From an uncultured Clostridia bacterium (GTDB lineage: Bacteria > Bacillota > Clostridia > Oscillospirales > Acutalibacteraceae): a stretch of 64,000 nucleotides of DNA. The position numbers and the translations under genes are program-made. Below are positions 1 to 64,000 of the stretch, one piece after another. The stretch is from the NCBI GenBank assembly GCA_947624285.1, contig CANQJS010000005.1, positions 21,036-85,035 on the forward strand, read 5' to 3'. The notes beneath the pieces were generated by a model. It made no database searches and had not been told where the DNA came from. It was given only the letters and a program-made list of their open reading frames with translations. The stretch's first letter is position 1. Each line of letters starts with the position of its first letter.

Positions 1-2
1 TT

Positions 3-53
3 TCCATCCATGTTATGAATGAGGATATTTTCAATTCAATGCACAGAATATAG
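3..53 (+). CDS. UPF0237 ACT-domain protein, C-terminal fragment
   Basis: Only the last 16 codons are in the window, reading SIHVMNEDIFNSMHRI and then TAG. The ending IF-x-x-MHRI is the characteristic C-terminus of the short UPF0237 (GcvR-like ACT domain) proteins, which are thought to bind amino acids. In Firmicutes this gene normally sits immediately before a UPF0210/DUF711 gene, and here that gene starts 10 bases after the stop, so the two form an operon. The start lies outside the window. The function is known only by family. Confidence 0.75.
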   Translation, partial: SIHVMNEDIFNSMHRI

Positions 54-63
54 GTGATTCTTT

Positions 64-1419
64 ATGATCAACACTTTTGACATACTCGAAACGATACATA
101 TGATTCAGGACGAATGCCTTGATATACGCACAACAACAATGGGAATTTCCCTTTTGGACTGTGCGGATACAGACATTGACCGCGCCTGCGATAAAATTTA
201 CGAAAAGATCTGCCGCAAGGCGGAAAAGCTTGTTGAAACGGGAAACGATATTGAAAAGCAATATGGTATTCCGATAATCAACAAGCGTGTTTCCGTTACT
301 CCCATTGCGATACTTGCGGGAATAAGCGGCGGAGATCCGGTGAAATATGCCCTCGCTCTTGAAAAAGCGGCAAATACCATAGGCGTAAACTTCATAGGCG
401 GTTACTCCGCCCTTGTGCAAAAGGGCTTTTCAGCGGGCGATATAGAGCTTATCAATTCCATTCCCGAGGCGTTAGCGGCAACGGAGCACCTTTGCTCCTC
501 CGTGAACATAGGCACAACCAAAGCCGGAATAAATATGGACGCCGTGAGAATTATGGGTAAGCAGATCAAGAAGGCGGCGGAGCTTACAAAAGATAAGGAC
601 TGTATTGCCGCGGGCAAGCTCGTTGTATTTTGCAACGCTCCCGAGGATAATCCCTTTATGGCGGGGGCTTTTCACGGTCTTTCAGAGCCAGACTGCGTTA
701 TAAATGTAGGCGTTTCGGGCCCAGGAGTAGTCAGAGCGGCTGTTTCAAAATACCCCGATTACAGCATAAACGAGATAGCGGAGCTTATCAAAAAAACGGC
801 GTTCAAGATAACAAGAATGGGTCAGCTCGTAGGCGTTGAGGCTTCTAAAAGGTTAGGCGTGCCGTTCGGCATAGTCGATCTTTCGCTCGCCCCCACCCCT
901 GCCGTGGGAGATTCGGTTGCTCACATACTTGAGGAAATCGGTCTTGAGCAGTGCGGCGCGGCAGGCACTACGGCGTGCCTTGCGATGCTGAACGACGCGG
1001 TGAAAAAGGGCGGCGTTATGGCTTCGTCAAGCGTTGGAGGGCTTTCGGGCGCGTTTATTCCCGTCTCAGAGGACGCGGGTATGATAAACGCCGCAAGGAG
1101 CGGCGCGCTTTCCATTGAAAAATTAGAGGCTATGACTGCCGTATGCTCCGTGGGGCTTGATATGATAGTTATTCCGGGAGACACCACGCCCGAGGTGATA
1201 AGCGGAATAATCGCCGACGAAGCGGCAATAGGTATGGTAAACGGCAAGACGACGGCGGTAAGAGTTATACCCGCTATCGGAAAAAAGATAGGAGAAGAGC
1301 TTGAATTCGGCGGACTCCTCGGCTCAGGGCCCGTTATGAGGGTGAACACAAAATCCCCGGCGAAATTCATTGAGAGAGGCGGCAGAATCCCCGCCCCGCT
1401 CCACAGCCTTAAAAACTAA
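64..1419 (+). CDS. UPF0210 / DUF711 (PFL) family protein
   Basis: A full-length 451-residue member of the UPF0210 (DUF711) family, whose fold is related to pyruvate formate-lyase-like barrels; no reaction is firmly established. Typical stretches are [16 protein letters not shown] near the N-terminus, the glycine-rich [10 protein letters not shown] segment and [20 protein letters not shown] in the C-terminal half. An AGGTG ribosome site lies 7 bases before the ATG. It follows the UPF0237 ACT-domain gene directly, the usual pairing, which suggests that the small ACT protein senses a ligand for it (inference). A strong terminator follows at 1465-1495. Confidence 0.93.
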
Positions 1420-1464
1420 AACGGCAAAAAGGTGCGTTCACTTACCTTAGCCTTGAGAAAGAAT

Positions 1465-1495
1465 AAAGCCTGAAGCGATGCTTCAGGCTTTTTTT
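1465..1495 (+). terminator. Rho-independent terminator after the UPF0210 gene
   Basis: An 11-bp perfect stem AAAGCCTGAAG / CTTCAGGCTTT with a 5-base loop is followed by a T run. It ends the plus-strand operon and abuts the 3' CCA of the converging tRNA-Cys gene. Confidence 0.9.
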
Positions 1496-1569
1496 GGAGG
1501 CACCACCCAGATTTGAACTGGGGCGTAAAGCTTTTGCAGAGCTCTGCCTTACCTCTTGGCTATGGTGCC
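1495..1569 (-). tRNA. tRNA-Cys (GCA)
   Basis: The reverse complement folds as a cloverleaf: acceptor GGCACCA/TGGTGCC, D arm GCC...GGC, anticodon loop CTGCAAA with anticodon GCA, and a normal T arm. The discriminator base is U, as expected for tRNA-Cys, and CCA is encoded. It is the last of five tRNAs in a minus-strand cluster. Confidence 0.95.
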
Positions 1570-1599
1570 GATTATGGGCGCCGAAAAATCAGCGCCCGT

Positions 1600-1675
1600 T
1601 GGAGCGGATTACGAGACTCGAACTCGCCACCTCCACCTTGGCAAGGTGGCGCTCTACCGGATGAGCTAAATCCGC
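1600..1675 (-). tRNA. tRNA-Gly (GCC)
   Basis: Acceptor GCGGATT/AATCCGC, D arm GCTC/GAGC, and anticodon stem CCACC/GGTGG around loop TTGCCAA, giving anticodon GCC. The discriminator is U and CCA is encoded. Fourth gene of the tRNA cluster. Confidence 0.95.
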
Positions 1676-1678
1676 ATA

Positions 1679-1754
<76 letters not shown>

Positions 1755-1760
1755 ACTTTT

Positions 1761-1837
1761 TGGCGACCCGGAACGGACTTGAACCGTCGACCTCCTGCGT
1801 GACAGGCAGGCGTTCTAACCAGCTGAACTACCGGGCC
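1761..1837 (-). tRNA. tRNA-Asp (GTC)
   Basis: Acceptor GGCCCGG/CCGGGTC (one G-U pair), anticodon stem CCTGC/GCAGG with loop CTGTCAC and anticodon GTC; discriminator G, the Asp identity base, and encoded CCA. Second gene of the cluster. Confidence 0.95.
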
Positions 1838-1862
1838 GTTTTGCACGGCATAAGCCGCGCGT

Positions 1863-1938
1863 TGGTGGAAGTTACAGGGCTCGAACCTGTGACCCTCTGC
1901 TTGTAGGGCAGATGCTCTCCCAGCTGAGCTAAACTTCC
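1863..1938 (-). tRNA. tRNA-Val (TAC)
   Basis: Acceptor GGAAGTT/AACTTCC, anticodon stem TCTGC/GCAGA with loop CCTACAA and anticodon TAC; discriminator A and encoded CCA. First gene of the five-tRNA transcript, about 20 bases after the predicted start. Confidence 0.95.
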
Positions 1939-1962
1939 GTATCGCTGATGCGACTGTTGATT

Positions 1963-1991
1963 ATAATACTATATCCATAGAAAAAAGTCAA
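1963..1991 (-). promoter_or_regulatory. Promoter of the tRNA cluster
   Basis: On the minus strand, TTGACT, a 17-bp spacer and TATTAT form a near-consensus sigma-A promoter just upstream of tRNA-Val. It is the only good promoter before the five tRNAs, which are therefore probably one transcript. Confidence 0.85.
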
Positions 1992-2036
1992 CACTTTTTT
2001 AGTAATTTTTTGATTATCCGATCAGGCGCGAAAGTG

Positions 2037-2915
2037 CTAAATCGCTCTTTCTTTAAGCGCGTTAATTTCCTGCGGAGTGAAGGTGTAAACCTTATCGCAG
2101 AAATGGCACTCCACCCTTGTGTCCTCCCCGCTTTGCGCCATTTCTTCAAGCGCCTGCGCCCCTGTTGAAATCAGAGCCGCCTCCACCCTTTCGCGCGAGC
2201 AGCTGCATTTATAGCTTGCCGTTGTTTCGTCCAGCTTATCCGTATCAAGCTCCTTGAGCGCGCGTTTTGCCACATCATCGGCGGTCATACCCGATGAGAG
2301 CATTTCGGTTACGGACGGAATATCCTTGAGCGAGCGCTCTATTGCGGAAATCGTTTCATCGGGGCAACCCGGCAGAAGCTGAATGATGAAGCCGCCGGCG
2401 CATTTGACGGAAAGGTCGGGATTTACAAGCACGCCCAGAGCACAGACAGTCGGTGTCTGCTCGGACACGGCAAAGTAATTCGTTATATCCTCGGCTATCT
2501 CGCCGCTGACTATCTGCGTCGCTCCCGAAAACGGCTCTTTAAGCCCTATATCCTTTATGACATAGAGGTAACCGTCCGTTCCGACCGCTCCCCTTACATC
2601 AAGCTTGCCCTTGTCGTTCAGCGGAATTTCAACGATTTTATTCTGCACATAACCCCTTGCGTTTCCGCCGCTGTCCGCAACGGCGATAAACGACCCCGCA
2701 GGTCCGTTTCCGCTAAGGCGCAAAGTGATACTGTCCTCCTCGCCCTTTAGCATAACGCCCATCATGGAGGCGGCGGTGATAAGTCTGCCCAATGCGGCTG
2801 TAACAACGGCGGAGGGCTTGTGGATTCGCTCAGCCTCGCGTACCATTTCCGTGGAATCAATGGCGATTACATAAGCGCTGCCGTCCTTAGTTATATATCT
2901 TACAATGTTTCCCAT
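2037..2915 (-). CDS. hslO: Hsp33 redox-regulated chaperone
   Basis: A cytosolic holdase chaperone switched on by oxidation: loss of zinc and disulfide formation unfold its linker and expose a client-binding surface. The 292-residue length is normal for Hsp33. The C-terminal zinc-binding cysteines are all present: C237-x-C239 in YKCSCSRE and C270-x-x-C273 in ECHFC. The N-terminal core carries the expected SGNGPAGSFIAVAD and ARGYVQ segments. The methyltransferase gene ends 3 bases upstream, so it is probably the last gene of the yerC operon. The five tRNAs downstream have their own promoter. Confidence 0.96.
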   Translation of the reverse strand: MGNIVRYITKDGSAYVIAIDSTEMVREAERIHKPSAVVTAALGRLITAASMMGVMLKGEEDSITLRLSGNGPAGSFIAVADSGGNARGYVQNKIVEIPLNDKGKLDVRGAVGTDGYLYVIKDIGLKEPFSGATQIVSGEIAEDITNYFAVSEQTPTVCALGVLVNPDLSVKCAGGFIIQLLPGCPDETISAIERSLKDIPSVTEMLSSGMTADDVAKRALKELDTDKLDETTASYKCSCSRERVEAALISTGAQALEEMAQSGEDTRVECHFCDKVYTFTPQEINALKERAI

Positions 2916-2918
2916 AAT

Positions 2919-3650
2919 TCATTTCCTTTTACAAACAAAACAGATCCTCTGTGAATTATCCTTTGGCGGGTCAAGAGTAAGCTCGTCATAAACTCCCAAA
3001 ATATCAAAGAGACCGTCAAGAGCGGCTCTGAGGCTGTCTTCCTCATACGCTCTTTCGGTAAATTCATCGGTATATCTGTCGTAATTATTCCCGTTGAAAA
3101 CAAAAAAATCAAGAATTATCCTGACCGTTGCGTTATCAAGAAGTTCATTATCCCAAGCCAAAAAATAATTTTCGTTATCAAAAACAAAGCTGTTGTCGGC
3201 AAGTATTTTTTCGTGCTTGTAAACGGTGTTGGCGTCGAATATAAAAATACCGCCCTCTTTAAGGCAATCGTGAACGCGAAGAAATGTTTTTCTCACCTCG
3301 TCTATATCGTCAAGGTGATTTATACTGTCAAGGCAGCAGACGCACGCGTCAAGAGGCTGCGCCAAAGAAATATCTTGCATTTTTGCCTTAATGAAAGGAA
3401 TGCTCCCCTGCGCCTTGTGAGCCGCAACAGAAAGCATTTCCTCGCTTATATCAACGCCTGTGACATTGTAGCCCCTGCTTTTCAAAAGCAGGCTCATAGT
3501 GCCCGTGCCGCAAGCAAGATCAAGCACCGACGCGCCCTCATTAACGCCGTTAGCCTTTAAAAAGCCGGAAATGTAATCACTTCCGGCTTCATAGTCAATG
3601 TTTTCGGTCAGCTCATCATAATAAAGGGCGAAGCGGTCATACATTCTCAT
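2919..3650 (-). CDS. Class I SAM-dependent methyltransferase
   Basis: A 243-residue protein with a Rossmann-type methyltransferase fold. Motif I is SVLDLACGTGT at about residues 41-51, followed by VTGVDISEEML (acidic residue binding the SAM ribose) and CLDSINHL (motif post-II). The substrate cannot be read from sequence; it belongs to the broad small-molecule methyltransferase group. Its start overlaps the end of the yerC-like gene by 14 bases and it stops 3 bases before hslO, so the three are translationally linked. Confidence 0.88.
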   Translation of the reverse strand: MRMYDRFALYYDELTENIDYEAGSDYISGFLKANGVNEGASVLDLACGTGTMSLLLKSRGYNVTGVDISEEMLSVAAHKAQGSIPFIKAKMQDISLAQPLDACVCCLDSINHLDDIDEVRKTFLRVHDCLKEGGIFIFDANTVYKHEKILADNSFVFDNENYFLAWDNELLDNATVRIILDFFVFNGNNYDRYTDEFTERAYEEDSLRAALDGLFDILGVYDELTLDPPKDNSQRICFVCKRK

Positions 3651-3936
3651 CGTCCTTCATTCTTTTAAAAATTTTATCGTAGCCGTCGCACCCGTATTGC
3701 AGGCTTCTGTTTACTCTGCTTATAGTGGCGGTCGACGCGCCGGTTTCGTTAACAATATCGGTGTAAACGCTTTTTTCGGAAAGCATTTTGGCTACCGCTA
3801 TTCGTTGGCTCAATGTCCTGAGCTCCTGCACGGTGCAGAGATCCTCAAAGAAATCGTAGCACTCCTCGATATTTTCAAGTTTAAGTATGGCATTGAAAAG
3901 AAAATCAATGTTTTTGTCATCTCTTTTGAGCGGCAT
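3637..3936 (-). CDS. YerC/YecD family TrpR-like DNA-binding protein
   Basis: A 99-residue protein matching the Firmicutes YerC/YecD family, distant relatives of the Trp repressor. An N-terminal helical region with the FFEDLCTVQELRTLSQRIAVA signature is followed by a helix-turn-helix at about residues 58-80 (TDIVNETGASTATISRVNRSL). It has its own promoter at 3954-3982 and heads a three-gene operon with a methyltransferase and hslO. Its target genes and any ligand are unknown. Confidence 0.9.
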   Translation of the reverse strand: MPLKRDDKNIDFLFNAILKLENIEECYDFFEDLCTVQELRTLSQRIAVAKMLSEKSVYTDIVNETGASTATISRVNRSLQYGCDGYDKIFKRMKDDENV

Positions 3937-3953
3937 AAAATCACCTCAAGCAT

Positions 3954-3982
3954 ATTTTAACACATTAAAGTTTGAAAGTAAA
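3954..3982 (-). promoter_or_regulatory. Promoter of the yerC-methyltransferase-hslO operon
   Basis: Minus strand: TTTACT, 17-bp spacer, TAAAAT, ending about 18 bases before the yerC ATG, which is preceded by a GAGGTGAT ribosome site. Confidence 0.7.
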
Positions 3983-4012
3983 CATATTTTTTTAAAAGAA
4001 ACGGCAAGGAGT

Positions 4013-5512
4013 TTATTTTTTCCACGGAGAAATATAGTCGTAATAAAGCGACAAGCGTTCGCCGAATGGGTCATAAACGATTTCGTCCTGCTCTTTTATC
4101 AGCAACACCGCCCTTTTTGATGGCTCGTATTTTTCCCATTTATCACAGGGAGCGCCGTATTTCGCAAAATTGCCCCACATTTTTCTCATTCGCCCGCCTA
4201 TTTCCCGCGCGGCATCGGAATTTGAAATCTTGATTTCGGCATTTCCCACTTTAATTCCCCTGCCGAAAATTATCGGCACATCCGTTGCGTGAAGAATACC
4301 CGTATTCAGCAGTTTGACCGCAAGAGGCATATAATCAAAGCGGTAAAAATACAAATCGGAATTTTGCGAATAACGGTCGGCGAAAACAGCGGCGGGATAG
4401 CGATACATCCGCTCCGCGCACAAGGTCAGAAACGCCTTGTTTGAGGGATAATCAAGCCCTGCGGTTATCCTGCTCCTGAAATCCTCGCTGTATCCCTTTA
4501 TAATAAGCTCACGAGCAAGATCGGTTTTTGCCGCAAGCCCCCTGATGAGAATGAGCATGGGCTCGGTTTCATCCTCGGTGAGCCCCATCAACAGCTTCTT
4601 ATTCATCTTTGAATTTGGCAATTCGGACGGATGGCAGGTTAGAAATTCACCGTCTATCACGGGATTGAAAATGCAGTCAAGCCCGTCGCTGAGGGTCTTT
4701 TTGTAATAAAGCGCGGAATTTTTGGACAGCAGACGCTTCATCGGCATATTTATCATTTCTCTTTGAAGCGGATATTTCATAAGCGACAGCCACATATTAC
4801 ACAGGCGTTGCGCCTGTTTCGGCGAATAATAGGAATCGCCGCAGGAGCTTTGCGCTATGACCTTATGAAACAGCTTTTCGGCAGACGGCACGGCAAGCAG
4901 AGCCTGCGAGAGCACCGCCCCCGCCGACTGACCGAACACCGTTACATTTTCGGGGTCTCCGCCGAAGTGCGCTATATTATTATGCACCCAGCGAAGGGCA
5001 AAAACTATATCACGAAGTCCGTTGTTTGCCGTGGCAAACGGGATATACTCCCTTAAATCGAGAAATCCGCAAACATTGAGCCTGTAATTGGCAGTCACTA
5101 TGATACAGCCCGTATCCCGCGCCATAAGCGACATTTCATAGATATTTTCGCCGATACCGCCGGTGGCGAATGAGCCGCCGTATATCCAAAACATTACCGC
5201 TTTCGGCGAATTGTCCTGCGTTTGCGGCGCCCAGATATTAAGCCTGAGGCAATCCTCGCTTTGTGTTTTTGGATTAAAGCTTCCCTGCGGCGGATTTTTC
5301 GGCATATTAACGGCACGAAAAACCCCCTGATATTTTTCGGGAGCTTCCGGCGGCATAAATCTCAACCTGCCCGTGGGCGGCTTCGCATACGGTATGCCCA
5401 AATAGCGGACGCCGCCGTCAAAAGGCTCTCCGCTGATTTTGCCGTATTCCGTTTCAATCACCTTTTCGGCAAGTGTTGAGCCGAACGCCGTGTTATCGGA
5501 AGTTTTTTTCAT
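4013..5512 (-). CDS. Type-B carboxylesterase (PnbA-like)
   Basis: An alpha/beta-hydrolase esterase of the carboxylesterase type-B (COG2272) family, 499 residues, the usual length. The nucleophile elbow is FGQSAGA with Ser196. The family box SEDCLRLNIW is at about 86-95, and YGGSF near 111 forms the oxyanion loop (commonly HGGG/YGGG). The likely catalytic His is in LHATDVPIIFG, and an acidic candidate is in GLTEDETEP. No signal peptide is seen, so it is probably cytosolic. It stands alone, with non-coding gaps on both sides. The natural substrate is unknown; such enzymes hydrolyse small carboxylic esters. Confidence 0.92.
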   Translation of the reverse strand: MKKTSDNTAFGSTLAEKVIETEYGKISGEPFDGGVRYLGIPYAKPPTGRLRFMPPEAPEKYQGVFRAVNMPKNPPQGSFNPKTQSEDCLRLNIWAPQTQDNSPKAVMFWIYGGSFATGGIGENIYEMSLMARDTGCIIVTANYRLNVCGFLDLREYIPFATANNGLRDIVFALRWVHNNIAHFGGDPENVTVFGQSAGAVLSQALLAVPSAEKLFHKVIAQSSCGDSYYSPKQAQRLCNMWLSLMKYPLQREMINMPMKRLLSKNSALYYKKTLSDGLDCIFNPVIDGEFLTCHPSELPNSKMNKKLLMGLTEDETEPMLILIRGLAAKTDLARELIIKGYSEDFRSRITAGLDYPSNKAFLTLCAERMYRYPAAVFADRYSQNSDLYFYRFDYMPLAVKLLNTGILHATDVPIIFGRGIKVGNAEIKISNSDAAREIGGRMRKMWGNFAKYGAPCDKWEKYEPSKRAVLLIKEQDEIVYDPFGERLSLYYDYISPWKK

Positions 5513-5645
5513 TGCTCCGCCTCCGTTTACCTTTGATTTAATAATATACTAAAATAAACATTATGGCAATAAAAAATCTGAATGATACTCTGCAAAGTAA
5601 TAGTCAATATATCTTTATTAAATGAAAACTTTGTATATTTACACG

Positions 5646-5684
5646 CAAAAAGCCGCCGTAATGCTTAACGCATATCGGCGGCTT
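5646..5684 (-). terminator. Terminator after lysA
   Basis: On the minus strand AAGCCGCCGATATGC and its complement form a long imperfect stem around a short loop, followed by TTTTT. It closes the lon-engB-lysA transcript. The 5513-5645 stretch on its left holds nothing else recognisable. Confidence 0.88.
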
Positions 5685-5695
5685 ATAAAAATCTT

Positions 5696-6970
5696 CTATT
5701 CGCTTATTATCTTATTATATATATCAAAGCAATCAAGGGTCGCAAAATAATCCTTCGGCGTTTCGGCGCGGCGGATAAGCTCAACGCTTCCATCCTCTTT
5801 CAGAAGGAGCTCCGCCGAACGCAGCTTGCCGTTGTAATTATAGCCCATCGAATGACCGTGCGCGCCCGTATCGTGGATATAGAGTATATCGCCCATTTCT
5901 ATTTCGGGCAAATTTCTGTCTATCGCAAACTTATCGCAGTTTTCGCAAAGAGAGCCCGTTATATCATAGGTGTGGTCGCAAGCGGCATTTTCCTTACCCA
6001 AAACGGTTATGTGATGATACGCCCCGTAAATGGCGGGTCGCATAAGATTGGCGGCGCACGCGTCAACGCCTATATATTCCTTATGCGTATGCTTCTCGTT
6101 AATTGCCGTTGTAACAAGCGCGCCGTACGGACCCATCATAAATCTGCCCATCTCGGTGTATATTGCCACATCGCCCATACCGGCGGGGGTCAAAATCTCC
6201 TCATACGCCCTGCGAACGCCATCGCCTATTTTCATAATGTCGTTCGGCTGACCGTCCGGAGTGTACGGTATTCCGACGCCGCCGGACAGATTTATAAAAG
6301 CGATGTTTACTTTGAGCTTGTTTTTCAGCTCAACGGCAAGCTTAAACAGCATTTTTGCGAGCAGCGGGTAATAGTCGTTGGTAACAGTGTTGGAGCAAAG
6401 GAAAGAATGTATGCCGAATTCCTCCACGCCTTTGCTTTTCATAATTTCAAACGCTTTGAAAATCTGCTCATGCGTCATACCGTATTTTGCGTCGCCGGGG
6501 TTATCCATAATGCTGTTGGAAATTTGAAAAACTCCGCCGGGATTATAGCGGCAGCTCATTTTTTTCGGCAGACAGCCGCAAGCCTTTTCAACCGCTTCAA
6601 TATGTGTTATATCGTCAAGATTTATAATTCCGCCGAGCTCATTGCAATATTTAAATTCATCGGGCGGCGTGTCGTTTGAGGAAAACATAATATCATCGCC
6701 CGTAGCTCCTATCGCCTTTGAGAGCATAAGCTCCGTCATAGAGGAGCAGTCGCACCCGCAGCCGTAATCCCTGAGAATATTTATCAAAAAAGGATTAGGC
6801 GTTGCCTTAACGGCAAAATATTCTTTGTAGCCCTTATTCCACGAAAACGCCTCGTTAAGCTTTTGCGCGTTTTCTCTTATCCCTTTTTCATCGTAAATAT
6901 GGAACGGCGTGGGATAGCTTTTGATTATTTCCTTCGCCTTTTCTTTTGTCAGAAACGGTGTTTTACTCAT
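5696..6970 (-). CDS. lysA: Diaminopimelate decarboxylase
   Basis: A PLP enzyme that decarboxylates meso-diaminopimelate to lysine, the last step of lysine synthesis. It is a fold-type III decarboxylase of 424 residues. The PLP lysine is K55 in YFAVKATPNP, the glycine-rich PLP-phosphate site is NLSGGVGIPY, and the active-site cysteine region is GSLCENCDKFA, with HDTGAHGHSMGYNYNG near the C-terminus. The sequence is of the divergent clostridial LysA type, so related PLP decarboxylases of other diamino acids cannot be fully excluded. It follows engB after 9 bases and shares the lon transcript. Confidence 0.85.
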   Translation of the reverse strand: MSKTPFLTKEKAKEIIKSYPTPFHIYDEKGIRENAQKLNEAFSWNKGYKEYFAVKATPNPFLINILRDYGCGCDCSSMTELMLSKAIGATGDDIMFSSNDTPPDEFKYCNELGGIINLDDITHIEAVEKACGCLPKKMSCRYNPGGVFQISNSIMDNPGDAKYGMTHEQIFKAFEIMKSKGVEEFGIHSFLCSNTVTNDYYPLLAKMLFKLAVELKNKLKVNIAFINLSGGVGIPYTPDGQPNDIMKIGDGVRRAYEEILTPAGMGDVAIYTEMGRFMMGPYGALVTTAINEKHTHKEYIGVDACAANLMRPAIYGAYHHITVLGKENAACDHTYDITGSLCENCDKFAIDRNLPEIEMGDILYIHDTGAHGHSMGYNYNGKLRSAELLLKEDGSVELIRRAETPKDYFATLDCFDIYNKIISE

Positions 6971-6979
6971 ATTTTCCTC

Positions 6980-7561
6980 CTATTTTTCAAGCGCCGCCGC
7001 AATGCGCGCCTTGATCTCCTCAAGCCCCTGCCCGTTTAAAGCAGAAAACGGTATCACTGGATAGTCGGGATCACCCAACTCCTCATTAAACGCCGCAAGC
7101 CTGCTTTCGTATTCTCGCTTATTCAGCTTATCCGCCTTTGTGAGCACAACGATAAAGGGCAAGCCCATCTGCTTTAAAAAATCTATCATCACAATATCGT
7201 CCGCGCTTGGGCTGTGCTGCATATCGATAAGCTGCACCACAAGGCTTATCTGCCTGCCGCTTTGAAAATACTCCTCAACGAGCCTGCCGAAGCGTTCCCT
7301 CTCCTGCTTTGATATTCTCGCGTAGCCGTAGCCGGGTAGGTCAACAAACCTGTGACCGTCTACATTATAGAAATTTACGGTTATCGTTTTGCCGGGTACG
7401 GAGCTTACTCTGGCAAGATTTTTTCTGTTGAACAGTTTGTTGAGGAGTGAGCTTTTGCCGACATTCGACTTGCCCGAAAAGACTGTTTCGGGCTTGTCCG
7501 ATTCAGGTATCTGCTGAAAAACTCCGAAAGCCCTGTCAAATTCCGCTTTGTTAAAATTCAT
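6980..7561 (-). CDS. engB: Ribosome biogenesis GTPase YsxC/EngB
   Basis: A cytosolic GTPase needed for assembly of the large ribosomal subunit. All GTPase motifs are visible in 193 residues: P-loop G30-KSNVGKS, switch II D74-LPGYGYA, the NKxD-type motif T141-KAD and a SALNG motif near the C-terminus. Its start lies 1 base beyond the lon stop codon, reproducing the conserved Firmicutes lon-ysxC pair, so expression is coupled to lon. Confidence 0.96.
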   Translation of the reverse strand: MNFNKAEFDRAFGVFQQIPESDKPETVFSGKSNVGKSSLLNKLFNRKNLARVSSVPGKTITVNFYNVDGHRFVDLPGYGYARISKQERERFGRLVEEYFQSGRQISLVVQLIDMQHSPSADDIVMIDFLKQMGLPFIVVLTKADKLNKREYESRLAAFNEELGDPDYPVIPFSALNGQGLEEIKARIAAALEK

Positions 7562-7562
7562 A

Positions 7563-9968
7563 TCACTGTGTTATTGTTACTCTCTTATCCTTGACGCTTT
7601 CCGCCATATTATTTATTTCCTGTTTTACCGGTGAAGGCATCCTTTCAAGCGCGGCTTGAAGCGCCTGAGAAAAATCCGTAACGGGTATAAAGCTTATACC
7701 GCATTTTACCTCTTCGGATATATCCGCAAGGTCTTTAACATTATCCTCAGGTATAATTACCGAACTACAGCCCGCCTTGTATGCCGCCATACTCTTTTCC
7801 TTTAAGCCGCCTATCGCAAGCGCTCTGCCTTTCAGACTTATTTCGCCCGTCATAGCTATATCGCGCTTTATCGGTATTCCCGTAAGCTCGGAAACAAGGG
7901 CGGTTGTTATGGCAAGCCCCGCGGACGGTCCGTCCTTCGGCACGGCAGCCTCGGGCGCGTGGATATGTATATCCTTAGTTTTGTAAAATTCGCCGTCAAT
8001 GCCGAAATCGTTTGCCTTTGAGCGAACATATGTAACTGCTGTTTTTGCGCTTTCACGCATAACCGTGCCCAAATTGCCCGTAAGCTCGATTTTTCCCGTT
8101 CCGTCGGTCACGGCTACTTCTATCGGAAGAAGCGTTCCTCCGACCTTCGTCCACGCGAGCCCGTTCACCGTGCCTACAAGATTTGTTTTGCTTATCTTAT
8201 CCTGAAGATACATTTTAGGGCCGAGTATCTGCTCTATATTCTTCTCTGTCACCTTAAAGCAGGTTGCCCCCGTTTCAAGCGCAACGCTCGCCTTTCTGCA
8301 AAGAGAGGCAACGGTTTTTTTAAGATTTCTCACGCCCGCCTCGGAGGTGTAGCAGTCAATTATCGTATAGATAGCCTCGCCCGTCAGCTTAAATTCCTTA
8401 GCGTTCAGATTATGCTTTTTCATTTCCTCTTTCAAAAGATAATCCCTTGCTATATGGAATTTTTCCTCGGCGGTGTAAGAATTGAGCTCTATTATCTCCA
8501 TTCTGTCATAAAGAGGCGCCGGAATGGTAGAAGTGTCGTTTGCCGTGGTGATAAACAGCACTCTGCTCAAATCCACGGGAAAATCAATGAAATGATCGGT
8601 AAAGCTGAAATTCTGCTCGGGGTCAAGCGCCTCCAGCAAAGCCGACGACGGGTCGCCTTGATAGTCCGCTCCGACCTTGTCTATCTCGTCAAGAAGAATT
8701 ATCGGATTCATAACGCCGCTTTTGATGACCGCCTCGATTATTCTGCCGGGCATAGCCCCTATGTAAGTTCTTCTGTGCCCGCGTATCTCCGCCTCGTCGT
8801 GAACTCCTCCGAGGGCTATGCGCACATATTTTCTGTGCATACTCTTTGCAAGGCTCTTGACAATTGATGTTTTGCCCACTCCGGGAGGGCCGGCAAGGCA
8901 TATTATCTGCCCCGTAAAATCGGGATTTCTTTTAAATACGGCAAGAGATTCAAGTATTCTCTCTTTGACCTTTTTGAGGGAATAATGCTCTTTATCAAGA
9001 ATCTTTCTGCTTCGCTCAATGCTGATTGAATCCTTTGTATATTTTCCGAAAGGAATTTCAAGGCATTTATCGAGATAGCCCCTTACCACAGTGCCTTCGT
9101 GCGAGCCCTGCGGCATTTTCATCAGCTTATTGCATTCCTTGCGTAGCTTTTCTTTTATTTCGTCGGAGCAGTCGAGCCGTTCGATTTTTTCGGCGTATAT
9201 CTCCGCCTCCTCGGCGGGATTGTCGCCTTCGCCCAATGTATCCGAAATGGCTTTAAGCTCCTCGCGCAGATAATACTCGCGCTGATTGCGGTCTATGGCA
9301 TGCTGCACCTTTTCATGGAGCTCCATCTCAATTTCAAGAATCGAGTTTTCCTTTTTCAGTATTACGAGCAGGCAGGCAAGTCTGTCCTTTACATCAACAG
9401 CCTCAAGGATCTTCTGCTTTTCCTCATAATCAATAAATGAATTTGAGGTGATAAAATCGCAGAGCCTGCCGCCGTCGTTGATCGAAACAACGCCGACTTT
9501 TACCTCGTTGCTGATTTTCGGCATAATGGAGGCATATTTCTCGAATTCCTTTTTAATTGCGCGGATATAAGCCTTTTCCTCTCTGCCGTCGGAACAAGGA
9601 ATGCTGTCCTCAATTTCAATCACGGCGCTTATATAGGGTCTGCTTTGGATAAAGGAAACAAGAAAGCCCCTCTGCTCGCCTGTTACAACGACACGCAGAT
9701 TTTCTGAATTAGGTATCCTGATGAGTTGCTTTACTGTGCAGATAACGCCGTAAGAATATAGATCGCCAAGCGTGGGGTCGTCCACCGCCGCGTCCTGCTG
9801 GGCGACAAGGAACACCTTTTGATTTGTATTCATAGCCGATTTCAAAGCGGCTACGCTCTTTTTTCTGCCAACATCAAAATGCAGCGTCATATCGGGGAAT
9901 ACCACGAGGCCGCGAAGCGGCACTAAAGGCATATTCTGCATTTCTTTTTCTGTTTCAAAATCTTCCAT
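7563..9968 (-). CDS. lon: ATP-dependent protease Lon
   Basis: An 801-residue LonA protease that unfolds and degrades damaged or regulatory proteins in the cytosol. Order: N-terminal substrate-binding domain (PLVPLRGLVVFPDM at the start), coiled-coil linker, AAA+ ATPase with Walker A GPPGVGKTS and Walker B ILLDEIDK, and a C-terminal protease domain with the Ser682 (DGPSAG) / Lys723 (GGLKEK) catalytic dyad. Length and spacing match canonical Lon closely. It heads a lon-engB-lysA transcript that begins after the clpX terminator. Confidence 0.98.
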   Translation of the reverse strand: MEDFETEKEMQNMPLVPLRGLVVFPDMTLHFDVGRKKSVAALKSAMNTNQKVFLVAQQDAAVDDPTLGDLYSYGVICTVKQLIRIPNSENLRVVVTGEQRGFLVSFIQSRPYISAVIEIEDSIPCSDGREEKAYIRAIKKEFEKYASIMPKISNEVKVGVVSINDGGRLCDFITSNSFIDYEEKQKILEAVDVKDRLACLLVILKKENSILEIEMELHEKVQHAIDRNQREYYLREELKAISDTLGEGDNPAEEAEIYAEKIERLDCSDEIKEKLRKECNKLMKMPQGSHEGTVVRGYLDKCLEIPFGKYTKDSISIERSRKILDKEHYSLKKVKERILESLAVFKRNPDFTGQIICLAGPPGVGKTSIVKSLAKSMHRKYVRIALGGVHDEAEIRGHRRTYIGAMPGRIIEAVIKSGVMNPIILLDEIDKVGADYQGDPSSALLEALDPEQNFSFTDHFIDFPVDLSRVLFITTANDTSTIPAPLYDRMEIIELNSYTAEEKFHIARDYLLKEEMKKHNLNAKEFKLTGEAIYTIIDCYTSEAGVRNLKKTVASLCRKASVALETGATCFKVTEKNIEQILGPKMYLQDKISKTNLVGTVNGLAWTKVGGTLLPIEVAVTDGTGKIELTGNLGTVMRESAKTAVTYVRSKANDFGIDGEFYKTKDIHIHAPEAAVPKDGPSAGLAITTALVSELTGIPIKRDIAMTGEISLKGRALAIGGLKEKSMAAYKAGCSSVIIPEDNVKDLADISEEVKCGISFIPVTDFSQALQAALERMPSPVKQEINNMAESVKDKRVTITQ

Positions 9969-10035
9969 ATTATCCTCTGTTTAAATTATTCAAAGATGGC
10001 TAAGCCTGTTAAATTTAGATAATTATAATAAGCAC

Positions 10036-10062
10036 AAAAGGCAAGCAAAGGCCTGCCTTTTT
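10036..10062 (-). terminator. Terminator between clpX and lon
   Basis: Minus strand: AAAAGGCAGGC CTTT GCTTGCCTTTT, an 11-bp stem with one G-U pair that runs straight into a T-rich tail. It separates clpX from lon. A TATAAT box about 10 bases further on may belong to a lon promoter, but its -35 is weak. Confidence 0.85.
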
Positions 10063-10066
10063 ACAG

Positions 10067-11341
10067 CTACGCGTTTTTGAGATCCGAAACCCTGAGCTCT
10101 TTGCTTTCCTTTATGGGATTTCGCAAAATTATAGGCTCTGCGCCGTTTTTGACGGTGTCCGCCGTGATTATGATTTTTTCCACGGTGTGATCGCTCGGCG
10201 TTCTATACATAAGCCCCGTAAGCAGCTTTTCGAGAACGCTTCTGAGCCCTCTTGCCCCCGTTTTGCTTTCAAGGGTAATATCGGCTATCGCTTCGAGCGC
10301 GTCTTTCTTAAACTCAAGGCTTACTCCGTCCATCTCAAACAGTCTGATATACTGCTTTAAAATGGCGTTTTTCGGCTCTTTCATAATTCTGATAAGTGAT
10401 TTTTTATCAAGATTATCAAGCACTGTGATAACGGGAATACGCCCTATGAGCTCGGGGATAAGACCGTATTTTACAAGGTCGTGATGCACCGTCTGCTTCA
10501 TAAGCTCCGCAGGATCTACCTCTGCGCTGTCTATATCTGCGCCAAAGCCCATTGAGCGAGAGCCTACACGCTTCTTGATTATCTTTTCAATGCCGTCGAA
10601 AGCGCCGCCGCATATAAACAGGATATTCGTTGTGTCTATCTGAATAAACTCCTGCTGCGGGTGCTTTCTGCCGCCCCCGGGAGGAACATTTGAAACAGTG
10701 CCCTCAAGAATTTTCAAAAGAGCCTGCTGAACGCCCTCACCGCTAACATCTCTTGTAATGGAACGGTTTTCGGATTTGCGGGAAATTTTATCTATCTCGT
10801 CAACATAAATGATACCGCGCTGCGCCTTTTCTATATCAAAATCCGCCGCTTGAATGAGACGAAGAAGAATATTCTCCACATCCTCGCCCACATAGCCCGC
10901 TTCGGTAAGCGTGGTGGCGTCGGCAATTGCAAAAGGCACATTCAAAATTTTTGCAAGAGTCTGGGCAAGCATAGTTTTACCGACGCCCGTTGGTCCGATA
11001 AGAAGAATGTTGCTTTTTTGGAGTTCCAAATCATCATTGGATGAGGTATAAATGCGCTTATAGTGATTATACACCGCAACGGAAAGGGCTATCTTTGCGT
11101 CATCCTGCCCTATTACATACTCGTCAAGCTTTTTCTTTATCTCCTCAGGCTTGGGAAGAAGCATATCCTGCTCGGGCTCGGTTTTATTAACGGACTGAGA
11201 CGCGCCGATGATATCGTTGCAAAGCGCGATACATTCGTCACATATAAATACGCCGGGTCCCTCTACGAGCTTGCGTACCATCCTTGCCGTTTTTCCGCAA
11301 AAAGAGCATCTTTCGATATGGTTTTTTCCGTCATTATTCAT
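10067..11341 (-). CDS. clpX: ClpX ATPase subunit of the ClpXP protease
   Basis: The AAA+ unfoldase that recognises tagged substrates and threads them into ClpP. The N-terminal zinc-binding domain has C12, C15, C34 and C37 (CSFCGK...CDEC). Then follow Walker [10 protein letters not shown], Walker [10 protein letters not shown], the conserved [11 protein letters not shown] region and the sensor-2 region GARGLRSV. An [10 protein letters not shown] segment lies where the IGF-type ClpP-contact loop is normally found. Length 424 is standard. It lies downstream of clpP with a 148-base gap that shows no obvious terminator. Confidence 0.98.
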
Positions 11342-11489
11342 AGTAAAACTCCGTTACAGATTTAGTTAAGGGCAAAGCCCGAATATCAACATTTATCAAG
11401 GGCGTAAATCCGTTTGAACGGAAGCTTATTCACGCCGAAAGAAATGTGTTGCCCGCCGCGATCGGAGGCTGAAAACAGAATTTTAAATA

Positions 11490-12080
11490 TTATCTCTTGT
11501 CGATAACCTTATCAACAAGGCCGTATTCCATAGCCTCTTGCGCCGTCATCCAATTATCTCTGTCCGTATCCTTCGCAAGTTCCTCAACGGTCTTACCGCA
11601 GTTATCCGCAAGTATTTTGTTGAGCCTCTCCTTCGTCTGCACGAGGTTTTTGGCGGCTATCTCAATATCGGTAGTCTGACCCGTAAGGCCATGACCGCCT
11701 ATGAGCGGCTGATGGATCAGTATGGAGCTGTTCGGAAGGGCTATCCTCTTGCCCTTAGCGCCGCTTGAAAGCAGGAACGCGCCCATTGACGCCGCCATAC
11801 CGATACAAATCGTTGAAACATCACATTTGATGTACTGCATAGTGTCGTAAATCGCAAGACCGTCCGTGACAGAGCCGCCGGGAGAATTGATATAAAGGCT
11901 TATATCTTTCTCACTGTCCTGCCCTTCAAGGAAAAGGAGCTGAGCCACAACAAGGGACGCCGTCTGCGCGTTTACCTCGTCGGAAAGAACGATTATCCTG
12001 TCATTAAGCAAGCGTGAAAAAATATCCATCGAGCGCTCGCCGTTGGCAGTCTGCTCAACTACATAAGGGACTAATGCCAT
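11490..12080 (-). CDS. clpP: ClpP protease subunit
   Basis: The serine peptidase that forms the double-heptamer chamber of ClpXP/ClpCP. The catalytic triad is Ser98 (GMAASMGA), His123 (SSILIHQP) and an Asp at 171/173 (DTDRDNWM). The 196-residue length and [22 protein letters not shown] start are typical. It lies 29 bases downstream of tig, in the common Firmicutes order tig-clpP-clpX-lon, so chaperone and protease are made together. Confidence 0.98.
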
Positions 12081-12109
12081 AATAAATCACTACCTTTTAA
12101 AATATAAAT

Positions 12110-13387
12110 TTATTCGATGACCGCTGTGTTTACGATCAAATCTACCGCTTTATTTCTTGCCACATCTTCAGCAAGGCGTGAGTCGGGGATTGCTTTTCTT
12201 ACCTGCTGAGCGTCCATACCGTAGCTTGCGCCCAATTTAACCGCCTCATCGTTTATCTCTTCCTCGTTCGCCTCTATCTTCTCAGCCTCTATGACTGCCG
12301 TAAGCGCAACGGAGAGCTTTACCTGCTTTTCGGCGCTCTCTCTGAGAGTGGCCCTGAAAGTGTCTTTATCCTGACCCATATACTGAAGATAGGTATCAAG
12401 GTCAAGACCGCTGTTTTTAAGCTGATAGGTATATTCCTGAAGCATCTCATCTGTTCTTTTTTCAAACATACACTCGGGAATATCCGCCTGCATATTCTCA
12501 ACTACCTTGTCAAGCAGCTTGTTTTCCGTTTCGGTCTTTGCGCTTTCGGTCTTGCGCTCCTCGATTTTCTTTTTGAGATCGGCTTTGAGCTCGTCAAGCG
12601 TATCAAATTCGGAAACATCTTTGGCAAATTCATCGTCAAGCTCGGGAAGCTCGTTTTTCTTTATCTCGTGAAGCTTGCATTTGAATACCGCGTCCTTGCC
12701 AGCGAGTTCGGGAGCGTATTCCGTCGGGAAAGTTACATTAACATCAAATTCATCATCAACGCTGTGACCCGCAACTTGCTCCTCAAAGCCGGGGATAAAG
12801 CTGCCGGAGCCGAGCTCAAGAGCGTAGTTTTCGCCTTTTCCGCCTTCAAAAGCCTCATCGCCGACAAAGCCTTCAAAATCTATTGTTGCGGTGTCGCCCA
12901 TCTCGGCGGCTCTGTCTGTAACATCAACGAGGCGGGCGTTTCTCTTTTGCATGGACTTAAGCTCGTTTTCCACATCCTCATCGGTTGCCTCAACGGATAT
13001 TTTTTCCGCCTTGAGACCTTTATATTCGCCGAGTTTTACCTCGGGATAGGTCGTGACCTTCATCGTTATCTCAACGCCGTCTGTTTTGTTCATTACGGGA
13101 ACATCAACATCGGCTGTGTCGATCACATTGAGCCCCGCCTCCTCAAAAGCGGAAGAAACTGCATCGGAATATACGGCGTCAAGAGCGCCCTCGTAGAAAG
13201 TTTGCTCACCGTACATCTTTTCTATCATTCCCATAGGCGCTTTGCCTTTTCTGAAGCCGGGAATTTGAATATTCTTTCTCTCTTTGAAATACGCTTTTTT
13301 GCACGCTTCGCTGAAAGTTTCGCCGTCCACCGTAATGGTTAGGGCGTATGTATTCACATCAATTTTTTCAGATGATTTAAGTGCCAT
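12110..13387 (-). CDS. tig: Trigger factor
   Basis: A ribosome-bound chaperone and peptidyl-prolyl isomerase that meets nascent chains at the exit tunnel. The ribosome-binding signature is GFRKGKAPM in the N-terminal domain. The FKBP-type PPIase domain follows (GDTATIDFEGFVGDEAFEGG ... LGSGSFIPGFEEQ), then the helical C-terminal cradle. The ORF track begins 11 codons earlier, but GGGAGG sits 7 bases before the ATG at 13387 (protein start MALKSSEKIDVNTY), which I take as the real start: 425 residues. A consensus promoter lies just upstream. Confidence 0.97.
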   Translation of the reverse strand: MALKSSEKIDVNTYALTITVDGETFSEACKKAYFKERKNIQIPGFRKGKAPMGMIEKMYGEQTFYEGALDAVYSDAVSSAFEEAGLNVIDTADVDVPVMNKTDGVEITMKVTTYPEVKLGEYKGLKAEKISVEATDEDVENELKSMQKRNARLVDVTDRAAEMGDTATIDFEGFVGDEAFEGGKGENYALELGSGSFIPGFEEQVAGHSVDDEFDVNVTFPTEYAPELAGKDAVFKCKLHEIKKNELPELDDEFAKDVSEFDTLDELKADLKKKIEERKTESAKTETENKLLDKVVENMQADIPECMFEKRTDEMLQEYTYQLKNSGLDLDTYLQYMGQDKDTFRATLRESAEKQVKLSVALTAVIEAEKIEANEEEINDEAVKLGASYGMDAQQVRKAIPDSRLAEDVARNKAVDLIVNTAVIE

Positions 13388-13429
13388 CAATAGACCTCCC
13401 AAGAAAATTTTACTAATCATCGTTTAGGC

Positions 13430-13458
13430 ATTATATCATATATATTTATCTTTTTCAA
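13430..13458 (-). promoter_or_regulatory. Promoter of tig (tig-clpP-clpX)
   Basis: Minus strand: TTGAAA, 17-bp spacer, TATAAT, about 43 bases before the tig ATG. No stress-type CtsR direct repeat (GGTCAAA-type) was noticed around it. Confidence 0.85.
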
Positions 13459-13474
13459 GGAAAAATAAATAATA

Positions 13475-14161
13475 TCAATATTTTAAAATTAAATATGGGG
13501 TAAAATTGAGCCTGTCGCACGAAATGAGCTTGAAATCAACGCCGTTTCTCTCCCCGTCCACGGCGAATTTTGCCGCCTCGCCGTGCAGATGACCGTAATA
13601 GCATTTTTTTATCGAATACTCGTTGAGAACAGACAGTATTTCATCACACTGAGCATTTGTTGTGAGCGGCGGATAGTGAAGAAAAACGATTTTTTCGTTA
13701 CCCGTCGCGCTGTCAAGGCTCATACGCAGTCGTATGAGTTCCCTGTTCAAAACTTTTTCGTCGTGCTCCTCTTCGCTTTCAAAGAGCCAGCCTCGTGAGC
13801 CGCAGACGCAAACGCCGCCGCACAAATAGGAATTGTTTTGCAAAAATTTTATTGTTTCAAATCCTTTTTCGGCAACAAAGGAATTCATCTTTTTCAGCGT
13901 GCTCCACCAATAATCGTGATTCCCCTTGATGATTATCTTCTGCCCGTTAAGCTCATTGATAAATCGGAAATCGGCTTCAAGCTGCTCAAAATCCATTGCC
14001 CAGCTTATATCGCCCGCAATAATTACAGTATCCGTTTCACAGACAATTTTATTCCAATTATTTTTTAATTTTTCCGTGTAATTTTGCCAGCCCTCAAAGA
14101 AATCCATCGGTTTGTCCGTTCCGAAGGACAGATGAGTGTCGGCTATAGCAAATAAAGACAT
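13475..14161 (-). CDS. Calcineurin-like metallophosphoesterase
   Basis: A 228-residue cytosolic phosphoesterase with the five metal-binding blocks of the family: ADTHL (D-x-H), AGDISW, KGNHDYWW, LHYPP and YGHLHG. It resembles the YkuE/DUF-type serine/threonine-phosphatase-like or nucleotide phosphoesterases, but the substrate cannot be told. It is a single gene between tig and the divergent DUF1540 gene. Confidence 0.9.
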   Translation of the reverse strand: MSLFAIADTHLSFGTDKPMDFFEGWQNYTEKLKNNWNKIVCETDTVIIAGDISWAMDFEQLEADFRFINELNGQKIIIKGNHDYWWSTLKKMNSFVAEKGFETIKFLQNNSYLCGGVCVCGSRGWLFESEEEHDEKVLNRELIRLRMSLDSATGNEKIVFLHYPPLTTNAQCDEILSVLNEYSIKKCYYGHLHGEAAKFAVDGERNGVDFKLISCDRLNFTPYLILKY

Positions 14162-14170
14162 ACTTTCTCC

Positions 14171-14199
14171 TTGAATAATCGGAAATCGCCCTGTAAAAA
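14171..14199 (+). promoter_or_regulatory. Possible promoter of the DUF1540 gene
   Basis: TTGAAT, 17-bp spacer, TAAAAA, about 100 bases before the DUF1540 start. The match is only moderate. The leader after it contains a 23-codon reading frame with a GGGGAG site that I did not accept as a gene. Confidence 0.4.
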
Positions 14200-14301
14200 A
14201 TATATCTGAGGGGAGTAGAACACAATGAGGTTTTTGCGGATTTATTTACGCAAATACCGCTTCAAACCCCTTGTCAATACTAAACTAAGGGAGTGAAAAC
14301 G

Positions 14302-14469
14302 ATGAACGAGATCAAAGGAATTTCCTGCGAGGTAAAGAACTGCATTTATCACGACAAATCCGACCGCTGCAACGCGGGCCACATCGTAGTCGGCAACTCA
14401 AGCGCTACCAAAACAACAGAAACAAAATGCGAAACATTTGAGTGCTGCGACGACTGCTGCTGCGAATAA
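14302..14469 (+). CDS. DUF1540 small cysteine-rich protein
   Basis: Absent from the ORF track because it has only 55 codons. The protein MNEIKGISCEVKNCIYHDKS... ends in a cysteine cluster (ECCDDCCCE). The spacing of C9, C14 and C23 followed by a late C-x-x-C-C-type cluster is that of DUF1540, small probably metal-binding proteins common in Clostridia and often found in spores. An AAGGGAG ribosome site precedes the ATG. It stands alone on the plus strand between genes of the opposite strand and is followed by a terminator. The function is unknown. Confidence 0.88.
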   Translation: MNEIKGISCEVKNCIYHDKSDRCNAGHIVVGNSSATKTTETKCETFECCDDCCCE

Positions 14470-14494
14470 GACTAAAAACTTTCTCATCAGACAA

Positions 14495-14525
14495 AAGCGG
14501 CTGTCCTTTTCGGGCAGCCGTTTAC
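14495..14525. terminator. Bidirectional terminator between DUF1540 and thrC
   Basis: A 9-bp stem CGGCTGTCC/GGGCAGCCG with loop TTTTC, T-rich on the right and A-rich on the left, so it can end both the plus-strand DUF1540 transcript and the converging thrC transcript. Confidence 0.8.
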
Positions 14526-14530
14526 TGTTT

Positions 14531-16027
14531 TCACAGCTTTAAAAGGCTGAAAACCATCTCGCTCATATTTTCTTTATCGCAAACATTTTTAAATCTGATT
14601 TTCTTTTGCTTTAACGAAGCGATAGGCGCGGGTATCGGTGCATTCGTAACTTTATTCAGCTCCTGCGCCATATCAAATTCGTCAAGCTCGCCGGCAATTT
14701 CGCCGTTTACGGCAGTCAGCACGCTCTTTGAAAATTTATAAGGCGACGCGGTCGAGTCTATTACAGTGGGTATATTATCTCCCGTGCGTTTTACATATTC
14801 GTCATACACTTTCAAAGCGACCGCCGTGTGGGTGTCGCACAAATATCCGTAATTGTCAAAATGGTATTTTATCGTTTCGTCAACCTCGTTTTCGGCGGCG
14901 AAGCCGGCGTCAAAAGTCTTGCGTATTTCGGCAAGAAGATCGCTTGATATCTCATATCTTCCGCTTTCCGAAAGCGCTTTCATAAGATTTCCGACGAGCT
15001 TATCATCACCGCCGCCCATATGATAGAGCAGCCTTTCAAGGTTTGAAGAAATAAGTATATCCATACTCGGCGAAGAAGTTGTATAAAAACTTCTGTTTTT
15101 ATCGTAAACGCCCGTGTTGAGGAAATCAGTAAGAATATTATTGGAATTTGAGGCGCAGACAAGCTTTTTGAGCGGCAGACCCATTTGCTTGGCGTAATAG
15201 GCGGCGAGAATATTGCCGAAATTGCCTGTTGGAACAACGACATTTATCTCCTCTCCCTCGCCGATATTACCCATAGTAATCATATCGCAGTAGGCGGAAA
15301 AATAATAAACTATCTGCGGCACGAGCCTGCCCCAATTTATCGAGTTGGCAGAGGAAAAAGCCATATTTTTCTCGGCAAGGCGCGCTTTTATCTCGGCATT
15401 TGTGAATATGGATTTGACCGCGCTCTGCGCATCGTCAAAATTACCGTTTATGGCGCACACCGCCACATTTTCACCCTCCTGCGTTGTCATCTGCAATTTT
15501 TGCATCGGAGAAACGCCGTCAACGGGATAGAAAACAAGGATCTTGGTTTTATCAACATCCTTGAAGCCTTCAAGAGCCGCCTTGCCCGTGTCGCCCGATG
15601 TGGCGACAAGGATAACTATCGTCTTTCCGTCGGCGGTTTTTCCCGCGGAAACCGTCATAAGATACGGCAAAAGCTGAAGCGCCATATCTTTAAACGCGCA
15701 GGTCGGACCGTGCCACAGCTCAAGAATATTTTTACCGCCGTCAATATGCACCGTCGGAGCTATCGCGGGCGACGAAAACTTATCCGCTTTGTAAGCGCCC
15801 TTTACGCAGTAATCGAGCTCTTCCTCGGAAAAATCCGTCAGAAATTCCCTCAACACGGTTTTTGCCCTGTCGATATAGGACATATCCGCCATTGAAATGA
15901 TTTTATCAAGGGAAAAACGCGGTATCTCGCAGGGCACAAAAAGCCCGCCTTCTTCGCTTATTCCCCGAGCGATAGCCTGAGCGGCGGTTATTCTTACGGA
16001 ATTATCACGGGTAGATGTATAAAGCAT
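14531..16027 (-). CDS. thrC: Threonine synthase
   Basis: A PLP enzyme converting O-phosphohomoserine to threonine in the cytosol. The 498 residues follow the long ThrC class: N-terminal YTSTRDNS..A.A...GIS.EGGLFVP, PLP lysine K113 in CAFKDMALQ, and phosphate-binding loop VATSGDTGKAA. A TAGGAG site precedes the ATG. yraN ends only 32 bases upstream, so it may be the last gene of the rplS-ylqF-rnhB-yraN transcript. No T-box or riboswitch is seen before it. Confidence 0.96.
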   Translation of the reverse strand: MLYTSTRDNSVRITAAQAIARGISEEGGLFVPCEIPRFSLDKIISMADMSYIDRAKTVLREFLTDFSEEELDYCVKGAYKADKFSSPAIAPTVHIDGGKNILELWHGPTCAFKDMALQLLPYLMTVSAGKTADGKTIVILVATSGDTGKAALEGFKDVDKTKILVFYPVDGVSPMQKLQMTTQEGENVAVCAINGNFDDAQSAVKSIFTNAEIKARLAEKNMAFSSANSINWGRLVPQIVYYFSAYCDMITMGNIGEGEEINVVVPTGNFGNILAAYYAKQMGLPLKKLVCASNSNNILTDFLNTGVYDKNRSFYTTSSPSMDILISSNLERLLYHMGGGDDKLVGNLMKALSESGRYEISSDLLAEIRKTFDAGFAAENEVDETIKYHFDNYGYLCDTHTAVALKVYDEYVKRTGDNIPTVIDSTASPYKFSKSVLTAVNGEIAGELDEFDMAQELNKVTNAPIPAPIASLKQKKIRFKNVCDKENMSEMVFSLLKL

Positions 16028-16059
16028 AATTGTTCTCCTAAAATAATCTTTAACACATT

Positions 16060-16413
16060 TTAATATAACTCAAACGCATTTTCAAGATGTTTTATTGATT
16101 TAATTGCGCCGTTTTCCGTAAATACCTCAACGATGTCAAACCTCGGCTGCAGCTTGGTTGGGTATTTTTGAAGATACAGCGCCGCCGTTTTTGCCATTTT
16201 TTCCTGCTTTGAAGCGTCAACAAATTCAGACGGCGCGGCTATCGTGTTCTCTCCGCGCATTTTCACCTCGATGAAGCAGATATACCGGCGTTTTTTCATT
16301 ATCAAATCAATTTCGCCGAAGCGTGAGGAATAATTCACATCGAGCAGCTTATAGCGCTTTTTTTGCAGATATTCGCAGGCTTTGAGCTCTGCAAGCTTAC
16401 CGAGACTGTTCAT
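16060..16413 (-). CDS. YraN family (UPF0102) endonuclease-like protein
   Basis: A 117-residue member of the UPF0102/YraN family, which has a restriction-endonuclease-like fold; its function is not settled. The core motif is visible: E in the first helix, RFGEIDLI (catalytic-type Asp) and FIEVKMR (E-x-K), then the C-terminal RFDIVEV strand. It overlaps the rnhB end by 17 bases, the conserved rnhB-yraN arrangement. Confidence 0.93.
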   Translation of the reverse strand: MNSLGKLAELKACEYLQKKRYKLLDVNYSSRFGEIDLIMKKRRYICFIEVKMRGENTIAAPSEFVDASKQEKMAKTAALYLQKYPTKLQPRFDIVEVFTENGAIKSIKHLENAFELY

Positions 16414-17011
16414 CGCCGAGCGCCTTTTTCAAAAACGATCTTCTGTGAGCGGGGCACAATCCGTGCTGCGCTATTTTTTCATAGTGCAGCTTTGTGCCGT
16501 AGCCCTTATGTTTTTCAAATTCGTACTGAGGGTATTTTTCGGCAAGGGTAAGCATATACCTGTCCCTCGACACCTTGGCGATTATAGAAGCCGCCGCGAT
16601 ACATGCGCAGCGCGCGTCGCCTTTTACCAATGTTTTGCAGGGAATATCGAGCGGCGGGATCTGATTTCCGTCCACAAGCACGAAATCGGGTTTTAAAGTA
16701 AGTCCGTCAACAGCTCTTTTCATTGCGAGAAAAGTCGCCTGCAAAATGTTTATTTCGTCAATTTCCTTTTCGCTCGCCGTGCCGACAGACCACGCGGCGC
16801 ACTCGCTGATTATTCTGTCATAAAGCATTTCGCGCTTTTTTTCGGAGAGCTTTTTTGAATCGTTCACGCCTTCTATCATATGCCCTTTTTGTAATATGAC
16901 GGCGGCGGCATAAACGGGACCGGCGAGCGGACCTCTGCCCGCCTCGTCAACTCCGCAGACTACCTCATAGCCTTTTTCATAGGCTTCGTTTTCAAATTCC
17001 AACCAATCCAT
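16397..17011 (-). CDS. rnhB: Ribonuclease HII
   Basis: Cleaves the RNA strand of RNA-DNA hybrids and starts removal of ribonucleotides misincorporated in DNA. The signature GVDEAGRGPLAGPVYAAAV near the N-terminus supplies the catalytic Asp and Glu; two further acidic residues lie in VLVDGNQ and the KGDARCACIAAASIIAKVSRD block. The ORF track starts at a TTG inside ylqF. I prefer the ATG at 17011, which directly follows the ylqF stop (TGATATG), giving 204 residues. The window also encodes RNase HI at 47.6 kb. Confidence 0.95.
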   Translation of the reverse strand: MDWLEFENEAYEKGYEVVCGVDEAGRGPLAGPVYAAAVILQKGHMIEGVNDSKKLSEKKREMLYDRIISECAAWSVGTASEKEIDEINILQATFLAMKRAVDGLTLKPDFVLVDGNQIPPLDIPCKTLVKGDARCACIAAASIIAKVSRDRYMLTLAEKYPQYEFEKHKGYGTKLHYEKIAQHGLCPAHRRSFLKKALGDEQSR

Positions 17012-17012
17012 A

Positions 17013-17876
17013 TCACGGCAGCTCAAGGCTTATCCGCCCGAGCTTTCCTCCCCTGAATTCATCACATATCATCACGGCGGCGCGTTCGTAATCTATTTCT
17101 CCGCCTTTAATCAAAAAGCCGCGCTTCGCGCCGATTTTTTCAAGGATCTCCCAGCCTTCAAGCTCCTCGAATTTCTCGATTTTATAGCGTTTTGCTATCA
17201 TTTCGGGGTGGGTTTTCACCAAAACCTCAAGCAGACGGCACGCAAGGCTTTCGATATCCGTTACCTCGTCCTTTACCGAGCCGATGAACGCAAGCTTGTC
17301 CCCAACCTCGGGGTCGTCGAATTTCGGCCAAAGCACACCGGGAGTATCAAGCAGCTCTATTCCGCCGCCGCAGTTAAACCACTGATTGCTTTTTGTCACT
17401 CCCGCGCGGTCGGCTACGACCGCCTTGCTTGCCCCCGCCATTCTGTTGATAAAAGAGGATTTGCCCGTATTCGGAATACCCACGACCATAAGGCGCAAGG
17501 ATTTTCCCGCCATTTGGCGCTCCTCATTTCTCTTTACAACAAACGCAAGCGCTTTTTTACAGACCGCCTGAAACTGCCCGAGACCGCGGCCGCTGCGGCA
17601 GTCCGCCGCGAGGGCGTATATGCCTTTGCTTTTATAGTGATCTATCCATATTTTAGTTGCCTTTTCATCCGCCATATCGCATTTGTTAAGCAGAACGATG
17701 CGTGGCTTTGAGCTTATTATCTCGCCCAATTCGGGGTTGGAGCTCGATCGAGGCGCTCTCGCGTCGACTATTTCAACAACGCCGTCCACCAATTTAAGGT
17801 TTTCCTTAATCAGCCTGCGTGTTTTCGCCATATGCCCCGGAAACCACTGCACCTGCTGTTTTTGAAAATCGGGCAT
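17013..17876 (-). CDS. ylqF: Ribosome biogenesis GTPase YlqF/RbgA
   Basis: A circularly permuted GTPase required for late 50S assembly in Firmicutes. The order of motifs shows the permutation: G4 N64-KCD, then G1 GIPNTGKSS at 133-141, then G3 DTPGVLWPKF. The N-terminal WFPGHMAKTRR is typical of the YlqF family. 287 residues, normal length. It lies downstream of rplS across the terminator at 17934-17961 and is tightly linked to rnhB, as in Bacillus. Confidence 0.96.
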   Translation of the reverse strand: MPDFQKQQVQWFPGHMAKTRRLIKENLKLVDGVVEIVDARAPRSSSNPELGEIISSKPRIVLLNKCDMADEKATKIWIDHYKSKGIYALAADCRSGRGLGQFQAVCKKALAFVVKRNEERQMAGKSLRLMVVGIPNTGKSSFINRMAGASKAVVADRAGVTKSNQWFNCGGGIELLDTPGVLWPKFDDPEVGDKLAFIGSVKDEVTDIESLACRLLEVLVKTHPEMIAKRYKIEKFEELEGWEILEKIGAKRGFLIKGGEIDYERAAVMICDEFRGGKLGRISLELP

Positions 17877-17933
17877 TTTCTCACCGCCTTTACCGAAAAT
17901 ATAATACCAAAAATCCGTTTGTTTTTCAACACG

Positions 17934-17961
17934 AAAAAACCGCCTCTGAAAAGAAGCGGTT
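17934..17961 (-). terminator. Terminator after rplS
   Basis: Minus strand: AACCGCTTC TTTTCA GAGGCGGTT, a 9-bp stem followed by TTTTT. It separates rplS from ylqF, though read-through into ylqF is likely because no clear promoter is seen for ylqF. Confidence 0.85.
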
Positions 17962-17973
17962 GAAAGCCAAATG

Positions 17974-18315
17974 TTAAATATCCTCTTTGACCTTTGCGGC
18001 CTTTCCGACTCTGTCGCGCAGATAATAGAGCTTTGCGCGGCGAACTTTACCGCGGCGGACTACCTGCACGGAATCAACATTCGCTGAATTGTACGGGAAT
18101 ACACGCTCGATACCTACGCCGTAGGAAACGCGGCGAACGGTAAATGTTTTTGAAATGCCTGAGCCCTTGATTGCAATTACCGCACCCTCAAACATCTGAA
18201 CTCTCTCGTTTTTGCCTTCACGAATGCGAACGCCTACTCTTACGGTGTCGCCGATTTTGAACTCGGGAAGCTGCTTTTGGGCGCTGCCCGCTTCGATGAT
18301 TTTAATAGCGTCCAT
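17974..18315 (-). CDS. rplS: 50S ribosomal protein L19
   Basis: A ribosomal protein at the interface of the two subunits. The 113 residues show the L19 core: [24 protein letters not shown] and [33 protein letters not shown]. The ORF track starts 13 codons too early. AAGGAGG lies 8 bases before the ATG at 18315 (protein [11 protein letters not shown]), the expected L19 start. It has its own strong promoter and a leader of about 120 bases, which suggests autoregulation by an L19 leader RNA. Confidence 0.97.
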
Positions 18316-18438
18316 TAAAATTTCCTCCTTATTATTTTCAGATGTTCGTAACAATTCGATTGACAGAGGACCATCCGCTTAAATGCTTTAAAACGCTGAG
18401 CACTTAACGCGTTGCGGGATAGCAACGGAACAAATGCC
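18316..18438 (-). ncRNA. rplS leader, possible L19-binding leader RNA
   Basis: From the predicted start near 18438 to the rplS ATG the transcript has a 5' untranslated leader of about 120 bases. It contains the inverted segment CGTTGC TATCCC GCAACG, a second partially paired stretch, and then an unpaired stretch with the ribosome site. Autoregulatory L19 leaders are known in low-GC Gram-positives. I infer this role from position and length; no covariance match was made. Confidence 0.5.
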
Positions 18439-18443
18439 TAAGT

Positions 18444-18472
18444 AATATAACACATAGTGGCAAAAAAAGCAA
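18444..18472 (-). promoter_or_regulatory. Promoter of rplS
   Basis: Minus strand: TTGCTT, 17-bp spacer, TATATT, about 130 bases before the rplS ATG. It lies just beyond the stop of the radical-SAM-associated gene, so rplS can be transcribed independently of that operon. Confidence 0.8.
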
Positions 18473-18477
18473 GAGTT

Positions 18478-19143
18478 TTATCTAAAAATCTTATAATCTC
18501 TGTCAAGAAGAGCTATTCTTGTTATGCTTTTCCACTCGTAATCAACGCCGATCAGCTTAATAATAGTGTCAAACAAAAGTGTGGGATTAAGATTTTTGGA
18601 ATTACCCGCCGCAAGCCTTGCGTTGAGGACTATTTGATCATCCCTCAAAGATACGGCATATTTATCTATAAGCGGCTTTATATCCGTTTCCTTTATCACA
18701 CGCCGCTTTCCCTGCTTTCCTTTTTTCTCAACGGTTATGCTTTCCGACGCCAAAACCGCCTTGATTTTTTCAAGCGCCGCCTCGTTATCTGCAAATTCAA
18801 GCTTGAACACATAATCGGAAAACGCTATTTCGGAGCAATCGCGAAAATCGTTTAACACATCGATTATTCGTATGCCTTCGGGCAGGGCGTCGTTGAGCCT
18901 GCTCTTTATATCCTCGTTCGAGATGTCTCCCACTATTCGCAAATCCATACTTTCGCAATAGCTTTCCACGCCGAGGGAAAGAGGCAGCGAAAAGGTTATA
19001 TACGGGTGAGGATTAAAACCCTCGGTGTACCACAGGGGTATCTGCGCGCGTGTGAGCGCTCTCGCCATACAGCGGTTTAAATCAAGGTGGCTTATATATT
19101 TGCACCTGTCGGTCTTTGAAAACAAAGCCCTAATCTCTCGCAT
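18478..19143 (-). CDS. Radical SAM-associated DUF2344 protein (TIGR03936 type)
   Basis: A 221-residue protein of the DUF2344/TIGR03936 family. It is typically encoded next to, or fused to, the TIGR03960 radical SAM protein, and its biochemical role is unknown. The N-terminus has the family start RALFSKTDRCKYISHLDLNRCMARALTRA and the G-x-NPHPYITFSLPLSLG block. It overlaps the radical SAM gene by 14 bases. In many Clostridia the pair precedes rng and rplU; here it precedes rplS instead. Confidence 0.88.
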   Translation of the reverse strand: MREIRALFSKTDRCKYISHLDLNRCMARALTRAQIPLWYTEGFNPHPYITFSLPLSLGVESYCESMDLRIVGDISNEDIKSRLNDALPEGIRIIDVLNDFRDCSEIAFSDYVFKLEFADNEAALEKIKAVLASESITVEKKGKQGKRRVIKETDIKPLIDKYAVSLRDDQIVLNARLAAGNSKNLNPTLLFDTIIKLIGVDYEWKSITRIALLDRDYKIFR

Positions 19144-20971
19144 CGCAGTGACCTCCGTTGAGCATATTCGCGCCGCAGCCCGCGCATTTTATGCGGCAAT
19201 GAGGCGTTGTTTTGTTTTCATATGCCTTTAAATTCTCCCGTTCAAGGAATTTTCTTGAAACGCCGAAGTCAAGATGATCCCAAGGCAAAAGCTCGTCAAA
19301 CGGTCTTTTACGGCGAGTGTAAAAGCAGGGGTCTATGCCGTTCTTTTCAAAGGCGTTCATCCAAGCGTCAAAATTGAACTTATCGTCCCATGAATCGAAT
19401 TTACAGCCCATTTTCCATGCGTCCAGCAAAACGGCGCAAAGGCGTCTGTCCCCTCTCGCGAGCACGCCCTCAAGCAGAGAGCTCGGCGTTTCGTGGTAGG
19501 AGACCTTTACCTTTTTGCTCGGTATGGCTTCCAACAGACGGCGCTGTTTTTCCTTGAGGCTCTCCATACTGTCCTGCGCCTCCCATTGAAACGGCGTGAA
19601 AGGCTTAGGTATGAATGAAGCACAGCTCACCGAAACCTGAACGCCCGCTCCCTTTTGCCTGTTGGGATTATTATAAAACGCGTGAACGACCTTCATGGCG
19701 AGGTCGGCAATGCCCTCTATATCCTCCATCGTTTCCGTCGGCAGACCCATCATAAAATAGAGCTTTACGGCAGTCCAGCCGTTGTCAAAGGCTTTATTGC
19801 AGGTGTTGAGCACCTCATCTTCCGTTACATTTTTGTTGATTACATCTCTGAGCCTCTGCGTGCCTGCCTCGGGCGCGAAAGTGAGCCCGCTGCGCCTTAC
19901 TTTGTTGAGCTTGTCCACCAACTCGTCGGAAAAATTGTCAACTCTGAGCGACGGAAGCGAGAGATTGATTTTTTCCTTGACCGTCCAATCGATAAGAGAG
20001 CTGAGCATTTCATTTACGCGGCTATGGTCGGATGTGGATAAAGAGCAAAGCGAAAGCTCGTCATAGCCTGTTGATTTAATAAGGGCTTTTGACTGCTCGT
20101 TAATTGTCTCAACGCTTTTTTCCCTTATCGGTCGATAGGTAAATCCCGCTTGGCAAAATCGGCAGCCTCTTATACAGCCTCGGAATATTTCCTCAACCGC
20201 CCTGTCGTGAACGATACCGATAAACGGAACGACAAATTCCTTTGGATAATAGCATTTATTCATATCGGAAACAACGGATTTTTTTACTTTTTCGGGCGCG
20301 CCGAAAAGAGGCTTCAGCTCTTTCAATGTGCCGTCGTCATTATAGCTGTCCTCATAAAGGGACGGAACATAAACGCCCTTTATATCCTTTGCTTTGAGCA
20401 GAAATTCCCGCTTTGTATCGCCGTTTTTCTTGCATTCCTTTAAGAGATCTATAACAGCGGGCGTGCTTTCCTCCCCGTCGCCCAAAAAGACGATATCAAC
20501 AAAATCCGCCACGGGCTCGGGATTGCAGGCGCATGGACCTCCGCAACAGATTAAGGGAGTAAGCTTAGTTCTGTCCGCTGATTTCAGCGGTATTTGGGCA
20601 AGGTCGAGCATATTGAGCATATTCGTGTAACAAAGCTCATACATAAGCGAAAAGCCCACCATATCAAAATCCTTGATATAATCCCCGCTTTCAAGGGCGA
20701 AAAGTGGCACGCCGTGCCGCCTCATCTGCTCCTCCATATCAATATCGGGGGCAAAAACGCGCTCGCACCAGCTATCCTCCCTCTCGTTAACAAGAGAATA
20801 GAGTATCTTCATACCGAGGTGGCTCATTCCTATCTCATATAAATCGGGAAAGCAAAAGGCGTAGCGTATATCCACCTTTTCCGCGTTTTTCACAACGCTG
20901 TTGAGCTCGCCGCCGGCATATCTTGCGGGCTTTTGAACATATTGCAGGATTTTCTCAATATTTTTTTTCAT
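19130..20971 (-). CDS. B12-binding-type radical SAM protein (TIGR03960)
   Basis: A 613-residue radical SAM enzyme. An N-terminal cobalamin-binding-like region (about 1-220, with CCGGPCACNPEPVADFVDIVFLGDG) precedes the radical SAM barrel, whose 4Fe-4S cluster motif is CIRGCRFCQAG (C-x3-C-x2-C). A C-terminal region ends in a cysteine-rich tail (CRIKCAGCGANMLNGGHC). The substrate is unknown. Proximity to ribosomal genes and to DUF2344 hints at an RNA or ribosome modification role (inference). It overlaps the M50 gene upstream by 17 bases. Confidence 0.9.
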   Translation of the reverse strand: MKKNIEKILQYVQKPARYAGGELNSVVKNAEKVDIRYAFCFPDLYEIGMSHLGMKILYSLVNEREDSWCERVFAPDIDMEEQMRRHGVPLFALESGDYIKDFDMVGFSLMYELCYTNMLNMLDLAQIPLKSADRTKLTPLICCGGPCACNPEPVADFVDIVFLGDGEESTPAVIDLLKECKKNGDTKREFLLKAKDIKGVYVPSLYEDSYNDDGTLKELKPLFGAPEKVKKSVVSDMNKCYYPKEFVVPFIGIVHDRAVEEIFRGCIRGCRFCQAGFTYRPIREKSVETINEQSKALIKSTGYDELSLCSLSTSDHSRVNEMLSSLIDWTVKEKINLSLPSLRVDNFSDELVDKLNKVRRSGLTFAPEAGTQRLRDVINKNVTEDEVLNTCNKAFDNGWTAVKLYFMMGLPTETMEDIEGIADLAMKVVHAFYNNPNRQKGAGVQVSVSCASFIPKPFTPFQWEAQDSMESLKEKQRRLLEAIPSKKVKVSYHETPSSLLEGVLARGDRRLCAVLLDAWKMGCKFDSWDDKFNFDAWMNAFEKNGIDPCFYTRRKRPFDELLPWDHLDFGVSRKFLERENLKAYENKTTPHCRIKCAGCGANMLNGGHCDARD

Positions 20972-21497
20972 ACAGACCTCTTATATCATCAAAATTAAAA
21001 AAGATAAGATACGCGGTTATCAATAACAAAGAGTATATTTTATACTCAAAAAGCAGATAGAGCGATAAAAACAACAGCAAAACAAGTGACAAAAATGTTA
21101 TCACAAGCCCCGCCCTCGGAAAAATCAACCGCAGCATTCTGCCCCCGTCAAGCGGAGCGGCAGGAAAAATGTTAAGCAGGAAAAGAGCAAGGTTAATATC
21201 GTTTTTAAACACGGCGTAAAGAACCAAATTTACCGCCGGGCCGCAGAAAAGAACTAATAATTCCTTTGGATTTGAAAGCTTTTTTCTGTATTTAAGGGCA
21301 ATTCCGTAAAATGAAAGATTTATGAGATACGGTCTCGCGCCGAAAAGAAGAAGCGCCGCAATGTGTCCCAACTCGTGCAGGGCGGAGAAAACGATGAGCT
21401 GCACCGCGCTGTCGTAACCGTAAAGCACGGCGAAAGAAAGGAGAAGAAGAAAAGTAAATTCCAGCCTGAATGTAAAGCCCTTGATTTTAATTTCCAC
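20955..21497 (-). CDS. M50 family site-2-type membrane metalloprotease
   Basis: A 180-residue intramembrane zinc protease of the M50 family. Zinc ligands are in HELGH (H41, H45), with the third ligand Asp117 in FPAAPLDGGR. Hydrophobic segments lie around 10-30, 33-55, 80-112 and 128-170. The size and motifs recall SpoIVFB, which cuts pro-sigma-K in sporulating relatives, but no SpoIVFA neighbour is visible and the substrate is unknown. It is encoded between ruvX and the radical SAM gene. Confidence 0.9.
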   Translation of the reverse strand: MEIKIKGFTFRLEFTFLLLLSFAVLYGYDSAVQLIVFSALHELGHIAALLLFGARPYLINLSFYGIALKYRKKLSNPKELLVLFCGPAVNLVLYAVFKNDINLALFLLNIFPAAPLDGGRMLRLIFPRAGLVITFLSLVLLLFLSLYLLFEYKIYSLLLITAYLIFFNFDDIRGLYEKKY

Positions 21498-21530
21498 AAT
21501 ACCACCGTAAAATCATACGGCGGCACTCGT

Positions 21531-21941
21531 TTATTTATTCTTATCGAGATAGGATTGCAATATCATAACGGCGGAAACCGCGTCCACCTTTTCCTTGCGT
21601 TTTTTTCCGTAAACACTGTTTGCCGAAAGAATACCGTGCGCCATAACGGTGGTGAGCCTCTCATCCTCAAACTCAACGGCGACACCGGACCTTTCGGCAA
21701 GCGTTTTGCCGAATTCGGTGCACGCCTGCGCGCGAAAGCCGAGACTGCCGTCCATATTTTTCGGCAGACCGACAACGATTTTTGAAACGCCCTCGCTCTT
21801 TGCGACGGCACAGAGCTTTTCAATCAGCTTGGGCACATATTTTTCATTTATCACGCCATATGGCGACGCAAGCGACATACCTATATCCGACAGTGCCACG
21901 CCCGTGCGCGCGTCACCGTAATCAACAGCCATAATTTTCAT
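21531..21941 (-). CDS. ruvX: Putative Holliday junction resolvase YqgF/RuvX
   Basis: A 136-residue RNase H-fold nuclease of the YqgF family, linked to rRNA processing and suspected of Holliday junction cleavage. Visible motifs: MAVDYGDARTGVALSD (catalytic Asp), KIVVGLPKNMDGSLG, and FEDERLTTVMA (Glu), with a final DAVSAVMILQSYL. The ORF track begins at an upstream TTG. The ATG at 21941 has TTGAGG 9 bases before it and is chosen here. A hairpin terminator separates it from the PBP gene. Confidence 0.92.
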   Translation of the reverse strand: MKIMAVDYGDARTGVALSDIGMSLASPYGVINEKYVPKLIEKLCAVAKSEGVSKIVVGLPKNMDGSLGFRAQACTEFGKTLAERSGVAVEFEDERLTTVMAHGILSANSVYGKKRKEKVDAVSAVMILQSYLDKNK

Positions 21942-21956
21942 AAATGAATACCTCAA

Positions 21957-21996
21957 CAAATAACGGCATCACAAAACTTATGATGCCGTTACAGCT
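21957..21996 (-). terminator. Hairpin terminator after the PBP1A gene
   Basis: Minus strand: TAACGGCATCA and TGATGCCGTTA form an 11-bp stem, followed by a short TTTGTTG tail. It ends the PBP transcript and overlaps the ruvX leader; the T run is short, so termination may be partial. Confidence 0.7.
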
Positions 21997-22002
21997 TAAA
22001 AT

Positions 22003-24417
22003 TTACTGCGTACCCGTGTTTGTTCCCCCGCTCTGAGTTGCCGAGCCGGAATTTGCTGCAGCTTGTGCATTGCCGCCCGTGTTTTCTGCGGGCGCGGTGG
22101 TTTCCGGCGCTTTTGTTGTGCCTGAATTGCCGGAATAAGCGGGCAGATTATTAACATCGTACCATCCGTATCTTCCGCTCGAATACCGCGCCAAAAGCCC
22201 GTTGCGCGGATCGTAGGCTTTTCTGACTATGCCGTCATATTCGGGGAACTCGGTCTTGTTCTTGCCGTTTTTATCGTATATTCTGGTGAAAACCGCATTC
22301 CAAAGCGTGCCCGCGGGGTTAGGCGAAAGATTGTAAACGATTTCCTTATTTGTATCAAAGCCGTACCAAACGGCGGCAATATATTCAGGCGTGCCGCCTA
22401 TAAACCAACGGTCAAAGCTGCCGCTGGTAGTACCGGTTTTGCCTATGCACTGAACGCCCTTTATTTTATAGAAACGACCTGTACCGCTCGTCATAACGGT
22501 CTGGAGCAGCTTGTTCATTACCCACGCCGTGCCTTCGGAAAGCGCCTGCTCCTTCGTTTCCTCAGGCTTGCTTTCAAGTATTACATTGCCGCGGCTGTCC
22601 GTAACCTTATAATAACAGTAGGGATAGTAATACTGCCCGCCGTTTCCGAAAGCTGCGTAAGCGGCAGTCATCTCAAGCGGGATAGTACCCGTTGTAGTAC
22701 CGCCGAGGCCTACGGGAGACCAGTCTCTGTCCTTCACATCGTCAAGGGTGGAAATGTGAAATTTCTTTGTAAGGTAATCAAATGAATAATCAACGCCGAT
22801 TTTGATAAGAGTTCTTATGGCGATAGTATTCTTTGAGTCGGCAAGCCCTTTCTGAATCGGTATTCTTTCGCTCGAATAGCCTCCGCCCTCATTGGTGGGC
22901 CACGGCTTTCCGTCTACCTTGATGCTTGAGGGTGCGTCCAGCTCGATGGTGGACCAGTAGAAATTGAAATCGTCCTCCTGCAAGCTTTTTTCGAGCGCCG
23001 GACCGTATACGCCGATAGGCTTAATTGTAGATCCGGGCGGACGCTCCGCTTCGGTCGCTCTGTTGAAACCGAGAGCCGTCTTTTTCTTACCCGTTCCGCC
23101 GATAAGACCGAGCACTCTGCCCTTATAGTCCATTACGACCATTGCGCCCTGAACTTTCTTATTCGGCATCTTTCTGTAATTTTCATAAACATCTTCAAGG
23201 GACGCCTGAACATTCTGATCCATAGCGGAATATATTTTCAGACCGCCGCCGTAAATCATATTACGCGCGCGCCTATATGTGTAGCCTTGCTTTTGAAGAT
23301 CGCTGATAACGGTTTTTATAACATAGTCGATATACCACGAATCAATAACATTCGTATTTGCCGCTTCATCGCTGCCCGTCACCTGACTGCCCTTGTAATC
23401 CGGGCTGTTGGTGAACACCATTTTGTAGGCTACCGCCTCATCGTACTGCTCCTGAGTGATCAGCTTTTGCTCCAACATATTTGAAAGGACTACAAGCTGC
23501 CTTTCCCTGTTTTTATCGGGATTGATAAGTGGATTGTATTTTGACGGCGACTGAGTGATCGACGCGAGACAAGCGCATTCCGCCAAATTCAGCTTATCAA
23601 CATCCTTGCCGAAATATTTTTCGGCGGCTGTTCTGACTCCGTAGCATCCGCTTGAAAGGAAAATCGTGTTGAGATACGCCTCAAGAATATCGTCTTTATT
23701 ATTATGCTTTTCAAGATTAAGCGCCGAAAGTATCTCGTTGAATTTTCTTGAAAATGTTACCTGCTTTTCATCCGTAAGGTTTTTTATAAGCTGCTGTGTG
23801 ATCGTGGAGCCGCCCTGACCGAGGTTTGAAGGCTTGACGATAACGCCGATCGTTCTTATCCAGTCCACCCCGTGGTGCTCCTTAAATCTTTGGTCCTCTA
23901 TCGCGATTATCGCATTCGGAAGAAACTCTCCCATATCCTCAAGATTTATCCAAATTCTGTTTTCCTCACCGTGAAGGCGGGTCAACTCTTTCAGAGAGCC
24001 GTCCTCATTATAGGCATAGATATAAGAGGTCTGATTCAATGCGTATTTACGCTCGGTAAGGTCAAACACCGCTTCACCGTTGATAACGCTGAAGGCATAG
24101 ATAAGCATAACGGAAGCACAAACGACAGCCACCACGGCGCACACCATTGCAAAGCCCGCAAGAACTCTGAACACCTTAAAGCCTGCCGAGCTTCCGTTGT
24201 GTTCTTTCCTTTTGCGCGCTTTTTTGTTCTTTTTTTCGATTACTCTGCCACGCTCAGCGGATTTGATATCCCTTGATTTGGAAGCAGGACCGTCGATATT
24301 ATAAGCGGCGGGCACTGTTTCCTCCTGAGCGCTGAGACTGTTTTTATCCTCATTATAAACCTTGGCGGAATTATTCATAAAGGATTCCAACAGATCGTCA
24401 TAATCTTTAGAAGTCAT
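22003..24417 (-). CDS. Class A penicillin-binding protein (PBP1A type)
   Basis: A bifunctional peptidoglycan synthase anchored in the cytoplasmic membrane. Order in 804 residues: a cytoplasmic basic region, one membrane helix at about 85-110, the glycosyltransferase-51 domain (AIEDQRFKEHHGVDWIRT, GGSTITQQLIKN), a PASTA-less linker, and the transpeptidase domain with SxxK in PPGSTIKP, the DSKNT motif and KTGTT. It ends in a low-complexity tail rich in Thr, Gly, Ala and Asn. A GGGGAGG ribosome site precedes the ATG; a TATAAT box lies upstream. Confidence 0.95.
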   Translation of the reverse strand: MTSKDYDDLLESFMNNSAKVYNEDKNSLSAQEETVPAAYNIDGPASKSRDIKSAERGRVIEKKNKKARKRKEHNGSSAGFKVFRVLAGFAMVCAVVAVVCASVMLIYAFSVINGEAVFDLTERKYALNQTSYIYAYNEDGSLKELTRLHGEENRIWINLEDMGEFLPNAIIAIEDQRFKEHHGVDWIRTIGVIVKPSNLGQGGSTITQQLIKNLTDEKQVTFSRKFNEILSALNLEKHNNKDDILEAYLNTIFLSSGCYGVRTAAEKYFGKDVDKLNLAECACLASITQSPSKYNPLINPDKNRERQLVVLSNMLEQKLITQEQYDEAVAYKMVFTNSPDYKGSQVTGSDEAANTNVIDSWYIDYVIKTVISDLQKQGYTYRRARNMIYGGGLKIYSAMDQNVQASLEDVYENYRKMPNKKVQGAMVVMDYKGRVLGLIGGTGKKKTALGFNRATEAERPPGSTIKPIGVYGPALEKSLQEDDFNFYWSTIELDAPSSIKVDGKPWPTNEGGGYSSERIPIQKGLADSKNTIAIRTLIKIGVDYSFDYLTKKFHISTLDDVKDRDWSPVGLGGTTTGTIPLEMTAAYAAFGNGGQYYYPYCYYKVTDSRGNVILESKPEETKEQALSEGTAWVMNKLLQTVMTSGTGRFYKIKGVQCIGKTGTTSGSFDRWFIGGTPEYIAAVWYGFDTNKEIVYNLSPNPAGTLWNAVFTRIYDKNGKNKTEFPEYDGIVRKAYDPRNGLLARYSSGRYGWYDVNNLPAYSGNSGTTKAPETTAPAENTGGNAQAAANSGSATQSGGTNTGTQ

Positions 24418-24510
24418 ATTTCAACCTCCCCGAACAAGCCTGAGCTGATATAGCTATTATATAATAAAAAAATACGCATTTAAAGTATTTTATGTAAAAT
24501 TAACATAATC

Positions 24511-25380
24511 TTAACGAATAATATTATCGGCGCGTTTTTTATTCATAACATTTATCTTTTTCGTAACGATAACGCCGTCGTATGTCTTTTTCGCTCTGAT
24601 AAACGCCCAAAATTTCTTTTTGCAATTTTTGCATTCGCAAACGGTGCGAAACGATTTATTCACACACTCGAAATTTTTAAGCACTCTGAGGTCCGAATTA
24701 CAGTATGGGCAATTGAGCTTTTGAGTATTCACATCGAAATCCTCGGACACGCTTTTCGTGATATAATACGGCTTGAATATCAGCCGTTCAAAGAAATTAC
24801 TGTCGCACTCCGTGACAAAGGAAGAAAATTTCTTTTTGTCAAACACCTTGCGAAAGCACTCCGCCGCCAAATAACAATCCTCCAGCGCTCGGTGCAGATT
24901 ATCGGTATTGACCGATATATCCATAAGCTCCGCGCACCTTGAAAGCCCCACCTGATTGCCGTCCGTGCTTTCAAGAAAGGTTTGGCAGTATTTCTGAACA
25001 TCGGCGTATTTTTTGATAAAACTCACATAGCTTGTGCCCAACAGCTTTTTGAAATTATCAATAAGCACATACAAATCGCTGTTTGACCAGCTCATAAAAA
25101 CGCTGTTTTCTCTGCCGCTCCACCGCGCAAAATCCGCCATGGCGTCCTCAAATGGCATGCCGTTTTTTCTTATCTCCTCAACAGAGATATGGGTAAGATT
25201 TTTAAACCGTGAGGAAAGCTTTGAATAATGCTTTGTTTTGATAAGCTGCTTAAAGGTATCGATAATATTCAGTTTTTCATCAAGCTTAACAGCGCCTATT
25301 TCGACTATTTCATTTATTCCTTTGCGGAATTTGTAATCATAGGCGTTGTTCCATTCCAAATCAAAAATTACATAAAACAT
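24511..25380 (-). CDS. DEDD-family 3'-5' exonuclease with C-terminal zinc-ribbon-like region
   Basis: An exonuclease of the DnaQ-like DEDD superfamily acting on DNA or RNA ends. Exo I is FDLEWN (D-x-E), exo II lies in SWSNSDLYVL and exo III in HRALEDCYLAAECF (H-x4-D). After about residue 200 it carries C-x-x-C pairs (NCPYCNS ... CECKNCKKKFW), probably a zinc ribbon. The ORF track start lies inside the secG terminator. The ATG at 25380, with GGAG 5 bases before it, is the credible start (289 residues). The cellular substrate is unknown. Confidence 0.85.
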   Translation of the reverse strand: MFYVIFDLEWNNAYDYKFRKGINEIVEIGAVKLDEKLNIIDTFKQLIKTKHYSKLSSRFKNLTHISVEEIRKNGMPFEDAMADFARWSGRENSVFMSWSNSDLYVLIDNFKKLLGTSYVSFIKKYADVQKYCQTFLESTDGNQVGLSRCAELMDISVNTDNLHRALEDCYLAAECFRKVFDKKKFSSFVTECDSNFFERLIFKPYYITKSVSEDFDVNTQKLNCPYCNSDLRVLKNFECVNKSFRTVCECKNCKKKFWAFIRAKKTYDGVIVTKKINVMNKKRADNIIR

Positions 25381-25398
25381 TTTTACTCCGCGGTCTGC

Positions 25399-25430
25399 AA
25401 AAAAATAACCTTGCATAACGCAAGGTTATC
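25399..25430 (-). terminator. Terminator after secG
   Basis: Minus strand: ATAACCTTGC GTTAT GCAAGGTTAT, a perfect 10-bp stem, followed directly by TTTTTTT. It separates secG from the exonuclease gene. Confidence 0.92.
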
Positions 25431-25439
25431 GGCAAATCC

Positions 25440-25691
25440 TCAGCCAATGAAAAGAAAGACCAAAAACGCGGCAAGAACAACAACAAAGAACCCGCCGATA
25501 AGCCACTTTGTCATTTTTTCGAGCTTTGCCTCGATTGTGCGCGCTTTAGCCTTACCGAGGAAGGTTTCGGCGCCTCCGGCAATAGCACCCGAAAGATTTT
25601 GCGACCTTCCCTCCTGCATAAGAACAACTATCGTTATAATTATTGATGCTACGATGAGCACACCACCGAAAACATAATGATACCACAGCAT
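25440..25691 (-). CDS. secG: Preprotein translocase subunit SecG
   Basis: A small membrane subunit that assists SecA-driven export through SecYEG. The 83 residues show the SecG pattern: membrane helix at about 6-24, the conserved VLMQEGRSQNLSGAIAGGAETFLGK loop, and a second helix at about 62-82. It has a GGAGGAAG ribosome site, its own promoter at 25728-25756 and its own terminator, so it is a single-gene transcript. Confidence 0.95.
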   Translation of the reverse strand: MLWYHYVFGGVLIVASIIITIVVLMQEGRSQNLSGAIAGGAETFLGKAKARTIEAKLEKMTKWLIGGFFVVVLAAFLVFLFIG

Positions 25692-25727
25692 CGTGATCTT
25701 CCTCCATAGATAAATTGATACTAATGG

Positions 25728-25756
25728 ATTATATCACAAAGAAAATCAGAATGCAA
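25728..25756 (-). promoter_or_regulatory. Promoter of secG
   Basis: Minus strand: TTGCAT, 17-bp spacer, TATAAT, about 35 bases before the secG ATG. Confidence 0.85.
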
Positions 25757-25831
25757 GATTTTTTTTCTAATAATTGACTCGAATTATTTTTAAGGCTTAA
25801 TAATATAATATTAGCAGGAGGTAAGATTATA

Positions 25832-25897
25832 TTGACGCTAATCAAAAACCTAAGCGAAAGGCTTTTTATCCGACTAATTTTGTTTGCCGCGCTTTAA
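25832..25897 (+). CDS. Possible 21-residue hydrophobic peptide
   Basis: The frame from TTG reads (M)TLIKNLSERLFIRLILFAAL and then TAA. AGGAGG lies about 10 bases upstream. The peptide has a basic-amphipathic first half and a hydrophobic end. The TTG start and small size make this uncertain. Support comes from the ribosome site, the enclosing promoter and terminator, and the complementary segment that would shut off translation, an arrangement known from type I toxin mRNAs. Confidence 0.35.
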   Translation: MTLIKNLSERLFIRLILFAAL

Positions 25898-25925
25898 GAT
25901 TTCCGCGTTATTCTTCTTACCTCCG

Positions 25926-25958
25926 GAGCCGCCCCGAAAGGGCGGCTCTCTCATTTTT
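25926..25958 (+). terminator. Terminator of the small plus-strand transcript
   Basis: GAGCCGCCC CGAAA GGGCGGCTC, a 9-bp GC-rich stem followed by TCTCATTTTT. On the minus strand no T run follows, so it works for plus-strand transcription only. Confidence 0.8.
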
Positions 25959-25975
25959 CCGTATTTTAAATGATT

Positions 25976-28216
25976 TTAAAATGTGAGCTGTTCGCCTATA
26001 TCGCCCGCGCTGAGCAACGCGCCTGCGGCAGGAAGATTTTTTGCCCTGAAACGCCACGGCTTTTCAAATTCACCTTCGCTGTAAATGTGGGCGGAAACGA
26101 CCCTGTCGTTCTTTTTCTTCAGCTGCATTACTTTAACGCCCTGCGTGTTTTTGGTGGTTTTCAATGAAATAAGCGCCGTGTTTACAAGAAGCTGCCTGCC
26201 GTTTGAGCAGCAAAGCACTATCTCCGTATCCTCAGGCAGATAAAACGCCGCGGCAAGAGGAGATTTATCGCAATACGCGTTTATCAGCTTTTTCCTGTTG
26301 GTCTTTGTCTGATAAGCGCCTACATCGACCTTCGCGAGCTTTCCGTCCTCAAAAATAAATATCATATAGCCCTTATATTCTTTAAGAACGGCGATATAAT
26401 TACAAGCCTCGCCTTCCTCCATTGCAAGCTTAGCGGGAATATAATCGCCCAACACGGAGGCTTTCGTATCCTGAAAATCGTCTATTTTTGCTTTATACAC
26501 CTGATGCTTTGTTGTGAAGGCAAGCATTTCGTCTCTGTTGGAGCATTCAACGGTTTCAACGATCCTGTCGCCCTCTTTTATCTTCTGTTCGCCGCTGAGA
26601 CGGAGATTTGCGGTGCGTATTTTTTTGAAATATCCCTCCTGCGTTATGAATACGGTAACGGGATAATCGGGCACTTCGGGCGTGTCGTCCTCCTGCTCCT
26701 CCGAGATCTCATATAGTATCTCGCTTTTTCTGCCCGTGTCATATTTTTCGATAACATTTTCAAGCTCGGAAATAATTATTTTCTTGAGCCTTGTATTGCT
26801 TGAAAGCGTTTTTTCAAGATCCTCTATCTCGTTTTCAAGAGTTTCAATATCCTTGATTCGTTTTAAAATATACTCTCTGTTTAAATGGCGCAGCTTGATC
26901 TCCGCTACATACTCCGCCTGCGTCTCGTCGATACCGAAACCTATCATAAGATTCGGCACAACATCCGCCTCGCTCTCCGTTTGGCGGATTATCTTTATCG
27001 CCTTGTCTATATCAAGCAGTATTTTTGAAAGTCCTTTAAGAAGATGAAGCTGTTTTCTCTTTTTGTCAAGAGTAAATTTAATTCGTCTCGTCACGCAGCC
27101 GAGGCGGAATTTCGTCCATTCATTTAGTATTTCACGCACTCCGCGCACCTTCGGCGTTCCGTCAATAAGCACATTGAAATTGCACGGAAACGCCTCCTCA
27201 AGCGGAGTTATTTTGTAAAGGCGTGTCATAAACTTATCGGGGTCTGTGCCGCGTTTAAGGTCTATTGTTATTTTTAGACCCTTGAGGTCTGTTTCGTCGC
27301 GTATATCTGAAATTTCCTTTATTTTATTCGCCTTGACGAGCTCGATGACCTTGTCTATCACCGCCTCGGAGGTAGTTGTCGGCGGGATTTGAGTTATATC
27401 TATGCAATTGTAGGATTTATCGTAGGAATATCTCGCCCTGACGCGTACTGAGCCGCGCCCCGTCTCATATATTTTTTCAAGCTCGTCCTTATCGTAAATA
27501 ACAAAGCCGCCGCCCACGAAATCGGGAGCAATAAGCGTGTCCGAAATAACATGCTCGGGATTTTTTATCAGAGCAATTGTTGTTTCGCAAATCTCCTTTA
27601 GGTTGAAAGAGGCTATGGAAGAAGCCATACTTACGGCGATACCCGTGGTGACATTGCATAAAATCGACGGGAATGTAACAGGCAATAATCTCGGCTCTTT
27701 CATCGTATTGTCGTAGTTATCGACAAATTCGACCGTGTCTTTGTCTATATCATCAAACAGTTCTTTGCATATCGGCGCCAGCTTCGCCTCGGTGTAACGG
27801 GATGCGGCGTACATCATATTTTTTGAATACGCCTTGCCGAAATTTCCCTTTGATTCCACAAACGGATAAAGAAGCGTTTCGTTGCCCCTTGAAAGACGCA
27901 CCATAGTTTCGTAAATCGAAGCGTCGCCGTGGGGATTGAGCTGCATCGTTCTGCCGACGATATTTGCGCTTTTTATTGTGCCGCCCCTTAGCAAGCCCAT
28001 ATTATACATAGTGTATAAAAGTTTTCTGTGAGAGGGCTTCAATCCGTCTATATCGGGGATTGCGCGCGAAAGGATAACGCTCATAGCATAGGGCATAAAG
28101 TTTTTTGTGATGGTTTCGGTTATCACTTCGTTTTTGACTGTGCCCGCGTCCTCAATATGAACATTACTGCTGAGAGGCTGTTCGCTTTCGACATTGTTCT
28201 TTTTTCTCTTTGCCAT
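25976..28216 (-). CDS. parC: Type IIA topoisomerase A subunit (ParC-like)
   Basis: The DNA-cleaving subunit of a type II topoisomerase, 746 residues. The winged-helix/tower region begins SVILSRAIPDIDGLKPSHRKLLY; the catalytic tyrosine is in AASRYTEAKL near residue 122. A coiled-coil region around 430-480 precedes the C-terminal beta-pinwheel. No GyrA box (Q-x-x-GGKG) is seen, and the gene lies after its B subunit in parE-parC order, both favouring topoisomerase IV over gyrase. GGAGGAGGA precedes the ATG. The A/B assignment is firm, ParC versus GyrA less so. Confidence 0.85.
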   Translation of the reverse strand: MAKRKKNNVESEQPLSSNVHIEDAGTVKNEVITETITKNFMPYAMSVILSRAIPDIDGLKPSHRKLLYTMYNMGLLRGGTIKSANIVGRTMQLNPHGDASIYETMVRLSRGNETLLYPFVESKGNFGKAYSKNMMYAASRYTEAKLAPICKELFDDIDKDTVEFVDNYDNTMKEPRLLPVTFPSILCNVTTGIAVSMASSIASFNLKEICETTIALIKNPEHVISDTLIAPDFVGGGFVIYDKDELEKIYETGRGSVRVRARYSYDKSYNCIDITQIPPTTTSEAVIDKVIELVKANKIKEISDIRDETDLKGLKITIDLKRGTDPDKFMTRLYKITPLEEAFPCNFNVLIDGTPKVRGVREILNEWTKFRLGCVTRRIKFTLDKKRKQLHLLKGLSKILLDIDKAIKIIRQTESEADVVPNLMIGFGIDETQAEYVAEIKLRHLNREYILKRIKDIETLENEIEDLEKTLSSNTRLKKIIISELENVIEKYDTGRKSEILYEISEEQEDDTPEVPDYPVTVFITQEGYFKKIRTANLRLSGEQKIKEGDRIVETVECSNRDEMLAFTTKHQVYKAKIDDFQDTKASVLGDYIPAKLAMEEGEACNYIAVLKEYKGYMIFIFEDGKLAKVDVGAYQTKTNRKKLINAYCDKSPLAAAFYLPEDTEIVLCCSNGRQLLVNTALISLKTTKNTQGVKVMQLKKKNDRVVSAHIYSEGEFEKPWRFRAKNLPAAGALLSAGDIGEQLTF

Positions 28217-28229
28217 TTCGTCCTCCTCC

Positions 28230-30206
28230 TCAGCTTACATCCGCGGCGTCTATATAAAGATGCCCGAAATCGGTGATATACTGCTTTCTGCCCTCAAGGT
28301 CATCACCAACAAGCAAATCAAATATCTGCGATGTTTTTTCGGCGTCGTCGAGGGTCACTCTGATAAGGCGGCGCGTTGCCGGATTCATAGTGGTGAGCGC
28401 CATCATTTCCGCCTCGTTTTCGCCGAGCCCCTTTGAGCGCTGAACGGTGTATTTCTGCTCGCCGAGCTCTGCCTTTATTCTGTCCATCTCAATTTCGTTA
28501 TAGGCAAAATAGGTCTGTTCCTTGCAAGTGACCTCATAAAGAGGCGATTCGTCAATATACACCTTTCCCTCTTCGATGAGCTTTGGCATAAGGCGGTAGA
28601 TCATTGTGAGCACCATTGTTCTGATATGAAATCCATCCACATCGGCATCGGTGCAGATAAGTATTTTATTCCAGCGAAGGCTGTCCATATCAAAATCGGA
28701 AATGCCCTTTGCCGCCTTGGAGCGCACCTCCACGCCGCAACCGAGTACCTTTATAAGATCCGTAATAATTTCGCTTTTAAAAATTTTATCGTATTCGCAT
28801 TTAAGGCAATTGAGTATCTTGCCCCTTATTGGCATAATCGCCTGAAAATTCGCGTCTCTCGCCTGCTTACACGCGCCGAGCGCGGAATCACCCTCAACTA
28901 TGAATATCTCCCTTTCGCTCACATCCTTCGAGCGGCAGTCAACGAATTTCTGAATGCGATTCGTCATATCCATTTTGGCTTGCAGGGTGTTTTTGAGGGT
29001 TTTTCTTGTGCTCTCAGCCTTAATTCGGCTGCGCATATTTATTATGACCTGATCGGCTATCTTTTCAGCCTCTAATTTGTTTTCTATGAAATAGACTTCA
29101 AGCTGCCTGCGGAAAAAATCCGTCATAGCATCCTGTATAAATTTATTTGTTATCGCCTTTTTCGTCTGATTTTCATATGAGGTCTGTGTGGAAAACGAGG
29201 AAACAACAAAAATTAAAATATCCTCAATATCCTGCACATTTATCTGCCCATCGGTTTTGCTGTATTTATTATTCGCCTTGAGATAGGCGTTTATTTGATT
29301 GACAAAAGCGCTTCTGAACGCCTTTTCGGGCGCTCCGCCGTGCTCCAAAAAGCTGGAGTTATGGTAATATTCTTTCAACTGCGTTTTTTGGGAAAAGCAA
29401 AGCACTGCCTTGATTTTCAGCTTATAATCGCTCAGATCCTCCCTGTCTCTTCCCGTTCTGTCGCACTCCCAATACTGCGGCGTGGTAAACGCGGTATCTC
29501 CGGCGAGCTCCTTTACATAGTCCCTGATACCGTCCTTATAACAGTATTCGGTAGTCTCAAACCTTGAGCCAACCTGATTTTTGAAAACAAATGTAACGCC
29601 GTCGTTAACGATAGCCTGCCTTTTGATGGTGTGATGATAATATTCTGCCGGAATGTTTATATCCGTAAAGACCTCAAGATCGGGCTTCCACCTTATGCGG
29701 GAGCCGGTGTCTCTTTTATTGTAAGGCTCCTTGATGAGGCCGCCGATGTTTTCGCCTTTTTCAAAATGCAGCTTATAGCAATATCCGTTTGAATGTATCT
29801 CTGCGTCCATATATTCCGAAGCATACTGAGTGGCGCACAGACCAAGACCGTTGAGACCGAGGGAAAATTCATAGCTGCCCTCGCCGTTATCATATTTTCC
29901 GCCGGCGTACATTTCGCAAAACAGCAGCTTCCAGTTATACTCGTTTTCAGCCTTGTTAAAATCGACGGGAATGCCCGCGCCGAAATCCTGAACTTCGACC
30001 GAGCCGTCCTCAAAACGAGTTACGATTATCTTATTACCTCTGCCCTCTCTTGCTTCGTCAATGGAGTTAGAGATTATCTCAAATACGGAATGCTCACAGC
30101 CCTCGATACCGTCCGAGCCGAAAATAACGGCGGGTCTTTTTCTGACCCTGTCGGCGCCCTTCAGGCTTGTGATACTGTCGTTTCCGTAATCTTTTTTTCT
30201 CGCCAT
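28230..30206 (-). CDS. parE: Type IIA topoisomerase B subunit (ParE-like)
   Basis: The ATPase subunit that drives strand passage, 658 residues. The GHKL ATPase shows EIISNSIDEAREG (magnesium-binding Asn), DFGAGIPVD and GLNGLG; the Toprim domain shows EGDSALG and the D-x-D motif in CTDADVDGFHIRTM, and the C-terminus has RSKGLGENEAEMM. It starts the parE-parC pair (13-base gap). A consensus promoter and a perfect 18-bp palindrome lie upstream. Confidence 0.9.
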   Translation of the reverse strand: MARKKDYGNDSITSLKGADRVRKRPAVIFGSDGIEGCEHSVFEIISNSIDEAREGRGNKIIVTRFEDGSVEVQDFGAGIPVDFNKAENEYNWKLLFCEMYAGGKYDNGEGSYEFSLGLNGLGLCATQYASEYMDAEIHSNGYCYKLHFEKGENIGGLIKEPYNKRDTGSRIRWKPDLEVFTDINIPAEYYHHTIKRQAIVNDGVTFVFKNQVGSRFETTEYCYKDGIRDYVKELAGDTAFTTPQYWECDRTGRDREDLSDYKLKIKAVLCFSQKTQLKEYYHNSSFLEHGGAPEKAFRSAFVNQINAYLKANNKYSKTDGQINVQDIEDILIFVVSSFSTQTSYENQTKKAITNKFIQDAMTDFFRRQLEVYFIENKLEAEKIADQVIINMRSRIKAESTRKTLKNTLQAKMDMTNRIQKFVDCRSKDVSEREIFIVEGDSALGACKQARDANFQAIMPIRGKILNCLKCEYDKIFKSEIITDLIKVLGCGVEVRSKAAKGISDFDMDSLRWNKILICTDADVDGFHIRTMVLTMIYRLMPKLIEEGKVYIDESPLYEVTCKEQTYFAYNEIEMDRIKAELGEQKYTVQRSKGLGENEAEMMALTTMNPATRRLIRVTLDDAEKTSQIFDLLVGDDLEGRKQYITDFGHLYIDAADVS

Positions 30207-30239
30207 TTTAACCTCCGAAAACAGTTAATACAAAATAAT

Positions 30240-30267
30240 ATTATACTATATATTGTATTTTTGTCAA
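30240..30267 (-). promoter_or_regulatory. Promoter of parE-parC
   Basis: Minus strand: TTGACA, 16-bp spacer, TATAAT, about 34 bases before the parE ATG. Both hexamers match the consensus exactly. Confidence 0.88.
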
Positions 30268-30271
30268 GATT

Positions 30272-30289
30272 TTGTAATAATTATTACAA
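30272..30289. promoter_or_regulatory. Perfect 18-bp palindrome upstream of the parE promoter
   Basis: TTGTAATAATTATTACAA is its own reverse complement and sits 4 bases upstream of the -35 box. The position suits an operator for an activator or repressor, or a supercoiling-sensitive AT-rich element. The sequence loosely resembles Fur/PerR-type boxes, but the regulator cannot be identified. Confidence 0.5.
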
Positions 30290-30326
30290 TATACGACAAA
30301 TGCTCCGTTTTAAATTTACAATAGAA

Positions 30327-30366
30327 GAAAAATCCACCCGAAGCTATGCTTCAGGTGGATTTTTTA
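30327..30366 (-). terminator. Terminator after the Big2/Fn3 surface protein gene
   Basis: A long hairpin AAATCCACC-x-GAAGC TAT GCTTC-x-GGTGGATTT with T runs on both strands; it can stop the minus-strand transcript and act on plus-strand transcription too. Confidence 0.9.
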
Positions 30367-30377
30367 ACAGACTGCTG

Positions 30378-33300
30378 TCAGCTGAGTTTTATCTGCTTTG
30401 CATCCGACCAACTGCCGTAAATCTTGCCGAAAGGCTTATTGTAATACGGCCTTACTTTCACATAATAATTTTTAGCTGCCAGATTGCGCAGATTGGTCTT
30501 GTTGTTGTACATTCCGGAAACGGTGTATTTCAAATTGCCGGAGGAAAAGTCGGCTTTCGTGGAAAGTATTACCTCATATCCATAACTCTTTGCCAAATTC
30601 CAGCTTACATACATTCTTCCCTTTCCGTTTTGCGCTACTGTATACAGCTTTGTTTTCGGAGGTAAGGTGTATGTGGAGTGTATATCGCTGTACGCTCCCA
30701 AATTGCCCGATCCGCCTTTATATGCTCTTACCCTGTATCCGTAATCGTAAACAGGCGTGAGACCTTTGACGGTATATGTGTTTTCCGTGGGACTCGTAAG
30801 CGTTACAAGCTGCACCCAAGTATTATTAGGTCCTTTTCTGTAGACAACATAACCGGTTGCCCATTTTTGAGCGTCCCATTTGAGCGTGAGAGAAGTGCCG
30901 TCCGACGAGCGTGAAGTCGTTGTCAGCCCCGTGACCTTAGCGGGCTTTGTGTAAAACCTTTTCGTCTCCGACCAGTTTTCGGAATATGCGAGTCCGCTTC
31001 CCGTCTTAATATATGCCCTGACGCGTATATCATAAGTTCCGGCGGGGCCCCATCCGGCGCCTTCCCATTTTTTGCTTGTGTAGCCCGTGTTTACATAGTG
31101 CGTCCATTTTCCGTCGTGATAATACTGTATCTCATAGCCGTCCGCGCCCGCGACCTTGCTATACGAAATCGTCACTCCGTTTGTGGTCGTGTTGCTAAGC
31201 ACAAGATTATTGGGAGCTGCGAGGGTGATCCATTTTGACTCGGTTGCTCCGCAGACGCTGCATTTTCTCGTCTGCTTTTTTCCGCTTGTTGTCCACGCGC
31301 CCCATTTGTGTGCCGTGGTTTTAGCTATCGTTTCTGTTTTTGTAGCCTTGCACACTGTGCAGGTGTAGGTCTTAACTCCCGTTGCGGCGCAGGTGGCGGC
31401 TTTTGTGACCTTGCCGCCGTCCCACTTATGCGCGGTTTTAGCTATTGTTTCGGTTTTTGCAGCCTTGCATACAGTGCATGTATAAGTCTTAACTCCCGTA
31501 TCTTTGCATGTGGCGGCTTTTGTAACCTTGCCGCTGTCCCACTTATGCGCCGTGGTCTTTGCTATTGTTTCGGTTTTGGTGGTATTACATACGGTGCAGG
31601 TGTAAGTCTTAACTCCCGTATCTTTGCAGGTAGCGGCTTTCGTTACCTTGCCGCTGTCCCACTTATGCGCCGTGGTTTTAGCTATCGTTTCGGTTTTGGT
31701 GACCTTGCATACAGTGCAGGTGTAAGTCTTAACTCCCGTATCTTTGCAGGTGGCGGCTTTTGTAACCTTGCCGGAATCCCATGAATGAACTTCACAGGAA
31801 AGCTTCAGCGGATTTACCACATAAATAACGGGAGCGGCATTGTTCGTCACATACCATCTTACCAAACCGTCATTGCATTTTATCGGCTTGCAGTCCGACA
31901 GTCTCAGAGACAAAGATACAACATCTGATGTAAGATTGCCGTTATCGTCTATAGTTGCAAATCTTGTTTGAATATTATTGCTGCCGTCACGCTCCTCCCA
32001 AGCGATAAGGAACTGGTCGTCGCCTATTTTTACAAGCTGAGGAGTATAAACGGTTATTTCGGAGCTGGCGGCATATTTAGTGAGCCAAACGACCTTTGAA
32101 GCGCCAAGCGATTTATCGGTAATGCTTACAAATATATTTCTCTTTCCGTTGCAGTCGGCGTTGGATTTTGTGTAATCAACGGCATTTCCCGCGATTATGC
32201 AATTGGATGATGACAATTCAAAGCCGCCGACTGACGCGCCCGTCGGATTATAACCTGTTACATTGCTCAAATCTACAGGTAATGTGTAATTTACATCGGT
32301 TATTTTTCCGTTTACCGCGCAGGATGTTATGCTGACAGCTCTCGGGTAAGCGTCGCCGTGGTCAACTCTGTAAACATTCTTGCCGTCCGTCTGAATGAAT
32401 TGGTTGAACGAATGGCTGACATAGCCCGCCTGAGCTAAATTCATAACATCGTAATACTCATCGACTATTTTCATCGAGCTTTCGTTTACGACAAAGGTCA
32501 TATTTGCCTGATGATTTACACCGCTTTCATCGGCAAACATTTCATGGCATGTGTAAATATAGAGCTTACCGCCCGTTTCGGTCATTCTCAGCGAGCCGGC
32601 GTCAAAGGGAATATGGGTGTTGGCGCCATTTACGGAAACAGAGCCAAGTTTGCTCCAGCTCTTATTGTACTTAACTATCCTCAAAACCTCTTTGCTTTCG
32701 CTGTCGGAGGTGTTGTTTTGACCGAATACAAGGAAATTATAGCTTGCTCCGCTATAGCATCCTCCGAAAACAGGCAGCTCGGCGCTTATCTTCTTAGTGC
32801 TTTTCAGCGTTCCGTCAGAAGAATATGTTTCAAGAACTACCTGATTATCAACAAATTCGGCGCGGGTGAAAGTGCCGTCGGAATTTTGCAGCAAATAAGA
32901 ATTAACTACCTTGCTCCAAACCGTATAGTTATTTGAAGAGGCATTATTGGATTTAATTCCTTTCGTGGAAACGGTGAATTTTTTAGGGCTGCTTACCGGC
33001 AACCCGGGGCTTACCGTGACCTTAAATGTTGCTTTAATACCCGATTTGGTCGTTACCGTTATCGTTGCGCTTCCTTCGCTCCAGCCGAAAACCTTGCCGT
33101 TTGCGTTGACGGAGGCAACCTTAGGATTACTGCTGCTCCAGGAATAGGATTCCGAAAGTGTGCCGTTTGTACTCGCCGTAAGCTGGACCGTGCTGCCTAT
33201 TTTAACGGTATTTGTGCCGGTTATGCTGACTGAGGTCGCGCGCTTCCAATTCAGTATTTCAAGATAATAATCGGAGCCGCTTTTTTCGATAGCGATAATT

Positions 33301-34376
33301 TTGTCGTTATATTTCAAAAGGGAGAATACTGGATGAGCGGTTTTAACCTCGCCATAGCATACGCCTGTTTCGGGATTGTATTCCGCAAGCGTCTCATCAT
33401 CAACATATGAAACAACGGTTTTTGTGCCGTCAAGATAGACCGTGCGTGAGCCGACCGAGGCAAGATGATCAAAATTACTTATGTTTTCTTCCCTTGCAAG
33501 AAAAACATACGGCGTATTTCCCAAATCCGAAATATTTGTTTTATTGGAATTAACAATATAAAGACCGGAATTAAAGGTGCTTTCACAGCAAAAATATTTG
33601 CCGGCGAGCATATCCATGGGGGACTGTCTGTCATAATAATAATCCTGGCTGATATTAAAAAGCGGAGTTTCTTCTATTTTCAGCTTGTTATTTGTAACAT
33701 TACCCACGCGAAGCGCATGCATATCATGATTGTAGCCATAGTATATCCAATTATAATATCCGTCAATATAGAAATTGCCGTTTGTGCTGTCGAACGCGCC
33801 GAAATCGTTGACCGAATCGGTTAACGAGACCTCGGAGAGAAGCGACATCGAGGATGAAAACAGGTAAATCTTATTTGTCTTCGATGCGGTATCATATCCG
33901 GAGAGATAGATCCTGCCGCTCGGGTCGGCGCCTATAGCTGAGGCAGGCTGTGAAACGCGGAAAACATTTTCCACGCTCTGCTTGGCAAAATTGTAAACGG
34001 TAACAGCATAGGGATTGTTTTTTGCAAGATATTCATACTGCAAAATATAGAGCTTATCGGCAGTAGCGTAGCTGTCATAAATCGTAGCCCGATCGTTTGT
34101 GAAATCATAAGCCGTTTCGGATTTATTATTGCTTAGCGAATAGAAAGAAAGCTTTTCTCCGTTCAGAAAATAAATACCACCGCGGGATGCGCACGGTATC
34201 TGAATGCACTCATCACTTGTTGAGTCGTAGGAAATGGTATCGGCGCTCAGCTTCACTACTTTCTCGCTCGGCGAAGCGGCATACGCCGTTTCATTGAAAA
34301 ACGCCGAGGGAACAAGCAGCGAGCCCATTAAAACGGCAAGTGAAAGCACTGCGCAGATAAATGAATTTCTTTTCAT
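30378..34376 (-). CDS. Secreted Big2 / CxxC-repeat / Fn3 surface protein
   Basis: A 1332-residue exported protein. A signal peptide (about 1-33) precedes a repetitive beta-rich region resembling propeller blades (about 35-370), one bacterial Ig-like group 2 domain (about 378-455), a second propeller-like region (about 480-900), four near-identical 39-40-residue repeats (HKWDSGKVTKAATCKDTGV ... CTVC type), a degenerate unit HKWGAWTTSGKKQTRKCSVC, and about three Fn3 domains to the end. No LPxTG motif, membrane helix or SLH domain is seen, so attachment is unclear. An AGAGAGG site precedes the ATG. The role is probably adhesion or carbohydrate/protein binding (inference). Confidence 0.8.
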   Translation of the reverse strand: MKRNSFICAVLSLAVLMGSLLVPSAFFNETAYAASPSEKVVKLSADTISYDSTSDECIQIPCASRGGIYFLNGEKLSFYSLSNNKSETAYDFTNDRATIYDSYATADKLYILQYEYLAKNNPYAVTVYNFAKQSVENVFRVSQPASAIGADPSGRIYLSGYDTASKTNKIYLFSSSMSLLSEVSLTDSVNDFGAFDSTNGNFYIDGYYNWIYYGYNHDMHALRVGNVTNNKLKIEETPLFNISQDYYYDRQSPMDMLAGKYFCCESTFNSGLYIVNSNKTNISDLGNTPYVFLAREENISNFDHLASVGSRTVYLDGTKTVVSYVDDETLAEYNPETGVCYGEVKTAHPVFSLLKYNDKIIAIEKSGSDYYLEILNWKRATSVSITGTNTVKIGSTVQLTASTNGTLSESYSWSSSNPKVASVNANGKVFGWSEGSATITVTTKSGIKATFKVTVSPGLPVSSPKKFTVSTKGIKSNNASSNNYTVWSKVVNSYLLQNSDGTFTRAEFVDNQVVLETYSSDGTLKSTKKISAELPVFGGCYSGASYNFLVFGQNNTSDSESKEVLRIVKYNKSWSKLGSVSVNGANTHIPFDAGSLRMTETGGKLYIYTCHEMFADESGVNHQANMTFVVNESSMKIVDEYYDVMNLAQAGYVSHSFNQFIQTDGKNVYRVDHGDAYPRAVSITSCAVNGKITDVNYTLPVDLSNVTGYNPTGASVGGFELSSSNCIIAGNAVDYTKSNADCNGKRNIFVSITDKSLGASKVVWLTKYAASSEITVYTPQLVKIGDDQFLIAWEERDGSNNIQTRFATIDDNGNLTSDVVSLSLRLSDCKPIKCNDGLVRWYVTNNAAPVIYVVNPLKLSCEVHSWDSGKVTKAATCKDTGVKTYTCTVCKVTKTETIAKTTAHKWDSGKVTKAATCKDTGVKTYTCTVCNTTKTETIAKTTAHKWDSGKVTKAATCKDTGVKTYTCTVCKAAKTETIAKTAHKWDGGKVTKAATCAATGVKTYTCTVCKATKTETIAKTTAHKWGAWTTSGKKQTRKCSVCGATESKWITLAAPNNLVLSNTTTNGVTISYSKVAGADGYEIQYYHDGKWTHYVNTGYTSKKWEGAGWGPAGTYDIRVRAYIKTGSGLAYSENWSETKRFYTKPAKVTGLTTTSRSSDGTSLTLKWDAQKWATGYVVYRKGPNNTWVQLVTLTSPTENTYTVKGLTPVYDYGYRVRAYKGGSGNLGAYSDIHSTYTLPPKTKLYTVAQNGKGRMYVSWNLAKSYGYEVILSTKADFSSGNLKYTVSGMYNNKTNLRNLAAKNYYVKVRPYYNKPFGKIYGSWSDAKQIKLS
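30396..31307. repeat. 0.9-kb direct repeat, copy 1 (Fn3 region)
   Basis: This block matches 35163-36074 at a constant offset of 4767 bases with no insertion or deletion and only about a dozen base differences. It encodes the Fn3 domains and the degenerate CxxC unit in both surface proteins. Confidence 0.95.
31309..31788. repeat. Four tandem 117-120-bp coding repeats
   Basis: Unit boundaries recur at about 31310, 31430, 31548 and 31668; one unit lacks a codon (KTAH instead of KTTAH). Each unit encodes H-x-W-...-TC-...-C-x-x-C. The near-identity at DNA level indicates recent tandem duplication. This is a coding minisatellite, not a CRISPR array. Confidence 0.9.
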
Positions 34377-34433
34377 ACAAATAACCTCTCTTTCTATATT
34401 ACTATGAAAAATTTTTAAATAATATTTGTGTAA

Positions 34434-37400
34434 TTACATCAAAGCGTTTATAGCGTTTTTAACTTTTGATCTGTCAACGGATTTGGAATTCTTAAATTCC
34501 ACGATGGCGGCTTCCGCCTTGAAAGTATTTTTAACCCAGCTTATAATATAGCCGTTTTCCGAGCCGTATCTGTTTGACTTATCGGTTTTAAGACCGACTT
34601 TTGCTCTGAAAACGCTCACAATACGCGGATTTCCTATAACGGAATTTTCCCAGCCGTGAAAATTAAGATAAATATTCGGTTTATAGGCGTTGAGGCAGTC
34701 TCTTAACGCTTTGGACTCGGTCGCTCTGAATAACCCCGTTTTGAAATCACGGTTGATGTCGATTCCCTTTGCGGTGCATCGACCGAATGCCCCCAATCTT
34801 TCCTGCCGCCAATTATTTGTTCCGAACAAAACGCCGTCGGGATTGGCACAGGGGATTATTACCATTCTGTAATCACCGAGTAATTCATTATTGTTCGCGT
34901 AATATTTTACAAGCTCGTTTGCGAGATCGATAAGTACCTTTCCGTCGTTTGAATATTCATCTTCAAACCCGTGAACTGCAAAATCCATAAAAATCGTTTT
35001 GTTGTTTTTGCCGTTCCCGCTGATTATAAAAGCGTCCAGTGGCTCTCCCATCACCGATTTGCCGTAAGTGTATCTTTCACAATTCGGATTTGTAAGAGAA
35101 GTGTTTATCGCAACAGCATTTATACCGTTGCTCAGCGACGGTGAGGATATGAGCTTAATCTGCCTTGCATCCGACCAACTGCCGTAGATCTTGCCGAAAG
35201 GCTTATTGTAATACGGCCTTACTTTCACATAATAATTTTTAGCTGCCAGATTGCGCAGATTGGTCTTGTTGTTGTACATTCCGGAAACGGTGTATTTCAA
35301 ATTGCCGGAGGAAAAGTCGGCTTTCGTGGAAAGTATTACCTCATATCCATAACTCTTTGCCAAATTCCAGCTTACATACATTCTTCCCTTTCCGTTTTGC
35401 GCTACTGTATACAGCTTTGTTTTCGGAGGTAAGGTGTATGTGGAGTGTATATCGCTGTACGCTCCCAAATTGCCCGATCCGCCTTTATATGCTCTTACCC
35501 TGTATCCGTAATCGTAAACAGGCGTGAGACCTTTGACGGTATATGTGTTTTCCGTGGGACTCGTAAGCGTTACAAGCTGCACCCAAGTATTATTAGGTCC
35601 TTTTCTGTAGACAACATAACCGGTTGCCCATTTTTGAGCGTCCCATTTGAGCGTGAGAGAAGTGCCGTCCGACGAGCGTGAAGTCGTTGTCAGCCCCGTG
35701 ACCTTAGCGGGCTTTGTGTAAAACCTTTTCGTCTCCGACCAGTTTTCGGAAAACGCGAGTCCGCTTCCCGTCTTAATATATGCCCTGACGCGTATATCAT
35801 AAGTTCCGGCGGGACCCCATCCGGCGCCTTCCCATTTTTTGCTTGTGTAGCCCGTGTTTACATAGTGTGTCCATTTTCCGTCGTGATAATACTGTATCTC
35901 ATAGCCGTCCGCGCCCGCGACCTTGCCGTATGAAATCGTCACACCGTTTGTGGTCGTGTTGCTCAGCACAAGATTATTGGGAGCTGCGAGGGTGATCCAT
36001 TTTGACTCGGTTGCTCCGCAGACGCTGCATTTTCTCGTCTGCTTTTTCCCGCTTGTTGTCCACGCGCCCCATTTATGATCCGATGCAGACTTATATGCTA
36101 TGGTTTTGCCATCAGTGTCAAGATCGCTTGTGTAGCTCTTTGAATCCGAGCTGATACAGCGCACTGTAAATGTATATGTCGTGCCGTTCTTTACCTGAGA
36201 CCAAACATAGCTTGTAGCGGCGGTGTCGGTAATCGCGGTCCACGCTCCGTTGCTGTTTTTATAATACAGTCTGTATTTTTCTGCTCCGTCTACCTTGCTC
36301 CAGTTAATCTTCAAGCCGTTTACACAGCTTGAAAAGCTTGTAACGGCGGGTACGGCAAGCTTATAAACGGTATTGTTCTTTTGCGTAACTCCCGAGCTTT
36401 GGATCTGAATATTTTGAACGGAAAGAACATTGTCGCTGACAGCCCCCGTTGACTTGGCAGAGCTGCCGTCAGCAACACATATGCTTTTGCTTGCGCTGTT
36501 ATTTATATGATTGGAGGTTAAATTTAATTTTGAGCCTTCAATATAAATCCCGTGAATACCGCTGCCTGAAATTGTGTTTGACGAGGCGGATACTGTAGAA
36601 GAACGCGCATAAATGCCGTTGCTCTTTGAGTTAGACACAGTATTGTTTTTAATTGTGACATCCGACTGCTTATCAATGAAAATTCCGTTTTTGCCGGAGT
36701 TGCCGATCGTATTACCGGTTATTTGAGAGCCGACGGAATTTTGAAGCGTTATGGCGTTTTTCGCCGAGCCGTTGATGGTATTATCGGAAATCGCCATTGA
36801 GGAATCTGTAACGCCGATAACATCCTGTTTTAACTTTTCGGGAAGCGAAGTAAGAGCGTTGACATCATTGTTGCTGACAGTGCCTTTACTGTTTGAAATG
36901 CACCATAAAAACGAGCCGACTTCGGAAGCGGTGTTTCCGCTTACTGTTACATCGGTAAAATTCGACAAGTTAACGCAGGCGGCTTTCATATTTTTAAAGC
37001 TGTTATTGATTATTTTTACGGTTTTCGTATCATTTCCTTTATGATGATTCCCCACTCCGGCACAGCAATTGATAAAACTGCACTTTTCAACGGTGATATT
37101 CTTGCACGGCGTATTGTCCGTAGGAAGCGCGTTTGGAGAAGACGAGCTCATAGCAATATCAAACTGTATGGCTTCCGATCTGATGCTGACGCCGCTTCCG
37201 TCGTCTTTATCGGAAACGGAGAAATCATAATCCGTATCTGCATATTCAACAAAATCACGGCAGGTGACATTATTTATATTTATATTTGAAACGGCGGCAA
37301 ACTCGATAAAGTGCTCGCCGCAGCATTTTTTAAGCACAGTATTTTCAATGCTGATATTATTACCGTGATAAAATGTAAAAAGATTTGAGGCGATTTTGCC

Positions 37401-37826
37401 GTCGTTGGCGTTTCCGTTCCAAGTTCCGCCGCTTATCACAATATTTTTAAACTGACTGTATGCACCCAAATCGGTTTGTGCGCTGCTGAGCATACAATTC
37501 TTTAAATCAGTTCTGACAACGGTTGCATTTTCATTGAGGATCAGCTTCGTATCGGAATATATAATCAGAGGTTTGCTTATATAATATGTTCCGGCAGGCA
37601 CATTGACCGTTAATGTTGCGCCTGTATGAGAAACGCCGAGCGCCTTTATAAACGCATCGCTGTCGTCTTTCTTATCGGACCCGTCGGCGCCGTAAGATGT
37701 AACGCTTACAGTAGTATCCGCACCGCTCGCGGCAAGCGCCGCCGTTTGGCAAAAGCAGAAAGATATTAAAATAATTGATAACGCCAAAAGAAAAGGCAAT
37801 ATTCTTTTTCTTATTTTGATTTTCAT
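34434..37826 (-). CDS. Secreted beta-helix / Fn3 / M14 carboxypeptidase fusion
   Basis: 1130 residues from the preferred ATG at 37826 (the track starts 16 codons earlier; AAAGGGA lies before this ATG). A signal peptide ends near AALAAS. Then comes a right-handed parallel beta-helix of the pectate-lyase-like type (VTSYGADGSDKKDDSDAFIKAL start, many NNTxxxS turns), an Fn3 domain, the shared CxxC-unit/Fn3 block, and a C-terminal M14 zinc carboxypeptidase (VHGFEDE with H and E ligands, DINRDF, LNFHGWEN with the third His, AIVEFKNS with the catalytic Glu). M14 enzymes of this type often cut peptidoglycan or peptide tails; the substrate is unknown. Confidence 0.85.
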   Translation of the reverse strand: MKIKIRKRILPFLLALSIILISFCFCQTAALAASGADTTVSVTSYGADGSDKKDDSDAFIKALGVSHTGATLTVNVPAGTYYISKPLIIYSDTKLILNENATVVRTDLKNCMLSSAQTDLGAYSQFKNIVISGGTWNGNANDGKIASNLFTFYHGNNISIENTVLKKCCGEHFIEFAAVSNININNVTCRDFVEYADTDYDFSVSDKDDGSGVSIRSEAIQFDIAMSSSSPNALPTDNTPCKNITVEKCSFINCCAGVGNHHKGNDTKTVKIINNSFKNMKAACVNLSNFTDVTVSGNTASEVGSFLWCISNSKGTVSNNDVNALTSLPEKLKQDVIGVTDSSMAISDNTINGSAKNAITLQNSVGSQITGNTIGNSGKNGIFIDKQSDVTIKNNTVSNSKSNGIYARSSTVSASSNTISGSGIHGIYIEGSKLNLTSNHINNSASKSICVADGSSAKSTGAVSDNVLSVQNIQIQSSGVTQKNNTVYKLAVPAVTSFSSCVNGLKINWSKVDGAEKYRLYYKNSNGAWTAITDTAATSYVWSQVKNGTTYTFTVRCISSDSKSYTSDLDTDGKTIAYKSASDHKWGAWTTSGKKQTRKCSVCGATESKWITLAAPNNLVLSNTTTNGVTISYGKVAGADGYEIQYYHDGKWTHYVNTGYTSKKWEGAGWGPAGTYDIRVRAYIKTGSGLAFSENWSETKRFYTKPAKVTGLTTTSRSSDGTSLTLKWDAQKWATGYVVYRKGPNNTWVQLVTLTSPTENTYTVKGLTPVYDYGYRVRAYKGGSGNLGAYSDIHSTYTLPPKTKLYTVAQNGKGRMYVSWNLAKSYGYEVILSTKADFSSGNLKYTVSGMYNNKTNLRNLAAKNYYVKVRPYYNKPFGKIYGSWSDARQIKLISSPSLSNGINAVAINTSLTNPNCERYTYGKSVMGEPLDAFIISGNGKNNKTIFMDFAVHGFEDEYSNDGKVLIDLANELVKYYANNNELLGDYRMVIIPCANPDGVLFGTNNWRQERLGAFGRCTAKGIDINRDFKTGLFRATESKALRDCLNAYKPNIYLNFHGWENSVIGNPRIVSVFRAKVGLKTDKSNRYGSENGYIISWVKNTFKAEAAIVEFKNSKSVDRSKVKNAINALM
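35163..36074. repeat. 0.9-kb direct repeat, copy 2 (Fn3 region)
   Basis: The partner of 30396-31307. The homology stops abruptly on both sides, where the genes diverge completely (M14 domain on one side, beta-helix/Fn3 on the other). Confidence 0.95.
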
Positions 37827-37894
37827 AATAAAGCATTCCCTTTCGATATCAAAAAATTTTTTCGCATTTAACATTAAAATATTTAATCATAGTA

Positions 37895-37923
37895 ATTATA
37901 GCACTATGCAATTTATTTTGCAA
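37895..37923 (-). promoter_or_regulatory. Promoter of the two surface-protein genes
   Basis: Minus strand: TTGCAA, 17-bp spacer, TATAAT, about 70 bases before the beta-helix/M14 start. The next gene follows after 57 bases without a visible terminator, so both may be cotranscribed. Confidence 0.75.
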
Positions 37924-38039
37924 TAAAAAAGAAAAGGCAAATAGCGGCAATTACGCTTTGAGATACTTTTGGAAAAACACGGTAAATTTTGCTTAAAAAC
38001 AAACACATCCTTATCGGCACTCGTCTTTATTCCGTCCGC

Positions 38040-38068
38040 TTGACAATATTCTACAAGTGGATTATAAT
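38040..38068 (+). promoter_or_regulatory. Promoter of the padR operon
   Basis: TTGACA, 17-bp spacer, TATAAT: both boxes perfect, about 50 bases before the padR ATG. The -10 lies inside the inverted repeat at 38053-38085. Confidence 0.9.
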
Positions 38069-38085
38069 ATTTATATTCCACTTGT
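38053..38085. promoter_or_regulatory. PadR-type operator (inverted repeat over the -10)
   Basis: ACAAGTGGA and TCCACTTGT form a perfect 9-bp inverted repeat with a 15-base AT-rich centre, covering the -10 box and the start region. PadR dimers commonly bind such sites in their own promoters, so this is the expected autoregulatory operator. Confidence 0.75.
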
Positions 38086-38119
38086 TGAATACAAATTTAA
38101 AATTCGGGAGGAATTCGGT

Positions 38120-38671
38120 ATGCTTAAACACGGAATACTTGGGCTTTTAAATTACGGCGATATGAGCGGTTATGAAATACGCGAGGTTTTTAAGGATTCG
38201 TTAAACTATTTTTGGACCGCGCAAACAAGCCAGATCTACCGCGAGCTATCCGTTTTGGAAAAAAACGGCTGGATAAAAAAACAAACCGTTGAGCAATGCG
38301 GAAAGCCAAACAAAAATATCTGCTCAATTACAGACGAGGGGCGCATAGAATTGCTGCGCTGGCTTTCGGCGCCGGATACAGATATGGATATGCGCTCCGC
38401 TATTTTAATGAAAACATTTTTTATGGGTGAACTGCCTATTGAAAACAGTCTCGCCTTTTTTAAAGAGCTTGGCGAAGGATACTGCCGCGCTTTGAAAAAC
38501 CTGAAAAACGCGAGTTCTTCAATCGATTTGTACCGTGAAATTACAGCCGATAAAAAGAGCGCGCTGTTTTGGCAAATGACTTTGGATTTCGGAGAACGCT
38601 ATATGAAAATGTTTATCGACTGGACCGAAAGCTGCGTGCACCTTTTGGAAAATTCGGAGGAACGGCAATGA
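38120..38671 (+). CDS. PadR family transcriptional regulator
   Basis: A 183-residue winged-helix repressor. The N-terminal domain reads HGILGLLNYGDMSGYEIREVF ... YRELSVLEKNGWIKK, and the C-terminal half (Vir-like, about 95-180) is helical and used for dimerisation. I chose the ATG at 38120 because GGGAGG precedes it; the track start lies within the promoter. Its stop overlaps the next gene's ATG (ATGA), so it very probably controls that gene, through the inverted repeat upstream. The inducer is unknown; PadR proteins often respond to phenolics or drugs. Confidence 0.93.
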   Translation: MLKHGILGLLNYGDMSGYEIREVFKDSLNYFWTAQTSQIYRELSVLEKNGWIKKQTVEQCGKPNKNICSITDEGRIELLRWLSAPDTDMDMRSAILMKTFFMGELPIENSLAFFKELGEGYCRALKNLKNASSSIDLYREITADKKSALFWQMTLDFGERYMKMFIDWTESCVHLLENSEERQ

Positions 38672-40281
38672 ATATTCTTGTGTTAAACGGAAGCCCAAAG
38701 GGCGAACGAAGCAACACGCTTCGGCTTACAAACGCCTTTTTGGACGGAATACGGCAAATGCAAAACGAATTTCCTCCCGAAATTGAAAAGCTCGATATTG
38801 CGCAGATGGAGATAAATCCCTGCCGCGGATGTTTTTCCTGCTGGAAAAGTACTCCGGGAAAGTGCTGTATTTACGACGATATGGAAACCGTTCTTGAAAA
38901 AATATTGAAAGCGGACTTGATAATTTGGAGCTTTCCGTTATATTACTTCGGCTTGCCCGGCAAACTGAAAACGGTTATGGACAGGCAACTTCCTTTGACT
39001 CTGCCGTTTATGGAAAGCGGGGCGCAGGGCGGCTCTCACCCGTCAAGATACGATATGAGCGAAAAGAAAACCGTTTTGATTTCAACCTGCGGTTTTTACA
39101 CGGCAAAATCAAATTACGGCGGCGTAACGGCGCAGTTTGACAGGATATGCGGCAAAGGAAATTATACGGCTTTATTCTGCGGCGAAGGCGAGCTTTTTTC
39201 GGTTGACGAATTATCAGATTGTACCGAAGAATATCTTGAGACAGTCCGCCGCGCGGGCGCTGAATATGTATCAGTCGGAATAAAAGAAGAGACATTCGCA
39301 AAGCTTAATGAGCCGCTGTTTGAAAGAGAAGTTTTCGAGCGTATGGCGGACGCGAGCTGGGGCATTACTCAAGACGGAGAAAAAGAAGATTATTCTTTGA
39401 CTTTTACAAAACAGATGGCGGCGCTTTACAATCCCGCTTCATACGGCAAAGCGGATATTATTTTTGATATGGATTATACGGATATAGGAAAGCGCTACCG
39501 AATTATACTCGGTAAAAGCGAAAGCCGAGTAACCGAGCAGCTTGAAGGCAAACCGGCAACGGTGATACATACGCCTTTCAGCGTGTGGAAATCCATTGCG
39601 GCGGGAGAAATCGCCGGTGCGGACGCTTTGATGAAGCACATGTATTCCGTTGAGGGCGATTTTGATATATTGCTGAGATGGGGAGACTATTTCGGGCACA
39701 GTCAAGATACCGCCGAGGCGAAAAACAAAATCAAATCAAAAGAAAAGTCGGATATGCGGTGCCTTTTAACGCCGTGGTGTGTTTTTTGGGTTGCCGCAAG
39801 CATCAATAACTTTTGGGGCAGCATTATCAGCGTTTTCGTCTGCTGTTTACTTCCCGTTATATTTTATAAAAACAAAAAAACCGTTTATGATGTGATTTCC
39901 GCCGCGTTGATCGGAACATTTTCGATAATGCTTATTGTAGATATACCGGCGGTTGCCGCAATTACGCTGTCCTATTTGGCGTTTGGAATAATGTGGAGCG
40001 TTTCCGCCTGCTTTAAAATTCCGCTTACCGCCGAATATTCAATGAATGATTACGGCGGCGAAAACGCGTTGTCAAATTCCATTTTCATAAAGACAAACCG
40101 TATTCTTACCGCCGCTTGGGGCATTCTCTATTTGCTTATACCCATTTGGACTTATTTCATTATGCTCAACCCCGCCGCAAGCTATATCGGAATTATCAAT
40201 TCCGTAATTCCCGCAATAATGGGCGTCTTCACCTATTGGTTTCAAAGATGGTATCCGCGCAAAATCGCGAGAGGGGCGTAA
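38668..40281 (+). CDS. FMN-reductase / SCP2-like / membrane fusion protein
   Basis: 537 residues from the ATG at 38668; the track's earlier start is inside padR. The N-terminal part (about 1-190) is a flavodoxin-like NADPH-dependent FMN reductase (NILVLNGSPKGERSNT, PCRGCFSCWK with three cysteines, SFPLYYFGLPGKLKTVMDR). The middle (about 240-350) looks like an SCP2 sterol-carrier-like lipid-binding domain. The last 170 residues hold about four to five hydrophobic membrane segments (AASINNFWGSIISVFVCC, VISAALIGTFSIML, and so on). Translation is coupled to padR. I infer a membrane-tethered redox or quinone/xenobiotic function; no precise activity is claimed. Confidence 0.8.
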   Translation: MNILVLNGSPKGERSNTLRLTNAFLDGIRQMQNEFPPEIEKLDIAQMEINPCRGCFSCWKSTPGKCCIYDDMETVLEKILKADLIIWSFPLYYFGLPGKLKTVMDRQLPLTLPFMESGAQGGSHPSRYDMSEKKTVLISTCGFYTAKSNYGGVTAQFDRICGKGNYTALFCGEGELFSVDELSDCTEEYLETVRRAGAEYVSVGIKEETFAKLNEPLFEREVFERMADASWGITQDGEKEDYSLTFTKQMAALYNPASYGKADIIFDMDYTDIGKRYRIILGKSESRVTEQLEGKPATVIHTPFSVWKSIAAGEIAGADALMKHMYSVEGDFDILLRWGDYFGHSQDTAEAKNKIKSKEKSDMRCLLTPWCVFWVAASINNFWGSIISVFVCCLLPVIFYKNKKTVYDVISAALIGTFSIMLIVDIPAVAAITLSYLAFGIMWSVSACFKIPLTAEYSMNDYGGENALSNSIFIKTNRILTAAWGILYLLIPIWTYFIMLNPAASYIGIINSVIPAIMGVFTYWFQRWYPRKIARGA

Positions 40282-40352
40282 ATAAAAAGCGGCGGCATAA
40301 ATCGGTTTGAATTTCAAAGCCGCAAGGCACGCCTTTTCGGTCTTACGCACGC

Positions 40353-40386
40353 AAAAATCCCACGGAGATAAACCGTGGGATTTTTC
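40353..40386. terminator. Bidirectional terminator between the PadR operon and ftsH
   Basis: AAAAATCCCACGG AGATAAA CCGTGGGATTTTT: a perfect 13-bp stem with A and T runs outside, serving both converging transcripts. Confidence 0.92.
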
Positions 40387-40431
40387 CTATTTTATATCAA
40401 ATTATTTGTTTGCCGAGATTAGAAAATTCGG

Positions 40432-42453
40432 TTATTCGGTCGTCTCGTCCGTTTCACCGCTCTGCGGCGCGGTTTCGTCATTTTGTTCCTCGGTTTCCTC
40501 CGCGGGGGTTTCCGTTTCGGCTTCGCCGCTTGCTTTCGGCTCTTGCGCCGTGTCGGATTCATCAACATGCTGCTCAACAGCCGAAGGGAGCTTTCCGTCC
40601 TTCATAAGCGACTCAAATTCAGCGCCCGTGATTTTTTCTCTTGCCAGCAGGGTTTCGGCGATGAGCACCAGCTTATCGTTATGCTCTGTGAGTATCGCCT
40701 TTGTTTTATCGTAGGCAAGCCTCATCATTCGCTCTATTTCGGCGTCTATTTTAGCCGATGTTGCCTCGCTGTAATTATTGACATGGCCGAAATCTCTGCC
40801 GAGGAACACCTCGTTGTTTTCATCGCTGTAAACAACAGGACCTATGCTTTCGCTCATACCGTATTTTGCCACCATATCGCGGCATATCTGCGTTGCGCGC
40901 TGAAGGTCGTTTGAAGCGCCCGTTGAAATATCGTCAAGCGAAATCGCCTCGGCTACTCTTCCGCCGAGCATCGAAACAAGCAAATCGAGCATTTCGTTTT
41001 TGGAATCGTAATTTTCCTCTTCTTGGCGATACATCGTGTAGCCGCCCGCGCCGAGACCGCGCGGGATTATCGAAATCTCCTGAACGGGATCATGATTTTC
41101 AAGATAAAACGCCGCCACGGCATGCCCCGCTTCGTGATACGCGGTGAGCTTCTTTGCCTTTTCGGTGTATTTGTGGGATTTCTTCTCCGTGCCGAGAATT
41201 ACCTTTGTGGAAGCGTCCTGAATATCCTCATGGGTTATGGCGTGCCTGTGCTTTCTCGCGGCAAGCAAAGCCGCCTCATTCATAAGATTTTCAAGATCCG
41301 CGCCCGTAAAGCCTGTGGTATTCTGAGCTACCTCTTTTAAATCAACATCGGGGGCAAGGGGCTTGTTTCTTGAATGGACCTTGAGAATATCCTCCCTGCC
41401 CTTGGCGTCGGGTCTGTTCACCGTTACCTGGCGGTCAAACCTGCCGGGTCGAAGAAGCGCGGGGTCAAGAACATCGGGTCTGTTGGTCGCGGCCATTATG
41501 ATAACGCCGCTGTTTGTGCCGAAGCCGTCCATCTCAACAAGGAGCTGATTCAGGGTCTGCTCTCTTTCGTCGTTGCCGTTGCCCATACCTGTGCCTCTAT
41601 GCCTGCCCACGGCGTCTATCTCGTCGATAAACACTATCGCCGGAGCTTTTTTCATCGCCTGAGAAAACAAATCTCTTACACGGCTTGCTCCAACGCCAAC
41701 ATACATTTCCACAAAATCCGAGCCCGATATTGAAAGGAAAGGAACATCCGCCTCGCCCGCCACCGCTTTTGCAAGCAGAGTTTTACCCGTGCCGGGAGGT
41801 CCGACAAGCAAAACGCCCTTCGGTATTCTCGCTCCGAGCTCGGTAAATTTTTGAGGATCTTTCAAAAACTCAACGATTTCGACAAGCTCTTCCTTTTCCT
41901 CGTCACATCCCGCTACATCTTCAAATGTCTTTTTGTCGCCGCCTTCATTGCCCGAACGCGCCTTTACCTTGCCAAAGCTGAGGGAGCGGTTTGTTTCGCT
42001 GTTCATCGAATTGGTCATTCTTCTGACCATCATCCAACCGCCGACCGAAAGAAGCACTACAATAAGCAACGACGGCAAAAGACTGATAAGCCAGCTTCGG
42101 GTATTACTCGCCTTGTAGTTGAATTTTATCATATTGTCGGGGTGCGCGTCGTTGTAAGCGTTCACGCTTTCCCTTATATCCTCAATAAAATAAGAAACAC
42201 TTTTTACGGAATATTTCTTTACGGCGTCCGGCTCTTTAAAGGTTTTGTATTCCAAAGCGCCCGTGGAAATATCCAAATCAAAATACGATACCTGATCCGT
42301 TTTAAAAAGATTTACAACATCGCTGTAAATAAGCTCTTCGTCCTTGTTTTGCGCAGAAGAATTATTCACATACATAATGGCGCAGACCGCAAGCATAAGA
42401 AAAGCGAGCGCGCATATTATAAATGATGTTGTGTTTCTGTTTGGTCTGTTCAT
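40432..42453 (-). CDS. ftsH: ATP-dependent zinc metalloprotease FtsH
   Basis: A membrane-anchored AAA+ protease that removes misassembled membrane proteins and some cytosolic regulators. 673 residues: membrane helix about 9-29, an extracytoplasmic domain, a second helix about 121-141, Walker A GPPGTGKT at 218-225, Walker [10 protein letters not shown], the second region of homology ([20 protein letters not shown]), and zinc motif H440-EAGH with the third ligand downstream. A long acidic Glu/Thr-rich tail ends the protein. Its ATG overlaps the tilS stop (TAATG), the conserved tilS-ftsH pair. Confidence 0.97.
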
Positions 42454-43766
42454 TAAATATTGTCCTCCGTTAAAACTTTTACGACCATAAAGCTCCGCGT
42501 AGCCTTATCCGCCTTAACTCTTTCGTCAACGCATCTGCCGTAAACGCCTATAACACCGCCGCCGTCGGCAATAACGGGGATATCTCCCCTGCTTTCGGCG
42601 GGAATTTTTAATTCGTTAAAAAGCTTTTTTAATGTTTTTGTGCAATTTCTGCCGGCGGGCGAAATACTGTCGCCCTCGCGTCTGCTTCGCACCTGAACGC
42701 TACCGATTATTTTATCACAGTCGCAGTAAAAATCAAACCTTTTGCCCGATAATTCACATTTATTTAAAAAATCGTTTCTCGAATATACGCTCGTTTCAAA
42801 AGAAAAGTTCTTTTCTTCTTTATCGGCGCATTCGGAAAGGCTGACAAGCCTCAAGGTATTCTTATCCGAAACCGCGAATAAATCGCCGCTTATCTGAGTT
42901 CTCGCCGGAGCGTTCAAAAGCGCGTTTACTTTTTCAAGATGAAAATCGTTCAGCGCCGCACCCATACCCGCAAAGTAATTCATTATCACGCGGTTTGAGA
43001 CGGCGGCGGGATATTTTTTCAGTTTATCAATATCGAGAGCTCCGCCGCGCTCGATTTCAGACGCCGCTTCCTGCGCCTGCGCTTCAAGGCAAGCACTATC
43101 CTGCGATACGGATTCGATAAATCTTGCAAAAGCGGCTTGAGCATCGGGATTTATGCGCTTGAGCAGCGGGAATACGCTGTTTCTTATAAGATTTCTGCTG
43201 TAGGAATTATCCTTGTTTGTGTTATCCACACAGTATGGTATGCCTTTGCCGTCAAGATATTCCCTGATTTCGTCGCCGGAGACGCAGAGCAGAGGTCTGA
43301 TGATTTTTCCTCTTTTGACGGGAATGCCGCACGCGCCTTTTAGCCCCGTTCCCCTTGCGAGCCGAAAGAGCAGTGTTTCCGCGTTATCCGTAAGGTTGTG
43401 AGCGGTTGCTGTTTTGTCGCATTCTATCGAGTTGAAAAACTCATATCTGCGGTTTCTCGAATATTCTTCAACGCCTATCCCCGCCCGCCTCGCTTCTTTC
43501 TTTGCATCTATGTGCAGGGTAAAGCACTCAACACCGTGCTCGGCGCAGAGGCTTTCAACGAAACGGCAATCCGAAAGGCTCTCCTCTCCCCTTATGCCGT
43601 GCTCAATATGAGCCGCTTTCAGGGTCAGAGAATATCTTTCTCTGATCTCCAACAGGAAATGAAACAAAAAGACGGAATCCGCGCCGCCCGACAGGGCGAT
43701 AAGCACAGTATCACCTTTTTCGATAAGACCGTGCTTTGAGATATAATCAATTATCCTGTCTTTCAT
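42453..43766 (-). CDS. tilS: tRNA(Ile)-lysidine synthase
   Basis: Converts the wobble C of tRNA-Ile (CAU) to lysidine, so that it reads AUA. 437 residues: the N-terminal PP-loop ATPase has [10 protein letters not shown] at 24-33 and the EHGIRGEES segment. The C-terminal substrate-binding domains include [26 protein letters not shown]. It overlaps the dnaB gene by 20 bases and ftsH by 1 base, so the three are translationally coupled. Confidence 0.95.
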
Positions 43767-45120
43767 ATTTTTCTTCTATTACTCGGAATCTTGTAAATTC
43801 CCCGTCAAAAATCATCTTGACGGTACCAACGCCGCCGTGCCTGTTTTTGGCGACTATGACCTCGGTGAGGTTTGCGTCCACATCTTCTTGGCTTTCTTCA
43901 TCGAGTTCATTTTTATAATAATACGGTCTGTATAAGAAAAGAACGATATCCGCATCCTGCTCTATAGATCCCGATTCTCTCAAATCGGAAAGCTGCGGTC
44001 TGTGGGATTTTCCTCTTCCCTCCGTTCCACGCGAAAGCTGTGCGCAGCAGACAACAGGGATATTCAGATCCTTTGCCATCATTTTCAGCATTCTGGTTAT
44101 CTCGGTAACCTCCTGAACACGGTTTTCCTTTCTTGAGGAGGACTGTATAAGCCCGAGATAATCGACTATAACAAGATCCACATCTCTCATTCTCTTTACG
44201 GTGGATTTTATATCGGAGACCGTAAGCGACGACGAGTCGTCAAGCCATAACTCATATTTTTCCAGCTTGCCCGCCGCGTTTCCGAGCCTTGTCCATTCAT
44301 CGGGGGTGAGGTCGCCGCGTCTTAGCTTTTGACTGTCCACACCGGAATTGGCCGCAAGTATTCTTTCGGCAAGCTGTTCCTTAGTCATCTCAAGGCTGAA
44401 GAAAAGGCACTTTTTGCCGGAAGCGGAAACATTCTGGGCAAGATTCAGCGCAAACGATGTTTTTCCCATTGCCGGTCGCGCGCCTATAAGAATTAAATCG
44501 GACTTGCTAAGACCTGTTATGTATTCATCAAGCATACCAAATCCTGTAGATACGGGCTTGTAAAGCTCTTTATCATCCCCCGTCAGTTTTCCAAGGCGGT
44601 CATAAACCTCGTTTAAAACTACATAGGAGAGTTTTCTCGGACCTTCCCTATCCTTATCCTGACGAATCTTATAAATCGTATCCTCGGCGAAATTGAGCAG
44701 AGTCCTCGCGTCCTCGCTGCCCTCCTGCGCCTTTTCTATCAAGTCCTGCGATACGCCTATAAGCGTGCGAAGAAGATATTTTTCCTCAACGATTTTCGCG
44801 TAAGTCTCCACATTTGCTACCGACGGCACGCTGTCCTTCAGCGTGAGGAGATATTCCCTGCCGCCGGCGGTGTCAAACCTGCCGGATTTTACAAGAGCAT
44901 CGGCTATTACGACCGGATCTATCTTTGTTTCCGTAAATGAAAACATCGAAAGCATCGAGCCGTAAATTATCCTGTGCTGTTCAAGGAAGAAATAATCCTG
45001 CTTAAGAAACGAGATTTTTTTCATACATTCCGAATCATTCAAAATTGAGCCGAGAACGGCCTGCTCCGCTTCGAGGCTGTAGGGAAGCGATAATGAACTT
45101 GTAGTATTGTAATCAGGCAT
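43747..45120 (-). CDS. dnaB: Replicative DNA helicase DnaB
   Basis: A hexameric helicase that unwinds DNA ahead of the replisome (dnaC in Bacillus naming). 457 residues: N-terminal domain SLPYSLEAEQAVLGSIL, a linker, then the RecA-like core with Walker A GARPAMGKTSFAL, Walker B VDLVIVDYLGLI, and the DLRESGSIEQDADIVLFLYR motif. It follows rplI in the common rplI-dnaB order. Confidence 0.97.
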   Translation of the reverse strand: MPDYNTTSSLSLPYSLEAEQAVLGSILNDSECMKKISFLKQDYFFLEQHRIIYGSMLSMFSFTETKIDPVVIADALVKSGRFDTAGGREYLLTLKDSVPSVANVETYAKIVEEKYLLRTLIGVSQDLIEKAQEGSEDARTLLNFAEDTIYKIRQDKDREGPRKLSYVVLNEVYDRLGKLTGDDKELYKPVSTGFGMLDEYITGLSKSDLILIGARPAMGKTSFALNLAQNVSASGKKCLFFSLEMTKEQLAERILAANSGVDSQKLRRGDLTPDEWTRLGNAAGKLEKYELWLDDSSSLTVSDIKSTVKRMRDVDLVIVDYLGLIQSSSRKENRVQEVTEITRMLKMMAKDLNIPVVCCAQLSRGTEGRGKSHRPQLSDLRESGSIEQDADIVLFLYRPYYYKNELDEESQEDVDANLTEVIVAKNRHGGVGTVKMIFDGEFTRFRVIEEKYERQDN

Positions 45121-45158
45121 TTTTATCTTTCCTTATCTGAAATGAAATTAAAATTCCG

Positions 45159-45602
45159 TTACGCTTCCGCCACCTGAACATATATCCTTGCGGATATGCC
45201 CTGATAGACCTTGACCTCAGCCTCGGCGGTGCCGAACTGCTTTATATCATCCATAGATATTTTGCGTTTATCAATATCTATTCCGAGAGTTTCCTTGATT
45301 TTTTCGGCAACATCCTTAGCGGTGACCGAGCCGAAAAGTCTGCCGTTCGCGCCCGCCTTGGCAGTTACCTTAAAGGTCTTGCCGTCAAGCTGTTCGGCGT
45401 ATTCCTTTGCCGCCTTGATCTCCTCCGCCTTATGGTATTTTTGGGCGCTTTCCTTGTTTTTCAGCTCGTTCATAGCCGTGGCGTTCGCTTCAACGGCAAG
45501 TCCGTTCGGAAAAAGATAATTTCTCGCGTAGCCGTTTGAGGCGTTTACAAGCTCGCCTTTCTTGCCTAAATTTTTAACATCCTGTTTAAGAATAACTTTC
45601 AT
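45159..45602 (-). CDS. rplI: 50S ribosomal protein L9
   Basis: Binds domain V of 23S rRNA. 147 residues. The N-terminal domain MKVILKQDVKNLGKKGELVNASNGYARNYLFP matches the L9 signature, followed by the long connecting helix and the C-terminal domain (GRLFGSVTAKDVAEKI). A GGAGGAAAACGGT stretch precedes the ATG. It lies 12 bases after the RNase J gene. Confidence 0.97.
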   Translation of the reverse strand: MKVILKQDVKNLGKKGELVNASNGYARNYLFPNGLAVEANATAMNELKNKESAQKYHKAEEIKAAKEYAEQLDGKTFKVTAKAGANGRLFGSVTAKDVAEKIKETLGIDIDKRKISMDDIKQFGTAEAEVKVYQGISARIYVQVAEA

Positions 45603-45614
45603 ACCGTTTTCCTC

Positions 45615-47390
45615 CTAAATTTCCATAAGCACAGGCAAAATCATAGGGCTGCGCTTCGTTTTTTCATACATCAGTCGGGAGATCTCGTCACGAAGTCTGC
45701 TTTTTACAGAATTCCAGTCCTTGTATCTGCTGTCATAAGTGTCCTCTATTATCTTCGTGGCAAGATTTCTCGCACATTTCATAAGCTCCTCGTTTTCTCT
45801 TACATAAACGAAGCCTCTGCTCACCACATCGGGCCCGCTTTGTATCTCTCCCGAATAGCTGTCTATCGTAGCCACAATAACGATGAGACCGTCCTGCGAA
45901 AGGCGCTTTCTGTCATTCAAAACTATATCGCCGACATCGCCCACGCCTATGCCGTCAACATAGACCTCGCCGCTCGGAACGGAATCAACATACTTTACGC
46001 TGTCCTCAGAGATTTCGATACGGTCGCCTATTGAGCCGACATAGATATTCGAATTGCCGTAGCCCATAGCCTGCGCAAGCTGAGCGTGCTTGCGAAGATG
46101 CTTTTGCTCGCCGTGAACGGGAATGAAAAACTTGGGCTTTATTACGCCCATCATAAGCTTGAGTTCCTCTTGGCAGGCGTGACCCGAAACATGCACCTCG
46201 TACATCTTTTCGTATATCACTTCAATGCCGTGCTTCATAAGCTCGTTTACGACATTCGCCACCATTTTTTCATTGCCGGGTATCGGCGTGGCGGAGATTA
46301 TAACATAATCGTTCGGCGAGGCGACTACCTTTCTGTGCTCCCCGAAAGCGATTTTCGTAAGCGCGCTCATAGGCTCGCCCTGAGAGCCCGTTGTTATTAT
46401 AACAAGGTTTTCATCGGCGTAATTCTTTATATTGTCTATATTTATCAAAATATTTTCGGGCACATTCAGATAACCGAGCTCCTCGCCTACCTGAACAAGA
46501 TTTTCAAGGCTTCTGCCCACTACCGCGACCTTGCGCTTAAGACGGCGCGCCACATCTATTATCTGCTGAACGCGATGGATATTTGATGCAAAGGTGGCGA
46601 CGACTATCCTGCGCCTTCCCGCTTTTCTGAAAAGGTTTTCAAATGATTCGCCAACCGTTTTTTCGCTCATCGTGTAGCCGGGGCGCTCGGCGTTCGTAGA
46701 ATCCTGAAACAGCGCGAGAACGCCTTTTTTGCCGTACTCCGCAAAGCGGGTGAGGTCTATCATATCTCCGTCTACGGGAGTGGTATCTATCTTAAAATCG
46801 CCCGTGTGAATGAGTATTCCCGCGGGGCAGCGTATCGCGAGCCCTACCGCGTCGGGAATAGAGTGGTTTACATGGATAAGCTCTATATTGAACGAGCCGA
46901 GAGTGATATTATCCCTCGGGTTTATTTCAACAAGCTTGGTGCTTTGAAGCAGACCGTGCTCCGCGAGTTTGCCCTTTATAAGCCCTATGGTGAGCTTTGT
47001 GGCGTAAATAGGAATATTCACCTTTTTAAGCAGGTACGGTATGCCGCCGATATGATCCTCGTGCCCGTGCGTTATGATGAGCCCCCTTATCTTATCGGCA
47101 TTTTTTTCAATGTAGGTAAAATCGGGTATTACAAGGTCAACGCCCGGAAGCTCGTCGCCCGGGAATGCTATGCCGCAGTCAAGAATAAACATATCGTCCT
47201 TATACTCATAGACGGTCATATTCTTGCCTATCTCGTTCATTCCGCCCAAAAAGGCAACACGAACAGACTCCTTTTCCTGAATCGGCAGAAGCGCAGACCT
47301 TCTATTGACCTTGCGGTAAGTGTAGTAGCGCTTGCCGGAATTCCGTTTTCCGACGGCGCTCTTATCGCCGGTCATATTCTGTTTTGCCAT
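45615..47390 (-). CDS. rnj: Ribonuclease J
   Basis: A metallo-beta-lactamase-fold RNase with endo- and 5'-3' exonuclease activity, central to mRNA turnover in Firmicutes. 591 residues from the ATG at 47390, preceded by AAAGGAG (the track start is 12 codons earlier). Motifs: THGHEDHIGG zinc site, HTGDFKID, and the beta-CASP region with FKIDTTPVDG and PVHGEQKHL. It starts with a basic Lys/Arg-rich extension. It heads the rnj-rplI-dnaB-tilS-ftsH operon from a consensus promoter. The J1/J2 class is not distinguishable here. Confidence 0.95.
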   Translation of the reverse strand: MAKQNMTGDKSAVGKRNSGKRYYTYRKVNRRSALLPIQEKESVRVAFLGGMNEIGKNMTVYEYKDDMFILDCGIAFPGDELPGVDLVIPDFTYIEKNADKIRGLIITHGHEDHIGGIPYLLKKVNIPIYATKLTIGLIKGKLAEHGLLQSTKLVEINPRDNITLGSFNIELIHVNHSIPDAVGLAIRCPAGILIHTGDFKIDTTPVDGDMIDLTRFAEYGKKGVLALFQDSTNAERPGYTMSEKTVGESFENLFRKAGRRRIVVATFASNIHRVQQIIDVARRLKRKVAVVGRSLENLVQVGEELGYLNVPENILINIDNIKNYADENLVIITTGSQGEPMSALTKIAFGEHRKVVASPNDYVIISATPIPGNEKMVANVVNELMKHGIEVIYEKMYEVHVSGHACQEELKLMMGVIKPKFFIPVHGEQKHLRKHAQLAQAMGYGNSNIYVGSIGDRIEISEDSVKYVDSVPSGEVYVDGIGVGDVGDIVLNDRKRLSQDGLIVIVATIDSYSGEIQSGPDVVSRGFVYVRENEELMKCARNLATKIIEDTYDSRYKDWNSVKSRLRDEISRLMYEKTKRSPMILPVLMEI

Positions 47391-47436
47391 TAAATTTACT
47401 CCTTTATAAATATTTTTCCGAAACATAATTAGATAT

Positions 47437-47465
47437 ATAATATATTATATTATTCCAAATGTCAA
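47437..47465 (-). promoter_or_regulatory. Promoter of the rnj-rplI-dnaB-tilS-ftsH operon
   Basis: Minus strand: TTGACA, 17-bp spacer, TATTAT, about 45 bases before the rnj ATG, in a very AT-rich setting. No terminator is seen between the five genes. Confidence 0.85.
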
Positions 47466-47519
47466 GTCAATAGGTGCGAAAGCCGCCGTACATTTATCCG
47501 CCCGATCAAAACCCATATA

Positions 47520-47548
47520 TTGATTATTACCGTATTTTATGATAAAAT
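47520..47548 (+). promoter_or_regulatory. Promoter of rnhA
   Basis: TTGATT, 17-bp spacer, TAAAAT, about 20 bases before the rnhA ATG; an AGGTGG ribosome site follows. Confidence 0.75.
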
Positions 47549-47569
47549 ATTCCGACAGGTGGATGAATA

Positions 47570-48007
47570 ATGAAAAATGTTGAAATATATACCGACGGCG
47601 CTTGCAGCGGCAACCCCGGCAAAGGCGGCTGGGGCGCGGTGCTCGTTTACGGTGAGCGAAAAAAAGAAATAAGCGGCGGCAATGAAAACACCACAAACAA
47701 CAGGATGGAGCTGACCGCCGTTATAGAATCGCTTAAAGCGCTGAAAGAGCCGTGCAATGTGACCCTTACGACGGATTCAAAATATGTTTGCGAGGCAATA
47801 AATCAAAATTGGCTTTATTCATGGAAAAGCAATGGCTGGAAAAAAGCCGATAAAAAGCCTGCTTTAAATGTTGATTTGTGGGAAGAATTACTGCCGCTGC
47901 TTGAAAAGCACAATGTGAAATTCATTTGGGTAAAGGGGCACAGCGGCCACCCCTACAATGAAAGGTGCGACGAAATGGCTGTGAGCGAATATCTTAAGCT
48001 GAAATAA
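47570..48007 (+). CDS. rnhA: Ribonuclease HI
   Basis: Degrades RNA in RNA-DNA hybrids. 145 residues with the complete catalytic set: Asp9 in [12 protein letters not shown], Glu in NRMELTAV, Asp in TTDSKYV and Asp in NERCDEMA, plus the basic handle [13 protein letters not shown] and [12 protein letters not shown]. It has its own plus-strand promoter and is followed by a hairpin-rich stretch ending at a strong terminator. Confidence 0.97.
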
Positions 48008-48057
48008 CTGCCGCAAAGCAAAACCGTTTCGCGGAAAAATAATTTTTGCTATTGCAA

Positions 48058-48083
48058 AACGCCCGACAAAAGCCGGGCGTTCC
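48058..48083 (+). terminator. First hairpin after rnhA
   Basis: AACGCCCG ACAAAAGC CGGGCGTT, an 8-bp stem without a T run. It resembles the strong terminator at 48363-48393 in sequence, so it may be a related copy rather than an efficient terminator. Confidence 0.5.
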
Positions 48084-48084
48084 A

Positions 48085-48248
48085 GCGTGTAGAAAAAGTC
48101 AAGAAAACAGATTTCTACACGCCGGCAGACTTCGAGAAACGGAACTGAATTTGCCTTTCGGCAATTCGTCGGCGTACATAGGTACGGTAGAGTTGCCGAA
48201 AGGTGAAAGCGCCGAAAGCCGCTTGAATTCGATGTTCAAGCGGCTTTT
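48085..48248. repeat. Array of inverted repeats in the rnhA downstream region
   Basis: Three consecutive palindromic modules lie here: GCGTGTAGAAA / TTTCTACACGC (11 bp), CCTTTCGGCAA / TTGCCGAAAGG (11 bp, with a nested CGTAC/GTACG hairpin in its loop) and AAAGCCGCTTGAA / TTCAAGCGGCTTT (13 bp). A 79-codon plus-strand frame crosses them but looks incidental. The array has the look of a dispersed intergenic element or structured RNA. The rest of the 48008-48390 gap holds two weaker hairpins (48290-48308 and 48337-48363). Confidence 0.65.
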
Positions 48249-48362
48249 CCAATGCAGTTGTTATTTATATAATATACCGACTTGAATTTTTATCGGCGAT
48301 ACCGATAACGCAAACATAATTATTTTATCGGCGTGGTTCAGACCGCTTTATCGACAGTCTGA

Positions 48363-48393
48363 AACGCCCGACTTTCGTCGGGCGTTCCTTTTT
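48363..48393 (+). terminator. Strong terminator at the end of the rnhA downstream region
   Basis: AACGCCCGAC TTTC GTCGGGCGTT, a perfect 10-bp stem followed by CCTTTTTATT on the plus strand. It also lies directly after the converging hypothetical gene and may help to end that transcript. Confidence 0.88.
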
Positions 48394-49045
48394 ATTGAGC
48401 TGTCGTATTCTGTGCATTCAAAGCGGTGGTCGGCGCGCTTTGGGGCGATGTGCTCTGCGCGGTAGTGCTTGCCGTTGTTGCGGCGGCGGTAGTTTCATAT
48501 TTGCTTATAAGTCCGCTTGAAATGATATATTTTGTTTCGTATTTCAGGCTGTAGGAATCAAGCAACGCCAAAACCTCCTCGCTGATAAAAACGGGGTCTG
48601 CGCTTTCATCCTGAACTGTCAGCGGTGTTGACGGGTCAAGATATTTTATTTTCCTTGTGAGACCGTTGACGCCTTCGACCTCCTCGCCCTCAAAGAAAAT
48701 ATAAGTGCCCTTTACGGTTATGACATTTTTAAATCTGTCCTCAACGCTTGTGGTGCTTTCCTTAGTGGGCGCAGTGGTATTTTTATTTTCATCACCGCCG
48801 AAAACTCCGCCGTAATAAAGACCGCATATAACAGCAACAATAATTACGACGAGTATCAAAAAGTAAGGCCATTTTTTCTTTTTCTTAACTTTTTTGAATC
48901 GGTGACGCTCAAGAGTCGAATTGTTTTCTTCCGAATGGGTGATCTCTACCTCCACCTTATTCGCGGTTTCGACATATGAAGCATCCGTGATTTTGTGAAC
49001 AACCAGCGGGCTGTCGAGCCTTTCATCATCAAATTCAACAGACAT
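48392..49045 (-). CDS. Single-pass membrane protein, unknown function
   Basis: 217 residues from the ATG at 49045, which has AAAGGAT before it; the track's longer start falls in the promoter. A cytoplasmic N-terminal region rich in Glu/Asp/Thr is followed by a very basic stretch (KKVKKKKKW), one membrane helix at about 59-80 and an extracellular part with a small folded segment (about 105-185). The end is a Thr/Ala/Ser-rich tail. No family is recognised. It is transcribed divergently from the ROK kinase gene. Confidence 0.7.
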   Translation of the reverse strand: MSVEFDDERLDSPLVVHKITDASYVETANKVEVEITHSEENNSTLERHRFKKVKKKKKWPYFLILVVIIVAVICGLYYGGVFGGDENKNTTAPTKESTTSVEDRFKNVITVKGTYIFFEGEEVEGVNGLTRKIKYLDPSTPLTVQDESADPVFISEEVLALLDSYSLKYETKYIISSGLISKYETTAAATTASTTAQSTSPQSAPTTALNAQNTTAQ

Positions 49046-49127
49046 AGATATTATCCTTTTCAACACATTGCAGGCTTGCAAATATTCATTCGGCGGGGCA
49101 AAGCCTGCGGCTTTCCGCCTAAAATTT

Positions 49128-49156
49128 ATTGTATCATAAAATTCAAATTTTTTCAA
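49128..49156 (-). promoter_or_regulatory. Promoter of the membrane protein gene
   Basis: Minus strand: TTGAAA, 17-bp spacer, TACAAT. The leader of about 80 bases contains a GC-rich imperfect hairpin (AGGCGGAAAGCC region). The -35 lies 6 bases from the -35 of the divergent ROK promoter. Confidence 0.75.
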
Positions 49157-49162
49157 TATGGA

Positions 49163-49191
49163 TTGAATATAAGTTATTTAACTGCTATAAT
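49163..49191 (+). promoter_or_regulatory. Promoter of the ROK kinase gene
   Basis: TTGAAT, 17-bp spacer, TATAAT, about 34 bases before the ATG at 49226. Back to back with the promoter at 49128-49156, so one regulator could affect both. Confidence 0.8.
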
Positions 49192-49225
49192 TATTTATAA
49201 CGGGCAAAAAACAGGAGTGAGTACC

Positions 49226-50107
49226 ATGAAAATTCTTACCTTCGATATAGGAGGAACAAATATTAAATATGCCCTTTGCGACGGGAGATTTCGCTTGTAT
49301 GACAAGCACACAATTCCCACACAGGCGGAGCTCGGCGGTCAAAGTATCATCAACAAGGTGATAAGCATAATCGAGCAATACGACGGCGTTGACAGAGTTG
49401 CCGTAAGCACCGCGGGGCAGGTCGATTCCGTAAACGGCATAGTCGTTTATTCCACAAAAAATATTCCCTACTACACGGGAATGCTCGTAAAAAAAATAAT
49501 AGAAAATAAAACCGGCATACCCACATATGTTGAAAACGATGTTAATGCCGCCGCGATAGGCGAGGCAAAATTCGGCGCGGCGCGCGGCTCTTCGGATTTC
49601 ATATGCCTTACATTCGGCACGGGGATCGGCGGAGCGATATATATAAACGATAAGCTGTATAAGGGAGTAGGCTCCGCCGCCGGAGAATTCGGGCATATAA
49701 TCACCCACGCGGGCGGCAGAGAATGCACCTGCGGCGGCGAGGGCTGCTATGAGCAGTACGCCTCGGCGAAGGCGCTGATACAAAAGGTGGAGAGCATTAC
49801 AGGCAAGGTGATGAACGGCTTTGATATATTCCGTGAGGAAAATTTCAACAATCCCGAAATCCGCCACGAGATAGATATATGGATAGACGAAATCATAATA
49901 GGGCTTAAAAGCATTATTTATTCCTTTAATCCATCGCTGCTTGTGCTGGGCGGAGGAATTATGAACGAGGAATATATTATTGAGCTTATAGACAGGAAAA
50001 TTTATAAACAGCTTATGGAAAATTACAGAAATGTAAATATAGTCAACACGGAGCTCGGCAACGACGCGGCTCTGCTCGGCGCAGCTTACGCCGTATCAAA
50101 GCTGTAA
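49226..50107 (+). CDS. ROK family sugar kinase
   Basis: A 293-residue cytosolic kinase of the ROK family that phosphorylates glucose or related hexoses or amino sugars with ATP. Phosphate-binding loop DIGGTNIKYA at 7-16, catalytic Asp105 in VENDVNAAA, second ATP motif GTGIGGAIY, and zinc site His157 (EFGH) with C167, C169 and C174 (CTCGGEGCYEQ). No N-terminal helix-turn-helix, so it is an enzyme rather than a repressor. The ORF track extends upstream through the promoter; the ATG at 49226 with AGGAG is correct. The substrate cannot be told. Confidence 0.92.
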   Translation: MKILTFDIGGTNIKYALCDGRFRLYDKHTIPTQAELGGQSIINKVISIIEQYDGVDRVAVSTAGQVDSVNGIVVYSTKNIPYYTGMLVKKIIENKTGIPTYVENDVNAAAIGEAKFGAARGSSDFICLTFGTGIGGAIYINDKLYKGVGSAAGEFGHIITHAGGRECTCGGEGCYEQYASAKALIQKVESITGKVMNGFDIFREENFNNPEIRHEIDIWIDEIIIGLKSIIYSFNPSLLVLGGGIMNEEYIIELIDRKIYKQLMENYRNVNIVNTELGNDAALLGAAYAVSKL

Positions 50108-50138
50108 AATTATGATGAATTTTGTTTATCAAATCAAT

Positions 50139-50176
50139 AGGTGCAATACCGTTTCGGCATTGCACCTTAATTTTTA
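50139..50176 (+). terminator. Terminator after the ROK kinase
   Basis: GGTGCAATACCG TTTC GGCATTGCACC followed by TTAATTTTT; an 11- to 12-bp stem with one mismatch. It overlaps the stop of the converging GH30 gene. Confidence 0.88.
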
Positions 50177-51544
50177 TTTCAGTATAACCGTTATAAGCGA
50201 CAGGGCTTTTAAAGGAATATTCTTTTTAAATTCGCCGCTGTATATCTCGCAGAGCTCCTCATTTTGGCTTGATCTTATTATCCGCATTTGCGAAAAATCG
50301 CCGTTTATTTCAATTTCGGAATCCCAGCGCTCGTTTACTATAACAACGACCGTTTCCCCGGCGGGCGTTTCAAAGGCGAAAATATTCAAATCGTTGATAT
50401 CGGAGCTTACATTATAGCCTATATCAAGGGCAACGGAGCCGATGGGGATAAATTTGGTGTAGTGCGCGAATCCCCAATACCGCTTGCAGACATACCATTC
50501 CGAGAAATCCTCTTTCGCGGTGATGACAGCGTCGCAGAAATTGCGCCCGTTTTTGGCTATCGCGTAGCCGTTCACCGCCACCCACGAGGTCCAGCTTTCC
50601 GCGCCGGCGTAGATTATATCCTGCCCGATGATCCTTGCGGTGATGAGCGCGCCCCGAAAATCCTTTGTGTGGCTTTTGTTGGGCAGCTCGCACCATTCGC
50701 TCATATCAAAGCGGAGCTCGGGATGCTTTGAGACGATATTCTTTTTGAAATTATAGCGTTCTTCGGGGCTTGAGTCGTGGTGATATGAATGATAGGCGAA
50801 AACATCCGTAACGCTCATAACGAGCTCATCGGCAAGCATCGCTTCAAGATATTCCTGCGTATGATCCGCCATACTGCCGCTTTCCGGCGCGTAGAGCTTA
50901 ACAGGCATATTTCTTTTGATTATTTCCTCGGCAAAGATATGGTAAACCTCCATCATCTCTTCGGTTTCGTAATGGCAGCCCTCCTGCCACACATATGAGC
51001 CGCCCCACTTCCACTGGGGCTCATTTATGGGGCTTATGTATTTTACGGGGAAGCCCTCATCAAGAAAATGCTGAGTGACGGTGAGAAAATAATCGGCAAA
51101 CTTTCTGTAATTTGCTTTAGGAATATTGCAGGTGCTTTTCAAAAGACTGCCTGACGCCTGACCTGTTGAGGTTTGGGAATAGTGGGGCGAATTTGCAAAC
51201 AGGATAAGCGTATCCACATTCCCCGTATCAAGGCAAAGGCGCATCATATTCATGGCATTTTTATCACGCGAGAAATCCCAGCTCGTCTCCCCCGTTTCGG
51301 CGTCAAAAAGCATAAAGCTTTCAGATCTGCGCCACGAGTCTTTTACTCTGAAATTATCGGGATCGGTGCCGCCGCCCACATTGTAGCGGTAAATGTTGAG
51401 ATGAAGCCCGCTGTCGCCGTACAGAAGCTCCGCTATCTCCTTTGCGGTTTTTTCATCGGCGCAGTATTGGCTCCACCAGCAAGCGGAAGTGCCCCAGCCC
51501 TTGAGAGTTTGGAGCTTTTTCGGATTTTTCAAATTGATTTTCAT
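50174..51544 (-). CDS. Glycoside hydrolase family 30-like enzyme
   Basis: 456 residues with a (beta/alpha)8 barrel and a C-terminal beta-sandwich, in the style of GH30 (COG5520 O-glycosyl hydrolase). The start KGWGTSACWW and RYNVGGG are typical; the acid/base is Glu175 in SPINEPQ and the nucleophile is Glu283 in DMSEWCEL. No signal peptide is visible, so it may act in the cytosol on imported oligosaccharides. GH30 members cut beta-1,6-galactan, beta-1,6-glucan, xylan or fucosides; the exact specificity is unknown. It lies 12 bases after the fliB-like gene. Confidence 0.87.
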   Translation of the reverse strand: MKINLKNPKKLQTLKGWGTSACWWSQYCADEKTAKEIAELLYGDSGLHLNIYRYNVGGGTDPDNFRVKDSWRRSESFMLFDAETGETSWDFSRDKNAMNMMRLCLDTGNVDTLILFANSPHYSQTSTGQASGSLLKSTCNIPKANYRKFADYFLTVTQHFLDEGFPVKYISPINEPQWKWGGSYVWQEGCHYETEEMMEVYHIFAEEIIKRNMPVKLYAPESGSMADHTQEYLEAMLADELVMSVTDVFAYHSYHHDSSPEERYNFKKNIVSKHPELRFDMSEWCELPNKSHTKDFRGALITARIIGQDIIYAGAESWTSWVAVNGYAIAKNGRNFCDAVITAKEDFSEWYVCKRYWGFAHYTKFIPIGSVALDIGYNVSSDINDLNIFAFETPAGETVVVIVNERWDSEIEINGDFSQMRIIRSSQNEELCEIYSGEFKKNIPLKALSLITVILK

Positions 51545-51556
51545 ACCTGTGTTTCC

Positions 51557-52516
51557 TTAAATTAAATGATTTTTTAATGCCAAAGCGCTGAAATTTACAT
51601 TTTTTCTCAGCTCTTTTTTATACCTTTCCATATTCACATCGCTGTGCTCCGTCTCCTTGCTCCAAAGGTGGAGCGTCCACGGATCGTTGCCGAAATAAGC
51701 GGGTATCAGCACGCCGACAACAGCCATTTTCACCTTGGAAAGCACATCGCCGTCAAAAACAGCGGTGAGAAAATATCTGTAAAGAAAATACACGGCGATA
51801 TTTTCACAAACGCAGTCGTCGGGAAATTCGGGCTTTTCGCCGTGATTTTTTACCTTTTCTACCCATTCCTCGTTTATGAGCTCGGGGTTAATAAAGACAT
51901 CGAAAAACGGCATTCCCCGCTTGCCCTGTGAGTATTTTCCTATCCCGTTTTGCAAAGCCGTGCCGAAATCAAGAAGCTCGCAAAGCCTTTCGCCGATTCT
52001 TTTGCTCTTATTAGAAATAATTTCATACGCCGTTTTTCTTGCGCCGAGCAGTTTAAAATATAACTGAGCGTTTATATTATTGAGCGTTGGGGGCGAATCG
52101 TTCACCTGCGTGTCAAAAGCGAGAGGGTCTTTTAAATTCCATATCATTTCGCTTGCGACGGGGCAGGAAAAGGAAAGCCCCATTTCTCTTGTTCCCCCGA
52201 AATCGTTTATAAAGCGGGGAAAATTGCGGCAGGTAAAGGGCGTGTGGCGCTGACCTATCGCGATGTGCATATCGCAGAGGTTTTCATCATTTAAAAACGG
52301 GCATCTTTTCCGCGGTGTTAAGCGAAAAATCACATTGCCGAACTCGTCTTTGCCGAGCACGCTTTGAATGCGCTTTGCGAAATCGCCTTCAAGGGTTTTG
52401 TAGTATGCCAGCGATTCCTCATCGGCGTCTACCTCCCACCCTTGGCAGCAGGAATCGGGGCATTCGCCCGCTATACATTTAAAATCTTTATAAAAGGATG
52501 GCGTTACAATTTTCAT
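51557..52516 (-). CDS. FliB-like lysine N-methylase
   Basis: 319 residues matching the FliB (flagellin lysine-N-methylase) family. A cysteine cluster near the N-terminus (CIAGECPDSCCQGWEVD) and RCPFLNDENLCDMHIAIG...TPFTCRNFPR suggest an iron-sulfur or metal site. No flagellar genes occur in the window, so flagellin may not be its target. The family is common in non-motile Clostridia. It sits between alr and the GH30 gene with short gaps, in one operon. Confidence 0.87.
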   Translation of the reverse strand: MKIVTPSFYKDFKCIAGECPDSCCQGWEVDADEESLAYYKTLEGDFAKRIQSVLGKDEFGNVIFRLTPRKRCPFLNDENLCDMHIAIGQRHTPFTCRNFPRFINDFGGTREMGLSFSCPVASEMIWNLKDPLAFDTQVNDSPPTLNNINAQLYFKLLGARKTAYEIISNKSKRIGERLCELLDFGTALQNGIGKYSQGKRGMPFFDVFINPELINEEWVEKVKNHGEKPEFPDDCVCENIAVYFLYRYFLTAVFDGDVLSKVKMAVVGVLIPAYFGNDPWTLHLWSKETEHSDVNMERYKKELRKNVNFSALALKNHLI

Positions 52517-52547
52517 ATCTTAAATTGATTATACTATCGGTATATTT

Positions 52548-53696
52548 TTATACGATTGATGAAACTGCGATGAGCTCGCCGTTTTTATAATATGTTCTCG
52601 GAACTCTCGCGGCGATACGGCATGGCAATTCATAATTGAATGAATGTGCGGCGTTTGAGACTTCCTCCATAGTAAGCTCCTTATCTCCGCTTTTACCGAC
52701 GAGCACAACGGGGGCTTCAAGCGTTACGCCGTCAATATCGGTAACATCCACCATAAACTGATCCATACAAACGCGCCCGACGATGGGGGCATACTCGCCG
52801 TTTATCAGCACTCTGCCGATATTTGAAAGGCATCTCGGGTAGCCGTCGGCATATCCCACGGGGATAGTGGCGATGACGCGTGGCTCTTTTGTAACATAAG
52901 TGCCGCCGTAGGAGACCTCCCTGCCCGCCTCAAGTGTTTTTATATGCGAAATATGCGTGAGCCATTTCATAGCGGGTTTTAGCGGCAGGAGCGACTTATC
53001 CACTTCTTCGGAGGGATAGAGCCCATAAGTTATAATGCCCATACGGCACATATCAAAGCAATCGTCGAAATTCATTATGCCCGCCGAATTGCTGATGTGT
53101 TTTATCGGAATATTGACTCCCCTGCTCTCAAGCATTTTGATAAACGATTTAAAAAGCTCCTTCTGCGCAAGCGCTTTGGTGAGATCCGCCTCGTCCGCCG
53201 TGGCGTAGTGAGAAAATATGCCCTCAGCCGAAATGTTTGGCAATTCCGTTATTTTCTTGCAGATATCGGCGCTTTCATCGGTTACCTGAAAGCCTATTCT
53301 GCTCATTCCGGTATCAACGCAAAAATGAAACGCGGCGGTTTTTCCCTGCCTTAGCGCCTCCTTAGAGAGGGCGGCGGCGGCTTCATAAGTAAAAACGGAT
53401 ATTCTTATATCGTTTTCCACCACGGTGGAATAAACATGAGGTGAAGTATATCCCAAAATCAGTATCGGCGCTTTTATTCCCGCTTTTTTAAGCTCCACGG
53501 CTTCCTCGATGCAGGCAACGCCGAAAAAATCACATTTTCCGTCAAGAAATTTGCTTATTTCCACCGCTCCGTGGCCGTAAGCGTCTGCCTTAACAACGCT
53601 AAGTATCTTTACATTATCGGGCAGTTTTTCGCGCGTTCGCTGAAAATTATATTCAACGGCGTCCAAATCGATGCGCGCCTGTGTGCGAAAATACAT
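52548..53696 (-). CDS. alr: Alanine racemase
   Basis: A PLP enzyme that makes D-alanine for peptidoglycan. 382 residues: PLP lysine K36 in SVVKADAYGHG, the dimer-contributed catalytic Tyr in EVSYGGTYV, and the phosphate-binding VGYADGYPR segment. An AGAGGTG ribosome site precedes the ATG. It is the first gene of an alr-fliB-GH30 operon; 31 bases separate it from the fliB-like gene. A weak promoter lies at 53774-53801. Confidence 0.96.
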   Translation of the reverse strand: MYFRTQARIDLDAVEYNFQRTREKLPDNVKILSVVKADAYGHGAVEISKFLDGKCDFFGVACIEEAVELKKAGIKAPILILGYTSPHVYSTVVENDIRISVFTYEAAAALSKEALRQGKTAAFHFCVDTGMSRIGFQVTDESADICKKITELPNISAEGIFSHYATADEADLTKALAQKELFKSFIKMLESRGVNIPIKHISNSAGIMNFDDCFDMCRMGIITYGLYPSEEVDKSLLPLKPAMKWLTHISHIKTLEAGREVSYGGTYVTKEPRVIATIPVGYADGYPRCLSNIGRVLINGEYAPIVGRVCMDQFMVDVTDIDGVTLEAPVVLVGKSGDKELTMEEVSNAAHSFNYELPCRIAARVPRTYYKNGELIAVSSIV

Positions 53697-53773
53697 AATA
53701 ACACCTCTTTTGAATTTGCTTGCGTAAGGCGATGAAAATCAGAAGGCGGAAACGAGCCTCACGACACAGTTAT

Positions 53774-53801
53774 ATTTTAATACATTTATATAGAAAAGTA
53801 A
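53774..53801 (-). promoter_or_regulatory. Possible promoter of alr
   Basis: Minus strand: TTACTT, 16-bp spacer, TAAAAT, about 75 bases before the alr ATG. The -35 is poor. Confidence 0.5.
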
Positions 53802-53837
53802 ATCAGAAAATACATATATAATATAATACGGCGCAAA

Positions 53838-53878
53838 CAAAAATACGGCTGTATGGGTGAGAGCCCATACAGCCGTTA
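53838..53878 (-). terminator. Terminator after the giant surface protein gene
   Basis: Minus strand: ACGGCTGTATGGG, a 6-base loop and CCCATACAGCCGT, followed by ATTTTTG: a perfect 13-bp stem. Confidence 0.93.
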
Positions 53879-53908
53879 ACATATTTAAATCAGAAAGTTT
53901 GGTTTATA

Positions 53909-56900
53909 TTATTTCTGAAAGCTTCTGCGCTTTCTTGCGGCGAATACCAGTACGGCAAAGCCTATGAAGAGCAGAGCCATCAGTGAGCCAAGTACCGCGA
54001 GAGCAGCGCCCGTGTTCGGTGAGGTCTGTTCGGCGCCGCATACGGTGCATACGCCGTTTTCATAGTTGTGACCCTTCGCGGGGATAACTTCGCCCTTCTG
54101 AAGAATCGTCTTGCAATCCTGGCATACGGTGTCGCCCGTGTAGCCGTTTTCGGTGCAGGTTGCTTCCTTAGCGCCTGTTGTTACAGGAACATGATATCCG
54201 CGAGCCTTGATGACTACGCTTTCCTTAACAGCGTCGCATCTTGTGCAGTGGATGGACATTGAGCCGTCCGTAAGGCAGGTTGCCTCTACATCTACCGTGA
54301 AGTTCTCTTCCCAGTTATGGCCGAGAGGATTGATGCCTTTCGTTTCCTTATAGCCGCAAACTTCGCATTCACGCATCATTGCGCCTTCGTTCTCGCAATC
54401 GGGAGCGCTGAGCGCGTGCCATCTGCCGAAGGTGTGGCCGTTCATCTCGATCGCTACCTCGGAGCCTTCCTTAATGGCATCGCATCTTGTGCAGTGGATG
54501 GACTGTGAGCCTTCCGAAGTGCAGGTGGGCTCTTTGTCAACAGTGTAATCGGTATCCCAATCGTGACCGAGAGCGGCGATTGTTTCGGGCTCAAGATATT
54601 CATCGCATCTTGTGCACTTGTAAGCCCTGATGCCGTCTTCAGTGCAGGTAGCAGGCTGAATAACAGTCTTTTCGCCGGTTACATCGAAATCGTGACCGAG
54701 CGCGGCAATTACTTCGTTATCGGTGGTAACGCCGCAATCGCCGAGGCAGTGGCGGGATCTTGAGCCGTCCGTTGTGCAGGTGGGCTCAACATCGATCGTC
54801 CAATCCTCATCGAAAATGTGCTTGGATTCATCGAGTCCCTCTATCTGAGAGAATCCGCATACTTCGCAATCGCGCTTCCAGGTGTTTGTTGTCTCCGCGG
54901 TCTCGCTGCCGGCGGGAGCTTTGTACCAATCGCCGAAGGTGTGACCGGTCATCGGGATGGATTTCTGATCCATTCTCGCAAGGCAGTTCTTGCAGTGGAT
55001 GGACATTGAGCCGTCCTCGGTGCAGGAAGCGGGCAAATCGATGGTGTAGTCATCTTCCCACTCGTGAGCCCTTGGATTAATACCTTCCGTTTCGGTAAGC
55101 TGGCACTTGGAGCAAACACGCATCTGGGTGTTTTGATCCTCGCAGCTCTGCATCTCAACTATCTGCCATTCAGACCAGCTATGGCCGGTGGCGGGGATAA
55201 CTCTGGATTCCTTAGTGCCGCCACACTTGGAGCAGTGGATGGACTCGGAGCCGTCCGTTGTGCAGGATGCGGGAACATCCTCGGTGAAATAATCATTCCA
55301 TGTGTGCGCGTTTTCATCAAGAATACCGTTATATTCCTGAGTACCGCAACGCTGGCAGGATCTTCTCTGACGCCCTTCTACGGTGCAGTCGCCTAATTCT
55401 ACAGTTTCCCATTCTCCATACTCGTGGCCGAGCATCGGGATAGGAGTTGAATCTATACGCGCGGTGCACTTTGAGCAGTGTACCGACTTAGAGCCGTCCG
55501 TTGTGCAGGTGGGCTCAAGGTCTGTGGTGTAGATATAATTACCTTCGCTGTCCTTCATCCAGTCGTGGCCCGCCGCCTTAAGACCTACGGTCTCAGAAGC
55601 ATTGCAACGCTTGCAGGCTCTCTGCTGAGTGCCTTCGTCGTCGCAGTCGGGGGACAGTACGGTGTACCAATCGTTCCAATCGTGACCGAGAGCGGGGATG
55701 GTTTCTATATTGATCCTTACGCCGCAGACGGAGCATTCACGGTAGCTTACGCCGTCCGTAGTGCAGGAGGGCTCAACAACGGTAGTTTCGGTGTTGAAAG
55801 TATGACCTTTATAGTCGAGAGTGTCTCTATCCTGGAAGTGGCATATCGCGCACTCTCTTTGCCTTGTGCCTGTGCCGGTGCAAGTCGGGGATTCGATAGT
55901 GAACCAGCCGTCGGCATCGGTTTCATATTCCTTGATTTCGCCGCCGGTTGTAACTTGTACCGTTCCGGTAATCCAAGTGTGGCCGTTGGCGGGGATAGTC
56001 TGCGGGTCCATTGTAGCCGCGCAGTTACGGCAGTGGATAGACTTTGAGCCTTCAAGAGTACAGGTGGGATCCATATCTACCGTGTAGTCACTATACCAAT
56101 CGTGACCTTTTGCGGATACACCTCTCGACTCCGGTAAACCGCAGGTGAGGCATTGTCTCTTCTGAAGACCGTCATCTACGCAGCTCTTAAATTCAGGAGT
56201 GCTCCACTCGGTGAAGTTGTGACCTGTAGGAGGCGTGGTCGTATGCTGCGGATATACCGGTCCGCCTTCTTCAAGCTGACCGCTGAACTCCTTGCTGCAC
56301 ACCGTGCATACCAATACATCGTCATATCCGCCGGGCTCGGTGCAGGTAGCCTGTTGTATATTCTTGCGGGTGAATGACTCGGGAGCCGTATGACCTTCGG
56401 GATCCATTGATTCCGATTTGATGAGAGCGCCGCATACGCTGCAATATACGCCCTTCATTCCGTTTTCGGTGCAGGTCGGAGCATCGATAACAGTCCACAG
56501 CTCATCGCCGTTTTCGTCCGTCTCGGGAGTATGCGCCGTAGCGTCCAGATTCTGGAATTCAACATATGTGCAGTTCTTGCACTGTCTTCTTAATGTTCCG
56601 GTATCCTCGCAGGTTTCCTGAGGATCGTCTACCACCCATTCAACGCCCGAGAAATCATGGCCCTTTGCGTAAAGCGTTGTGTGCCTGCTGCTCATTTCAA
56701 CGCTGCACATCGTGCAAGAATAAACGGTATCATATCCGCCGTTAGTCGTGCAGGTAGCGGCAATATAGTTAATTCTCTTGGCAGCGCCGCGAATATGCTC
56801 TATTGTGGGAATGGATCTTGAAGTATCCGGCTTGATCGCCGCGCAGTTTTTGCAGTGAACGGACTCGGAGCCGGGTATCGTGCAGGTAGGCGCCTGATCT

Positions 56901-59284
56901 ACGGTGTACTTATCGGTGCCGTCCGCATTTGTTTCCCAATCGTGAGCGAGAGGATCAACACCCTTTGATTCCTGCATGCCGCAGGTGTCGCATGTACGTT
57001 CCATTACATTCTGGTCATCGCATGTGCCGGGCTGCGGAATTCTTGCCCATCCTTCTTCATCGGTTGTATCGTCAACATGCCATTTATGACCCGTGGCGGG
57101 AAGGTTCTTTTGCGCATTGCTGAGCACCTTACCGCAGTTCTCGCAGGCAACATAAACATTTGCTATACCGTCGTCATCGCAGTCGGGAGCTGTAACGACA
57201 TTCTCAACGGGCGTGCCTTCCTTGTGCGGCGCAACGGTAAAGGTGACCGTTGTTTTGTTGCCCGCCTTATCGGTGACTTCGATTGTGTGAGTATCGTTGC
57301 CGGTTACGGTGTAAATTCCGTCATCAGCGGCGGATGCGACTTCGCTGTCAACCTTTACCTCTTCGAGATTCTCCTCGGTAACGGTAAAGCGGAGCTGTTC
57401 GCAGTAAGTGTTGCCTTCGGTAACCTGATTCCTACCCTCGCCGACATTTTCGTTAACTCTGTTGAGAATGGGAGATTCAAGATCGAATACAAGACCGCCT
57501 GTTGAAACATAAGCCTTGTTGCCGGCATCATCGGTAACTCTAACAACAACTACATATGTTACGGTATCGGCGCTGACCGTGCTGAGCGTAAGGCCTTCAT
57601 CCGCGTTATATGTTGTCCAGCTGAAATCATCACTGCTTTCAAGCTCGCTCTCAAGCTGTTCAATAGTATAATTAAATTCGGAAGCGTCCGTTTCAAAAAT
57701 CAAATACTCAATCGTGGGGTCAGAATCCGCAACATCTTCAGCGGTTACGGTGACCTTCTGAGCGGTATTGAAGAAAACATTGGCTTCGGGATGCTCTTGG
57801 AAATACTCCCAAGTGTGATCTTCACCTATTTGAACTTTAACGGTGGGCGCCGTTTCGTCAACATAATGAGCATAATACTCTCTGTTGCCCGTTGAGCCCT
57901 GCGCTACCGTAACGGTATCGGTGCCTTCACCGGCAATGCCCGTTCCTGTCCACGCCTTAAAGGTGTAGCCTTCTTTTACGGGATTATTGAGCGTAAAGTC
58001 TTCATCGTCAACCGTGTATGTTGTTTTATTTTCAACTTCCGGCTCGCCGTCATTGAGGTGATAAGTGATATTGTACTCTACCGCTTTCTTCTCGCTGTAA
58101 AGCTTGGTATCCTTGTCGATAGTGTCGCTGTCAAAATTGAAAGGCTCACTGAGATCAGAATTGGTATACCAATTATCGCCGATATCGTATCCGCCTATAT
58201 CCATAGGCTCAAATGAGGGCTTTGCTACAGTAGCGCCGTTATTGTGATATTTAGAATCAAGGAAATTATCATCATTGCCTAAATAGAAATCAACGGCAAA
58301 TACAGTATTCTTTTCGCCATCGTTATTGAGAACAGGATATTGCTCTTCTCCCAATTTCTGTTCCCAAATATCGCTGCCCTTCGCAAGCCTATAAGCTACC
58401 TCGCCGGAGGTGAGATCATCTGCTGTGAAGGATTCAAGATCGCCTTCAACAACGGTGTTGTTTGCAGCTGCCGAGCTGCCCGCAAGATAATAGCAGTTTT
58501 TAATAACGGAAGGAATTGTTTCTATCGGATCCTCACTCTTAAGATAATCGTTATTGGTGCCGTAGAAAATGCCGTAAGCGCTGCTGGGCGTATTGGTGAA
58601 CTTCGCCGAAGTGTAGCAGTTCTTGATAGTTCCGCCCGAATTGGCGGCAACAAAAGTACCTGCCGAATAATTGGCTTTGATCTGACCGGTAACGCCGCAG
58701 TTTTCAATAGTACCGCGGTTTCTTACGCAGAATATTGCTGAGAAGAAATCGCCTACCATATTAGCGTTTTCAACAAAAAGATTTTTGATCGTGCCGAGGT
58801 TTATGCCGAAAAGACCGGTTGTGTAATACTTATTGCCGCCGGTATGGTCGGAATAAAGATTTATGATCTTATGACCTTTACCATCGAACGATCCGCTGAA
58901 TGAGTTCAAATCGGAAATACCCTGAGGGGAACGACCGATGGCGACCCAGTTTTCGCCGCTAAGATCGATATCCTGTGTGAGCTCATAATACGCGTTCGTA
59001 TATAATTGCTGATCATCGATACCGGTCTTGTAAGCGTAGCCGCCGTTGATCTTGTTACGCATCAAAACAAGATCTTCCTTGCTTTCGATTTTGAAAGGAT
59101 CACTATCGACGCCTTGCCCACTACTAAAAGCAGCCGATTCATCGACCGGCGGAGCAACAGGTTCCGCAGAAAGCGGACCGTCTTCAGCTGAAGCAACATA
59201 CATCGACGAGAAAAGAGAAAAGACGAGAACGCACGCAAGAAGTACGCTTAAAATTCTCTTGCCTTTCTTTCCTTTTGCAATCAT
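53909..59284 (-). CDS. Giant CxxC-repeat surface protein with SPNTG anchor
   Basis: 1791 residues from the ATG at 59284, preceded by AGAGGT. A signal peptide (to about MYVASAEDG) is followed by a GLUG-type repeat region (ENCGVTGQIKAN...NCYTSAKF), a Listeria-Bacteroides (InlB B) type repeat (VKEGYTFKAWTG) and Ig-like domains (VTDKAGNKTTVTFTV). About 24 cysteine repeats of 38-58 residues come next, pattern H-x-W/F ... C ... C-x-x-C ... G-H. The end is SPNTG, a hydrophobic helix and ARKRRSFQK, a sortase-type wall anchor variant. It is monocistronic. Probably an adhesin-like wall protein; the ligand is unknown. Confidence 0.88.
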   Translation of the reverse strand: MIAKGKKGKRILSVLLACVLVFSLFSSMYVASAEDGPLSAEPVAPPVDESAAFSSGQGVDSDPFKIESKEDLVLMRNKINGGYAYKTGIDDQQLYTNAYYELTQDIDLSGENWVAIGRSPQGISDLNSFSGSFDGKGHKIINLYSDHTGGNKYYTTGLFGINLGTIKNLFVENANMVGDFFSAIFCVRNRGTIENCGVTGQIKANYSAGTFVAANSGGTIKNCYTSAKFTNTPSSAYGIFYGTNNDYLKSEDPIETIPSVIKNCYYLAGSSAAANNTVVEGDLESFTADDLTSGEVAYRLAKGSDIWEQKLGEEQYPVLNNDGEKNTVFAVDFYLGNDDNFLDSKYHNNGATVAKPSFEPMDIGGYDIGDNWYTNSDLSEPFNFDSDTIDKDTKLYSEKKAVEYNITYHLNDGEPEVENKTTYTVDDEDFTLNNPVKEGYTFKAWTGTGIAGEGTDTVTVAQGSTGNREYYAHYVDETAPTVKVQIGEDHTWEYFQEHPEANVFFNTAQKVTVTAEDVADSDPTIEYLIFETDASEFNYTIEQLESELESSDDFSWTTYNADEGLTLSTVSADTVTYVVVVRVTDDAGNKAYVSTGGLVFDLESPILNRVNENVGEGRNQVTEGNTYCEQLRFTVTEENLEEVKVDSEVASAADDGIYTVTGNDTHTIEVTDKAGNKTTVTFTVAPHKEGTPVENVVTAPDCDDDGIANVYVACENCGKVLSNAQKNLPATGHKWHVDDTTDEEGWARIPQPGTCDDQNVMERTCDTCGMQESKGVDPLAHDWETNADGTDKYTVDQAPTCTIPGSESVHCKNCAAIKPDTSRSIPTIEHIRGAAKRINYIAATCTTNGGYDTVYSCTMCSVEMSSRHTTLYAKGHDFSGVEWVVDDPQETCEDTGTLRRQCKNCTYVEFQNLDATAHTPETDENGDELWTVIDAPTCTENGMKGVYCSVCGALIKSESMDPEGHTAPESFTRKNIQQATCTEPGGYDDVLVCTVCSKEFSGQLEEGGPVYPQHTTTPPTGHNFTEWSTPEFKSCVDDGLQKRQCLTCGLPESRGVSAKGHDWYSDYTVDMDPTCTLEGSKSIHCRNCAATMDPQTIPANGHTWITGTVQVTTGGEIKEYETDADGWFTIESPTCTGTGTRQRECAICHFQDRDTLDYKGHTFNTETTVVEPSCTTDGVSYRECSVCGVRINIETIPALGHDWNDWYTVLSPDCDDEGTQQRACKRCNASETVGLKAAGHDWMKDSEGNYIYTTDLEPTCTTDGSKSVHCSKCTARIDSTPIPMLGHEYGEWETVELGDCTVEGRQRRSCQRCGTQEYNGILDENAHTWNDYFTEDVPASCTTDGSESIHCSKCGGTKESRVIPATGHSWSEWQIVEMQSCEDQNTQMRVCSKCQLTETEGINPRAHEWEDDYTIDLPASCTEDGSMSIHCKNCLARMDQKSIPMTGHTFGDWYKAPAGSETAETTNTWKRDCEVCGFSQIEGLDESKHIFDEDWTIDVEPTCTTDGSRSRHCLGDCGVTTDNEVIAALGHDFDVTGEKTVIQPATCTEDGIRAYKCTRCDEYLEPETIAALGHDWDTDYTVDKEPTCTSEGSQSIHCTRCDAIKEGSEVAIEMNGHTFGRWHALSAPDCENEGAMMRECEVCGYKETKGINPLGHNWEENFTVDVEATCLTDGSMSIHCTRCDAVKESVVIKARGYHVPVTTGAKEATCTENGYTGDTVCQDCKTILQKGEVIPAKGHNYENGVCTVCGAEQTSPNTGAALAVLGSLMALLFIGFAVLVFAARKRRSFQK
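54025..57225. repeat. Coding region of about 24 diverged CxxC repeats
   Basis: Each unit encodes one His, one single Cys and one C-x-x-C pair. Two alternating subtypes are visible: one ends the single-Cys turn with DGS-x-SIHC, the other with G-x-x-x-R-x-C and continues ...E-x-x-G(I/V/L). One unit (TTNTWKRDCEVC) has lost the first Cys. The units are much more diverged than the four in the Big2/Fn3 protein. Confidence 0.85.
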
Positions 59285-59380
59285 TGTTACTACCTCTACT
59301 TTCTGATAATAGTTATTGCAACCCGTGCAAGCGAGCGTAGCTATACAAGCCAACAAGCGCTTACACGATTAGCCGAGATA

Positions 59381-59409
59381 ATGATAACACGGCGCGAAAC
59401 AAAAGTCAA
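59381..59409 (-). promoter_or_regulatory. Promoter of the giant surface protein gene
   Basis: Minus strand: TTGACT, 17-bp spacer, TATCAT, followed by a leader of about 90 bases. The 59410-59663 stretch beyond it is AT-rich with short imperfect repeats (GCCGATTTT-type) and no gene that I can support. Confidence 0.75.
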
Positions 59410-59663
59410 CTATTATTATTAAAGAAAATAATCAAAAGAATAATTAAAAAATCCTATATTTATGCGGGTTTTGGGAAAGCCGATTTTATCAGTAAACAAG
59501 CCGTTTTCGGCGTTTTTTTAAGCCGATTTTTCTTTAAAAAACCGCGCCGAAGCGAAAATTTTTTTAACAAAAAATGCGAAATTCGGAAAAAAGTTTACAA
59601 AAAATTTATATTTTCCGACCTCTCGGCGCTCATTTGCGAGAGAAAATAAAGAAAAAAGACAAC

Positions 59664-59704
59664 AAAAAAGAGGGTAAAGGAGCATTGCTCCCCTACCCTC
59701 TTTT
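59664..59704 (-). terminator. Terminator after the HEPN gene
   Basis: Minus strand: AAAAGAGGGTA-GGGGAGCA / TGCTCCTTTACCCTCTTTTTT, a long stem with a small internal mismatch and a T tail. Confidence 0.88.
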
Positions 59705-59730
59705 GTTGCATTCTGCACACAGCCGCTTCT

Positions 59731-60174
59731 TTACATAACAAAATCTTTTCTTTTATTAGAGCGGTTATCTTGTTCAACAAGTTTAGCTTTGCTCAAAGTA
59801 TCAATGTAAATGCGCACTTCTTTTATTGCCTCAGCAACCTTATTGTGTTCTAATTTGTAATTTTTAATATATCTTGTTTTTGCCTCCCAACTTGTAAACA
59901 TTTCTGCTCTTTCATAAATGAATTTTGTCAACATTAAATCAACATTGCGCTCTTTTGCTAATTGAATTATTTGTTCAATCTCGTGAGTTCGGATTGCTTC
60001 AACTCCATTCATTTCCAACATATGCTTCAATGAAAGTTCAACAGCCTGTTGCAAGTGGTAACCTACATAATTCAAATAAGCTTCATCGTGTATAAGCTCA
60101 CTGTTATAAATAATTTCGGCACAGTTAAGATTTTGTATCGCCTTGTCAAGCAGCGTCTCATAATTATTGCTCAT
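59731..60174 (-). CDS. HEPN domain protein
   Basis: A 147-residue all-helical HEPN (PF05168-type) protein: LNYVGYHLQQAVELSLKHMLE, then THEIEQIIQLA and EAKTRY. It is encoded directly after a MNT nucleotidyltransferase gene, overlapping it by 11 bases, the usual two-gene MNT/HEPN module. The canonical R-x4-6-H RNase motif of toxic HEPN proteins is not visible, so this may be the substrate-binding (non-RNase) type. The biological role is unproven; toxin-antitoxin or small-molecule modification are both possible. Confidence 0.85.
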   Translation of the reverse strand: MSNNYETLLDKAIQNLNCAEIIYNSELIHDEAYLNYVGYHLQQAVELSLKHMLEMNGVEAIRTHEIEQIIQLAKERNVDLMLTKFIYERAEMFTSWEAKTRYIKNYKLEHNKVAEAIKEVRIYIDTLSKAKLVEQDNRSNKRKDFVM

Positions 60175-60484
60175 AAACCAATACTCCCGTTTTAAATATT
60201 TCTTCTTTTAAATCTTTATCAACAGTAAAATTAGTCCATAAATCATAAACGAAATCAAAATATTTGTCTATGATTTTTTCATTCTTATCAAGCGTAACAT
60301 ATATATCAACATCACTTCCGGAGTGACATCTTTCAGTAACGCTTGAACCAAATATCATAATACTTCTTACATTCTTATTTATTTTGAAATAATCAACAAA
60401 TTCCTTTACCTTTCGTTGCTGTATAGGATAAATATATTCACAATTTTTAAATGGATCATCAACTACGACTTTATATTGCGTCAT
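60164..60484 (-). CDS. MNT-type nucleotidyltransferase
   Basis: A 106-residue minimal nucleotidyltransferase of the pol-beta superfamily. The active-site block is IMIFGSSVTER...GSDVDIYV (G-S plus D-x-D). In classical type VII MNT/HEPN systems such an enzyme adds AMP to the HEPN toxin. The ATG at 60484 has GGGGGTGAT in front and is preferred to the track's upstream ATG, which lies within that ribosome site. A good promoter lies at 60511-60539. Confidence 0.88.
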   Translation of the reverse strand: MTQYKVVVDDPFKNCEYIYPIQQRKVKEFVDYFKINKNVRSIMIFGSSVTERCHSGSDVDIYVTLDKNEKIIDKYFDFVYDLWTNFTVDKDLKEEIFKTGVLVYEQ

Positions 60485-60510
60485 TGCAATCACCCCCATA
60501 TCTACTGTTA

Positions 60511-60539
60511 ATTATATCATTGTTATTATATTATTTCAA
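60511..60539 (-). promoter_or_regulatory. Promoter of the MNT-HEPN pair
   Basis: Minus strand: TTGAAA, 17-bp spacer, TATAAT, about 27 bases before the MNT ATG. Confidence 0.8.
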
Positions 60540-60577
60540 TATTGTCTGTGAAATTGTCTGAAAGTCAATATAATATT

Positions 60578-60790
60578 CTATCTTTCATACGATTCACAGC
60601 GTTTTGTCTTTTCTTGAGAACAAAATTTGAGCCAAGCGGGGTTCTTGCACAATTCCGCCCTGATATCCATCAGCGCCTTCATCGCCGTTGAATATTCGAT
60701 GCGGTCGGCATCACGAAGGACATATTGGCGTTGCATAATTTCATAAGCGGATTTGACATTACTATTTTCGGCTGCTTCGATGAGGTTCAT
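60578..60790 (-). pseudogene. Probable C-terminal remnant of the AbiEii gene
   Basis: A 70-codon frame (MNLIEAAENSNVKSAYEIMQRQYVLRD...NPAWLKF) overlaps the end of the AbiEii frame by 29 bases and has no clear ribosome site. A TAA lies just upstream in its frame, so it is not an extension of a longer gene. Its pattern (a Tyr-Val turn, then helical A-x-x-x-x-I, then NPAW) resembles the end of AbiEii-like nucleotidyltransferases. I interpret it as the frameshifted tail of the toxin gene; a separate small gene is the alternative. Confidence 0.5.
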
Positions 60791-61412
60791 TAGATTTTCT
60801 TACATAGGATTCTGATGCAAAGAGTTTGTCAATAAAAATGCGTTCTATTGTGATTGTCTGTACTTCAAAAGGCTTTACATCATATTCTGTTTCCAATATT
60901 ATCCTTTGCTCGTCGGTTGCAAGGTCATAAAGCATCGGCGTGATTGAAAGACTTGTGACCGGCTCGCTGATTGTAAAGGAAGTCGCCTCTATTTTTAACT
61001 TTCCAAAGCGTTGAAGGGAATCACCGGAATCATACCCTGTTACAGGTTCATAGGTATAGATGGAAATAATCTCGGAACGGTTAGTTTCACCCTGTTCCCG
61101 AACACGGGGAAGGCTGAGATATTTCTTCGTGGCATTTTCCAGGCGCTTTTTGTTCTGCGCATTGGTACAGCCTCTTGTATCGACCGAAAGGTCAATATCT
61201 TCTGAAAAGCGATTGGTGGTTCTTAACGCTTTGTACAGTGCTGTACCGCCTTTAAAATATGCGGGTAAACCGTCTTTTTGTTTTTCAGCAAGCTCTGACA
61301 AAATAAGCACAACATAATAATCCTTTTCCAGCACATCCGTGCGATACCCGGTTTTCTTGTGGATATCTTCTATCAAAACGCGAAACGCATTAGTATCTTG
61401 ATGAAGTTTCAT
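60762..61412 (-). CDS. AbiEii-type nucleotidyltransferase toxin, truncated
   Basis: 216 residues of the AbiEii/AbiGii (type IV TA toxin) nucleotidyltransferase family. The active-site region is AYFKGGTALYKAL (KGG-x-A), followed by FSEDIDLSVD (D-x-D) and later ITIERIFIDKLFA. Family members usually run about 270-300 residues and continue with a helical H-x-YD region after DKLFA; here the frame ends 20 residues later in an unrelated-looking tail. The toxin is probably inactivated. Its ATG overlaps the antitoxin stop (ATGA). Confidence 0.8.
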   Translation of the reverse strand: MKLHQDTNAFRVLIEDIHKKTGYRTDVLEKDYYVVLILSELAEKQKDGLPAYFKGGTALYKALRTTNRFSEDIDLSVDTRGCTNAQNKKRLENATKKYLSLPRVREQGETNRSEIISIYTYEPVTGYDSGDSLQRFGKLKIEATSFTISEPVTSLSITPMLYDLATDEQRIILETEYDVKPFEVQTITIERIFIDKLFASESYVRKSNEPHRSSRK

Positions 61413-62062
61413 TTCAGATCTCCTTCATTTGCTACACGGGCAAGCTGTAGTACTGTTTTTTTATTGTAGTATCTGTAAGCAAGGGAAAGCAAACGGTCAT
61501 ACCCAAGTCCGGCTTGCCGGATATACTCCGCTAACAGAGCATATGGATGTGCAGCATCAACAGGAGCTTTATCCAGCAAGTCCAAAATATCAAGGAATTG
61601 CAATTCCAATTTGTTGCTCCCTGTCACCTTTGTTTTAGGTGGGCGTATCAAAACCCCAAGTCTGCCGTCCGTCCGAGTGCAATTAGTGGCTCTGTTAGTT
61701 GCAATGCACCTTTCTCTCGGAAGTTGTGTAGTCAATCCCATACGATAAAGCATAGAATATCCTGTTTCATAACCGATGTCTGGTAAAATGTATTTATCGG
61801 CTATCAGGCGTTCTGTGTCGATCCCAGCCTCACCAAATGGCGTAAGAGCCGTTAAATAATAGATACCCTTTTGATAAAATCGAAGCATAGGAACCGCTTT
61901 ATTGTCCATAATTCGTTTAAAAGCAACCGAAGTCGCAGCTGCCGCTTCTTTTTCCTGTAATCCGTATTGCCCTGCAAGCTTCACAGCAATGTTACCCGTA
62001 TAGATCGGTTGCCCGGTTTCATAGCACAATAACTGTTTCCGTATAAATTCTATATATGTCAA
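61409..62062 (-). CDS. AbiEi-type antitoxin / regulator
   Basis: 217 residues from a TTG start at 62062, chosen because AAAGGAGG lies 8 bases before it; the track start is 23 codons upstream without a site. The N-terminal winged-helix-like region (FIRKQLLCYETGQPIYTGNIA) and the GYETGYSMLYRMGLTTQLP block match AbiEi antitoxins, which repress their own operon and neutralise AbiEii. The antitoxin frame is intact although its toxin appears broken. A consensus promoter with nearby inverted ATGCGA/TCGCAT half-sites lies upstream. Confidence 0.8.
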   Translation of the reverse strand: MTYIEFIRKQLLCYETGQPIYTGNIAVKLAGQYGLQEKEAAAATSVAFKRIMDNKAVPMLRFYQKGIYYLTALTPFGEAGIDTERLIADKYILPDIGYETGYSMLYRMGLTTQLPRERCIATNRATNCTRTDGRLGVLIRPPKTKVTGSNKLELQFLDILDLLDKAPVDAAHPYALLAEYIRQAGLGYDRLLSLAYRYYNKKTVLQLARVANEGDLK

Positions 62063-62119
62063 TTTAAACGCCTCCTTTTGATATATTATATGCGAAATAT
62101 TTTTATTTATACCGTTATT

Positions 62120-62147
62120 ATTATATCGCATTTAACATTTTTGTCAA
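62120..62147 (-). promoter_or_regulatory. Promoter of the abiE operon with inverted half-sites
   Basis: Minus strand: TTGACA, 16-bp spacer, TATAAT. ATGCGA before the -10 and TCGCAT about 36 bases further on form inverted half-sites flanking the start region, a plausible AbiEi operator. Confidence 0.75.
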
Positions 62148-62354
62148 TATTCCAGGCGGTGTCGGGTGGATTTTTTTCCTTTTAATTTTGACAATTTTGC
62201 AAAATCATCTTGACAACCCATTATAAAAAAGACTAAAAGGAACGGTAGAATCTAAACAAAAAAAGGCAAGGGAGCGTTGTTCAGGACTCTTCCAATAAAA
62301 CAGTATCTAAACAATACTGATAAAGGGTAACTACCAAACAGGGGTGCAACAAAT

Positions 62355-62393
62355 AAAAAAAGAGTATTGAATGAATGTTTCAATACTCTTTTT
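62355..62393. terminator. Bidirectional terminator upstream of abiE
   Basis: AAAAAGAGTATTGAA and TTCAATACTCTTTTT around a short loop: a perfect stem of about 15 bp with A/T runs on both sides. The rest of 62148-62495 has no supportable gene. Confidence 0.88.
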
Positions 62394-62431
62394 AGCGAAT
62401 TTTGCAATTGTAAATCCAAGCAATCAAAAAG

Positions 62432-62462
62432 GAAAAAGCCCCCTGCTTGCGCAAGAGGCTTA
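62432..62462 (-). terminator. Hairpin terminator after the recombinase gene
   Basis: Minus strand: AAGCCTCTTGC GCAAGCAGGGGGCTT followed by TTTCCTTTTT; the stem has G-U pairs and a bulge. Confidence 0.65.
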
Positions 62463-62495
62463 TTTGGTGGCTCACGAAGGCGTACTATTAAACCC

Positions 62496-64000
62496 CTATG
62501 CAACTTTTAACTCATTCGCTTCAGCATAATTTTTAATAAAGCCAACTTTATATCTAATGCTGATGCGTTCGGCTGCGCCCGTTTCCTTTACATACACTTT
62601 ATCAATGATTGAGGCAAAATCGGAAGCAGTCGGAGATTTACAATTATTTATTTCGATAAGAGTATTTATCCAACTTCTCACATAAGACTCGCTTATGCTC
62701 GTCTTTTTTATGATTTTATCACAAGAATCAATCATTTGCAATAATTCATCAAGCTCTTTATTATATTTTTCACTCATTATTGCAAACATTTGCTTAGTTA
62801 TTACATTGTTAATCTTATCATTATATAGATCGTCCATAGTTTGCTCAATCATTTTCACTCGGCTATTATATTTAATCATTTTATTTTTAGCACTATTGGA
62901 CTCACTTAGATTGTTTCTAAGGATATTTTGCATTATGTTTTTGAAAAACAGATTTTTGTTTTTGTAATATTCTCTGACAATTTCAGCTATATCTTCATTT
63001 ATTAGCTCAAGCAAATGATCTTCCCTTATAAAGTGCGAAGAACAGGTAGAGCTACCTGAATTGTTGTATTTGGCGCAGCGATAACAGCGTTTGTTATGTT
63101 TTATAGTTGCGGCGAGCTTTCCACCGCAATCGTTACAAACGAGCAAGCCCGAAAAGAGAATAGGCAGTCTTTCTCCCGATTTTCTTTGTCTGTTTCTGTG
63201 CTGATCGCTATTTAGCGCCTGTTCGGTCGCAATTCTTAAATTCTCATCAATTATGGCTTCGTGAGTACCATATACAACGATCTGCTCTTTCTTGTCAACA
63301 AATCGTCTTTGCTTTAGTTTATATGATACATTTTCGCGTTTGTGCTGTACCATATTGCCAAAATAAACCTCATTTTTTAAAATTTCGTATATTGAATGTG
63401 AAGTCCACGCCGAGCCTTTATATTCTTTACCTAATTTTTGGCACCTATAAGTCATTGGGGAAAGGATATTATTCTTGTTTAAATTCTCGGCTATTTCTCT
63501 GCCGCTTTTGCCCTTTGAAAATTCAATAAAAATATGCTTCACAACCTCTGCCGCCTCTTTATCAACGATCAATTTGTGTTTGTCAAGAGGTGACTTGCTA
63601 TATCCGTATGGAGCATATGAGCCGACAAATAGTCCTTGCTTTGCAGATGCCTTGAGAGAGCTTCGGATCTTTTTGGATATGTCTTTTACATAATATTCGT
63701 TGAACAGCAGCTTAAAATCTGCAACATCGTTGTCATCTATTCCACCTTTGGTGTCAACATTATCGTTTATCGCTATGAAGCGAACACCTTTTGACGGGAA
63801 TATTTCGTCTTTGAGTTCCCCTACCCTTGTTGTGTTTCGTCCTAATCGGGACAAATCCTTAACTATTACGCAATTTATTCTTCCGATGTTAATATCAAAC
63901 ATCATATCTGAAAATCCAGGTCTGTCAAATAATGAGGTGTGATAGCGATAGCGGCAAAAAGCTAATAAAATCAATGGTTTTGCGGACAGCGGATAGACAG
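62496..64000 (-). CDS. Large serine recombinase, 5' end outside the window
   Basis: At least 500 residues of a large serine integrase/recombinase, typical of integrative elements and phages of Clostridia. Visible: the end of the resolvase domain (FDRPGFSDMMFDI, VIVKDLSRLGRN), the recombinase domain (APYGYSKSP, IFIEFSKGKSGREIAENLN), the zinc ribbon (CNDCGGKL ... CYRCAKYNNSGSSTCSSHFI) and a C-terminal coiled coil. The frame is open to the edge, so the track's start at 63974 is not a true start. The catalytic Ser region is outside the window. The residues just before DRPGF look unlike the usual GYSGT-type sequence. Confidence 0.85.
   Translation of the reverse strand, partial: VYPLSAKPLILLAFCRYRYHTSLFDRPGFSDMMFDINIGRINCVIVKDLSRLGRNTTRVGELKDEIFPSKGVRFIAINDNVDTKGGIDDNDVADFKLLFNEYYVKDISKKIRSSLKASAKQGLFVGSYAPYGYSKSPLDKHKLIVDKEAAEVVKHIFIEFSKGKSGREIAENLNKNNILSPMTYRCQKLGKEYKGSAWTSHSIYEILKNEVYFGNMVQHKRENVSYKLKQRRFVDKKEQIVVYGTHEAIIDENLRIATEQALNSDQHRNRQRKSGERLPILFSGLLVCNDCGGKLAATIKHNKRCYRCAKYNNSGSSTCSSHFIREDHLLELINEDIAEIVREYYKNKNLFFKNIMQNILRNNLSESNSAKNKMIKYNSRVKMIEQTMDDLYNDKINNVITKQMFAIMSEKYNKELDELLQMIDSCDKIIKKTSISESYVRSWINTLIEINNCKSPTASDFASIIDKVYVKETGAAERISIRYKVGFIKNYAEANELKVA

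What the first reader, a model, noticed from the sequence alone, without database searches (positions are those of the whole stretch)
25774..25958. Plus-strand mini-transcript whose ribosome site is sealed by its own 3' end
Seen: an AGGAGG site and a 21-codon frame (TLIKNLSERLFIRLILFAAL) lie inside a small unit with an upstream TTGACT/AT-rich region and a one-directional GC-rich terminator. GGAGGTAAGA is a perfect 10-base complement of TCTTACCTCC next to the terminator. Known: in type I toxin mRNAs, 5'-3' fold-back pairing hides the ribosome site until processing. Inferred: this could be an undescribed type I-like peptide gene or a regulatory RNA placed between secG and parC.
Basis: partly seen in the sequence, partly recalled or inferred. 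Interest (0 to 1): 0.75.

Follow-up and report, generated by a model that had tools for sequence, protein, structure and literature searches.

The report
Spore-linked small RNA beside secG
The spot holds no hidden toxin peptide but an unusual member of a previously undescribed small-RNA family of gut bacteria; in its relatives an almost invariant loop matches the very start of the messenger for a spore DNA-protecting protein, which suggests the RNA shields that messenger while spores form.

Summary
The sequence features are real: 10-bp arms, a terminator and a 21-codon frame. The peptide reading fails. In the only close homologue the start codon (TTG to TTA) and the AGGAGG are lost and the peptide has diverged, while arms and terminator keep pairing through compensatory changes. 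The arms are the base stem of a small RNA. Related species carry a shorter form (hairpin plus terminator) opposite secG. It is absent from Rfam, its stems covary strongly, and its loop is almost invariantly GCGUUUGC, behind a forespore (sigG/sigF-like) promoter. In 34 of 34 such genomes examined, the 5' end of the mRNA for the spore protein SASP carries the complement GCAAACGC (or a pairing variant). No genome without the seed has it (0 of 40). The traits changed together four times on the tree, and three genomes carry a matched change. Seedless species mostly have a hairpin at the SASP mRNA 5' end instead. Best model: an sRNA that protects the SASP mRNA 5' end, as RoxS does for yflS. The window copy is a derived long form: its seed remnant pairs with itself, its SASP uses the cis hairpin, and its conserved core suggests a new, unknown role.

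The parts
25440..25691 (-). secG, divergent neighbour; the usual neighbour of the sRNA in relatives
   Evidence: ORF; tblastn synteny
25774..25779 (+).
25781..25785 (+). GAATT, sigG/sigF-like -35 element shared with the short-form genes of the genus
25804..25810 (+). TATAATA, -10 element, N18 from GAATT; transcription start inferred near 25815-25817
   Evidence: close to the layout of L115
25817..25826 (+). 5' arm of base stem (contains the GGAGG read as an SD)
   Evidence: covaries with 25915-25924 in L029
25827..25856 (+). core block 1, 97% identical to L029
25833..25838 (+). UGACGC, pairs in cis with the seed remnant GCGUUA 25905-25910
   Evidence: MFE
25832..25897 (+). 21-codon TTG frame; judged not a gene
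   Evidence: start and peptide not conserved in L029
25857..25885 (+). variable linker, 48% identical to L029
25886..25908 (+). core block 2, 96% identical to L029
25905..25910 (+). GCGUUA, remnant at the place of the family's seed GCGUUUGC, self-paired here
25915..25924 (+). 3' arm of base stem
25925..25949 (+). Rho-independent terminator stem-loop
   Evidence: compensatory changes in L029
25976..28216 (-). parC, convergent neighbour
   Evidence: used for synteny

Best explanation
25815-25955 (+) is a noncoding small RNA gene, a derived long member of a new sRNA family of Oscillospirales-type bacteria that sits divergent to secG. The ordinary, short member is made in the forespore from a sigG/sigF-like promoter. 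It folds into one hairpin plus terminator and shows the seed GCGUUUGC in its loop. The seed pairs with GCAAACGC at the 5' end of the alpha/beta-type SASP mRNA, 14-38 nt upstream of its SD, and most likely protects that mRNA from 5'-end-dependent decay (RNase J type). In the window species and its sister the partnership has been dissolved: the SASP mRNA has its own 5' hairpin, and the sRNA has about 65 extra nt with its seed remnant (GCGUUA) paired in cis. Its two core blocks stay nearly identical, so it probably has another, unidentified role. Shown: the family, its stems, the seed/target match and co-change. Inferred: expression, physical pairing, mRNA protection, and the role of the long form.
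For: Homology of the window locus: same place and strand, shared promoter block, matched over the whole of model R1 at exactly 25798-25954 (18.3 bits, E 0.64 in 786 kb, so weak alone) and, in the sister, by R2 at 14.7 bits. Family: 22 sequences, 97.4% of cells paired, covariation score 0.98 against 0.23 shuffled and at most 0.19 slid. Promoter: sigG consensus z 14.1, sigF 9.9, sigA 3.7; sigF/G-type sigma factors in the genomes. Target: a pattern search for the seed's complement before an SD gave 31 hits against 5 for the reversed pattern, and one gene recurred, a SASP, in 5 of 7 genus genomes. Then 34 of 34 seed-bearing genomes have the SASP 5' motif and 0 of 40 seedless ones. Compensatory change: sRNA GUGUUUGC/U with SASP GCAAACAC in L078, L081, L082; cognate seed pairing exceeds all but 5 of 5000 permutations. 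The two traits change together in 4 of 4 independent pairs. Prediction test: of 8 genomes with the SASP motif but no sRNA beside parC, 6 proved to have the sRNA beside secG. Seedless species have more paired SASP 5' ends (0.68 against 0.42, p 2e-7; window 0.89).
Against: No transcript, pairing or half-life data were seen. The cis/trans replacement argument is a correlation, not corrected for relatedness. The long form is known from only two species and scores weakly with the family models. Pairing flanks outside the 8 nt do not covary (873 of 5000 permutations do as well). The matched base change lies on one branch, and four co-changes cannot reach significance by sign test (p 0.125). SASP transcription starts are inferred from -10 boxes. 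Nothing here measures protection against repression.
Confidence: 0.66

Rival explanations
1. Same family and same target, but the sRNA represses SASP translation or marks the mRNA for cleavage (for example to delay SASP synthesis) instead of protecting it.
For: Most known sRNAs repress; the motif ends 14-38 nt before the SD, near enough to hinder ribosome loading in some species.
Against: The motif is tied to the mRNA 5' end, not to the SD; sRNA and SASP share the same kind of promoter; seedless species have a 5' hairpin instead of a free 5' end, as expected for a stabiliser.
Confidence: 0.2
2. GCGTTTGC/GCAAACGC is one double-stranded DNA site for a forespore transcription factor that controls both genes; there is no RNA pairing.
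For: Complementary RNA motifs are the same duplex DNA site, so co-loss and the matched change are also expected.
Against: The motif always lies in the loop of a covarying RNA hairpin, at varying distance from the sRNA promoter, in strictly opposite orientations in the two transcripts; three of the four one-sided deviations leave a G-U pair (L090, L078, G020). It does not explain the RNA stem, terminator or cis hairpins.
Confidence: 0.08
3. Type I-like toxin mRNA: 21-residue membrane peptide with its SD sealed by the 3' end.
For: AGGAGG, TTG frame and 5'/3' pairing exist.
Against: Start and SD absent in the sister species, 8 of 10 codon changes non-synonymous, SD at the predicted RNA 5' end, SD-like arm not shared by other family members.
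Confidence: 0.03
4. The window long form is a decaying relic of the short sRNA after the SASP switched to a cis hairpin.
For: Seed lost, SASP motif lost, a close relative (L030/G034) has lost the RNA altogether; duplex energy with its own SASP leader is no better than shuffled.
Against: Core blocks 96-97% identical against 48% in the linker, stems kept by paired changes, promoter and terminator intact.
Confidence: 0.25

Closest known systems
RoxS/RsaE acting on yflS mRNA (B. subtilis; PMC5419742)
   Same: Small RNA pairing with the extreme 5' end of an mRNA; blocks RNase J1 and raises expression.
   Different: RoxS is Rex-controlled, uses C-rich regions and has many targets; here one nearly invariant 8-nt non-C-rich seed, forespore-type promoter and one recurrent target, SASP. 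Protection is inferred, not shown.
CsfG (B. subtilis forespore sRNA; PMC3574147, PMC8216469)
   Same: Forespore sigF/sigG-controlled sRNA conserved in spore formers; no target known.
   Different: CsfG is C/U-rich and lies between ylbG and ylbH; this family has GCGUUUGC, lies at secG, and gives no Rfam match.
Type I toxin-antitoxin mRNAs
   Same: Long-range 5'-3' pairing over an SD-like sequence.
   Different: No conserved peptide, start or SD; no antisense RNA seen.
6S RNA
   Same: Closed long-range stem with internal bulges.
   Different: The genome has its own 6S RNA elsewhere (G000:C23:2473-2669).

Membership tests
New secG-linked SASP sRNA family (this work) | Promoter - covarying hairpin - adjacent terminator, divergent to secG | tested here: met
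   window has all parts in this order; arms covary with L029
New secG-linked SASP sRNA family (this work) | Seed GCGUUUGC in the 3' side of the loop | tested here: not met
   window has GCGUUAUU, L029 GCGCUAUU at that place
New secG-linked SASP sRNA family (this work) | Complementary site at the 5' end of the SASP mRNA | tested here: not met
   G000 SASP leader TTGCAAGGGCGATG..., cis hairpin instead; the window copy is homologous but derived, not a standard member
Rfam families | Match at or above gathering score | tested here: not met
   none at the locus or at short-form loci
CsfG | C/U-rich conserved loops, ylbG-ylbH context | tested here: not met
   seed GCGUUUGC, secG context
Type I toxin mRNA | Conserved small hydrophobic peptide with start and SD | tested here: not met
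   TTG to TTA, SD lost, peptide not conserved
Type I toxin mRNA | Antisense antitoxin RNA | tested here: inconclusive
   no minus-strand promoter or terminator listed inside the unit; no transcript data
6S RNA (RF00013) | Covariance-model match | tested here: not met
   matched elsewhere in the genome, not here
5'-end-protecting sRNA (RoxS/yflS type) | Blocks RNase J at the mRNA 5' end | not testable with these tools
   only position and cis-hairpin replacement support it

The most novel reading that the evidence does not exclude
Across an order of gut bacteria a forespore sRNA acts as a detachable 5' cap for the SASP mRNA. Several lineages have swapped it for a cis 5' hairpin, and in the window lineage the freed sRNA has gained an insert, locked its old seed and taken up a new role.
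Probability: 0.4. Interest if true: 0.9.

Novelty: new variant of a known kind. Interest (0 to 1): 0.82.

Why it matters
SASPs coat and protect spore DNA, and their mRNAs must be used in the forespore. No sRNA partner for a SASP mRNA was found in the papers searched, and CsfG, a well-studied forespore sRNA, had no known target as of PMC8216469. A new sRNA family with a target predicted by seed match, co-loss and a compensatory change makes post-transcriptional control in the forespore of mostly uncultured gut spore formers directly testable. The repeated swap between a trans-acting sRNA and a cis 5' hairpin would be a clear case of regulatory replacement.

Tried and rejected
CsfG identity: rejected on sequence and context. 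6S RNA: elsewhere in the genome. Rfam: nothing. Mobile element: no second copy in the genome, none in viral contigs or plasmids, core found in only 2 of 80 genus genomes, the two described here. MAFFT alignment of distant members failed on the arms, hence the stepwise covariance models. Pairing of the long form with its own SASP leader: no better than shuffled. Seed complement downstream of start codons: 30 places listed, none followed up gene by gene and no shared leader sequence apparent. ligA in two close f4 genomes also carries GCAAACGC before its SD; seen in too few lineages to count.

Full report
WHAT IS THERE. The window lies in an uncultured Oscillospirales-type genome of about 1.6 Mb, estimated 75% complete. 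Between secG (25440-25691, minus) and parC (25976-28216, minus), on the plus strand, is a compact unit: a -10 box, a 10-bp long-range stem (25817-25826 with 25915-25924), an inner structured region, and a GC-rich terminator (25925-25949) with its T run on the plus strand only. The fold is far better than shuffled sequence (z -4.8 with, -3.0 without the terminator). The 21-codon TTG frame and the AGGAGG exist, but AGGAGG would be about the first bases of the RNA.

IT IS NOT A PEPTIDE GENE. The only other species with this long form among 80 genus genomes is G021 (L029 and L010 are the same genome). There the start is TTA, the SD is GGAAGATA, and 8 of 10 changed codons are non-synonymous. The base stem instead keeps pairing through G-C to A-U and A-U to U-A changes, with one A-C mismatch, and the terminator has two further compensatory pairs. 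Conservation is that of an RNA: core blocks 97% and 96%, linker 48%, promoter 78%.

IT BELONGS TO A NEW sRNA FAMILY. Intergenic regions downstream of parC in relatives show a shorter unit at the same place and strand: a hairpin with very variable but paired arms, the loop sequence GCGTTTGC (GTGTTTGT or near variants in a few), and directly after it a terminator. Three covariance models were built in steps. In 22 aligned members 97.4% of cells are paired, 13 of 14 pairs vary on both sides, and the covariation score is 0.98 against 0.23 shuffled; the alignment was fitted to the structure, so the slid control (at most 0.19) matters most. No Rfam family matches. The genus model finds the window unit itself at 25798-25954, weakly (18.3 bits, E 0.64), because it carries about 65 extra nt and has GCGTTATT in place of GCGTTTGC. 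One member lies on the other strand relative to parC (L079), and in six genomes the sRNA is next to secG without parC, so it is an independent gene and not an antisense RNA of parC.

PROMOTER. Upstream regions of 39 members fit the textbook sigG consensus (GMATR-N17-19-CATNMTA; consensus recalled, not looked up) with z 14.1 against dinucleotide shuffles, sigF 9.9, sigA 3.7. SASP leaders fit sigF/sigG more weakly (z 6.6 and 4.0). All eight genomes tested have sigF/sigG/sigB-type sigma factors. Forespore expression is therefore inferred, not shown.

TARGET. The complement GCAAACGC followed by an SD and ATG was searched in 12 genomes that have the sRNA. It gave 31 hits against 5 for the reversed pattern, and the same gene appeared in 5 of 7 genus genomes: an alpha/beta-type SASP. 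SASP genes were then collected (PF00269). In 34 of 34 seed-bearing genomes with a readable leader the motif is there, a few nt after the -10 box. In 40 genomes without the seed, the window and its sister included, it is absent. In L078, L081 and L082 the sRNA seed reads GTGTTTGT or GTGTTTGC and the SASP leaders read GCAAACAC: a matched change. G020 has GCAAGCGC, a G-U pair. Cognate seed pairing beats all but 5 of 5000 permutations, almost wholly through that one clade; flanking bases show no excess. On a parC tree the two traits change together in four of four independent pairs. A prediction was tested: eight genomes had the leader motif but no sRNA beside parC. Model R3 then found true members in six (G404-G409), not in G400 and G410; in seedless genomes it found no hairpin with the seed. 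R3 also misses some known members (G379, G395), so its absences are soft, and most seedless genus genomes were judged by the milder searches.

MECHANISM. The motif sits at the mRNA 5' end and 14-38 nt before the SD. Seedless species mostly have a leader that folds its own 5' end into a hairpin: mean pairing probability of the first 12 nt 0.68 against 0.42, p 2e-7, not corrected for relatedness; window 0.89. The simplest joint explanation is that the SASP mRNA needs a double-stranded 5' end, supplied in trans by the sRNA or in cis by a hairpin. RoxS protecting yflS from RNase J1 at its extreme 5' end is the precedent (PMC5419742). Repression, and a shared DNA site for a forespore regulator, remain possible and are listed as rivals.

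THE WINDOW COPY. The window, L029 and L030 form a clade nested among seed-bearing relatives, so their state is derived. L030 has lost the RNA; the other two have the long form. In the window the seed remnant GCGUUA (25905-25910) pairs with UGACGC (25833-25838) inside the insert, and no pairing with its own SASP leader exceeds shuffles. Strong conservation of the core argues for a kept, new function; which one is unknown.

LIMITS. No expression data exist here for these organisms; nearly all genomes are MAGs; transcription starts are inferred; searches were capped, so the spread of the family beyond the lineages sampled is open. The literature search covered only the open-licence library.

Noticed in passing
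G408 C35:22035-31516 (L350), G033 C20:7003-19612 (L348, L349), G024 C26:154466-177584 (L351, L352); also fragments in G376, G007, G064, G016, G061, G027: The SASP gene of several relatives is split by a 9-23 kb insertion after about codon 28, with codons ~20-28 matched on both sides and a large serine recombinase (PF07508, PF00239) beside one junction. It looks like a skin-type intervening element in a forespore gene; excision there would be inherited by the spore, unlike in the mother cell.
   Followed up: partly
L300, L299, L301-L304, L316, L264, L262, L263: In other relatives the SASP reading frame changes after GGQMV to ...NIMCPVRTVHFNREIR or similar, a second recurrent junction in the same gene, perhaps another insertion type.
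   Followed up: no
L279, L299, L265, L269, L307 and other seedless genus members: SASP leaders with long, diverse 5'-terminal hairpins (TTGCAAG...CTTGCAA or TTTGCAGGGCG...CGCCCTGCAAA).
   Followed up: partly
L183, L198 (G106, G039): ligA also has GCAAACGC directly before its SD in two related f4 genomes; possible second target there.
   Followed up: no
window 1498-1938: Cluster of five tRNA genes on the minus strand.
   Followed up: no
G000:C23:2473-2669: 6S RNA of this genome, score just over the Rfam cut-off.
   Followed up: no
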